64,000 nucleotides of DNA from Datnioides undecimradiatus (lineage: Eukaryota; Chordata; Actinopteri; Lobotiformes; Datnioididae), in the NCBI GenBank assembly GCA_008933995.1, contig WARS01000051.1, forward strand, positions 1,860,001-1,924,000, given 5' to 3'. Below, piece by piece: positions 1 through 64,000 of the stretch. The notes under the pieces are model-generated. The model was not told the DNA's origin. It worked only from the letters and a program-made list of their open reading frames with translations, and did not search any database. How positions within the stretch are numbered: position 1 is the first letter of the stretch; each line of letters begins with the position of its first letter. A program made the position numbers and the translations under genes.

Positions 1-857
1 TAGTCTATGACAATGTCTTGTCTTTAGAGGGCAGCAAAGAGCGGGAGAACCCATGCTTTGGACTGGCTTTCACTCCTTTCTATATATAGCTCATCGTCAT
101 GGTGATGGTGCTGATGCAGATGGATATAGACGGCTTTGTGGGGTTTTTTATTTCCTCTAACACATCCAGTCATTCCTCAGTGAAAAGCTGTAAGGAGCTG
201 AAAACAGGACTGTTGACAGCTGAGTTGATCACCTCTCAGTCGCTCAGCACACACACTCAGACAGCGGCTACACACACACACATACACACACACCATAATA
301 CTCCATCAACAGGAGGCAGCCAATGGTTTGTTTTACAACACCACTGCCTCACTGGTGGATTAGATGAGATTATGGGCTAACTGGGGATTAATGGGGATCC
401 AGTGAACCGTCGGCATGCAAGGTGAACCTGATCACCTGATCACCTGATCACTGCGGTCTGGATCTGCTTCTGGACCGGGCAGATTTGGGATTTCTTGACA
501 ACTTCTTTTTTAAATGTCTACTTCATGAGAGGTTTCCATGCCTAATGAAGCCACTTCAGTGTGTTTGCCAAAGGACATGAAAAATTAAAGCGGCTCTAGA
601 AATACCAAGACCTAATTACTTTGATTAGCCATTAGTGTCCTGGTAATGTCTGACCTAATATCTTACGCTAAGTGTGTTGCCTTCAAGGCGTGCATCTGAA
701 CATGTGCATTTCACGGCGAGGCTCGCAGAAAAGGTGTCACCAGCTGAGTTTAAAGGTTTTTAAAGCAGTGTTTAGACGAGTCGATGGTGCAGGTCGCAGC
801 AAGAGGTCAAAGGTCAACAACCAGGAGCCAGTGGACAACTGCAGGAGCAGCAGTGAA

Positions 858-935
858 TGTAACTAGTACAGTTACTCAAATGTTGTACTTGATGTCAACT
901 TTAAGGTACATTTACTTGTAATTGTAAATAAAGGT
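858..935. repeat. Fragment of a dispersed fish repeat (ACTCAAGTAC-type)
   Basis: The wording around TACAGTTACTCAAATGTTGT and GGTACATTTACTTGTAATTG resembles a repeat very common in teleost introns, in which TTACTCAAGTACTGTACTT recurs. It is recognised from memory; class and boundaries are uncertain. Confidence 0.35.
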
Positions 936-950
936 GGATGATATCTCAGC

Positions 951-1050
951 TCCCCAAAAGAGAAGCCATAGTGTCTGAACTGCCCTCTGAAGGCTGGCAG
1001 TTATATAGGTCATAGGCCCCGTCCCCTCGAGGGCCAAACTAGAGAAATGG
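951..1050. repeat. Possible dispersed repeat (CTGGCAGTTATATAGGTCAT-type)
   Basis: The run GTGTCTGAACTGCCC to ATAGGTCATAGGCCCCG resembles a fish interspersed repeat in which TATAGGTCATAAACCCCG recurs. The family is unassigned and the evidence is memory of similar sequence only. Confidence 0.25.
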
Positions 1051-1617
1051 TTTCTGTCGTTTTAGGTAGCTGCTGTCATGCTGATAAATATCCAGATGTT
1101 CATTTTTTAAAGACGTTTTCAGATCTTCATCAGCAGCTGGATGTACGCCTGATCCTGGCTCCAGCTCCTGTGCTGCAACCTCCTGTTTCCCTGGCTCCCA
1201 GGCATCATTCACCAGTCCAGCTGCCCGCTCCTCCGCTCCTCAGCCCTGCACTCCAGTCTCTAGACTCTGATCCTGACCTCCAGAGCAGTACCATCGAAGC
1301 TCAAACCCCGGTTAGAATTATTGCAGTATGGGTTTGGTCAAGCAGAGTCAACATGAGTGCAGAGAAACATGTTCTGTAATGTTACGGTGTTTCTGGTGTC
1401 CCATTTGTCCAAACCATGAGTATCTAGATGATACTGTGGTTTCCCACTTGTAGAAAATCTGAGTGACAGAGCAAAGTACGAACCTGAGAAACTCACAATC
1501 ACTGATCCTAAGAAGAGAGTGGATCAGAGGAGAGTGGGAACGACAAGGGTTTGATGCCACACATTAAAACGCTCCCTGGGTAAATGAACAGTATAGTTTT
1601 TTTTACTTCCTTACCGT

Positions 1618-2610
1618 CTGAGAATCAGAATCAGAATCAGAATCAGCTTTATTCGCCATGTACGTTTGACATACAAGGAATTTGACTCCGGTTGTTCCTC
1701 TCTCCTGGGCAGATACATAATAAGGTTTTTAAAAAAAAAAAAAAAAAAAAGCAAGTTCTAAATATATATATATATGTACATGTAGTGCAAACAATGAGTG
1801 GCCGATCCAAACAAGACAATGATTGATGTGCAGAGGACAGACTGGATGATGGAGGTGTAAAAGATGATCAGCAGCTCCTGAGGCAGATTGAACTTCTTCA
1901 GCTGACACAGGAAGTACAACCTCTGCTGTGCCCTCTTCCTGATGAAGTCTATGTGGGACTTCCACTTGAGATCCCGGGCGATTGTGGTTCCCAGGAACTT
2001 AAAGGAGTCCACAGTAGACACTGTGCTGTTGAGGATGGTGAGGGGGGTAAGGTGGATGGGTTCTTCCTAAAGTCTACTGTCATCTCCACAGTCTTGAGCG
2101 GGTTAAGCTCCAGGTTGTTCTGACCACACCAGAGGACCAGCTGGTCGACCTCACGTCTGTAGGCAGCCTCATCACCGTCCCTGATGAGGCCAACTACTGT
2201 TGTGTCGTCCGCAAACTTTAGTAGTTTAACGGATGGGTCCCCTGAGGAACAGTCGTTGGTGTGAAGGGAGAAGAGCAGCGGGGAAAGAACACACCCCTGG
2301 GGGGCGCCGGTGCTGATGGACCGGATGCTGGAGGAGATGCTCCCCAGCCTCACCTGCTGCCTCCTGTCAGTGAGGAAGTTGTAGATCCACTGACAGGTGG
2401 AAGCTGGCACTGTGAGCTGTGAGAGTTTCTGGTGGAGGGTTTCTGGGATGATCGTGTTGAACGCAGAGCTGAAGGGAACAGGATCCTGGCGTGCGTCCCT
2501 GGGGTGTCAAGGTGTTGGAGGATGAAGTGCAGTCCCATGTTGACTGCATCATCCACTGACCGGTTTGGTGTTTGGTATTGCAGGAAAACTAGAATTGGTG
2601 TTTGTTTGAA
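1618..2610 (-). mobile_element. 5'-truncated, decayed non-LTR retrotransposon (CR1/L2/Rex1-like)
   Basis: Read on the - strand, this is the 3' part of a LINE. A reverse transcriptase segment carries GAPQGCVLSPLL and the catalytic FADD (2204-2215), followed by a conserved region (about 1820-2030) containing FKFLGTTIARDLKW and AQQRLYFL. The coding frame is broken at least twice, near 2040-2060 and near 2450-2480, so it is dead. The 3' end has AATAAAGCT-like sequence and then four GATTCT repeats (1618-1646 on the + strand), the short tandem tail typical of CR1/L2-type elements. The 5' part (endonuclease) is absent beyond about 2610. An A20 tract (1731-1750) and a TA repeat lie inside its 3' untranslated part. 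Exact family unresolved. Confidence 0.82.
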
Positions 2611-3419
2611 TTTCCCTGCGTGGAGTGGATCACATTAACAAAACCAACCCTCACAGCAGTGTGGCAGTAGGTTCACCCTGCCGCCTCTAGATGGAGCTCT
2701 GGTGTAGCGTTTTCAACAAGGAAACGTTAAGACGAAATCCAGCTTTATTAAGCCAGACGCTGCGTACCGGGAACAAACGAAAGTCAAGTTATACACCTTC
2801 AAAATAAAATAAAAAATGACAGCCTGCCACGTTGGGCGGGGGGGAGTGTTTGTTACAGCTGTCAGTCACCAAAACCAGGCTATAACCTGTTTAAAATTAA
2901 ACAAAATAAATGTAAGTATTCAAATATATGCAGTAGTTCATAACGTTCAAACAATTTTACCAAAATTTTGTGATGATCATTAATCACACACGTTGTTTAA
3001 AGAAGTATTTTACTTACTAATAACTACAATTTTAATTAAAATTAATGTCAGTTTATAAATAATTTTTCAAAAAATCTTAACAGATGCAATAAAAGAAATA
3101 AGAATGACTGAACGTTTTTGACTTGAAATTGAAGATTTTGAACTTGTGTAGACCTGGGCATATCATCACATAGTATATCCATACCAATAATAGAACAGAA
3201 TATATATGATCCGTTGTGAAGTGTATAGCTCATGTTCATAATTGCCGTTTCCAATTTTAAAAAAAAAGTATATTTCTGATTTATTTTGATGCATATAGTG
3301 TGGCTTAGGCTTTTAGACTAATTTTGGTTCATAATAAAATATAATATAAGTATACTATATATATATATTTTCCAGGTACAACGACATTTAAATAGCGTTA
3401 ATTGGAGTTTTATTTTGAA
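2611..3419. other. AT-rich upstream flank, no gene seen
   Basis: Largely AT-rich, especially 2880-3420, with a (TA)n run near 3353-3370 and short homopolymers. No exon, RNA gene or recognisable repeat family. It separates the LINE remnant from the presumed promoter. Confidence 0.5.
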
Positions 3420-3752
3420 ACGCCAATACCGGATGACTGATCGTCCGCGTGCAGTCTAACTTGACTGCGGTCAACTAATCCAAGTGTCAGTGTTGAGATA
3501 AACATAACAGCAGGTCGCGACGTCCCTGTCAACTCCAGGAGTAACCGGGATCAGCGAGCAGGAGCCGGGAGGAGCGACGCCGAGCTTTCACCGCATCCAG
3601 GACACATTAGTGAGGCATTCAAGTCAACTTTGCTTTTATTTTGTCCTCCGAAAGCCGACAAGCGGCTCTTTGGGACACAGAGGGGAAAGGATTTGTGGAG
3701 AGTATTAAAAGCGTCTCAGCTTCCCAAATTGGTCTCCTGTGCTCACCTTAAC
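3420..3752 (+). promoter_or_regulatory. camk2d: Presumed camk2d core promoter region and 5'UTR
   Basis: This stretch lies directly upstream of the start codon and is clearly richer in G+C and CpG than the AT-rich 2900-3420 block before it (for example GTCGCGACG near 3514 and GAGCGACGCCGAG near 3572). A TA-rich run at 3353-3370 could be read as TATA-like, but I see no convincing core element and the start of transcription is unknown. A short upstream reading frame (ATG at 3433, stop at 3457-3459) would be in the leader only if transcription starts before it. The assignment is by position and composition. Confidence 0.45.
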
Positions 3753-3814
3753 ATGGCTTCAACGACCTGCACCAGGTTCACCGATGAGTACCAGCTGTAC
3801 GAGGAGCTGGGGAA
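3753..3814 (+). CDS. camk2d: camk2d coding exon 1 (residues 1-20 plus two bases of K21)
   Basis: Encodes MASTTCTRFTDEYQLYEELG and the first two bases of K21, then the donor GTAAGT at 3815-3820. This is the CaMKII N-terminus and the start of the glycine-rich ATP loop. The start is the ATG at 3753, in a strong context (AACATGG, with A at -3 and G at +4); it matches the family start. The frame stays open upstream to a TTG at 3630 but contains no upstream in-frame ATG, so no N-terminal extension is supported. Human delta begins MASTTTC, so this protein is one Thr shorter and its numbering happens to equal that of alpha (K42, D135). Tyr16 replaces the Phe of mammalian delta. Confidence 0.95.
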
Positions 3815-5210
3815 GTAAGTTCTCATGTCATTCATGTGCTTTTTTTTCGACAGTTTGAGTGAAAGTGAAGCTCTCACTGCCCCGCGCGCTTCCTCCCAGT
3901 CTTTGGATTGACCGAAACCTCCGCGAGAGACCTCCGCCTACCTGTTCCCACCTTGATACGTTCACTTAAGCGCGTGTGGGCAGCACGTCACGCGAGCTCC
4001 CATTCAAAAATGTTTCGATTTCTGTCTTCTTCGGTTATAAACGAAGAGCGCGAGCGTGGGAAAAATAAAAAAACACGCGCTTTAAAACCGAATTCTTATG
4101 ATTAATACTTCCTATGCGCTTATGTGTATGTCAACTTTGTGAAGCCTTTCTTCCTGCTCGTTAACGCCCATTAGCTGGTTCTTGGAGGACCCGGGAATGT
4201 TGTGCGTAGTAGTTGGAAAAGTTAAATTAAATGAAAAGCAACACCGCACAGTACATTGAAATGCATGCCGAATGGATAAGCGACGCGTGATTATAAATTA
4301 CATTAATGTTAAGTCAATTTTCTGCGAGCTTGCACCCCGGGCGACGTGCCAGGCCTGTAAAAACCAGCGGAAATTTAAATGGAATTTGGTGTCGGTGTCC
4401 TTAGCAGCGCAGGTCAGAGCAGGACCCGTCAACTCCCAGTGCGCTGTACTGACATGAAGCCCATCTCAACCCTGACTAAGGTAGCAACATTCTCTTAAAA
4501 AACACACTTGAACGTGTTTTCAGTCATTCGGGCTGTGTTTGCACATGTTTTCAACCTTTTTTTTTTGCAAAATAATTCCAAATATTCCACAGCCTGCGTT
4601 CCACGCATGCCAAACTATACTACGTTTTCTGCATATTTTGTAAAACCGCTTAAACGTGCGCTTCCACGTTGCACGATGACCCCGCAGCCCTCAGTTCACT
4701 ACGGCAAAGGTGTGGCCAGGTCTCAGGTTGAATCCTGCAGCTTGTTTTCTAAGAACTCAATCAGTGTAACACCTATCAGATTGCCAATGGTTTTGTAAAA
4801 TCAATCACTGTGAGTACTGTGATCTGTCAACACTGTAGGTTAATCACAACAACTAATCACCAGCTATCGCCACCAATCGCCAATAGTCTTCAGGAGTGTT
4901 GCTAAAAACAGGTTTGGAAGTTAGTGCCTCAAAGGAAAACTGGTGTAATGGAGTTGTGTACACAGTAATTATGATTCTTGGTATTTCAGCTGCGTATTTT
5001 TGGAATGAGCAACTATTTTGAGTGAACCTATTAAAGGAGGGGGAGGTGAGGAGGTATGTAAGTGCTAGGGGAACAGCTATTGGCTTTTCATTGAAGACCT
5101 CAGTATTTCTAACTCGATGTTCTTAGGTGGATGTCTGGGAGACGTGAGCAGTGAGGTGCATGTCTGTAAGCAATACTGGATTTGTCAAGGACTTCATATA
5201 AAGCAGATCT

Positions 5211-5247
5211 GTTGCAGGCTGCCCAGTTCTTCTGAACAGCCTGCAAC
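5211..5247. repeat. Hairpin-forming inverted repeat
   Basis: GTTGCAGGCTG (5211-5221) is the exact reverse complement of 5237-5247. Inside it GTTC (5226-5229) can also pair with GAAC (5234-5237), giving a 37-nt bulged hairpin in intron 1. Function unknown. Confidence 0.85.
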
Positions 5248-5635
5248 ATGACCTGTAGCTTTGATGCATGGCATGTTAGCACTTGCTGGCATCCTTTAAA
5301 AGCATCCTTAATCCACATACCTGTCTATTTAAGAAAATGCATCACTGTGGTAAGGGAGGACTTTTATATCAAGGTATTTCTGAGGGCTGAGCAGTGTGAT
5401 TGTTTTCAACAAATGCAGTACTGTCCTACAGGAGCTGCACTCACTGATTAGCAGTATTGGGGGGCGGGACAACTGTCACGTCACCTGTTCACTGGTAGGA
5501 ATGCTTTGGGAATAATTGCAAAGTTGGTCCTCAGTTCTTCCCTGAACTTTTTTTTTTTTAACTGCTATGATCAGTTTAATTTTGAGTCCTCCTCCCATCA
5601 TTAGCTCTACCTCCCATAGGGCGTTGCACGGGGGT

Positions 5636-5872
5636 TGGAGCTAGCCCCAGCCTATCTGGGGTGAGAGGGGAGGTTCACCCCAGATAGGCTGCCTAGTTAA
5701 TCACAGGGCTGACACACACGCGCACACACACGAGCAGACCGAATCACACTCGCATTCACGCCTACGGGCAATTTAGAGCGGCCAATTAACCCTGCATGTC
5801 TCGGGTCTGTGGGAGGAAAACCAGAGCACCTGTAGAAAGTCCAGCAGGGGCCTGAAGACGTGCAAACTCCTG
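5636..5872 (-). mobile_element. SINE fragment (body and 3' part, head missing)
   Basis: The - strand reads GGAGTTTGCACGTCTTCAGG, then CCTCCCACAG, CATGCAGGGTTAATTGG and CTAAATTGCCCGTAGG, then GTGTGTCAGCCCTGTGATT. This order is the body of a very common teleost repeat whose full copies start with a tRNA-like head (see 31856-32010 for a copy with the head). The region near 5648-5691 has become a perfect palindrome. Confidence 0.7.
5648..5691. repeat. Perfect 17-bp inverted repeat with 10-nt loop
   Basis: CAGCCTATCTGGGGTGA at 5648-5664 is the exact reverse complement of 5675-5691, separated by 10 nt. It lies inside the SINE fragment, where the usual sequence is not palindromic as I recall it. 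Confidence 0.95.
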
Positions 5873-6156
5873 ATTGAGTTCCATATGTTTCTTTTTTAAA
5901 AGCAGTGAAATGCAAAAAGAATTCAGGAGCCCAGAACACTGCAGGAGCTTGAGCCTGGTCTGAGGAACCACAGACCCACTCTGGACATCTCTGGTGTAAA
6001 CTAAAGTGCTGTATATATATGTACATTTACCAATAACTGCAAGGGGGGCAGTGATAACGATGGTCCATACGTAAGCTAGACTAATGAGAGATGTTAGTTC
6101 CTGTTACTGTTACTGTAATCTGGCCATACAGCGACTGACCTGTAACCGTCCTGCAG

Positions 6157-6251
6157 GGGGGCTTTCTCTGTGGTGAGACGGTGCATGAAGATCTCCACAG
6201 GGCAGGAATACGCCGCCAAAATCATCAACACCAAGAAGCTGTCCGCCAGGG
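6157..6251 (+). CDS. camk2d: camk2d coding exon 2 (residues 21-52 plus one base of D53)
   Basis: A 95-nt exon between the acceptor CTGCAG (6151-6156) and the donor GTGAGT (6252-6257). It completes K21 and encodes [18 protein letters not shown], then [13 protein letters not shown], and the first base of D53. It supplies the rest of the glycine loop and the invariant ATP-binding lysine K42 in [14 protein letters not shown] is delta-like: mammalian delta reads MKIPTGQEY, while gamma and beta read VKKTSTQEY and VKLCTGHEY. The intron upstream is 2.3 kb and the one downstream is 36.3 kb, the largest in the window. Confidence 0.97.
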
Positions 6252-6795
6252 GTGAGTACACAGCTCCGAAACCTGTAGAAAAAGCTGGTGCCACGCTGCA
6301 CGTCGCCGCTGGGTCAGCCGGAGACGTGAAGCCGCAGCATGTTTGCTTAAAACCCTTCCTTTTTCGGCCATGTCACCCCTCAAAAACCAACTTCCTCTTT
6401 TGCTTTGGCTGCACACGTATTCTCTGTAGCATGACGTGGACACATTTGAGATGCTAGGGGCCACGCTAACCACACGTTACTCCTCCGCCTTCCAATTCAC
6501 TTTTGCTTTCAGGCTTTCCATCTTTGCAGGTCTACTCATCAGAGTGGCACCGACATGAAGGGGCCCAGTGGCTCCCTTTGTGACTCATTCTCTGATATCA
6601 GCCACAGCCTCTGATTTTTGATGAGCTGTACGTGACTCACAGCGCTGCGTTTCACATGAAAACACAAGCCAGTGAAGGCAACGTGGTGGCAGAATTCTCC
6701 ACCCGCTTTTTTTCTTTTTTTGTTCTTGCCTCTGTGATGGAGCGTTTGTCCAGGAAGTAGAGGCATGGATTCTTTTCTTTTCCTCTCCTCGCCCC

Positions 6796-6820
<25 letters not shown>
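6796..6820. repeat. T25 homopolymer
   Basis: Uninterrupted run of 25 T. It might be the poly(A) end of a - strand retro-insertion, but no matching body is recognisable. Confidence 0.9.
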
Positions 6821-6826
<6 letters not shown>

Positions 6827-7432
6827 CGTCATTATCTGTGCAGCGTGGGCCGCGATCTCCTGCGGTCTGGATGCTGCGCCGCTGATTGATCCCCGCGCAA
6901 GACCCTAATGGGCCGATGGGAGAGCGCGACACACACAAACACGCTGACAAAAGGCGGGCTTGAAAAGGCGCACGGCAATGGTGAGCGCCTGCACAGCGGC
7001 AGCAGATGTAGCGTCTCGCGGGGCAAACAGGGGGTTTCCTCACAGCATCAGCAGCTGCATTAGGCAAAGCAGCATGAAACACTTGTGGTTTAAAGACAAA
7101 CAATGAACCGAAACGGGAAAAGAGAAAGTCCATTTCGCTTTTCTCAGCGGCTCAGTGATACAGTGTCACCGCTCGTTCATAGTCAGGCCTCCCAGATGAG
7201 TAAAACCTGGAGGCTGGTACGAGAAAGTCGCAGGGTTTGCTGGTTTAACTCTCGGTGCCGTAGCTCCAGAGTGGAGCGGTGAAGGAGAACAGAAAGAGAG
7301 GAGGGCAGATGTTTACAGAAGGGGAGTCCATGATTGATTCCATACTCCGATTGCTTTGGCTGAAAGCCTTCGCTGAGCCCGAGCCGCTCTCACCTTAAGG
7401 AGAAAATGAGAGTGGAATGGAAAGACGGGGGT

Positions 7433-7434
<2 letters not shown>

Positions 7435-7484
<50 letters not shown>
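7435..7484. repeat. (GT)n microsatellite ending in (GA)n
   Basis: About 20 GT units (7435-7474) followed by GA repeats. It also explains Val/Cys- or Thr/His-repeat reading frames here. Confidence 0.97.
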
Positions 7485-9969
7485 ATGTTCATCACCATCT
7501 TTTCTCTGGTGTTTGTACGAGGTTAAAGCCAACTTTTCAGGAAAGAAGAGAGAAAAAAAGTCTAATCACTACTTTGTTGTGTTTGAGTCCATCTAGTGGG
7601 GCTGGCTGTCTCAGTCCGCAGATGTGCTCTCAAAGAACAATCCAACAATTTAATCCATGCCCAAATCAACATTGTACTGTCATTGAAATTAGACTAAATA
7701 TCATCTGAGGTTTTGGGTGTATCAATACCATAAGATTGCATAAGTCTTGTTTGTGTATTATGTATGGAAAGTAGGCTTTACCTGCATTTTCAACACTCGC
7801 CTGTCTAAAACAAGTTTGAAGACTGACGTGGACCCGTGGCTAAATGCTAGAAACAACCTACAGACTGGAGTTGTGATCGTTATCATGTTTGATAATTAAC
7901 AGTAACAATGGTCAAAACTATGGAAGCGAGAAACAAGTTGAAATGATCAGAAATAGTAGTCTTATTGATATTATATACTTATTTTAAAACAGATGAGTCA
8001 CAAATAAACATTTCACATCACTTCGGATTGATTTAGCGCTAAAGAAGCTTCACGTGTCAGCAGTGGTGTTGAGATGAAGGGAAGACGACAGCAAAGACGC
8101 ATTCTGTCTTCAGGCAAGTGGACAGCCTTGTACAGTGGGGTGCTGTTAGACTGGCTGATAGCCGTTGGAGCAGGCGGGCCCGAACTGAAGGTCACGTTCA
8201 ATGAGGGGAAGCCCCAGAGTCGCTGCCAACACTGCCGCCGCCGCCGCTGCTGCGTGATGAGAAATCCTAAACAGGAAGCTCCATCCCACTGCGGAGGCTT
8301 TATGTGGCTGTAAACCTTGGCTGAACACCAAAGGCAGAGCTTTCGGGTGCAGCGCACTTCCAAGGATTATTGATGTGACTGTACTGCAGCCGTGCGTCAC
8401 AACATCAGGACGACTTCTTGACAGAATTTATCTTTGCTTAGGGAACATGAGCAACGTCGCAGTCTCATCTGTTTGTGGGCGTCTGTTGTGCGAGTTTGTC
8501 TGCTTTGACAGTGACAGAATACCGTGCGTAGTGCGGTGTTTTGAAGCTAAAGGTTAGCTTTGAATTGTTGCGTCCTGTGAGAGTGCCATCACCAGAACTC
8601 TACAGTCAGAATATGTTAGAGGAGAGGCACAGCGTAAGGTCACCCCTCCACCCACGGGAATCGGGAAGTGGGCCGCTGATATGTAGAATAGGACACGGTT
8701 TGGATTGAGAGCAGCATTGGTGCGACTCCTTAGGGTGCAGCGTTTGAAACAAACACCATTTTAATGGCTGTTGTTGCTCACGGTCGCCTTTCAGCTGTGG
8801 TGAGCCAGTCATCGCTGGTTGATGGAAAAGGCATCAGGGAACGATCACAGGGATGTAACCAGATCTCTTCAGCATTGTGTGAGCTCATTTGGCTTGATTG
8901 TGACAGAGGGTCCACATTAAGCAAAGTTCTTGTGCTGCCGCTTAAATACTGATGCACTGAGAGGTTCAGGATGTTTTAATTATCCATTTTCCATCATTTT
9001 GCGCCAGCACTCAGCCCTAATTATGAGCAAATTACTTTTATATCCTCCAAACGAACGGGACCATCGTTTAGGCGATTGGTTGCCACAATCCAACCCAACT
9101 GACATCTGCCAGTCTGACAAGTAAAAGACCACACCAGCCTTAAACCCAACTGCTTTATGATGCCTTTTTTCCCTTGGGAGGTGTTTTTCTTGGCTGTTAT
9201 GTAAGAAATAAATCATTATCAACATGTTCATACCCTTCAGTGGCCTTTTGGTATTGCTGTTGCTTTGCCGAAACCCCACCATTTCAAAATAAAAGGCCCA
9301 GCGCCGCACGCAGCAGGTAAACGCTAAACGTTCTCCAGATGTACCGAGCGGAAAGCCTGTCTTTGACAGCGCAGAGCAGAAAACTAGGGCAGCGGTTGAA
9401 CACACGGACCTAGTGATGCTTGGACTCGGCGGAGTGGAAATGATCACTTGACAAACCCACCAGGCTGTGGAAAAGCCAGCTATGGTTTCAGGAGCCGGCC
9501 ATTCTGTCGTTTGGTTCTGGAAAATACCCGAGGCCCCAGCCGCTCACGGTGAACTCTTCATTCCCATGGAAACAAAAGAGATGGAGAGCTAAATATAGTC
9601 TGTGGGGTAATATAGGCATTGAAGTATGTTACAGTCTCAGTGCTGTTAATTGTGCAAGAGCATGATGCTCCATGAATCACTGGGCTCACTCACATTTAGC
9701 TAAACAATGAACAATAATATCGTTTACCTAATTTGAAATAGGCCTGTTTTTTGTTTTTTTTGTCAAGCCTCATTTAACAGTAATGAGCCCTGTAAGTTCT
9801 TCCTAAGTCTCACTCACACACACACACACTCACAACTGTAGCTAAACACGTCAGAGCCAACTGCTTTTTATGTCAGCTGTAATGCGGGGGGAGGGGGGTT
9901 GATGACCTGACCCTGCAACCCTGTGGTTTATATCAGGACTGGGTCAGCAGTACCTAAGTCCTTCCTGAG

Positions 9970-10018
9970 ACACACACACACACACACACAAGCACTCACA
10001 TATACACACCCACACAAT
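9970..10018. repeat. (CA)n microsatellite, interrupted
   Basis: (CA)n from about 9970 to 9989, then imperfect CA-rich sequence. Confidence 0.9.
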
Positions 10019-10170
10019 GTGTCTAAATAAAGTGCTCCATCAGAGCACACACCGCTGGCTGCTGTGTGTGCGGTGCCAGCGGTTGGCTTAGCAGCTAATG
10101 TCAGGGGCTCAACACACCATTTACACAGTACCCTGCTAAGACCAGACATGAAAGAGATGGATCAAGGGAC

Positions 10171-10212
10171 GTGTGTGTGTGTGTGTGTGCATGCGTGCGT
10201 GTGTGTGTGTGT
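10171..10212. repeat. (GT)n microsatellite, interrupted
   Basis: GT repeats broken in the middle by GCATGCGTGC. It lies about 150 nt from the CA tract at 9970, so transcripts could fold the two together. Confidence 0.95.
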
Positions 10213-13200
10213 TATAAAGGGGGAAAAAGAGATCTAACAGAAGGCAGCACTGTGTGCCTTGTGTACAGTCTAAATGGCAGTGGAGTGTGTCTTGTCATTG
10301 TATCCACAGCTCATCCCTCAGGTCCTGGCTGACCCACATGGCCTGTGACTTGGACGGCCAGCGAGCCGCTCACAAAGCCCCGTTGACACAAGCACAAGTG
10401 ATGACTCAGAGGCCCCTGGGAGCATGTCCTTGTGTCACCGTCGTTTAAATAGTCAGCCCTCACATGCCTGAAGTGTGTCCTCTGAACCCTAACTGCTTCT
10501 GTCTAAGGCTGTGAGCTGATGACGCGCCACATTTTATGCCATTTAAGCATCACTCATTCATTAAGAAATCCCATCATGCCACTCTCTGCAGATAACTTAG
10601 ATCATCCACTGAGGAATGCGCCAGATTTTGTGGGAATATGTCTGTCAACCCGTAATTCATGCACGCGTCCAAGGCAGCAGGGTTTTTGTATCTTGTCTCT
10701 TGAGTCTGGAAGGCTGTTAACTGTAAACTGTTAATTCAGAGAAATGTGGTTACTCGCTCTCTCGCCATGAGTGACCTAACAGGAGCGATGCAACCCTCAT
10801 ATATGTCAGGGCATCGCTTAGCACGAAGACTGGAAACTTGCTGCCATCACCGCGCAGTTGCCGGGCAACCAGTTGTGACTCAAGGAAGACACTGCTCCCG
10901 GCCAAGAAGTAGTGTGGAACATGAGCTTCTGCAAAACTGCTTTAAAACGTTTCCATTTCAGTTTTTATGCAAATTAAACAAACACAATAAAACATGTAAA
11001 TTAGTGAGTTTAAGAGGTTTTGTCAACTTTGGACGTAGACAGAGTCGCTGTTGCCAGTGTTAATGCTAAGAGAACATAATCTGCTAGACAACTGTTCATT
11101 TACTCTGGAAAGTGCATGAAACCACAGTAGTTAGTGGAGCTGAAGAAGTAGAAAATCAACTGACTGCGGTTTTGATTCATGGTTTATTTGTTAAGGAAAA
11201 TTTCAAAAAGTTCTCTGATTCCAGCTCCTCAGTTGTGGAAATTTTCTTTTACTTCTTTTATTCCCGTCTCCTAGAAATCGCTGGTGAAACACAATTAGCC
11301 GTATGAAGCCGACACCTTGAGGTCAAAGAAACTGTGATGGACATTTTTCATTTTCCCCGCCTTTGGACAGACTCCACAAAACAGTCAAATTAGTCAAAAC
11401 CATGTCTGACAAATGAATCAATCAAGAACTGCAGCAGCGAACTCCATGTAAAAATCACAGTAATGAATGTGCCCTGTGCTCAGGGTTGTTGGATCTGCGG
11501 GTTTGAGGTAAGAATTTGAATGCTAATTAAAATTAAGACATGATGAAATCTTTTGGCAGTCGTGTTTATTGCAAAATATCATAAAACCCTTTGTGGTTTA
11601 GTAATTATTCTCGTAGACTGGTATATTATTTTATTAATCAACGGCTCCATAAACTCAGCCCGGAGAGCAAATTGCTTTTGTCATCTGATGAGCAATCTAG
11701 AATCCAGATGTGTTCAGTTTCCTTCCATAAAAGACAAAGAAAACCAACAAAAATTCACATTTGAGAAGTGGAAACCAGTAAATTGGAGCATATTTAAAAG
11801 TAATCAATAAATCCACTCATCCTTCCCGCTCCAAAAAACAATTTGCTATTTTTTCCCCAAACAGTTTATTTTGGGAACATTTGACTTTTGTCTAAAAGCC
11901 AAAATATATGAAAGACAACTCATTGACAAGTTCTCCGGGATTGTCTGCCACCAGTTTCTGAAACCTCACTAGCTTTCTTCATTTTGCAGCAAATGCACAG
12001 CACAGTCCATCAAGCTGAACTCACCCCATTAGAATCTTTAGGCTCAGGAAATGGTCCACCTCCTCTTGCCACTCATTAAAATAAGAACTAGATGTTCTTT
12101 CTTGGGTAGAATACTTTGAAACAATCACAAGTCAGAAGAACAGGACTGGTTACAGTTGGTGGGTGAAGCTCTGTCTGGTGACCTGTTGTGTCTGCTGGTG
12201 TGCTCTGAATGTTCTCCCTGTCTCTATATAATGCAGTGCGTCAGGAAGCCACCGTGTCCCTTTGAAATTGTCTTGATTGTGAACAAATTGTCGGAAAATG
12301 TCTCCACAACAACATCACGCAGAACCCCCGGCCCTTCTTCTGTCTGTAGCTGATGACATAACTGTGTTCGTCTACGCGGATCACTGTTGACGTTCACGTC
12401 TGAGGTGTGATTCCACCTTTTCTGAAAACTCAGACACAGCGTGTTCTCTGAGGGGGGAAAACAGATGGAGTTTTGTTTTATCTGCTCCCATTTCTGTTTT
12501 TCACACAACACCTCAGTGTGTTTAACCCCCTTGTGATTGATTCAGCTGAGACAAACAGCTCTGGAGCTCTTTCACTGTTTTGTTTGAACTGGATTTTAAG
12601 TCCATCTGTCTAAAGAGGAAAACCGGGAAGATTCGGAGTTGAAATGCAACGCAGAGTTGAACAGTAGAACAGTGACAGAACTGTGTATGTGTACGGTATA
12701 TTTGTAATAATTCACCCCAGACTCCCTCTTCTTGTAACTGATGCACAGCTGCTCGCGGCAGGCTAAAAATATCTCATTAGAACGAGGCACGGGAGCATGA
12801 AAAACAGAAATCAGGCTGCCATGTTATAGAGCAACTGTCAGCGGGAGCGGGAGCGGAGGACTCCCCGGTCCTCGGCACAAGGTATTTTCATCTCAGCCTG
12901 CCTAATTTCCCCATCAATCAACTGGCAAGAGAAAGACAAATCATTCTGTTTTTAAATGGTAATTAATGTGATTTCCACCACAGCTCTGGCTAACCATGTT
13001 CGAGCCGAGGAGCGGATGAATAAGCCAAAGAAGAATGGGGGATGGTGGGGAAAATGAAGGAATGGGGGACAACAAGTCATGGAAAATCAACAGCATGAAA
13101 TATGCATGATAAGATAAACACATGGCACCCATCAGATGGCAAGCTGCGTGAAAGACTGAGCCGACTGTTCAGCAGCACCGTATTCCACCTCATGACTTCA

Positions 13201-16200
13201 TGCTATGTGCCAACCACTGCACTGAAGGCCTGGGTGGTACGGACAGAATCAAACATCGCAGTATGTTTTACCATGTACCTCAACGGCGATGTTGCAGCAG
13301 TATTGTGGGTACGACTTTAGGTGCTTTCATCAAATATTCACACATTGGGATGGAATCCATGGAATGAAACCAGCAGAAGACAACACTCCCACCATAGTGC
13401 ACAGTATCATGATCTAAAGCCTGACATCCACATTGTCATATCATGATATCAAGATAATATGGGTCACCCACTTGTACTGTATGGTCAAAACTTGTTTTGA
13501 TACAATTGTTTGAAGTTCCGTTTTGATGCTCGCTTGGCAGGAAACAGATGGCAGGTATCGACTGTTTGATGATGAAACACATCGGCGGGCGCTAAGCTGA
13601 TTTGTCTTCCATCAACCTCTCAATCAAAGCCCACAGGAGGCACCTCATCAATACTGATAAGCTGCATTGTCTCTTCTCTTGTGGAATAATAACACTGGGT
13701 GGATTTCAGGGGATTAGTGCCCCTGTCTCTCTGAAGTCAAGCCTTTGTGTTTGATGAATCGACCTGGAGGAGAAATGGAAGAAAAAGGTCCTTTTCTCTG
13801 TCTGTCGACGCTCAGTCAGCTACATTTAGCTTAGCAAGTAGGTGTTTTCATTTTACCGGTGTGTTCAGTGTATTATTAAGGTTCAGACTCGTCATATAGT
13901 CACATGATCAGTCGATTGACCGAAAATGTCAACAGTCATGTTTTTATCAGAAAGTATTCCAGCTTCTCTAAAGGTTTTTGAATATGTCTAGATTTTATAC
14001 TGCTGGTTTGAAAAGCCAACCAATTTCACAAGATTAAAACTAGAAAACTGAGTTTAAGATTTTTCTTGTGTTCACACATTTAACTGCCTTAATGTTAAAT
14101 CAGTTATTTGATTTTTAATAAGTTGATAAATTAAGTTATTTGGACTATTTTCATCATATGGCCTGAGTGCGTGGCGTGCTTTCAGTCTAGATTTGATATG
14201 AGCTCTTACTCGTACATAGCCGGTCTACACAATGCAACATTCCCCATTGTCTCAAAGTGTTGGCCCCCCTGTCATGTAACAATTATATATAATTATGTTA
14301 TTGGAAAGAGACTGTAAAACTTAAAGAGAATCAATTCATCCTGAAAGTACACGACACGACATAGAACAAAAAGCTTTCATTTACGCAGGAAGATGAGGAG
14401 CTGTCGGAATTGTCCTCGACCGTAGCAGCTGAAATTCCCTCGATGCCCTTTTAAAAGTGTTAGACAGAGAATTATAAATACGTGCAGTGGCTTTTTTCTA
14501 TGCTGAAGTATTGCCTTTCAAAAACTATATCGTGTTTATCCATTTTCCAATTTACCCAGGTTGTAGTTGTGGCCAAGCAATGTAGTCCAGATATCTTTTC
14601 CTCTAGCCTGGTCCTCCAGGTCTTCCTTTAGTATCCCGAGGACCTTCCTCACCATATATGATGTATCCTGAGTCCAGTATGTCCTGAGTCTGTGGTTGCA
14701 GCAGTGGTTGAAATAGTCAGTTGTATCTTTGATGTCATTCTTTTTGGCCACGGGTTGGATTGAATCACCTTCAGTCCCATTTCACCACAGCTGACTGGTG
14801 CTCTGGTCCATGTTCTTGCCAAGTCCAGCCCGTTCTTGGTGGGTTGCACCTCATCGCCTGTTATTTTTATTTTTTGAATTTCATGGACAGCATCTCATGG
14901 TTCTGTTCTGGTTGGGAAGAGTCAATTCCCCAGGTGAACAAGTTCAAGTATGGTGGGAGCATGTTCGCAGGTGAAAGCAATTGTGTTATGTGAATATACC
15001 TTTGTGGTCCTTTTTGTATCACTTCTCCTAGCTACGGGAGGTAAGCCCGAGGCCCCTCCGAACTTGTTTTTCATTGGTGTCATCCACTCAGGTGCCTCTT
15101 CCCGTCTCTTTGAAACAGGGATAAACTAGAGTATTCCCTCTGGGCTTTATTCTAAATCCTCATTTAGCCAAGTAGGGCAGCCACTTGAGGGACAGGCTGC
15201 CTGCCTTAATTAGAGCTTCTTTGTCTGTCAGACAGAGACTGGGTGCTCCAATCCAGAGATGGCACCTTCCAGCGGTGCTCTCCTCCACCTTAATAAACTC
15301 AGTGTTCCCAAGGGTCCTTAAAATCCTTGAGAGCTTGTGAATTTGCATTGAATGTTTTTGAGACATTGCAAGATATAAGGCATGTGACCTTAGAATAGAA
15401 ATTGGAAGTTTGTGGCTGTTTTGAAATGAGATGCTGTACCCGACTCACTGTCCATTTATTTCCATGCTTCATGTGAAAAAGGTTAGAAAAGGAAGGAATC
15501 ATTGCTCACCACGGCAGTGGCCTCTGACCTTTGGATCTTTTGAGTCAATTACCTGTTTCTGTAGAGGTACAGATAGAGTGTGAGCGTGTCAATGATCTGC
15601 GGGAGATGTGGCCCCAGAGCTCTTCACATGCCCCTCCAAAACACCTCCCCTCATTTGTCTAATTCATTCATGTATGCTCCAGTCAACTAGTGTGCACTGC
15701 TGCAGGATTTGCCCTTGAATACAAAACAGGTAGCTTTTTTCCATAATGTCAACCCTTGTCAGATCCTCAGAGGTGAATGGATGGAGGAACATACCCGTGC
15801 TTCAAGCTGCTTTGACCGAGAACATCTTTGTATATTTAGACTCAGTCTTTGGTTTGGCATTAGGACGTTTTCAGAGCATTACCTCTGAATCAAAACACTA
15901 CATGTTGCTCTCTAGAGTTGATAGCTTTAGAGTGGTTTTGTCTGATGAGTATTAACTTGGACTTGTTAAGTGGAACAGCTCAAGTGGAATGGCTGAACGG
16001 AAGGTGCATCAGGGTTGGAAATTAGCACCCAAAACCCGCCAAAGAAGGTTGATTTTGTTTGGCGGCAGGTGGATATGCTCGACTTACTAGCCATGGTGGT
16101 GGGTAAATGAAAGGATCGTGACTACAAGCCTAAAATTGGAAGCAGTAAAAGGTCACAAATAAATGACCACGTCCAGGTAAGAAAGACAGAACAGGGAAAA

Positions 16201-18885
16201 GGTGTGCGTGCGTGCGTGTCTATGCTCGGGTTGCCACACAATTATCCCGTACTACAAAACTGAAATGTCCCGTACTGAATCATAATTTCAAACAGTTTAA
16301 ACTATTGTTTTTTACTTGCAATGTCTCACCAGTACCTCACACAGCACAACCCCACCAGTGCAGCTCTCTGGGCCCACGTCCTAGCATGAAATAGCTACAC
16401 TTAGAATGAAAACACAATAAATGCTGCTAATTGAATATAAATGCTCTGTTCCACTCTAACAGAAGGATTTATTTAGACCATTAAGACTCTTTGTGTTAAC
16501 AGTGTTAAACATCTCGAGACAGCGGAGTTAATAATGTCCACAGAGCCTTTTTTGCTTATGATAACCCCGTGTTGTTAAAACGGCACCATGGGGCTTCTCT
16601 TGTAATAATTAATGGTTACTACATCACTAATGGAGTTGCCTCATGTCTCGGGGGGACACTATCTGGACTGTGTAAGTAATACGGCTTCCCTAATGTTTGG
16701 ACTGCCCACGCATATTGTGCACCAACAGCAGAGGTGAGAAGCTGCCAGAACCATGCGAAAGGCGCTGATCCCTCCGGGGACACTCTTGGCCAAAATCTTG
16801 TTTTGTCTCTCTCCCTCCTCGCCTTCCCTCCCTTCAATATGCTTTCTCTCATGCTCAGTGGATGAAATCAGGGATTGCATCATACACTGGAGCTGATTTG
16901 AGTCATGTTTTTAAGGGAAGCCTCAGCAAGAGCTTTTTTATTTCTGGCACAGAAAGAGGCTTAGGTGGTGCATCAGAGCAGACAGTGTGGATTTGTCATC
17001 CCAGGAAAAAGTGCCTCCCCTCCATCTACACTGTTCCTATCTGGCTTTATTTATGTCAGCATGGAGGAGGAGATCGCTGTTTGTTTGTCTTTCATCTCAT
17101 AATTTGTTTCTAACAGATGTTGATAAGTGATCATCTGTCAGCAAAGACGACTGCAGTCGCCAGCTCCACTTCAAGTGTCCCGTCTGACTGATTAACACAA
17201 ACTGTTACACACGGTTATACTGAAGCAAAAGCAATTACAGATTATAAACTGGATCGCAGATTTTTGAATAAGTGTCTGATTAAACACGTCCTCAGCAGCA
17301 GCAGTTGAAATGACTTTCTTCATCAGCTTTGTTCCATGTTTGAATGAATAATCCAGTGATATATCATTGCATTTAAAACTCAGCTGTCAGTTATATGATT
17401 TGAGTGACAATAGTCAGAACTCATTTGTCATTTTTAAGCAAAAAAATCTGTGGTTCCAGCTTTTATATGATAATTGATTCTTTTCTTCTATAATAATAAA
17501 CGTAATATATAGGTTTTGTACAGAGCTCAACTAGTTTATCATTCCCTTACTGCTGGCGCACCAAAACCATATTGGTATCAGTATATTATGTTCAAGATAT
17601 GCAATGATATGTAAACTGTTATTTCTAGTATGTAATGCAGGAAATGTGCTGTTTGGTGTCACCACAAAGTTATATAAAGGATATTTAACTGATATAAATA
17701 AAATTAACTTTAATAAAGTTCAACGTGATGGCATCTTTTCCTTAGACCCTGCCTGCTTGGTAACCTCCTATGTCTTTCAGACTCAGTGCCTCTAGCTTTT
17801 ACCACAGGCTTTTCCGACATAACCCCCAATGGTTGAAAGTGATGAGGAAATGTGTTCATGTTAAGAGACCGATAACAAGTCTTCAAAGTGTGAAGTGTTC
17901 AGCTCTATTTTTGAAGTACAGACCTTTAAGTGTTTGTTTTCAGACTCTTTTGACAGCAAAGAGCTACAGGTTGCCTGCTTCCTTTTCCCTCAGAGACTCC
18001 CACACATTGACTGTTCCCACAGCATGCGATGTTGCCATGACAGTGTGAACACGCGGCCCTGGTTCTTCATTAAAACTTTGAAGTCCACAGTAACACCAGA
18101 GCCTGACTCTAACCTGAGTGGGTGCTGCTCCCATTTCCTGTACAGTGTCACTCCTGTCAAATTTAATTTTTTAGGTCCTCTCATTTTTAGGGTTAATAGT
18201 TTGACAGTCAGTAAAACGCCCCTTCCGATAATTTGTATATGTGAGAATTGGCCGCAAGGTATATAAAAGCTGAATGCTTTCGATATACTTAGTCAGGAAA
18301 TGGAAATCTATCTAGAAAAAGACATCTGGGTAAATGTAATGTCCTCAATATCCAACAAGAGGGAGGTCAAAATTTGTCTCTATTAGCTTTCTTGTTGAAC
18401 AAAGACATTCTCGGCACTTAGGTACTGCGCTTCAATAGAAACAAGTTCTCCTTTTGAAAAGACTGAATTTAAAGTAAAGATGGAAGCACAATGACAGCAT
18501 AGGGGAAAGAGGAATAAAGAAGTCAAAAGAATTGAAACGGACAGAGGTTAATGATGTCTCCTTTAGTGTGCGAGGTTTTCTTGAGAGCAATATACCAACG
18601 GGCGACTGGTTAAAAGGACGCAAAGAGGGTGAGGAAGCATTGAGTGAGTGAAAGACAAAGGTTGGAGGGTGAGATTGCAGAGTGTTTCAGCTTTGCAGAG
18701 AGAAGCAGTGCTGTCAGCCAAGGAAATCAATGATCAATGTGTGGGCGACAGTTAATGGAAGAAAATTCTACCGATTTGTGGTGTAAAGGAGGGAATCGAT
18801 GTCTGGTTCAGCTTTAAGAGCATGACACTAATTGGTGGCCTTTTAAAATTTAGTTTTTTTATAATTAATTGACACTGGCTTGCAA

Positions 18886-19360
18886 TGGCAACGTCACCCC
18901 TTTGGATGGATTGGCATGGTATTTATGTATGATATTCATGGTCCCCTGACGATTCATTCAGTAGACTTTGGTGGCCTCCTGTCCTTTGCTCTACTGCCAC
19001 CAATAGGTTGAGGTTTTTGATTTTGTGTGAAATGTCACAACAAATGTTGGATTGATTGCTGTGAAATTTGGTGTAGGTGTCATGATAATTGTACTGACTT
19101 TGATGATTCTGTGACTTTATATCTGGCACACGCATCGCATCAAAACTGACAAAACACCTGCAAAACTGTTAGTATTCTGTTAGTAGTATAGTGCTAAATC
19201 ACAATTTTTGCATGCTAGCACTAAACCAAGATGGTGACTGTAGAAAACACCAGCAAAACATCAGCAAGTCGGCATTGTTACTCTGAGCATTTTAGCACGC
19301 TCACATTAGCATTCCGCTCAAAACACCACTGTGGCTATATGAGCACAACTGTAGACTTAG
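18886..19360 (+). repeat. Teleost interspersed repeat with internal partial duplication
   Basis: Contains GGATGGATTGGCATGG, ATTCATGGTCCCCTGA and GACTTTGGTG, then a second similar unit (GTTGGATTGATTGCTGTGAA, GACTTTGATGATTCTGTGAC), then GCATGCTAGCACTAAACC, AAGATGGTGACTG and CACATTAGCATTCCGCTCAA. This order matches a repeat I recognise as abundant in fish introns. Class and name are not known to me; ends are approximate. Confidence 0.65.
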
Positions 19361-20531
19361 TGTCCCCTGAAAATCCAAGCAAACTGACTCACTGCCATTC
19401 GGTGCAGCATAGGCAGAGAGTTACAATGTGCTTTTTGGAGGAAAACGCACGTGTATTGATGCTGACAAGAATCTGTGTGATTGTGTACCAAAAATAATCC
19501 AGAAAATGTCTGATTAAATAATAAGTGAACTGAGTTTAAAGGAATCTGTCTCATCACGTTCCTTTCTTTAGAAATGAAAATAATCAAGGCTTATCACCTC
19601 CATCTTTCGATCTATTTGTACCTTTTAAAGATAAAATGCATTTTTTTTTCTTGTGCACAAGACAAACTTAAATGTTATATTTGGTGGTGAGGTCAACCTG
19701 TTGCTGTGGGAACAGGAGCACTCTGGATAGTATTGTTAGATTTAAACCTTATATTAGAACTGGTGTTCTGCTGAGCCAGATAACACATGAAGTCAATGAT
19801 TCTTATCATGTGTTTATATTGATGAAACATCTTCCCTGGCTCGTTAGAGAATCTGCATGACCTGATCAGGAACTCTTGAAAGTTGACTGATGTGATCTGT
19901 GTTTGACAGCAGCACAGCTGTTTGATGTCGGTTGCATCCCAGCCACATTTGTTGTGAACGTCTTATTCACGCAACGCTCACAAAGCCATTAAATTTAGCT
20001 TCAGTTGCTGTCATGCTGAATGTGGCATGGTTTAAAATGACCCAATCCTTCTTTCATCCCACCTTATTTATCCCGCTCTCTTCTCTTTTGGCTGCAACAC
20101 TGACATTCGCTTCCCGGCTCCCAGTTTTTGTTAAGTGTTGGCTCCAGAACATTCTTGGCTCGTTTTTTATTTCAGTCATAAATATTGTGGCTGGACTGTG
20201 CTTGGAGACCAGGGGAAATCTCCCCAAACAGATGGTCACTCGCTCGGCTGTGCTGAACCGGGCACAGGAACAGCAGGCTTACACTGTAGTTCCAGTGAAA
20301 TTTAGGGATTCCACTGGCACTTCTGTTGTTGAAACACATGAAAACTGGACCATGGACCCAGAACCCAAATATAAATCCATCCGTGAAAATTGCCCAGCAG
20401 ATGTGGTAAGCCACCATCACCATGTCTCATTTTGGGTTCAGACCACAACGCCTACTGAAGACCTTTTCTGTCGGCTTGAGAAGTTACTAGATCCATAAAA
20501 AATAGGAACTGTATCCAGGATAAAACTGTAA

Positions 20532-20822
20532 ATGGACTGTACTCAAAGAGCGCTTTCCTAGTTGTCTTATCGTCCAAAGCACCCTTTACCAGACATGTCA
20601 GCCTTCACCCATTCACATCCATTCATACATTGATGGCAGCTCCTCATCAGAATGGACCTAACATTCACACGCTCCACACACTGATGTAGCAGCCATCAGG
20701 AGGAATTTGGAGTTTAGTGTCTTGCCGAAAGACGTGTCAGTATGTAGCCTGGAAGAGCCGGGGATTAAACTGCCAATCCTTTGTGGATGACTCGCTCTAC
20801 CGTTGAGCAGCAGCCGCCCATA
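20532..20822 (-). mobile_element. tRNA-derived SINE
   Basis: Read on the - strand from about 20822, a tRNA-like head shows an A-box-like stretch (TGCTCAACGGTAGAG, 20794-20808) and a B-box-like stretch (CAGTTTAATCC, 20762-20772), followed by a body with CAAATTCCTCCTGATGG and GAATGGGTGAAGGCTGACAT. The layout matches a SINE common in teleosts (GGCTCAGTAGGTAGAGC head). Diverged, probably inactive. Confidence 0.75.
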
Positions 20823-23723
20823 AAAGCGTGGGTGAGCCCTTTGCAGCTGTGCAGGTTAAGGTCCAGGAATGATAACTGTAAATCTCCTGTGACTGTCCTA
20901 AAAGTTGCTCTTACTAAACGTGACCACGGTTTTCTGTCATCTGATTGGTCAGGTTAAAATGCATTACACCCCCCCCCCAACTAGAATCTGATACCTGACC
21001 TGAAGCTGAATGACTACAGGCAAAAAAACTGGAACTTTAGTCTGATCATCACGTTAGAGGCGGCGTATGCTGCATATGCTGCCTCCTTTAGTCCTTGAGA
21101 TCCAGTTCCTGTTCCTGTACCTGTAATACAACAGCAACAACAAGAACAGCATGTCACCCAAATGAGTGTGACTTGGAGATGTTTCAAATCTGATTTGTTT
21201 TCCAAATCAGGTTAGTCAAGTTACGTTGACATGTTTTTTTTTTCTGCATCTCATGCTCCAATTGGCCACTGTCTTACTTTAAGTAGCAAATAATTGGCAA
21301 AACCTTTGTTTATCTGTTTTCTTTCCAAAGGGAGAGAAATAAATATAGCTCCATTGACTTAAATCTCGCCTTTTTTTAATGAGTAGGATGATGCAAGAAC
21401 ACCGACCGAAGCTGTGAAACAACATCTGAGCTACACAAACAGAGTGATGGTGGGACGCTTGGCCTCAATACGTAGCTGTTACTTTTTAAGTAGGCTTTTT
21501 AGGATCACCTTAAGCAGGACTCGATTCATTTCATTCGCTGTAAATGTTTATGCCGGTATCCGTTCATGTACCAATATCTCGCGTCGTGTTCTCGAATAAA
21601 TCGCAACAAGTTTCTTCTCTTTCCATCAGATTTCCATTCAGCTTGAGTCTGGGAATGATCACAGCAGCTGCAGTGAAAGATAATTGAGGTTGTGTCACAC
21701 CGCTGTCGAGATTAAACGCCTCCACTTGAGGGTGACTCAGTTCTATAAATTGACTCAATGAGCTACAGGAGAGGGAAAATGTGCGAGCGTGTCCATGTTC
21801 TCTTGTGCGTTGGGTGTCTGTGCTCATGAGTTTAACAGTTTTATGTGTCAGAGTGTTGGTTCCACGGCTTGGATTGTCTCACTCGCTCTATTTTACGAAG
21901 TTTGAGTCCAAGTTGCAGTTAATCAAATGCAAATTGGTGCCACAGGTGACAACCTGTTAAACAAATGAGACAAAGAAGAGCCATTACAGAGGGACTTACA
22001 GGCAGTAGTGAATTGAACAAGACCATTAAAATGTACTCATCACTCCGACGGTTTGCAGGTATGAGGAGCCTTTCTCTGAAATGAAACACAATTAAAGCAA
22101 GAAGCTTCATTACCTAAACATTCTCATGGTCCAGCCACACACGTCCTTTGTTAAGAATGCGTATTGCACCTTGTTTGATGATGTTTGAAGTGTCTGGCTT
22201 GCTCCTGGCACTGTTGGCTAATGATAGTGATAGTCTGCTACCTGTTTCTTCCCACGCCAAGACCAAAATGAAGCAGCCCTAACAGGCAACGATATGGTGT
22301 CACACTTAGTGATGCTCTCTCATTACTGTTGCTTCATTCTGCAGTTCAAATATGGAGAAATGAAAAGCTCTGACACCTCGGGAGCTGCCCGCGCTGCTAA
22401 CAAGGAGTGCCCTTCAAGTCCTGGTCTCGTAGATTGGACCACCCTTCCTGTCAGTTTGAATGTAAAAAGAGGTTGAATGAGGACTTCGTGTGCTTCGTGG
22501 GAGCTGTGTGAAGTCCGACATGTCCTCGAGTGATGTCACTTGAGTCGGCATCGGTTTTGGGTTGAGAGTTGGTGTGGAGTTGGAAACGAGCTGTCCCGAC
22601 CTCTGGAGCTGCTCCTCATTGGTCCTGCAGGCTCCAGGCTACATTAGCCACCATTAACATGCATAACTCAATACTGGATACTGTCATATATCCAGACTGC
22701 TGTTGCTGTTCTTTACCAACATAGTCTTCATATTCACATTTCTGATGTGTGTATTTTGTGATGGCACCAACAGGAACCCAGTATCATTGCAATATCAGTG
22801 TTCAGGTATTTTGTCAAATATTTTGTGATATTTGATTTTTGGCCATATTGCCCTGCTCTAATTTTAATCCAGCGTTATTTTGAATCTGTCTATTGTGTGG
22901 ACATAGGATTCATAGTGCAGTCAGTGTAATACCATTTTAAGTATAAGGCGGAAATATCACAGGCTTTTGTTTTGGTCATTTATTTATTAAAGTGTACGTA
23001 AATTAACCAGATAGCTGCATCATAGTATTTGATTTTACTGTCCAGCCTCAGCCGTCAGCGTGGATGTTTCAGGACCGAGTGAATTAAAGCCGGACTCGGG
23101 GCCAAATCCGACGGCGGATTTGTGTTTTTGTGCGCTCGCGTGTGTAATCCAGGGTTTATAATCCCGGTCTCGTGCTGCCGTCACTGCATCGCTGCCAGAG
23201 ACTCGCACACCTCCTCCTCCTCCTCCAGCCCTCAACCACTCGGGATTATGCCCTCTCCTGCTTTTGTTTTCTCTCCGACACACATCTGTCAAAAAGCCCT
23301 CCAGGACAAGAGTGGTTTTAGACAAGTGACTGCTGGGAGTTTAAGAGAAGCAAGCTGCAGTCCCGGAGGGTGTTCAGATCACATTTCAAATCCCGTGCCA
23401 TCACTTAAGGTCCTCTGCAGGGCTTTGGCTTTTTCCATTCATTTCTCGAGGTCAAGATGGCTGGCCATGTCCGCCGCTTTGTCCCCCGAGGGACAGAATT
23501 TCAGCTGCATATGAAAGCAAGAGTAACGACAAATCTTGAGGTTCCTGTGAGTGCCATATTTAGCCCGCTGCGCTCACAGTGCACTGGGTAAACAGAACAG
23601 CATGATCCCAGTTCGGCGAGCACGACCTCCCCGCACATATGGTCCTGACGAATCATTTATTCATGCACGCAATTACGGAAAATAAAAGAAACGTCCCGGA
23701 GTTTTGCTTCACACATGTCGTCA

Positions 23724-23724
23724 G

Positions 23725-23755
<31 letters not shown>

Positions 23756-23757
23756 AC
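23724..23757. repeat. (CA)n microsatellite
   Basis: About 12 CA units then CAAACACACAC. Confidence 0.95.
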
Positions 23758-26700
23758 TCCCTCAGGCTGATAGTGTGATCACTTTCCCCTTTAATCCCAT
23801 CGACTCAATCAGATTAGAGCGCCGCTCTAATGGAAGGTTGGCATCAGCCCACGTTTCCTGCTGTTTGTGTGTGGCGCTCCGCCGCCTATGTTAAACATGA
23901 ACACTCATTTTGCTGATACTGGAGATCTTGACTCGTTCTGCGTTGCGCTTAAGTATAATCCTCTTTTTTTTTTTTTCTTTTTTAGAAAACTACAAACATA
24001 ACACAAGGCTTCGTTTAAATCCCCCAAAAGTCTGCACAAGTGATTTGTTTGCAGTCATGTAAGAAAATTGTGTAATACACAGCACTTGTGTCTTTAAATA
24101 GCCCGTAATGACTTGTGAGCCTTGGACAGTTAGAGCAGGTTAGACTGGAGCTGTACTTAGAGCACGTTTGTAACAGAGTCCCCATTCTGTGCAGCACAGG
24201 GCGCAGGCCAATACGTTGACTCATTCAGCAAACTGTTTTCCCGGCCGTCGGTGACTCACACCTGGAGCACAACCTCCAGGGCCGATGGGAGAGATGGTGG
24301 ATAAATACAGCAGGTCATACTTCGGCTGACCACGCTGTTGTGACCCTCTGAACCTGCTGCCCCCCAAACCCTGTCTAAGAGGGCGGCTGAACGCTAAAGT
24401 ATGAATCAGGAGACAAATGCTGTGTAGGAGATGAAGAAATAATGGTTTGACCTGTGAGCGTTCACAAAAGAGAAATCAGTACCCGCGGACGGGGTCAAGC
24501 TGCCGCCTCAGTGTCATCCAGACATGATGAAATAGCTGCAATTAGCAATGAAACATCTGTGAAGGACGTCATCGCTTACGGTGACTAAGAGCCTCCGACC
24601 ACGGAGGAGGTGCCAGTGAGAGATTTGCTTTTAATCGTAGCGTTGTGTTATTTTAAACGTTTGCGGTGTCGGGATGTTTTCCAGAGATGGTCGGTTTAAT
24701 TAGCGATCCTGCTGTCATCAAACAGAGCAGCGGGGCTTTTAGGCCTTTTTCAGCTCATTGTTTCGGTTTTGCACCCTGCAGGGTTGCAAAGTCCCGCCTG
24801 TAAGCGCAGCCTCTCCTGCAGTTTGTGAGAATTAGGTAGAAATAATATTATGAGGTAACGTTTTCAGTTGACAAATACCCCCCAGCTGGAACTGGTTCAT
24901 GAAGGACACTTGATTCTCCAGGCTTTCATCTCATGACCTCTCAGGTCTAGTTATGCTTGGCAAAGGTTGGAGTTAGTTGATAGGACCTCATTCATCAAAC
25001 TAAAAGTTAGGTATGTGTTTGTGTTGCTTTTCTTCCACTTCTACTCCCACTTCCACTCTGCCGATTGGTCTTAGCCAGTATCAGGAGCTGTTTCCCCTCA
25101 GTGTTCCATAAAATCAAACATGAGCGAACATGTTGGACTTAGATTTTCCGAAAACATCTTTCTAGCTGCAGTACGTCCACATGGCCACGATCCTGGATAC
25201 GGTTTGAATATTTTTCCGGCTTGTGGTTGAATGTTGAATCGCGTAGACGCTGCAGCACAAGAAATGACAGAAGAATTGTCTTTTTCTCTGTGATTTAGAA
25301 TGCATAAAATGCGGTCTTGGAAAATCGACTGTGCCAAGTTTGAAAAGAGATTGGAACACTACATCGGAAAACAAAATGACCAGTGTTTAGATGTATTTTG
25401 CTGGAGTACATGTAATGCACCTTTGACCTCGGAGTTTCCATCGTTATCCGGTCAGGAGAGGATGTGTGGCGTGGGAGGATTCATATAAGGAGCCTTCGGC
25501 CACTGTCAGACTCAGCCTCTGTGCAGATTAGCATCTCCAGAACTCGATTTCATATGGACCCCTGCTGCATCATGTCACGTCCGTATTTACTGTCTGTATT
25601 TACATTTTCAGCTATCAATATAAAAGCATACGGATAGTGAGAACCAACAGACTTTCATTTAGCTTGCGTCACCGTTTGGTCACGTTAATTAGAATGTTTT
25701 TGTGAATTAAAGCTGTGTTAATCAATATCTTAATATGAGCAATAGATCAAATGAATGCGACCAACCCATGAGAAATCTGCCTGTGTCACAAATAGGGGTT
25801 TGAAGAAGATGAGGTTGTGTTCAACAGACAGGGAGGGTCCAATGAAAGTAATATCACAGTCTAGTAAATGAAATCTTCAGCAAGATGCACGTAGTTGCGG
25901 CACCGGTAGACACCACAGGTTCATTCCAGGTAGACCGATTGGCTTGAAAGAGGAGTTCCAGGTGCATGTGATGTTGCAAACCTGGCAAAAATCTAAACAA
26001 GTTCCGATCTTACCAGTGGTTGCTCTGACTGAGCCTGCAGGCTTTGTGAGCAGCTTTGGCAGCCCTACATCAGGTTGTCTAGTCTGCATTAACATTTACA
26101 TGATGCCCTAAAGTATCAAAGTAAGAGAACAACAAATGAAATGGTTCATACAGTATCTCATCCTGCTTCCCTTATAGATCTCTCTCCCTTGAGATCTCCT
26201 GTATTCAGCTTTATTCTTCTGTTTTGGGTCTGTTGCACTCTTTAATAAAAACCTGCACATAGATGAACCCAAAGCAAAGAAGTTAAGAAGTCAGGACTGA
26301 CGATCGACGAGACAAAATGCATTCACAGAGATGCCCCGATAATATGCCGCATTCTGTGCCGTCGTTGGTTACCTGTCAAATACATCTGAGAAGATGTTAT
26401 ACGTTGATCATTGTCGGATACAAGGAGAGAAGGAGATGAAGTGGAAAAAGGTGAGGAAAGTTCGAAATGATGAAAGGGAAAGAAAAGGATAAAGATGGAG
26501 CGAAAAGATGAAAGCGGGAGTTGTGAGAGTGTGTGGGTGGCGGTAAATAAAGGTCGCCGGCGGGGGATGTTCTCAGAGCCATATGTGCCTGGGGTTTGAC
26601 AGACAGGTCATGTACTGCCATGTGTTTGCCTTCTATAACCAACAGACACAACATGAAGGAGGATTTGTACAAAGTTCCGACTCAGAGGCTTTCATAGCAC

Positions 26701-27794
26701 AACACAGGCAGTATCTACTATCATGCCATTGATTATAGTGCATTTATCATACGTGCACATGTGAAATGCTTCTAGAGCTCCATTAGAGAGCAAACTCTTG
26801 CTCTTTCTAGGCTTTTGGTGGCAGCGTTAATCTCTTAAACCCTAGATGATTGCAGCACTATTTTCCTGGAAGTCTTACCGCCCTGTATGTTTTACGTGCA
26901 GTATGACTCCGTGGGGTTTGTCTTGTTTGTTAAAGGAGGAGGAACAACACTGGAGTGGGATGTTAGGGATGTTTGTCTGTCAGCGTGTTTTTAGGGCACT
27001 CATTCCTGCTGCTGTTCGGGAAGCAGGTTGAGACTTGCAGAGACTGAAAGAAAAAATCCAGGAATGTGTGTCACACATTGTAGGATTGGCTGCAGTCCAA
27101 ATGCTGGTATAGATTGTTGCCACAATGTAAAAATGCCTTCCAGTCTTCAAGTTGTGTTTCCATGGTGACGGGCATTGAGTTTGTCTTGATAATGTCAAAA
27201 CTGTTGAATTCTTCCATTTGAAGTCAAATATGACGAAGGGCTGCAGATAATTCTCACAGTTGCACGGTTGAAGCCAGAGAATGTTTGGAAATGTTGCTTG
27301 AGAAATGATTACTTGATTATTAAAATATGCTGATTATTTGCCTCTCAACCAGCTAATGAACTGATCAGCTCCTTGTTCACAGCGTTGTTGAAGTCGTGGT
27401 AACTGATGAACCTCAGTATCACACATTAACTGCCGCTGGTGTCTGAGTGTTAAGGCCCAAGATAGTCCCATTGTGATAAACGTGAGGGCTTGCATGTTGC
27501 TACAAGCAGAAGATAAGATGAGATATGAGCATTTTGAGTTACAAATGCGTGAAAACAAAACACTGCACGGCAGTTTCATGCAAGACTCGTAGAAAGGTTT
27601 AATGGCAGCAGCCTGTTTTACTTAAGTCACTGCAGAATTGATATAATGTAAATGCATAAAACTAAAATGAATTAGGGTTTGATACTGGGGACCTGTTATT
27701 TCCCAAAGATCCTCCTCTCCCACTTACTGGGAAAGGAATCTGTGACATCCCATAATTTTATGCACCTGCCAGCATATTAAAATAAAAAAAACAT

Positions 27795-28250
27795 CCTTGG
27801 ACACAAGGACGGACAGATCAGACTTTGGACATTGAAGGTCATTGGTTAAGGTCGCCACAGTCTCACAAAACATGTCTTTGGCCTTGTGAACATGATATCT
27901 CAGGAAGGTCTTGAGGGACTCCCTTCAAACTTGGCGCAAACATCCAGTTGGACTCAAGGATAAACTGATTAGATTTCGGAGGTCAAGGGTCACAGTGACT
28001 TCATGTTCTCGTAAACGTTGTACATCAGGAGCACTCTGAGGGAACTTTATTACATCCGGCCCAAATGTTCACTTGGATTTGAGTTCGCGCTGAAAAGAGT
28101 TTAGTGGCCAAAAATCACCCTGACCTCACCAAAAGATGTTTTTGGCTCCGTTAACGCGATAGCTCAGGGATGTCTCAAACATTCAGCTGGACTCCGAGAT
28201 GAACTGATTCAACTGATTTTGGTGTCCAAAGGTTGCAGTCATGTCACAGA
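27795..28250 (+). repeat. Degenerate tandem repeat, unit about 130-150 bp, roughly three copies
   Basis: Recurring order: TCACAAAACATG or CACCAAAAGATG, then TTTTGGC, GATATCTCAGGAA or GATAGCTCAGGGA, then a Leu/Phe-like GAGGGA...TT, AACATCCAGTTGGACTCAAG or AACATTCAGCTGGACTCCGAG, GATAAACTGATTAGATTT or GATGAACTGATTCAACTG, and GGTCAAGGGTCACAGTGA. These phrases belong to a tandem-unit repeat known to me from many fish loci. Copies are decayed. Confidence 0.7.
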
Positions 28251-31200
28251 ACAGTAAATTATAACATTTAATATGTTATTTGAGTCTGGACAGATATGGA
28301 TATTAACTGGGACTTTACTGGCTGGGGGAGGTATAGAACTTGTGATATCTGCCTTTAGAAACTACTTTGTTTCTGTAAGACCTCCATCGATAACGAGTCC
28401 ATGCTGTTGCCATTGCTGCCTTGTCTCCTTGCCGCCAGACTTAGATCTACACTTTGGTGTCAGGAGAGGCACCTTTTGAATTCTCGCTCTTATCTGTTTT
28501 ATCTCGGAGCTGTGGTTCTCACTCTTTTCCAGCCACAGATTAGAGGAAGAGGAGGGGATTTAAGGGTCGGCCCTTTTCAGTGGGCACTCGGCCTGAGAGG
28601 AAGGAGACGGGGATTTTCCTTCCATTCTCCCTCCATTTTTGTGCTCCGCTGTCTTCGCCACGAACTGCAGACAGGCTGTCAGTGATTTGACTTTCCAGTG
28701 CAGACATGTTACTGTTCAACAAAAAGGGTTTAGCTGGTACAAAACAAACTGTGAAACGGGTAAAATTATATGATGCCAGGAAGGACAAGTAGGAGACTGT
28801 GTGTTGGACTATGCATTGTACTATGTGCACGGTATTATTAATCCTTACTTAACTACCTAATATACGTAGTATACCTAAAATACCTAAATTTAGCATTAAA
28901 TCAAATTCCTAATCTGTTTTTACATAATCTTTTGAGCAGTTTTTAATCTAGATTATACATTTTATACACATACATATGCAAATAGCCTTTAATTCTTCTT
29001 ATATATACCAAAGACTGGGCATAGTATCACCAGAAAGTAGTAATTGTCACATTAAGACTGCATGTGTTGTTATACACCCAGCTTCTCATACCTCCACTTC
29101 TTCTTCTCTTGTCTCCAGTACACCTTACTGTTCTTTAGTTTCCTTTCCAATTGCCCACAATGTTTTCTGACCTCTGCAGATTACCAGATTCAGAACCCCC
29201 AAAACTCAGTTCCTTTCAAACTTAGCACTGTGAGCTATTCACTGCAAGACTGAACTGCTTCACATTCATCTGAACCCTGGCTCCTATTTGAATGAGTCTG
29301 ACATTATCTGGACTTTGCATGAGCAGATTGGGGGGGGGGCTGCCAAAAATAGATGTCAATATGAACCAAAGCCTTGTTGTCTTTGACACATTTGGCAGAT
29401 GCATAAAGGGGCAGCCTAGCACAGAAATGCAAAATTAGTACAGTAATTTTGATTTGCATGTGTGTGTATAGCTGATAATCTAGTCCAGAGTGATTTCACT
29501 TGGTGTAGAGTATTCATAAGTCCTTAAGGCACCCTTCTTTGCGGTTGGTTTGTTGCCATTTGACAGGAACACAAAGCGCGACAAGAACGTTTACAGCTTT
29601 GCAGATGACATCCCGCTATGAATCCCCTCCTCTCCACATGAATTTAGCCCCATTTATAAGTTAGCAAACGAAATCATGTTAAATATATGGACATATTACT
29701 TGGGTAACATAACTGTCGGGTCATCAGTATGTCTGATTTGATATTTGTATGTGTATATATGAAGCCCTGACTTTAAGCACAGAATGAAGTGGTCAGCTGC
29801 TGGTCAGAACAGCAGATATAGATATCCATCCATAGATGGCCAGACAGAAAAGACAGACAGGCTCGTTGTGCTTCGCTAGCTTTCAGCTCGACCCGGCCCA
29901 CCATCTTCCACTCTCTCTGGAGAGCGGAAAGCATCGAAGTATAAAGAAAGAACAGCCCTGAATGGAGGGGGGAGTCGAGTTGTAACAAAGTGGGAACATT
30001 TTCTATAAATCTTTCGTGGCTTTGAAATGAACCTACAGGTAGAGATGGACAGGATGTGTTTCGTTTCGGAGGCAGCAGGAAGTACACTTCCTGCCTGCTG
30101 TTTTTAAATTCGTGTTTCAAACGGGGGCATGTAAATTAGACCTTCAGTGAAGCGCGAGAAATCTGAAGGCTTCTTGTCCCTTCTTTGTCCCTCTCCTCAC
30201 AGGATGCACTTCTTGACCAACTCAATATATTCGCCTCGAAGCTGAAGTCAGTTCTTGCACTTGCCCCCTTCTCTTCGTCCAGCTCCATCAGTCTATTTTC
30301 TGGCTTTCACAATTATTTAACAGATAAACAGACTGCTTTGGATTGGTCCTCTACTCCTTTCCACATCTGCCATTGAGAGGAATTCTAAAGGCCCAGCTGG
30401 TGTAGGTGGAACACCCACTTCCTGTTATGTGCCATAAAGAAGTTCAGGTGATTTCAAGGTAAATGTGACTTTGTGGCACAAATGTGTAAAATGCAACACA
30501 TGGGTCACAGGGCTTCCAGTCTTTGAGATGTCTTTAGGCTGAAAATTGATTTTATTTTTTAAAAATGTGGTCAGTCAATAGCTAGCTTGTAAGATGACTG
30601 CCAGGTTCAAACTAGCATTTTGGAGCTGAAATCTCATATTATTCTGGTTTGACCTCGGCAAACTCTGTATTGGGATTTTTAAAAGGCTAAATAGTCTTTG
30701 GCCTTTTTTATTCACAAAAACACAAACTCATCAGTCAGCGCTTTGTTAGTTCATTGAGAATTTAGAGTAAATAGGAATTCTCTCAGGTGAATGTCACAAA
30801 GCCAAACCAATCATAGTCTTAATTGTCCTGAGGATCGATACAGTCACCTGTTCCAGCCTCGCCCCCATGGGACAGATGGGATATCGATACCGCGGGAGAC
30901 CAGTATGGAAGACCTGGCTGGATAAATGATGGTGGTACTCTGATTGGAAGCATTGCTCTTCCTCTGTCAGTGACTGCCATATCCTTGACGTGACACTGTG
31001 CTGCTAGAGGTGACGAACTGTGCTGCTGCTTGGAGCGAAGACTCCGTATCAACATCAGTCACCCCGGTCTTTGAAGTCCTTATTGAACTGAACGGTTAAA
31101 GTGGCCTTACTTGCTTTGTCTACTCACTAGCAGGATGTTGGAGCACTTACATGGCAAACATGAGGTTTCAGTACAACATGAGTGCTGTACGTGTTATCCA

Positions 31201-31855
31201 CTGTCTGATATGTGCCTTGGGTCAAGTCTGGGTGCATTTCTCATACAGCAGAGAAAATGAAAACTATAGAAAATAATTAAAACTAATTAACTTACAAATT
31301 AATCAAACCAGTGGCATCTTTAGTGCCCAAAACTCTTCAGTTTAGCAAATGAAAAAAAAAGTATTTTCAATGTTCTGTATTCTAAAATGACCTCATCTCA
31401 ATGATTCACAGTATAACTTTAGCAATATTCAGTCCATTAAACAACGCGCTAAAGGGAGGAACAGAATTAAAATCACATAAAGAGACACACATCATCATTG
31501 CATTCATTGGGATGCAGCATATTAAATACTTAAAATATGCACCAGTGCCAGAAATGTAGTGTGACAGTCTGGCTAGCATTAGCAGCGGTTAGCACAGCTG
31601 CTGTACACTGCCATCCTCTCAGATCTAGGCAGTTCACTTGGTGCAGTGTTTCTGCAAAAATAAGGCTTAAGTTGTAATATGATGTTTGAAAAGATCAAAC
31701 TTCCATTAATTTTTGTGCCAGTATTATTAAATATAATATATGTAAATATATGCAAAGTACTTAAACAGAATATATACCGTATTATGTAACCACCCACAGT
31801 GAAATTGAATTATTTCCGTCCACATAGCAACGTCCACCGCAGTGTCCACCACCTC

Positions 31856-32010
31856 GGGCAGCACTGTGGTTCAGTGGTTAACACTGTCAGACTTTCACAG
31901 AAAGGTCCTAGGTTTGCTGCACTTTAATTAGTGTGTCTCTGGGTCTGCTGGGGCAGGGTTGTGTGGGCTGCGTGGAATTTGCATTTCTGTGTGTTCTCTC
32001 TGGGATGCTT
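31856..32010 (+). mobile_element. tRNA-headed SINE, decayed
   Basis: Starts GGGCAGCACTGTGGTTCAGT, GGTTAACACTGTC, as in the tRNA-like head of a common teleost SINE (GGTGGCTCAGTGGTTAGCACTG), with a degraded B-box region near 31900, then GGAATTTGCATTTCTGTGTG and TTCTCTCTGGGATGCTT, matching the body. Same family as the headless copy at 5636-5872. Confidence 0.72.
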
Positions 32011-34864
32011 CACCACCAAAAACAGTGTGTTAGGTTAATTCTCCTGACAGTGTCCTCGACAGAGACGCTGGCAGGCAGTGGCTGCCCGCTGCTCACTGCT
32101 GCCGTGGATGTGGGCTAAATGCAGAGAGCAGATCTCCTTATCAGGAGTTTCTATAAAGCATAACTTCAGCAGCGTGCAGCAGCTACTGTAACTCACGCTT
32201 GTGATTGTGCATCAGACCCTCACAGACACATGCACCACATCAAGAGTTTTGCTGAGAGTGCGCGTGAAGCTCGACTCCTCTGGAGGATGGCTGAGGCGAG
32301 CTGTGAGCCACCCTGTGGTCAGAGACAGTTGAGGAGCTGTTAAAACAGTTTGACACCTCAGCTCAATCAGCCCACTCCTGGTTTGAGCTTCAGTCAAAGG
32401 CAGCTCTCGCCGAATGAAGGCTGCAGGCCCGTGCATCTGCAGTGAACAGCGCGAAAAGGCAGGTGAGGAAAACAAGGCGAGAAAACACCGTCTGACTCTG
32501 AGTGTCTTCGTGTGACCACATTACTTTAAAGCTTTTTGAAATGATGGTGTTCTCACGCCGAAATTGTTACTTTGTGACACTCTTTATACAGACATGAGAC
32601 TGATACATTGAGTTCCCGTTATCTGTCACAAAAGGGGTGTGCAACGTCAGACGTCAAGTGAAGAACCATCACTTGAGGATATTTCTTCAATCTGATATAT
32701 TTTATATCAGCTTTCACAAGACTTCCCCTTTAATGCACGAAACACAGAGTATGCAAGTGTCCACGTGAGCCAGTCATCTCACCGGAGGACATGCAACAAC
32801 CGACAGAACATCATTTGTTTGACAGACCTCTGGAGATCATAAAGCCGTTTTAATGCATACTTGTTTAATGCATAGTTGTTTAGTTTAATACCCAGAAGGC
32901 TACTTTGTCTGGATGTTTTTTGGGCTCCAGCCAGGTTTGGAGATAAAGATCCCGATGAGGCTTCTTGATGCAGCTTTGACGTTTTGCGATCAGGGTTAAC
33001 CCTACACACAATGAGTTCTTATCTTAACACCAGCCATGGAACTTTAACATTTGCTGTGATTTAAGGTTGGAAGTTGAGCTCAAACTGGAGGCGAGTGCAA
33101 AGCAGATTAATTTTCAGTCTCTTGTTTTTTCAGTTAATGGCCCATTTAAAGAAATCCCATGAAGAACCCAGCTGGTTTGTCAGGCCCTTCCCCCACCTCC
33201 TACCGTCTCTGTCTAACAGCTGGGCCCGTCCACTTCCTGTTTACACTCCATCAACTTCAGCACATGAACAGCCTAAGCCATCAGCGCACATGTTGTAACT
33301 GCAATCTGGCTATTAGTATTAAAGCTCTGAAAGCAAAAGCGTCGCGGTGCGGTGCGCTACGCAAACCGCAGAACTACAGAGCTACACGAAATATGAAATC
33401 CTGACGTGTGCACCTCTGAATGTCAGTTTACAGATATTGCACATATGAGCCAGTGTTAATCTTTGCACTTAATCATTCACTCAGTCACTTAACCTCTTGA
33501 GTGCTTTTTCATCCCGCCATGCTTTGAAACTGAGCGATGATAGCGAGGACGGGCAGGGCGAGTAGCGCACGTCAGGCGGCTGGACTGTCAGATATGGTAT
33601 TGTGATGGATGTCGCGCTGACTGCTCGTGCCGGCAACTGAACGTCTGGCTGGCGGTGATAGCAGGCAGCACGCTGACAGCAGTTTCCCCTGGCGATGCCA
33701 CCTGCCTGCCCACACGCTGACTCGTCATATCAGCCCCCACCACAGCCTGAAAGGCCGGGCGGAAAGTGTGCCTGCGGCGCTGTACAGTGAAAGCCGCTTG
33801 AACAGAGAACATGGAGCTGAGCATACTGTAGTCTAACACAGCTCTGACAGGGTTTCACCGTCCACTGACGGGGCCTCTTTCAGCGCGACACGGCCGTAAT
33901 CAAAAGCTGAGGATTGACGTGTCTGTCAAAATGACAGCAGCCGCCGACGGATGGGCGTTGATCAGCTAAAACGCAGCCGGGTCATTTCTGTGTCTGGATC
34001 TGGACTTCCCGACGTGCAGATGTTCATTTACAAAGCTAAAGACATTTGAGCATTTTCCATTTATTATCTTAAATAGAAAGCCCCTCATAGATTCATAAAG
34101 TAACCCACACTTAATCATACTCTTCCTTAGTTCAGCGCTTACTAAACTAACGGTTCGCGCAATTCAGCCTACCCAAAGATCACTTGTTTGCTGCACAGTC
34201 ACAGCAGCGGTAATAATTTATGAATTTCACAGTATGTTTGGTTCGTCTCTTTATTCCCATTGAAGAGTAGATTGTAGGTTGTTGGTGTCTAGTCAAGAGG
34301 AAGTTGGGGTGTGTTTGGTGTAGACGCCAGCTGTAGCAGCAAGTATTCAAAAGAGTATCTGGCCATGTTCGGCTTTGTTTACTCACTCTTTAGTTTTATT
34401 TTTTGAGTTTCTTTGATTCAAATCAAAGTTTTACTTCGCTCTTGGACCTGGAACAATGGCTTCTTTTATTAAGACAACAAAAAAAAAAGGTTTGGTTGAA
34501 TAACAGGTATTTGTATTTTTCAGACACCCAGTCCCAGCGCAGTTTGTATTCGATCGCGGCTGGTTGTCACACAAAATTGTGTTTTGGGGTTATGAATGTT
34601 GCTTTGTGAATGAAATTGGATATATTTTTGATTTCCTGCAAAGCAGACATGTATAACGCCACTCAGCTCCTCACCTTCACAGCTTGCACGCAGTGCCTGT
34701 CTGCCACTGAATATGCATGCCTCCCTGTCGGGTGTTTCGTGAGTTCAGCCGCAGCTCAGCCTCTATTTTCGTCACCTCGCCCTCCACGTCCATTTCCCTC
34801 TCCACTTCCCTCTCGATCCAAGCGCACACACTCTGAATGGTAGTCACACCTGCTCTTTGCGCTT

Positions 34865-34985
34865 GCCCGTGGCAGGATCCGTCCGCCCCTGCGCGTGTGT
34901 TTGAGTGCGTGCGCTCGCTGTGGTTTTCAGGCGCGAGTTATTTTTAGCCTCTCACGCGCATCCCATCAGCCGCACGCGTCTGTTT
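34865..34985. promoter_or_regulatory. CpG-dense patch inside intron 2
   Basis: About 15 CpG dinucleotides in roughly 120 nt (TCCGTCCGCCCCTGCGCG, GTGCGTGCGCTCGCTG, GGCGCGAG, CACGCGCATC, GCACGCGTC) within CpG-poor intron. It could be an internal promoter or enhancer; composition is the only evidence. Confidence 0.3.
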
Positions 34986-35432
34986 TGGGTTTTGGGGTTG
35001 TTGTTTTTTTTGGACTCCACTGATGAACTGACGATGTCGATACTTCTTCCATTCAGACAGGCAGGGAAATGTCGCAGCTGATGCTCGAGTAGATCCCACA
35101 CCATCACACACAGCGCAGAGAGAGCTCACCACTGCTTTTTGAATGTGTGCTTTTTAGCTACTGACTCATAGTTTAGTTACATGTAACATCTTGTAACATC
35201 TTCATGTTTGATTATATTACTTTTCCTACCCTAGCTCATTGTGCCATAATGGCGACTTCAGCTGTGTGACGGCTGTAGTCAGAGTTCAGTGTGTGGGCTG
35301 GACTTCTTTGTGTGGTCTCTGAGCTGAGGCAGTTGCTAAGTCCAAGCTCTGGCTGGAATATCCCCTGTGGCTTAAAGTGGGCCAGAAAGATTGGGCTACA
35401 ACTGAGCCATAGTTTCTGTAATATGTGTGAGG

Positions 35433-35434
<2 letters not shown>

Positions 35435-35470
<36 letters not shown>
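35435..35470. repeat. (GT)n microsatellite
   Basis: About 18 GT units. Confidence 0.97.
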
Positions 35471-35473
<3 letters not shown>

Positions 35474-38374
35474 TGTTTATTGCTGTACAGCAGGATTTGG
35501 CCTGGGGAAGCCCAGACTGAGATGGTGGAGCAGAATATGATCTGAATTCTAAGCAGGATGGACAGACAGACTGGGGATAGACCGGAGCTGTGAGTGGAAG
35601 AAGACTTTAGCAGTAATTGGTGTGGATAGATGGGTGGTGAGGGGTAAACTGGCATCATTTAACATATTAAGCATTAAATCTGCTGCTGTCTTTATGATCA
35701 GCGCTGCGAGATATCTAGAGCGTTGGAGCAAAGTTCGCACAGGTTTATGGCAACACAGCGAGCCAAGTAGCAGGAAAAGACATTTGTAAAGCATGACAAA
35801 TAGAATTTTATGTTCTACCCCAAGACATAATTCACAAAGAAGGCACCGGGAGTTATCCTTCTCGGAAAAGCTGACCGGCAACAATCCCGTGATCCAGAAA
35901 GGTCTGGAACCATGACAGGTCACCGCCGGTTTACATTAGAGCCATTGCCTCATTTGCTGCTTAATAAAAGGCTACAACAAATGAGGTTTAAGTTGGAACT
36001 GATTGGACTTGTGTCATAGAACAAATAGTCTGACAACATCTAAAGGCCATGCTTGAAGGTTGACTGAAAAGCCAGCCACCAGAGCACCCTCCTGTCTGGA
36101 CCCCACTGCTTCTCTGACCTTCCTCCAAGAATGAAGTCTTTTGTGTCTCTCTAGTCTCAACATGTAGAGTTGAACAATTTTGGACGTGAGTGCACACTTT
36201 CAGTCAGACTCCAAGGCATTCTTGTGGTTGCACCATTGCACTCAGTTGTAAACTTGATGATAATGAAGGTAGAATGGAAAATAAAGGAGAACTTGGGAGA
36301 AAATGTCATCCTGCCTTTTTTCCTCATGTCTCTGCACATCTGGATTGAGGTTGATCTGGCTGTCAGTTTGCCTCCTGAAATCAAATACTTGGAAACAGGG
36401 TTTGAGACACCGTTAGATGTTCCAACAAACCCTTCAAAGCAATGCGGTTCATGTAGATTAGCTTTTCCCATCAGAAAGCTTTTCGGCCCCTTATCATCTG
36501 TAGACTCTGAAATCACTCTGTTTTCATCTGTAACAACACATTTGGAACTTGACCTGGACCTGATTATTTAGATATTGGCTCAAAGTTTGGTTGTATTATT
36601 GTTCTAGTAGGATTCACGTGGTCCTTTCTGCTAAATGTAGACTTATAATAAAGGGAATCAGCAAAATCCAGAACCCTCTCTATCAAGCTGTGGAAGTCTT
36701 GGCCGCCTGACAACCCCTTTCACTCACAGCAGCCAGTGTCACACTTCAGTTCACCCTGGCTGTTAAAGGGAAGATCAAATGCCGAAGACCTCAGCTGCGT
36801 TGCAGCACTTTAAATCGAGCGTTGACGAGACAAAGGCAGCGGGCCAAAAATGGGATTTAAGACAGGCCCACCACGGTGGCACAACACGTGTGATGAATCA
36901 CCTGAACACTGGAACACAAGTTGTTTCATGGTGAATCCTTGCGAGGTTAACCCATCTTTGGTCAGATCCACGCTCTTGTTGAACTCGCATTTGCATAGTT
37001 GCATGGTTCAAACGAGGTGAATGAACAAGTGGACACGACACCGACCTCAGCGCTGACTCAAAGCCTTCGGTGAGGAGCAACACAGCAGTGACTCACTGTA
37101 CTTCCAGCTAAATGCAGGACGTGCAGACTGTCATGTTATGAACATACAGTACTCCTTTCTGACCGCAACTATGCACAGGCCACACATAGAGTCCTACTGT
37201 AGCTGCAGCTAATTGCATTTTGACAGGGCCCTCTTATTACAGTGCCTGCAATTACACCCACACCTGAGAGCCCCTGGTTCCATCTGCAGCTCCACCAGCA
37301 AATAAAGCCAGGGTGATTATGATGGCTAATGATGATTGTCAGCTCAAGCGTCAGGGTACAGCATCGAGACAGACCTATTAACCCTCTGTGGGGCTGCTCA
37401 ATGAGGATCGGCACATTGTCGGTGAATAGCTTGTTTATATCCCCCAAGTTATTATGCTATTCATGAGCTGGTGTGCTCAGGTTTTTTCTGATGTTCTCTG
37501 CGTGTTTGGGCTCCCTGCTAGGCTCACAACGAAACAAGGATTAGTAGAACAATGCTAAAAAGGAGTTTTGTGAGCATTTCTAGTTTTGGCATTCAAAACC
37601 GTTGCAGATGAAATTTACAGAAAACTTGAAATGTTTTGTAAGGAATGTCTTCTGTAGGGCACCAGCAGCAGGAGTATCATCAGCAGGATCATATTCTCTA
37701 CTTTATATTTCAACAAAAAAGTGATTTAAAAAAAAAATCTCAGCGTTAATCCCCCAGTTCATCTTCTAAACATATCTCAAATATATTTTGTCAAAGGTTC
37801 TGTCCTTTGATGCTATGTGAAGCCAAGCCCCGCACCATGAAGGAACTCATTTAGCCAAGTTCTGGTGAAGGGTAATGCACTGATACAATCAGAAGTACCC
37901 ACCTGTTGCCTTGATCCCATTTCGCAGTCTCGCGGTTCTCTTGGTGGCCGTATCCCATTTATAACACGAACATTCATATACAAACGTCCGAGACGAAGTG
38001 CGAGAGCGGTCTCTTGATAAAACATGCTAATTTTGAACAATCAAAAATTCCTCATTACACAGAGAGACAGCCAGGAAATAAGAGGCGAGATGTTGCCGGC
38101 GGGAATAAGGACAGAAAAGGCGTTTTGATGTGTGTAGGCAGCGTGGATTGCCAGGGGTGTTTATCCCTGTTTTTCTTTCTTTTCTTTTCTTTTTTTTTTT
38201 GGTAACACATTCAGTCCCTGGGTGTCTTGGCACCAAACTCCATTACTCACCTGTTACTTTACTGACAGCAGGTGAAAATGGGGTGGACTGACAGGACTTG
38301 TCACTTGCCAGTGAACAAAGGTCAAGTCCTCAACTTCCTCTAGTTTTAAATAAGGTAACGTGAGGATAGCATGA

Positions 38375-38376
<2 letters not shown>

Positions 38377-38419
<43 letters not shown>
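38377..38419. repeat. (GT)n microsatellite
   Basis: About 21 uninterrupted GT units. Confidence 0.97.
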
Positions 38420-38421
<2 letters not shown>

Positions 38422-41400
38422 CACACTGAGGGATTATTTTTTTAAAATGACAGAACCTGCAGCCTCTCGACGTGGAACCAGATGTGCTGGTTTACCGTAC
38501 AGCAGAGGCAGCTCATTTGATCAGTCGGCTGCATTGAAAATAGCTGCTGTCCTCGTTTTCATCGACCTAATGACGAGCTCATCTGGGTTTTCTAAATGGG
38601 CCAGCTCCGGAGCGAATCACGCCCAGGATTTCTGCTAGAGAAACATCTAACGGTTGAGGGGAGCATCACGCTACGTCTTTTGCGCTTTGGTGAAGTGGAG
38701 CGAACCATGGGCGGTCCAGCCCAGAAGCCTCATGTTTTAGGACTGAGATCCAATTACGGCAATGAACAATATAAATGTGCAAATGTAAAGTCAGGGCTGT
38801 AACAGCTTTAGTTACTGGCAGCATTAGAGGAAGCACAAGTGAAGGTAGAGAAGAACACAAGTCATAGTCGGATAGTCGGTTTCAGTAGTCAGATAGTCAA
38901 AGTTTCAGTTTCGGGTTTTTATCAAGAAACATATCAACCACAGAAAAAACATGTATCAAATCTCTGACTTCACCTATCATCCTCAACTATTTGATGACTG
39001 TTTGCATCTCGTCAGTTTTGCTTCAAAACCCAGTGATCCTTCTCACCCGCTGTGGAAGACAGTGGGTGAGAAGTGTACGCTTTAACATGAGGCCTCTAGA
39101 TTTAGCGGCTGTGGCACAGCTGATTGGTCTGGTGCCTCGATCGGCCTCATGAATAAAAATGGAAGCTTTGTTTGCTGCTTTATTGAAACTTCTCGGAGCA
39201 TAGACGGTATTTATATTTCAGTCATTTCCATAGAAAAGAGATTCACTTTCTGTTGCAGGTCTAAGACTGGGTGCATCTTGAATTCATTCAATGCAAGTGA
39301 CAATTAGAACGAGACTGATAAATTCTACTTAGGTCATATAATAACCAAAAAAAATGCAGAATAGAACTAAATATTCATAGAATTAGAAATAAATATTTAA
39401 TTCTGTCATGTAGCTCCAAACGTCCAAAAGCCTGGCATCCAGTAGAGGAAGGAGACGACAGGACTGGTGGCGAGGGAAAGATCAGTTGCCTGTGGTTGCA
39501 GTGAGGCTGGAGATGGTGAGTGAGCAGCACTCGCGCAGTAAATCCCGTTATGTCACAGATTAGCAGCGTGCCGTCCTGCAGATGGAAGGGATGATGTTGG
39601 AGAAAGGGAGAGAAGTCAACGTTCACCCGGTGACCACGAGGATTACAGCCCCTGTAAAAGCACATCCCATTGGTCCGATTAGGATTAGAGACTTGTAAAC
39701 CGAGGTGCGATTGGACATGGCTGTGATCACATCTGGTCGGAACCAAAATGGGATTAACAAGGGAGCACAGGCCCATCCCACTGGCGCTAGTTGAGATAAC
39801 GCTCGCTGCTTATTGGACAACCAAACGTTAAATTTTCATGGCAGTATTCTGATTGGTCTGAGACCAGTTAATGCTTACTTGTCAAGTCAGTTGACTTATT
39901 CTTGTTTGCTGCAGATTCGGCATTAATATGAACATCCTAATATACAGCTCACTAACGATGATAGCACTGTAGTTTAGAAATAGCCCGGAGTACTTTGCAT
40001 AAGCAAAACACCTATTTACACAGATCCAGTTTCAAACTCGGACCCACCCCGACCCTCCAACTCTACACGAGCACGTAAACACACTCTCATTTCCTTTTCC
40101 TTCCCTCCCTTCTCTCTGTTTTTCTGTCTCTCCTGCACCCATCATTTGCACAGCTCCCCCTGGTTGATGCACTGCGGCACTGCAGACCCGCATGCTCCTC
40201 AGTGGCCCCTGAAACAATATTGGAATGAAAACTTATTTTTGGCACTTATTCAATATGCAAAGTGATTTACGGGAAAAGCAGCAGAGAGCAAACAAATAAG
40301 CAAAGGCAAATGCGAGCAGAAACCACAGACAGAAGCATAACATGACATAAATGAAGAAAAGGAAAATATGAAATGGCAATAGGAGACACTCAAAGACAGT
40401 GTGCTGTGCATCTTTTCCCAGACAACATACACACTCATCATCACATCAACAAATGAATGTCAAGAAATGTTTATTTATGTCAATTTAAGTTTTCTCATTC
40501 AAAAGGAAGTGGTTATGATGAGATCTACCTGAAAACACTGTAATATGATTATATCTTTAAAGAAGTCTTCATAAATATCATTTCTGTGGGAAGGTCCAGA
40601 AGGTCTGGATCATCCTCGCTCGGACGGTATCGCACGGTATCGACCCACCCTGTTGTAGTGCGAGCTGTACACCTTACATCTTACCTCCAGCCGTATAGAA
40701 AAATGTCCTTATCATGACTGTGTCAAGCCCAGTTATGATCCCACAGTGGTGAATAATACATACTTTAACAAGAGCTGTTTATTAAATATTCATCAGCCTC
40801 CATCGTCTCCGTTAATTGAACATCCTCAAAGCCTCTTCATTTGAATGGCAAATCAGCCGAATTTGGGTTGACCCCAGCGACACCTCTTAAACGTGCGAGC
40901 TGCTCACAGTACGCCACTGGATCCTGCTTTCGGTGTCAGTATTACAGTAGAGTCTCATTGAGTCTCCTGTGTTCATTTGTAAATATGTACTTGCTTCTAT
41001 CAGCCTTTTTTTTTTACTGGACTATTCTGCACAGTGCACAGGGACGTGTTGCAGGCCTGATCTGAGTTACATGATGGTCCATACTTGTGGAGAAATGGCC
41101 ACCCAGGCGTTTGTGAAACCTCACCTTGAGAACGACTTCATTTTTAGGCTACAACAGTCAGAAACTGTTACTGTTTGATAGCGTCGAAGGCCGTGACGCA
41201 CATGAATCAGTAACGGGAGAAACTGTAGTGTTGTTAGAAAATAGAACGTATGCTGGAGACCCTCCAGGGTATGAGTGCACTCCTCTGAAGAGCAAATTCC
41301 CGTAAGTGGATGTTAACATTCATATACTTCACATGCTCTCGGTCTGGCACTAATAAGACCAATCAACGGTGAATTAATGAAAAGACCAGCGTTTAACAAT

Positions 41401-42394
41401 AGCAAGACCTGAACATATGTGAATATCGGGTAGTTAATGAGGGAGATGGTCACTCCTCAGCCTTTGGATCCTGGCAATGACTGTGACACAACTAGAGCCG
41501 CATCTCCATTGTGATCTTTGGTAAATAGTTATCAGTGATGTGGATATAATGACTAAGTAGGTAGAGACAATGAATAGGTGATCTAGAATTCTGCTGTTGA
41601 AAACCATGAGTAAAGCTTGAAGGCTACATAAATATTACGTAAATGGGTACAGACTGTTTTGTCAAAGTACTGTTGTCATGGGGAAAAATTAAGTTAGTTT
41701 TTTATTCTCATATAATTTGTATTTATTTTAAGCGGTTAATAAATGCAGCGGCGCCTTTACTGCCTCAGGTGTGATATTAATTCAAGCAGAAGGCGGCTGC
41801 AAGAGAGCGGTGATGTCATAAAAATGATGCTCGTATGATTGTGCTGCTCTTTTTGGCCAGCTTTTGGGTTCTGGATGTTAAAAGCAGGGGCATTTAATAA
41901 GTTGTCACTGTATTCCTGGCTACTTTCACCAAACTGGCTTCCATTTGTATACTATGTGCCTTCCAGAGCACATGCATTTGCCTCTGCTCTAGCGCCGAAT
42001 AGGCACAAATCAATCACTTTTACCGGGATTTACTGGAATTTGTCGTGTTCTGAAATCTCTTTCGTCAATAGAGGGTCTTTCCCTCCATCACAGCGAGCTA
42101 AGACTTGCCGTTCCTAGACTTTGTAGACATGTTCCTCTCATGTTCTGAGTACGTATAACCTGGAAAGCCAACGGTCACTCTGTCACACATGGTGCCATTC
42201 TTTTTCCTCTTTAGAATAGTTTAAGGAACTTTATGTAAAATAGCATAAACGCTCTAATGGAACAGGAAATTGCAACCTCACCATACATCTTTGACCAGCT
42301 AACGTGCACTCTATTGGCAGTAATACTGGAGACGGACCAGGACTGTCTTTATAAGCATCTAATGGGTACTGCAGCTTGCAGTGATATCCTATGA

Positions 42395-48996
<6,602 letters not shown>

Positions 48997-49051
48997 TGCG
49001 CCTCCATGACAGCATATCAGAGGAAGGATTCCACTATCTGGTCTTTGACTT
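48997..49051 (+). CDS. camk2d: camk2d coding exon 4 (residues 73-90 plus two bases of L91)
   Basis: A 55-nt exon with a strong acceptor (TTTCTCTCCAG, ending 48996) and the donor GTAAGT at 49052. It completes V73 and encodes RLHDSISEEGFHYLVFD plus two bases of L91. This covers N-lobe strands beta4 and beta5 and leads into the hinge; F89 is the expected gatekeeper position. The residues match all vertebrate CaMKII isoforms I know, so this exon does not help assign the paralogue. Confidence 0.97.
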
Positions 49052-51527
49052 GTAAGTGCACGACTTTGGTATTGTCCCAGTTTTGCATCTTAAGATGTCA
49101 CGTGGTTAAAGAAGTGCCAAACACACTGCAACACATACTCACGTCATGCTCAGGAGAGGTAAAACCTGACAGCTGCCAATCAGATGTCCTGTCACCGAGG
49201 CACCATGGGAGCTTAGACTTGGCGTGTCCACCTCCTCATTGCCCCATCTGTCTCAGCTACGCCATGCGCTCAGTCATCGCACACCCTCAGCATGTTCATG
49301 CGTTGCACAGAATCATCACATGCATACTTAAACCTGCTCTATATGACAACATCTCTAAATGCACATAGGTAACATTGCATCATATACACATTATTCATCT
49401 AAATGAGAGACTTTGACTGATAGAAATGTAAAGTCAATGACTTTTTAAATCATTGAAGATGAATCTTTTAGTTTTTGCGCCATGACGGCCAGATTGAGAC
49501 GTGATTTCCCAAATATGATCAGTCCACAGTCTGATTTCTCAGTTTCATAAAACTAGATGGAAGTGTGCAACATAACCTTTGTCATTCGAAATGAATGTGA
49601 AATATATATCCCCCAGCCCTTAACCCAGCACAGCACCCCCACAGTGACAGAGCTCAAGCTCCTTACGTTGCAAACCCGTGACATGCACCCATTCGTGGTT
49701 CCTTGGCGCAAAGCATTCTGGGATGCCTGGAGATGCTGAGCAAGTGGGCGATGCCGTTCAAATTCTAAAACAAAGTTACGATCACGTCCAAACAGCAGAT
49801 CAAGCTGCAGCACAGGTGGAAACGAGGTAATGGGGTGGCTGGTGAGGGGAGGGAAGGTAGAGGGAGGTGGATGGATGAGACAATCCCAGCAACACCTTCA
49901 AGGCACCATGAGTTTGACTCCTAATGTGCTCCTCAATCCAAAAGATCCAGCATTACACAACTTACGTATTAAACAAGCTAACCTAAGTTGGTATGACCAT
50001 GGCTTTCCTGTAAAGCAGCTTAAACTCTGCAGTCCCTTGTCACCACCCTCTATTAATCTGTATGGTCCAATTTGCTAATAGAGCTCACTATTGTTTTTCA
50101 TCCTGACCCTAATATTTTGGGCTCTCTCTGTCACTTCATTTCTTCCGTCCTTCAAATCTCTCCCGGCTCCCCTTCATCGCCCATAACTCACCGTCTCCTT
50201 CGTTCCTCCCCTCATGTGTAGAGTCAGCTGTTGTTTGCATTCTAATCTGGCAGCCAGGGAGGAAATTGCCTCTGAATTATTTTCAGTGCTGCATTTTAAT
50301 ATGACGAAGAGCAATAAAAAAAGAATAAAAGAACAGAGGGTGTTCCTTTTTTGGCTAAAAGACGATACACGGATAAAGAGCATTCCTCCCCTTTATTTCC
50401 TGAGGAGAAAACGTGCCTGGAAGGACGAGGAGACATAACAACGCTGCAAATTACCCATGAATGAAAGATAGAGCAAATATATTATCGGGCTTATATTTAG
50501 TGAGCCGAGTGAAAGCTATGGAACAGATTGGGAGAACATGCCGGATCAGAGGAAATCATAACACCAACACTTCATATTTGGGTCACTTCCTAGCAGCTGA
50601 ATGAAGGCCAACAATAACACTGGCACTGTCCAGACCTTTTTACAACTGAATGTGTCACCAAGTCTTTAAAGGTTTCATGAGGCCCCCGAGGGCACAGAGC
50701 GGTTACGTTTTCCACAGCTCATGGAAAACGTTTAGCCTTACAATACGCCTCAGGTCATTCTACATGGTTTTGTGGAAAATGACCCACTGGCCCACTTTTA
50801 AACTCCATTGATGTTAAACATGGAGTTTAGATGGTTGGTACTACCCAGTCTGCAAAAAAACGGTGCCGCATGCTATGAGGTTCTGACGGAGCCTCAGCAA
50901 GTCTGACAAGATAACCCTGGTGATGTCATAAGAGGGATTTTGTCTTGGGCTGGGAAACTTCAGATTCCTAAGAAAGTCTGATACCTCAGGTTGTAGGGTT
51001 ATGGAAATGCAAGCATTTATGAGACACTTTGCATTATGGGAATTTTAGGATCCAGTTTTTTAGATGACTGCCCTATATCTATGTATACAGCAACATCGTC
51101 TGCATACAAACATGTCGTCTTTTGAGGTCCAACAGGCCGAATCACAGCATAACGTAGTGCTCTATAATTACTACAGCTCCATGCTGTTTGAGATATTCCA
51201 GTCGGTATTGCCGACTTGGAAAAGCACTCTGGCTTGTAGCCATAAGCTGATGGAAAGACATGGAAATCTGTTCCAGCTGAATAAACAATGGCCCTATACT
51301 GTGTGACCGTATCTGCTGCAATGTATTATTGCAGTGATTTCACCATTTAACCCAGATGGTGTTCAGAAAAGCTCTCTTCCGGATGAGATTCGTTACCGTG
51401 CAGCGTTGTGGAGCCCCGTTTTCCTCTCCAGTTGTGATTTTACACTTCACTTCTTTTCCTGACATCTATCTTCTTTCTCCTCCTTCTCTTCTGTTTTTGC
51501 CTGTCTCTTCATTTCTCTCTCCTCCAG
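49052..51527 (+). other. camk2d: camk2d intron 4 (2,476 nt)
   Basis: GT-AG intron splitting L91. Contains a perfect 10-bp hairpin (50705-50731) and an AT-rich stretch (50080-50520). The 3' end has a long C/T-rich tract ahead of exon 5. No other gene. Confidence 0.9.
50705..50731. repeat. Perfect 10-bp inverted repeat, 7-nt loop
   Basis: ACGTTTTCCA (50705-50714) and TGGAAAACGT (50722-50731) are exact reverse complements around CAGCTCA. Confidence 0.9.
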
Positions 51528-51593
51528 AGTTACCGGCGGTGAGTTGTTTGAGGACATTGTCGCCAGGGAGTACTACAGTGAAGCCGACGCCAG
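51528..51593 (+). CDS. camk2d: camk2d coding exon 5 (residues 91-112 plus two bases of S113)
   Basis: A 66-nt exon after CTCCTCCAG (ends 51527), with the donor GTCAGT at 51594. It completes L91 and encodes [21 protein letters not shown] plus AG of S113. It covers the hinge and helix D, including the [10 protein letters not shown] segment that contacts substrate. The last codon is split AG|T, which forces the next exon to start with T or C. Both exon 6 versions start with T. The donor GTCAGT is less ideal than GTAAGT, which may make the following exon choice easier to regulate (inference). Confidence 0.97.
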
Positions 51594-53048
51594 GTCAGTG
51601 CAATGCTCAGCTGCGTCGAGGTTTCTGGATCCACTGAGCAAATGTCACGTGAAACTTATTGAGTCGACCTTGGCGAAATAAAAGGCACATCCAAGCAGGT
51701 GCACGGCATGGAACGGTTAACAAAACTCCATCCGTTGCAAGTCCTGATGTTGCGTCACCAACCTGTCGCTGTGCGTTTGACTTTAAATGTACGTTACACA
51801 CAAAAATACAACCCTATCTCATTGTGCACAAGTGTTTCCTGTTGTGCTGCCTTTGATGTGCCTTTTATGCCAGGAAACTTCTCCTTCTACACATCTTGTT
51901 CTACCTCTGTCCTTTGATTATTGGTCTACTCTTCCCCAATTTGATCTCCTTACCCGTCTGTGAAAAATCCACTCCAAAAAGAACCCCGTCTGATGGAAGG
52001 AACGCAGCTTGATCATAGCTTGTTTCCATTAAAGCCTCATTCAAGGTTCCTTTTTTTAATAACTCTGAAGATCTTCAGTGTTTCCATCCAGCTGGATTGA
52101 AGCTTGACTGTCGGTTGACGGGGCAGCTCCAGGATTTGTCATCGGGAGTCGTAACTCTTTTGATGTTAACGAGACAGTTGTTCATTCAGTGTTGGAAGAC
52201 TGAGATGTTGAGGATGTGGCCTCTTTGTAGTGGATTTTATTTGTTTGTAAAAGAGACGTTAAAGATGACATCAGAAAGAGCTTTATACATAAAAAGAACA
52301 TGCATGTGTCCTGTATTTTTCTCTTCTCGTTCAATGACTTAAAGGAACAGTTCAACAATGTGCTTTCTTCCCAAGAGTGGAGTGAAGGCCGGTCACATGC
52401 AAGCAGGAAGCAGGAGGAAACCGCTAGTCTGTCTCATTTTAAGATTAACACGTTTAATCTGAGCACAGCCACAAATGTAGATACTGAGGTGAGTCATGTC
52501 CTGGAACAGCTCAGCGCTATGAGTCTCATCACAGTGAGGTTGCTAGGTATGACTGTGCCTGCACGGAGGCCTATACCGAGATGTGTGCCATCTCACTGTA
52601 TCTGCATCATCTGATTAAAGACCCTGCATTACAGCAAGAGACAGAGAAGAGATATGTGTGGATAAACTGATAAAGATGGTTTAAAATGCCCCAAAATCAA
52701 AAAGAATCAGTTACATTTTGTTAAGATTGAAATTCAACAGATAAGATGCATTGTGTGAGTTTTGTTGGTGGCAGGCTAGCTGTTTCCCCCTGCTCCCACT
52801 CTTTATGCTAAGCTAGGCTAAGTACATCCTGACCGATACTGATCTCATCTGACTCTTGAACAGAGAGCAGTTCGACACATTTTCAAAATGTTGAACTATT
52901 CCTTTAAAGCATTTCCTTATTGTCAATCAAGTGTTGTTATTTCATGTGTTTGGTGTGTTCTGTCTGCCTGTTCTTGTTTCCTGACATTTACCTGTTCTCC
53001 CTCTTCCTCTCCTTTTTGCTTCTGGCCTGGTCCGTCTCTCCTCCACAG
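51594..53048 (+). other. camk2d: camk2d intron between exon 5 and exon 6A (1,455 nt)
   Basis: GT-AG intron splitting S113. The right half is mostly the TTAA-flanked element (52339-52907). The last 140 nt hold a strong pyrimidine tract (CTCCCTCTTCCTCTCC) leading to exon 6A. TGCATG occurs at 52301-52306. Splicing of exon 5 directly to 6B would remove 3,119 nt. Confidence 0.88.
52339..52907. mobile_element. TTAA-flanked nonautonomous DNA element with terminal inverted repeats
   Basis: The left end TTAAAGGAACAGTTCAACA (52339-52357) and the reverse complement of the right end at 52889-52907 match at 18 of 19 positions, both including TTAA. The right half reads CTAGCTGTTTCCCCCTG, TTTATGCTAAGCTAGGCTAA and TTTTCAAAATGTTGAACTAT, a combination I recognise from an abundant fish foldback/MITE-like repeat. 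TTAA target sites are used by the piggyBac and Kolobok superfamilies; which applies is unresolved. There is no transposase frame. The element ends 141 nt before exon 6A. Confidence 0.78.
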
Positions 53049-53121
53049 TCACTGCATACAGCAGATTCTAGAAAGTGTAAATCATTGCCACATAAATGGC
53101 ATAGTGCACAGGGACTTAAAG
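53049..53121 (+). CDS. camk2d: camk2d alternative exon 6A, delta-type (residues 113-137)
   Basis: A 73-nt exon between the acceptor CTCCTCCACAG (ends 53048), with a long pyrimidine tract upstream, and the donor GTTAGT (53122-53127). It completes S113 and encodes HCIQQIL followed by [17 protein letters not shown]. This is helix E and the start of the catalytic loop; D135 of HRD is the catalytic base. ESVNHCH and GIVHRD match mammalian delta, with Ile128 in place of Leu. It is one of two same-length versions and is mutually exclusive with the exon at 54713-54785. Relative to 6B it has the stronger acceptor and the weaker donor. A transposable element ends 141 nt upstream. Confidence 0.96.
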
Positions 53122-53351
53122 GTTAGTAAAGTGACGACAGCAACAGCAAAAAGACGCGGGCCTGCCCACCTGTGGCACCTTGCCTCGCTCCTCCGCTGCC
53201 TGATCAGTCGACCAATTAACCTTTCACTGAGTGCCGCCTCCTCCAAAACCACACCCCCTCCTCCACCAGTCACCCTCCCACACGGCCCCCTGCTGCAGGG
53301 CGTTGCGGGCTGGTTGGCTGGAGAGGAGGCGGTAGGTCATTTAGTAAAGCT

Positions 53352-53390
53352 GGGAGGGGCTGGTAGAGCTCATCATGGCCTGCCCCTCCC
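53352..53390. repeat. 9-bp GC-rich inverted repeat, 21-nt loop
   Basis: GGGAGGGGC (53352-53360) pairs exactly with GCCCCTCCC (53382-53390). It lies 231 nt after exon 6A and 19 nt before a TGCATG motif. Confidence 0.85.
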
Positions 53391-53408
53391 GTATGCCAGA
53401 ACACAAAG

Positions 53409-53414
53409 TGCATG
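53409..53414 (+). promoter_or_regulatory. TGCATG (RBFOX-type) motif downstream of exon 6A
   Basis: The RNA UGCAUG is the known RBFOX recognition sequence. It lies 288 nt after the end of 6A, a side from which RBFOX usually promotes inclusion of the preceding exon. Function here is inferred; a single hexamer can occur by chance. Confidence 0.35.
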
Positions 53415-54703
53415 TAGCATCTGTCCAGAACCATGCTCTGACACAGCCACCGAGAGGCTGCAGGCTGAGAGAGGAAGAGGAGGACCAAGAGGAGGATGAA
53501 GTGGATCGGAAACCGTCTTCCATGACAATTTGTATTCCAATTTATGACTCTAATGTTGTCTCAGTGCCACAATTTATGCTTTGTTTACATATCAGAAGAA
53601 GTGTTTCACTCACCTCTACCGTTAGTAAGACCATTATGTCCACATAAAGTGCAGGAGCTTCACATCAGTGCGTGGCTCTGTTTACATTAGGGCTATCTGA
53701 GGGAAGGATTCAGTATCCACTGCTGAAATGTGCCGCAGGTGTGATTCAAACATGGTTTTAATTTACCGCGTTGGTCTTCTGTGGTCCAAATATGCCCACT
53801 TCAAAACAAAATCCGTTTCTGTCGGCATAATTACAAACCCCACTGACCCCAGCAGGAGCCACGGAGAAAAGGGAAAGTCGGCTGATTTTGATTGTTCCCA
53901 GTGTGACGGTGTAATCAATCTGTCACTAGCACTCAAGTTAGTGTGGTAACAGGAGCTGTTCCAGGAGTGATTCAGTGAGGAATGAGCCCCAGGTTTTGTT
54001 TCTGATTGTTGGATGAAGTGGATTTCACCTGTTCACCTACAGAATAACGTTGTGCGTTCTGTTGGTTGAGGGTCCACTCTGTGTCTTTTCAAACATATAA
54101 AATTAGAGAATGGTGCTTAGTTGGAGAATTAACACTAGCTCCCTCCTGATCACCAAATTTGCTAGCTCCAGTCGTCTGTTTCGACACAGCTACTGACGAT
54201 ACTGCCGGTCTGCTGCAAACAGCCTTCTCGTTTTAATTTGAGGTCCAGCAACCAGCTGCAAACTCTTCCACACTGTTGGCTTAGTACTGAGCAGCATTAT
54301 CAGATTGAAACCAAGCCCTCCTACGTGTCCCTCTTCAGTCTCTCAGAGTCCAGCCTCCGGTCGGCCAGGAGCTAACACCACTTCTGTTTTGAGACTCGGG
54401 CAGAGAATTGGCCACGCTGTCTGAGCAGTGTCACATCTCTGCTCTTCTTCTCTGGGTCTGTCACAGCAGACATCACGTGGTGACCGTGGCAACAAACAAA
54501 AATTACCTTTTTAACGTTGGTCAAGTGGTCCATTTTGCCAAATTACCCCTCTTGGCAGGTGGGGGTGGGGCTGTTCAGTTGCCACAGTTGCTGTACATTC
54601 CCCGACACTCACACATGGCCAGCAGCTCCCCGAGTGTCAAAGCGAGCTCACAGCCACAGACAGTGAGTGGTAGCTTGTCACTAACCCATGGCCCCCTGGT
54701 GTT

Positions 54704-54709
54704 TGCATG
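54704..54709 (+). promoter_or_regulatory. TGCATG (RBFOX-type) motif overlapping the exon 6B acceptor
   Basis: TGCATG directly precedes the CAG acceptor (TTTGCATGCAG) of exon 6B. RBFOX bound at or upstream of a 3' splice site usually represses the exon. It also interrupts the pyrimidine tract, making the 6B acceptor weak. Function inferred. Confidence 0.45.
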
Positions 54710-54712
54710 CAG

Positions 54713-54785
54713 TCATTGCATTCAGCAGATCCTAGAGGCTGTGCTCCACTGCCACCAGATGGGCGTGGTCCACCGCGACCTCAAG
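54713..54785 (+). CDS. camk2d: camk2d alternative exon 6B, alpha/beta-type (residues 113-137)
   Basis: A second 73-nt exon 6, 1,591 nt downstream of 6A, with acceptor TTTGCATGCAG (ends 54712) and donor GTAAGT at 54786. It completes S113 and encodes HCIQQIL followed by [17 protein letters not shown]. It differs from 6A at 5 of 25 residues (S122A, N124L, I128Q, N129M, I131V) and matches what I know of CaMKII alpha and beta. The DNA is 50/73 identical to 6A and much richer in G/C at third positions (20 of 24 codons against 12 of 24). There are no stops, both splice sites are intact and HRD is present, so it looks functional and not a decayed copy. Whether it is expressed cannot be seen from the DNA. 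Confidence 0.88.
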
Positions 54786-57254
54786 GTAAGTAGACTCACC
54801 ATAAAGACCACAGAAATACAGATTCTCCTGTTCCTTCGTGTCCTGTGGCCTCATGCTCCAACACGTCTGACCTGTCCTCTGCATTTGTCTCTGCACTTTT
54901 CCTCCAGTCCTCCATTTTGTCGCTGTTGTTATCTGAAGACTTGTTTAAAAGTCGTATCACGCCCTTGCTTTCCCACGACTTTTGCATCTTCCAAGGTCAT
55001 GTTTGATAAAGTATCAACTTCACACTTCAACCAAGCGTGTACTCTGTTTGTCCCCACAATGGCTGTAGAAACAATATAAAAATATAAAAATAGCTATGGA
55101 AATAAGTTAAGTCTAAATTATATAAATCATGATAATATGACCAATTATTAACTTTATTCAAAGTACAAATAAACAACATATTTCACAAAAATCTGTTCAT
55201 ATTGGATGATGTGAGTTGAAGGAACACAGCAAATAAACCCAGACTGTTGTGGTTGTTGCTGTCTTGTCGCTAACATTTTAGAGGTCAAAGATGGTGAGAT
55301 TTGAGGAAGTCTGAGAGATAGAGCTCTCTGACTGAATCAGTGATTCTCAAGTTCAGCGGTTGGCAGAAAATGTCTTCCTCCCGGGATCAGATCGTATGAT
55401 ATTAGCTCTAACACAGTCTGACATCTCACAACATCCTGACAAAAAACACCAGCGTGTCAGATTCGTTCTTGCCTTGTCTTGCCTGGTGTGTGCACTTCTT
55501 TTGCACGTTCTGCGATGTTGACCTACAGGAGCACACTACCAGCAACAGCAAAAGCAGCTGCAGAACAGTTTGATGGCACCTCAAACATGGCTTCCCCTGT
55601 TCCTCCATTATTGTGGTGCATTTGAAGAATAATGTACCTCTATGATTGATGTCCACCAAGCACTAAAAGAGTAACTGAGGCATTAAACAGTTTGTTATTT
55701 TAGGTTAGAGGTACAATATAGGGTATGGTCAGTTATTAGACTATTTGAATGCATTTACTTGATGCATTCCTTTGTGGAATGTTGTTGAAGTTCAGACATC
55801 GGAGGTAATTATGCTCACAGTGGTCTTGTCTCTATCTCTAATGCTGCCTTTTCTCCTTGTGGTTTGCTCCCAAAGCTCTGATTTGCCAATCAAATGAACC
55901 AGGTGTGTCTGAGGTTTGGTTTACACCCAAGCAATAATAAGCTCGGATTTTGCATTTACTCACTGCCGCCTCGCTGCGCTCTGATTGGCTGTTGCCAGGC
56001 AGCTGCCATGGCTCACTGCAGAAACACAAAGGCAAAACAAATACAACCGAAACAAATAAGCAAGCTGCAGAGCAGAGACACTATGGAAAACACCGTTTGG
56101 CACATTGTGTGTATATTCGTGTGATTTCTCAAGGTAATGATTTTGGTAGGAAGAGGAGTCTACAACACACCCCCACACATACAGAAACACACAGAAACAC
56201 CCAGGAAAGCAATACATAGCTGTCTTTATAAAGCTCTTGTAAAACTTTATAGTTTATTTGAAGAGTCTAGACACATAATTCTATTTATGATTAGTTTTTT
56301 ACAGTTTAAATCAGACGGGCGGATCTCGTAGTTGTAGTTTATCCCCGAAGTGCTGTTATTTCTACACTTGAAAAAGAGGCAATTGAAAGTGTGACAGTAT
56401 CCCTCAGATAGGAGAACCAGTGCGAAACAGGCCATTTGCCAGGTTGTATAATGAATCACAATGCGGTGGTGAACTATCTAGAGGATGTGACAGATATTCA
56501 TGAGAACCAATTGGTGTGAATCCTGCAGCAGTCAGTGCTGAAACAGCCTCACCACCACTGCCACATCTTGGTGCGTTTCCCACAGCTACAAGGTAAAGTA
56601 GGTCCTTTGAGGATGACGAGTCCCCACGATACCACAAGAAAGAGGAAGCATTTAAACATGCAAAATAGGGACAGGGTTTGTGAAAGATTAAAACAACGTC
56701 CATGTCCAGGATTCCAGAATTCACAGATCCATGAACCAAATGTTGCAGAGTGCGTGAAGCAAACTAAACCTGATACAGTCGCTTTGCTCCGCTGGATTAA
56801 TGCTCCACCTCTGACGGAGTTCAAAACATAAAGACACAGGATCTGAGCATGGTTGAGTTGCTGACTGTCTACGTAGTTCTTCTCACATCTGGTTACCAAT
56901 CTGTTTTTTTTTTTTGTGGGTCTTTTGACCCAGATGTCTCCAATGAGGCCATATCAAATCCAATGTGAAAATTGCTTTGATGAGATGATGGCCTCAATCC
57001 ATCACAATGATAACCCAAATGCCACAAATGACCCTTTCAGCAAAGTACCACCCTACCTACAGTGCCCTGAATAACTCTTACCAAATACCCAAATTCCCAA
57101 AATGCTTAGCCCTTCACCAAACCATGATAGTATGGCGGGTATAGCTGCAAGCAATTCATCATGGGCAAATCACTGTGGTTTGGGTATAAAGCTTTAGTCC
57201 AGTCTGGTCTGTGATCGCTGTGAAGTAAAACATCTTGATCCAGACTCATTTCTG

Positions 57255-57360
57255 CATGGTCATTCAGCGGGGGAACAGGTCACCTTACTCATCAGAATCC
57301 TGGTCCGTCTTCAAAAATCGTTTGACGACCTACCTCATCCAAGAAAACCTATTCACCTAA
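57255..57360 (+). mobile_element. Possible LINE 3'-coding remnant
   Basis: A short frame reads ESWSVFKNRLTTYLIQENLF and then a stop, resembling the C-terminal end (SVFKSRLKTYLF-like) of fish L2/CR1-type LINE proteins. Only about 20 residues are recognisable, so this is tentative. Confidence 0.3.
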
Positions 57361-59234
57361 AATGTTCTTTCTGTTTGTAGCAGCTGAAACATGGACATGG
57401 AAGTGCAGCAGCACTTATTCTTAAAAGCCTCTCGCAGGTCTGCTTGACTTGTTAAATGAAAGAAAAAGCTGAGATTTACATACAGCGTTTATGCTCGCTG
57501 GGTGGTTTACGGAGTGCGAGAACAACGTGAACCATATGTTGTGGCCTTCAGAGTAATACGCTGTGTAACTCGTTGGGTAATATGGGATATTCCCTGTTGA
57601 GATAAAGAAGTTATCTGGTGGGAAGCTGTTTGTGTGCAACATTTTGGCGGCGAGTGCAGCATGTGCATTTGTCAGTGGGCAGTCCTCCAGGCTGAAGCAG
57701 AAGCACCAGCCTGGTTCAGGAGGCCAGTAATTCTATCTACTTTATGGCTCGCTGTATTAGACAGGATTCAATTACAGCTATTACACACCATCAGCAAGGA
57801 AAGGCTATAAATCCTGATCAGTATGATGAACCATACATTGTATTCACATGCAGAAGCCCCGTCATGGATTTCTGTGAGTTTGTTTACCCGGCAAACATTT
57901 TCGAGGTTAATATACATGAAATGTGGTGATTTGACAGCATCAGTAATGTGGCTTGTCGGTGATCTTGGCCACATCCTGCACTTTGCCATCAGTGAAATGC
58001 TTTCTGGGTATTTATTTGTATTCATCACCCTGTGAGTTTGACTGTGTTTGCATGTGGGATGCCGTTTGTAACCCTGCCTGCAGGCCTGAGAGCCACACTG
58101 GGTGGTAATTAAAGGTTGTCTGAATGCTTCACAGGTTTAGTGATTTGTAAAAGAAAAAAACCCAGCGATGACACATCAACAGGCGTTCAAGCACACTGAG
58201 CACCCGTCATCCATATGGTACCATCTGTGTGATCATAAAGCGGATTATAAAGCACGATCCAGCTTATGAGGAACCATCTTTCAGTCTTTATACTTTAAAA
58301 GACTCCCAGTACCAGTTTATCATAACTATGGCTTTGTTTTTCATATTTTTTGTCATTTTGTCTGTCAGCTCTGATAACATCACGCAAAAGATAGATGCAA
58401 AGTTGGAGGAGATGCTCGTTCTGTGTGAGGTTCGATTCCATCTTCTGTAATTGCATTGGTCATATCTGTTTTTATATGTCGCATATGGCTGAAATATGTT
58501 AAGTTTAGCCTGTTGATATTACACGAAAGAAGCATTAAGAGTGAATTACAGTGGCAGCGAACTCAAAACAGCTTCGTCATTGTCGTGAGAACAAACTCTG
58601 GCTCCTTAGCCATCCAGAAAGTCAAGTGCCTGAAGCTGCAGAGCTGTAACAGTTTTCACATCAGTGTAATCTTGATCTTCTGCTACAGTATTAAGCTCGG
58701 CGATGGGACGTCAAATGCACTTTGAGAGATGACGTCAACTCTAGTAGATCCTCTGAAGTTTTAATGTCCACATGTTGGTGCCTTCTGACCTACTTAGAGT
58801 TTCTAATCCAGTTATTAAACATGATGATTCAAACAAGATCGTTTAATGGCAATCCAAGTTGTGGAAGGTTACTTGGTGTTGGACTCACGGGAAAACTGTA
58901 TACACAGTAGGGTAGGTCACAGTTGGACCAGGTAGTTGGACTAAAGCTTCAGTTGATGTTAACACCAATTGGGTTTGGTTAGAGTTAGTGATTGAGAGCT
59001 GCCCTTTGCCATAGTTGATACATGATAACCGACATGGTCAAACTCAAAACTTACTTTCCATGATTCAACCCTTTCCTGCCCTCCAGGATTTTTCCTGGGG
59101 TGGTTGCAGTGGTCTGGAGTAAACGGATGGCGGGGAGTGTTTGCAATGACTGCATGTGGCTGATGAATGCATCTACTCCTACTCTTCCCACTCTCTCCCC
59201 TTTCCCTTTAACCCTCTACCCTTCCCTTCACCTC

Positions 59235-59269
59235 CTCAAACCTTTGCCCGCAACAAAGGTTTGAGGAAC
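59235..59269. repeat. Perfect 14-bp inverted repeat, 7-nt loop
   Basis: TCCTCAAACCTTTG (59235-59248) is the exact reverse complement of 59256-59269, with loop CCCGCAA. It lies 1.64 kb upstream of exon 7, after a C/T-rich stretch. Confidence 0.95.
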
Positions 59270-60912
59270 TGCACGACTCGGAATTCACACATGCTCTACT
59301 AACTGCTCGAGCAACCTTGGAACATGAACATTGACCGCTTGGAAATGGATTTCTATTGATTTCAGTGAAAGACGTGTTCGATGCCTTCTGGAATTAATAT
59401 GTCAGGCGGTATAAAAAAGGATGAGTTGGTGATGTGTAGGCAGCGCATAAAGAACCGCAGAAGCCACAATTCATTCTGGACCTCTGAATGCAATAGAAGC
59501 ATTAACGAGCAGGACTAGAAACACAAGAACCACAGCAAGCAGCAGCAGTGAGGACGCGAAGGATTTTTAAATGTGGGAAGTTGGAAGGTTTGCCTTGGTG
59601 TCCAGACGGGACAGCTGGAGGCAACAGGTGTCCAAGTTAAGACACCTGTTGTAGTTTAGAAAAGATGGACATTCATATGAGGCTGTGAGTCATAGAGACA
59701 TCAACAGATCCTCTTCAGTATTCCTTAAATCTTGAGACTGAATGAAATCTAGATTCAACTCTGATGTGATGAATATAAATCCAGGAGGCCTCTTAACATA
59801 TTATAAAAAGTGATGCTTCACCTTAAAAGAGTTTGTACTAAAGTGTGCAACATCACTTATTAATTGACCCAAATTGCTTCATGGATTACCCTCATGGGTT
59901 ATACAGCACATCATTTGATAGTTCAAACGTTACCTCTAAATGAAAATTTGCACACACATCAGGAAAAGTGTAACTCGTTCTTTCCTTAGTGTGGATATAC
60001 GAAGACTAATCGACCAAAACAATGAGCCGCTGGATGAGCTAGCTGCAGTGGAACACAGCTGGGGTTGTAGAACAAAGGAGATCCATTTAGGACCATTTGG
60101 TGGTCCACAGGCATGCATAGAAACAGTCGGAGATGTGAAATGAGAAGTGAGAAGCTCTGAATGAATTATGGCTCGTGTGACCACTGTTTGGATACTTGAT
60201 ACTTGGATACTAAAGAGTTGCAGAACAACAGCAGCTACCCTTTATTTGTAAATGTCCGTTACAGCACAGTCATTTTTAATAATTACTTATTTGGCTCCGT
60301 CAAGGCAACTGCTTTGAAAATGTCAACAAATACATAATTCATCCTCTCTGAGCTGTTCCTAAAGCTCCACCCCATTACTCCTCCTCCTGCTGCCGGGGTT
60401 TGGCACGAGTCACAGTCCGCCTCGCTCACCCGGTCCGTCTCCAGCAGTGGGGCTCGCACGCCCAATTTGACCGCAGCCCGCCAGCATGATGTTGAACAGC
60501 ATCCACCCGTGCTGCTGGGCTGAGGGGCAACTTTGAACCCTGACTGAACCTGAACGTAATCGGGCTCAACGTGAGTCAGGCTTTGCATGCATTTCGAGGC
60601 CGGACTGCAACTCTGAGCCTTCCTCCGGTAGACGTTTATCAGTTAGTCCGGCCGGCCACTCGCTGGAGCACAGCTATCAGCCCCAACCGCTGAACGCTCC
60701 AACTCGCTGTATGACATCAGGCCTTAATGTTATTACCCCATGAACTGCAATAACCCCTCCTGCTGCTTTAGAGCCTGTGAGCTGCCTGTAACTAAAACAC
60801 GAGGCCACCTCTAATGCTTTAACTCACTCTAGTCAAATTTTCACTTTGAAATAATAAATCACAGTAAAATGCAAAGCGCTAAAAGTTTTTATCCGTGTCT
60901 CTTCACTCTAAG

Positions 60913-61015
60913 CCGGAGAATTTGCTCCTAGCCAGCAAGTTGAAGGGGGCAGCGGTCAAACTGGCAGATTTTGGACTGGCCATTGAAGTGCAGGGAGACC
61001 AGCAGGCATGGTTTG
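60913..61015 (+). CDS. camk2d: camk2d coding exon 7 (residues 138-171 plus one base of G172)
   Basis: A 103-nt exon after an acceptor reading CTCTAAG (ends 60912), with the donor GTGAGT at 61016. It encodes [20 protein letters not shown], then [14 protein letters not shown] and the first base of G172. It carries the rest of the catalytic loop (K137 from exon 6, N140), the DFG motif (D156, F157, G158) and the start of the activation segment. QGDQQAW fits delta and beta; alpha reads EGEQQAW. The exon begins on a codon boundary, so it joins equally well to 6A or 6B. TAAG is a less common acceptor than CAG. Confidence 0.97.
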
Positions 61016-61293
61016 GTGAGTACACAAGACCCAAATGGCTTTATCTTCTGTGATCCATTGGTAATGTTGGGTTTGTATATTGCAAACACTTTTTATGAAC
61101 ACATAAATAAATGGAATATGTCATCAACATGATAGTATAGAATAGCTAACATTCTGATTTAGAAGCTCAATCAGTTTTGGGGCGTTTCCAGCTGTGATGT
61201 GAAATAACGCGATGATGGAGACCAACGCCACCAGCCAATCACAGAAGCTGCTCATAGACATTAAACCATTGGATGCGGAAGTTTCACCCCAGT

Positions 61294-61331
<38 letters not shown>

Positions 61332-62169
61332 ACAGTACACACACAGCACATATTGACAGAGGAGAGCAGGGTCTTTGGACATGCTCAGTCTAACTTCTCA
61401 TATCCAAAGCCCTCTTCTTATTTCCTGTATCCTCCTCAGGATTCTGCTGATGTGTAAATCAAAACTTCACCCGCTGTCTTCATGTTTAATTCTCTCAGTT
61501 GACTGTGGAACATTCACGCGCTTGTTCTCAGCTGCTTTTCTCAGGAAAGCTTTTACCGAGCTGATTGAGGGAAACAGAAGAATGGAGATTTTTTTGTGCC
61601 CTAGTTTTCTTGAATTTTTTTTTTTTTTTTTCCCCTCTCTGCTGTTTCATCATCCGTGCCCTATCCACCTGTCTGAAGGGACTAGGTGTGCCACTGCTCT
61701 CGGCTCTCGTATCAAGTGTGGATTGAACGTATTTCAGGTCTATTTCTTCTCTCTATTCCCGGTAGAACAGGGAAATAATTGCTCTATTCCCCCAGCTCCA
61801 GCCTCCATCTGGAACCAGTTCACTTTGTGTTCTCACTTTACTACCAGTCATACTACGTCTCATTGCCCACAGGGTCCGCCGCTACTTTGAGGCCTTTTTT
61901 TAAAAAGTAGGCTGCACACCGCTGGTCGCGAGCCAAACACTCCCACAGTGGGCTGTTTTCCGTGGAGCTTGTTAGCTGCGCCTCATAAACTTTACTTTAC
62001 GGGCCCGCTGATGCTTGGAACTGTGTTAGTGTTTTCTTTTAGGAGCTGGGTCTTAACAAGCTTTTGATACACTTCAACATCAGAAGGGCATCAGGCTAAG
62101 CAAAACGATGTATGCTGCAGTCCACGTTTTGATTAAGACTGAGGGTTTGTTTGTCTGTGTGTGTTCCAG
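61016..62169 (+). other. camk2d: camk2d intron 7 (1,154 nt)
   Basis: GT-AG intron splitting G172. Contains a (CA)n tract at 61298-61328 and a T-rich run near 61615-61632. No other exon. Confidence 0.92.
61298..61328. repeat. (CA)n microsatellite
   Basis: About 15 CA units. Confidence 0.96.
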
Positions 62170-62253
62170 GTTTCGCTGGTACACCAGGGTACCTGTCTCC
62201 AGAGGTGCTGAGGAAAGACCCCTACGGCAAGCCGGTGGACATGTGGGCCTGCG
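62170..62253 (+). CDS. camk2d: camk2d coding exon 8 (residues 172-199 plus one base of G200)
   Basis: An 84-nt exon after GTTCCAG (ends 62169), with the donor GTAAGT at 62254. It completes G172 and encodes [20 protein letters not shown], then PVDMWAC and the first base of G200. It forms the end of the activation segment (GTPGYLSPE), which CaMKII uses without activation-loop phosphorylation, and the start of the C-lobe. VDMWACG is the most useful paralogue marker: delta has Met, alpha Leu, beta and gamma Ile. No exon 9 (expected to begin VILYILLVGYPPFW) is visible in the remaining 1.7 kb. Confidence 0.97.
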
Positions 62254-62334
62254 GTAAGTTTGTTTATTGGTTACACACAAACTTTACACCCTGACACAGC
62301 CAATCCATTGTCGGTTGGCCTTGTTTTGAACTGT

Positions 62335-62425
62335 CTTTGTGCTAAGCTAGGCTAATTGTCTCCCGACGTGGGGCTGATACACATCTTCTCATCTCACGGT
62401 GGGAAAGAATAAAGAATAAATAATA
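62335..62425. mobile_element. Decayed fragment of the TTAA-flanked foldback family
   Basis: TTTGTGCTAAGCTAGGCTAA followed by ACATCTTCTCATCTCAC and GGGAAAGAATAAA matches the right half of the element at 52339-52907. Termini are not preserved. Confidence 0.5.
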
Positions 62426-63379
62426 ATGTTTCCTCAGAACGAGCTTATCGTGTTCTGCTGTCACCTGTCACGGGACAATGCCTCAACATCAAACCAAAGA
62501 ATACTTGGTGCTACAGATTGTATTTTAATAGTGTAACAGTGTTTTTCTTAGATTAGAACAAGTAATAATAATCATTAGCTGTAGCAATAATGAGCAAATA
62601 GCTTCCATGTATGCAGGAAACCCAAACTGAAAGTCTCTGAACATCATGGGTGGCATAAATCAAAGATTCATTAGTATCTCACATGATGCTCAGACAATAA
62701 AATCAGTGCATTCAGGAAAACATTGTCACACACACACGAGGGAAAATACAGGATGGCAGACAGCTGGAGATGCATCGGGAGAGGCGACGCTTCACCTTCT
62801 AAACTCACGAGGTTATCATAAAACACTGAACGATCAGAGGAGAGCAGAGGATCAGGGTCGCTCGTTGAATGGAGGAATGTGCTGCCACCATGAACAGCCG
62901 GGCTATACAAGTGCAGGTACCCCACCTGCTGGTCACAGCTGCCACTGTGGACACCTATGCTGTGGGGGAGTCTGGGGGATATCAGCAGCCTGGAGTGTTT
63001 GTATGTTAGGATTTGGACTCACAAAGTAAATCATTTAAAGGTTCCGGCCCTGCTGCCGTCAGTCAGCGGCGGTCTAACCTCAGTCCAAGATGTCTGTCCG
63101 TCTCAGGTGTTGGATCCAAATCACTTCCACATTGTTTTGCCAGTGCGTGGGTAAACTCATCTGGCCATATTAGATTTTTGATCTACACTAACATTAGTGT
63201 CCTGCAGCCCAGGGATACAGGACCACAGTGATGGAGCAGAGTAAATCAAACCTTAGCAATGAGTTCTGATAACGGTATAGTTGGTATTTTGGTTTACACG
63301 TCGTGGACACGTCAAATCATAACACCTGGCTGCAAACGATGCTGTGTATGAAGTGGTTTTATGTCTTTTCAGACTACCT

Positions 63380-63381
63380 GC

Positions 63382-63414
<33 letters not shown>

Positions 63415-63473
63415 CGAGATTGTTTGTGTGTGTGTGTGTGAGAGAGAGATTGTTTGTGTGTGTGTGTGTGTGT
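63380..63473. repeat. Compound (GT)n/(GA)n microsatellite with a duplicated unit
   Basis: GT and GA runs alternate, and the phrase GAGATTGTTTGTGTGTGTG appears twice (about 63415 and 63446), suggesting a roughly 31-bp internal duplication. Confidence 0.9.
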
Positions 63474-63822
63474 GGTGCTCTCCGGCTTATATACCTCAGT
63501 GGAGTACAGAGGGCTCTAACCTCTTGAATTAATCATGGCTGACGCTCATTACACACCCTTCTGATGGGCCAGGCCACCTGGGCCTGAGATGTCAAACACA
63601 CACACATACACACACCATGTAAAACACACACTCTCACACGCGTGCCCATTTCCACACACCTGCGTCGACTCACCGAGTCCACAGGAACAATAGGCGGTGT
63701 TGTGTTTGTGGTCAGGCTGTCTCGTCGCCAGATAGAGGGCCTTTCATCTTTTCCTGGCGTTCAGCCAGCCAATCGAAAGCCGCCCTCTCCGGTAACACCA
63801 GCACACACAAGCACGCTTGTGT

Positions 63823-63868
<46 letters not shown>
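63823..63868. repeat. (GT)n microsatellite
   Basis: About 23 GT units near the right edge. Confidence 0.97.
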
Positions 63869-63870
<2 letters not shown>

Positions 63871-64000
63871 TGCTACTGTGCTCACACTAATTCTCACCTG
63901 CTGTGGACCGATGGTGCAAAGTTATGGACTTGATAATTGAGTCATTAACATTCTGGTGTCAGCCTTAAAATCTCTGTCATGGTTATCTTTGACCTGTGTG

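Follow-up and report, generated by a model that had tools for sequence, protein, structure and literature searches.

Mutually exclusive exons within the catalytic domain of a serine/threonine kinase are known from JNK, whose exons 6a and 6b are used as alternatives in the way that the two exons described here, 6A and 6B of a CaMKII gene, would be, although the JNK pair encodes a different part of the C-lobe and is of unrelated origin. Human tandem-duplicated exons have been catalogued, and the available text of this catalogue counts 236 events with CAMK2D among the cases, and gives bony-fish orthologues for more than 90% of such events (PMC9741552). The CAMK2D event was mapped on structure 6ayw, a 302-residue delta chain, where it crosses the kinase domain and forms a cluster beside the ATP site (PMC9741552, available text). 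A second source, in the portion available, lists four mutually exclusive clusters for CAMK2D (PMC5740500). The published human event resembles the 6A/6B pair in that it concerns the same family member and in that its exons, homologous alternatives to one another, also encode part of the kinase domain (PMC9741552, in part). The delta pair is thus probably already known, because the human event fits exon 6; this assignment comes from its position, the available text giving no exon letters. In contrast to what we describe here, the available portions of both sources make no mention of pairs in beta genes, of fish CaMKII or of a regulatory site (PMC9741552, PMC5740500).

Other tandem pairs offer further points of comparison. 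The available text of PMC9741552 describes FYN and calcium-channel genes in which tandem exons were followed by gene duplication and the paralogs kept one exon or the other, as is also seen in CaMKII. The FYN pair, like the CaMKII pair, is located in a kinase gene, but the FYN exons encode the SH2-kinase linker together with the beginning of the kinase domain while the CaMKII exons encode the stretch before the catalytic loop (PMC9741552, in part). In addition, unlike the partition described there for FYN and the calcium channels, three CaMKII paralogs of a single genome keep both exons. With regard to regulation, the accessible part of PMC10202634 reports that ACUAAY upstream marks exons that are repressed by QKI, including one exon in each of two mutually exclusive pairs, those in Slc25a3 and in Rbfox2. 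These pairs have ACUAAY upstream of one exon just as is found before 6B, but they differ in a further occurrence of the motif downstream of the exon that is activated (PMC10202634, in part). The 300 nt after 6A contain no such motif. The same portion of text names Camk2d as a target of both QKI and RBFOX1, there for its linker isoforms.

Splice variation of CaMKII is placed in the linker and C-terminal regions in the available passages of PMC7991079 and PMC9772828, one of which treats all variants of a given gene as having the same kinase domain. Among the literature matches listed by our searches, which were not aimed at QKI, we did not find the letters of the pair, any beta gene in which 6A and 6B occur together, or the ACTAAC site. 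In this study we describe exons 6A and 6B in a delta gene and in its paralogs from one fish genome. We regard it as highly likely that the delta gene contains a tandem-duplicated, alternatively used exon pair derived from an old duplication, with the choice between the exons probably made at the 6B acceptor.

Anatomy and coding content of exons 6A and 6B

The window is a stretch of 64,000 nucleotides that corresponds to positions 1860001-1924000 of contig C8 in a 581-Mb assembly of 497 contigs. It contains coding exons 1 to 8 of a CaMKII gene, all on the plus strand (Table 1). The gene is CaMKII delta, as the best PDB match of the 199-amino-acid model built with 6A is a delta chain (441.5 bits), followed by the best alpha (415.6 bits), gamma (407.5 bits) and beta (407.1 bits) chains. 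Upstream of exon 1 there is a remnant of a retroelement, a reverse-transcriptase fragment (Pfam RVT_1, E 5e-15) at 1949-2506 on the minus strand.

Table 1. Exons and motifs of the delta gene, numbered from the first base of the window
Feature	Position	Strand	Basis or remark
Exon 1 (from ATG)	3753..3814	+	tblastn, splice model
Exon 2	6157..6251	+	tblastn, splice model
Exon 3	42540..42599	+	tblastn, splice model
Exon 4	48997..49051	+	tblastn, splice model
Exon 5, upstream partner common to 6A and 6B	51528..51593	+	tblastn, splice model
Exon 6A, delta-type	53049..53121	+	sequence, splice model; human delta chains are the nearest of known structure
TGCATG, RBFOX-type motif about 290 nt 3' of 6A	53409..53414	+	motif scan
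ACTAAC, presumed 6B branch site and QKI-type motif	54680..54685	+	also in both beta genes
TGCATG directly 5' of 6B acceptor	54704..54709	+	motif scan
Exon 6B, alpha/beta-type	54713..54785	+	sequence, splice model; equals human alpha/beta chains over the exon
Exon 7, downstream partner common to both	60913..61015	+	splice model; holds stops 60984 and 60929
Exon 8, VDMWAC (delta letters)	62170..62253	+	tblastn, splice model

A prior sequence-only reading of this DNA had proposed two tandem 73-nt exons of the same phase with intact GT-AG sites, and this was confirmed both in the sequence and in the splice models. Each exon is bordered by AG and GT, takes two bases of its first codon from exon 5 and finishes on a complete codon ahead of exon 7. 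The four junctions of that proposal (51593-53049, 53121-60913, 51593-54713 and 54785-60913) had been placed correctly, and the spliced models 1-2-3-4-5-6A-7-8 and 1-2-3-4-5-6B-7-8 are both open over 199 amino acids. Inclusion of 6A and 6B in series leads to a stop at 60984 and skipping of both leads to a stop at 60929. The double-inclusion stop is 29 nt short of the end of exon 7, and mRNA with both exons is expected to undergo decay since exon 8 and later junctions lie beyond this stop. This frame logic points to the use of exactly one exon per transcript. Each transcript would connect exon 5 to exon 7 through one of the two, and those with both or neither would lose the frame and presumably be destroyed.

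A rival possibility is that the pair functions mainly in dosage control, with double inclusion or skipping generating unproductive mRNA instead of the pair generating two proteins. Both irregular outcomes do hit a stop in exon 7, and the distance of 1591 nt between 6A and 6B leaves their joining sterically unhindered. Dosage control as the main role is nevertheless improbable, as both exons keep conserved and differing protein letters that dosage would not need.

The two exons are identical at 50/73 nucleotides and 19/24 residues, while matches at other places in the window reach no more than 8/24 and those in 30 random 20-kb sequences no more than 9/24. Thirteen of the 23 nucleotide differences are at third codon positions, with nine codons changed silently and five by replacement, and none of 20,000 simulated random placements of 23 substitutions gave five or fewer amino acid changes without a stop. 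The resemblance is thus not a matter of chance, given both the far lower matches elsewhere and the outcome of the simulated placements. Additionally, the substitution pattern together with the match counts points to purifying selection.

Exon 6A agrees with human delta at 23/24 residues and exon 6B agrees with human alpha and beta at 24/24. Five residues change from 6A to 6B (S122A, N124L, I128Q, N129M and I131V in alpha numbering), all of which precede HRDLK in what is presumably the alpha-E helix and the turn after it. The idea of an alternative catalytic-loop exon therefore stands as regards the exon swap but not as regards the loop, as HRDLK is identical in 6A and 6B and the variation sits before it. 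Among the eight sequences compared, A122, L124 and M129 are confined to 6B, alpha and beta, and the others (which include fly, worm and human gamma) have S at 122, N or A at 124 and N or H at 129. Thus 6B is derived at these three positions. At 128 and 131, however, the fly residues agree with 6B rather than with 6A, so 6A is not ancestral throughout. Over the whole exon the fly protein is nearly equidistant (22/24 to 6A and 21/24 to 6B), worm has 19/24 to 6A and 16/24 to 6B, and human gamma has 19/24 to 6A and 17/24 to 6B. Transcripts with 6A would retain the delta form of the alpha-E helix and those with 6B would bring in the alpha/beta form, and the two proteins would be expected to retain kinase activity while differing in a patch at the surface or in the packing. 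An effect of the swap on docking or on inhibitors would be speculative.

Exon 6 in the CaMKII family of the same genome

With exon 7 as a probe (E <= 1e-6), at least seven CaMKII genes were detected in the genome. Three of these contain 6A followed by 6B, namely the delta gene of the window (C8), a first beta gene (C238) and a second beta gene (C328) with exon frames that are disrupted in the assembly, and 6A is always first. Only 6A is present in a second delta gene (C325) and in two gamma genes (C465 and C337), and only 6B in the alpha gene (C285). No extra exon-6 copy with more than 8/24 identity was found on the plus strand across exons 5-7 of these last four genes. The proposal that camk2d contains tandem, phase-matched coding alternatives is thus supported by the sequence of the window and also by two paralogs in this genome that are arranged alike.

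The gene names are based on several comparisons. C238 has human beta as its best match, with agreement of exon 8 and later letters, C465 has human gamma as its best match, and C285 was named alpha by a narrow margin (103.4 bits versus 102.3 for delta). C325, C328 and C337 were named by letters that they have in common with the genes so assigned. The second beta gene has small indels in both exon-6 copies (L046 6222 onward and L047 1229 onward) with exons 5, 7 and 8 intact, and these indels reflect either assembly error or decay. The alpha gene (L013 7665-9783) is compact, with exons 5 and 7 lying 607 bases apart, and has indels in both of these exons and further on, for which assembly error and decay are likewise the two explanations.

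A tree was built from the eight intact exon-6 copies over a short alignment of 73 columns, in which the row of the second delta gene is long; the copies from the second beta gene were omitted from the tree and from the identity table owing to their indels. The 6B exons of delta, first beta and alpha form a single clade with support of 96/95. Forcing either the delta pair or the first-beta pair together costs about 21 log units, with p-AU values of 0.0005 and 0.0018, respectively. As an origin within each gene is rejected and the 6B exons form one clade, the duplication is older than the split between delta and beta. That split goes back to the vertebrate genome duplications. The duplication would thus have preceded the separation of delta and beta, likeliest in a single CaMKII gene ahead of the genome duplications, and a later partition would have left both exons in delta and beta, 6A in gamma and 6B in alpha. 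Conservation of the pair as described here refers to three paralogs of one genome, one of them with frames disrupted in the assembly.

The 6A exon of the first beta gene (L011 2827-2899) carries the gamma-type letters HQHDIV and clusters with the 6A exons of the gamma genes (89/91). This grouping suggests a later common ancestor for the 6A of beta and gamma than for delta 6A.

A competing explanation for the alpha/beta letters in a delta gene is that 6B was not inherited but recently copied into delta from camk2a or camk2b by gene conversion or exon transfer. The 6B protein sequence is identical to alpha and beta, and between delta and first beta no other exon matches the DNA identity of 6B (66/73, with no amino acid changes) in an exon-by-exon table of seven exons that omits alpha. 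The apparent excess of DNA conservation was not retained as a finding, as it gives p values of 0.02-0.04 against exons 6A, 7 and 8 and of 0.2-0.3 against exons 3, 4 and 5, uncorrected. A recent copy is unlikely on three counts. Both beta genes hold 6A followed by 6B as delta does, so that the whole pair is common to the genes and not 6B alone; the flanks of 6B are only partly alike (22/43 upstream and 11/43 downstream); and human CAMK2D also has a tandem-exon event in the kinase domain (PMC9741552, available text).

Least probable of all is that 6B survives as a relict and has dropped out of the spliced mRNA. Although the copies of the second beta gene are disrupted in the assembly and no 6B was found in the second delta gene, the frame of 6B is intact, its donor score is the highest of nine exons, it equals human alpha/beta at all 24 residues and its 7/73 nucleotide differences from the first beta copy change no amino acid. 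The pair is real and ancient, and very probably functional.

Splice sites and candidate regulation

Splice sites were scored with frequency tables, and the scores are to be taken as a rough ranking only. By this ranking the delta 6B donor, a consensus AAG/GTAAGT, comes first among nine exons with a score of 8.6, and the 6A donor (AAG/GTTAGT) is lower. The first beta gene has a consensus 6B donor as well (AAG/GTGAGT) together with a lower-scoring 6A donor (AAG/GTGTGT). The acceptor tract of 6A is better than that of 6B in both genes, with scores of 5.4 versus 3.1 in delta and 7.7 versus 4.8 in first beta. The splice sites of the pair are unexceptional for this gene, as the acceptors of exons 2 and 7 score below that of 6B and the donors of exons 3 and 4 score below that of 6A. 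Outside of the pairs, the 6A exon of the second delta gene (L008 4053-4125) has a low-scoring donor (AAG/GTTTGT, 0.9) though it is seemingly the sole choice.

The hexamer ACTAAC occurs within 60 nt upstream of 3 of 35 acceptors, which are exactly those of the three paired 6B exons, where it starts 33, 32 and 38 nt before the exon. It is absent from the last 60 nt before the 32 other acceptors examined, that of the unpaired 6B of alpha among them. This count leaves out exons 1-3 of the paralogs and includes alpha with exon 6 only. Such a distribution would arise 1 in 6545 times if random, a value to be read with the fact that ACTAAC was picked out only once 11 motifs had been scanned and that the three sites are homologous and not independent. 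We presume that ACTAAC is the branch site of 6B, and it is also a QKI-type motif. As a sequence motif, ACUAAY close upstream of 6B is what characterizes a QKI-repressed exon, and it is the one ACTAAY in the 6A-6B intron, with none found within 300 nt after 6A. Counting against a role of QKI, ACTAAC doubles as simply a good branch site.

Other means of control were considered and ranked lower or rejected. The 6A-6B intron has two TGCATG motifs versus 0.5 expected, and GCATG directly 5' of 6B would argue for repression by RBFOX, which is a brain and muscle factor in the available text of PMC10202634. RBFOX as the main regulator was placed second to ACTAAC, since the GCATG before 6B is present in the delta and second beta genes but absent from the first beta gene, which has GCATG 5' of its exon 7. 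Competing RNA structure was rejected, as inverted repeats over 51594-60912 (26 pairs, the longest 32 nt at 72% complementarity) revealed no docking/selector-like system. Steric exclusion by a short intron is ruled out by the 1591 nt between the two exons. A search for Rfam families at gathering score gave none in the window.

The choice between 6A and 6B is probably set at the 6B acceptor, as 6B combines a consensus donor with an acceptor tract weaker than that of 6A and with an ACTAAC that QKI could occupy. Cells rich in QKI would accordingly be predicted to use 6A, and cells poor in QKI, presumably neurons among them, would use 6B.

A probable old switch in the CaMKII catalytic core

The exon pair is ordinary in kind and has been little noticed in the CaMKII literature examined. 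What the present data add of most interest is that both beta genes contain it as well and that the paired genes have the branch-site hexamer in common. The pair in delta and beta genes of one fish points to an old switch. A conserved swap in the core would mean that cDNA work on delta (and here also on beta), inhibitor comparisons and isoform quantification may mix two kinase cores. The five-residue swap can also be viewed as a natural experiment on the alpha/beta versus the delta type of core.

More tentatively, the ancestral vertebrate CaMKII may have been able to splice in either a general 6A or a neuronal 6B, with QKI blocking 6B at its branch site outside of neurons; alpha, the brain CaMKII, would later have fixed 6B while delta and beta remained switchable in this fish. 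We hold this scenario to be possible but doubtful, and it is weakened by the description of QKI in the available text of PMC10202634 as enriched in brain as a whole, and also in striated muscle. If it is true, then the catalytic core that CaMKII has in brain would be a splice isoform that became frozen, and some fish tissues would still produce beta with a gamma-like 6A.
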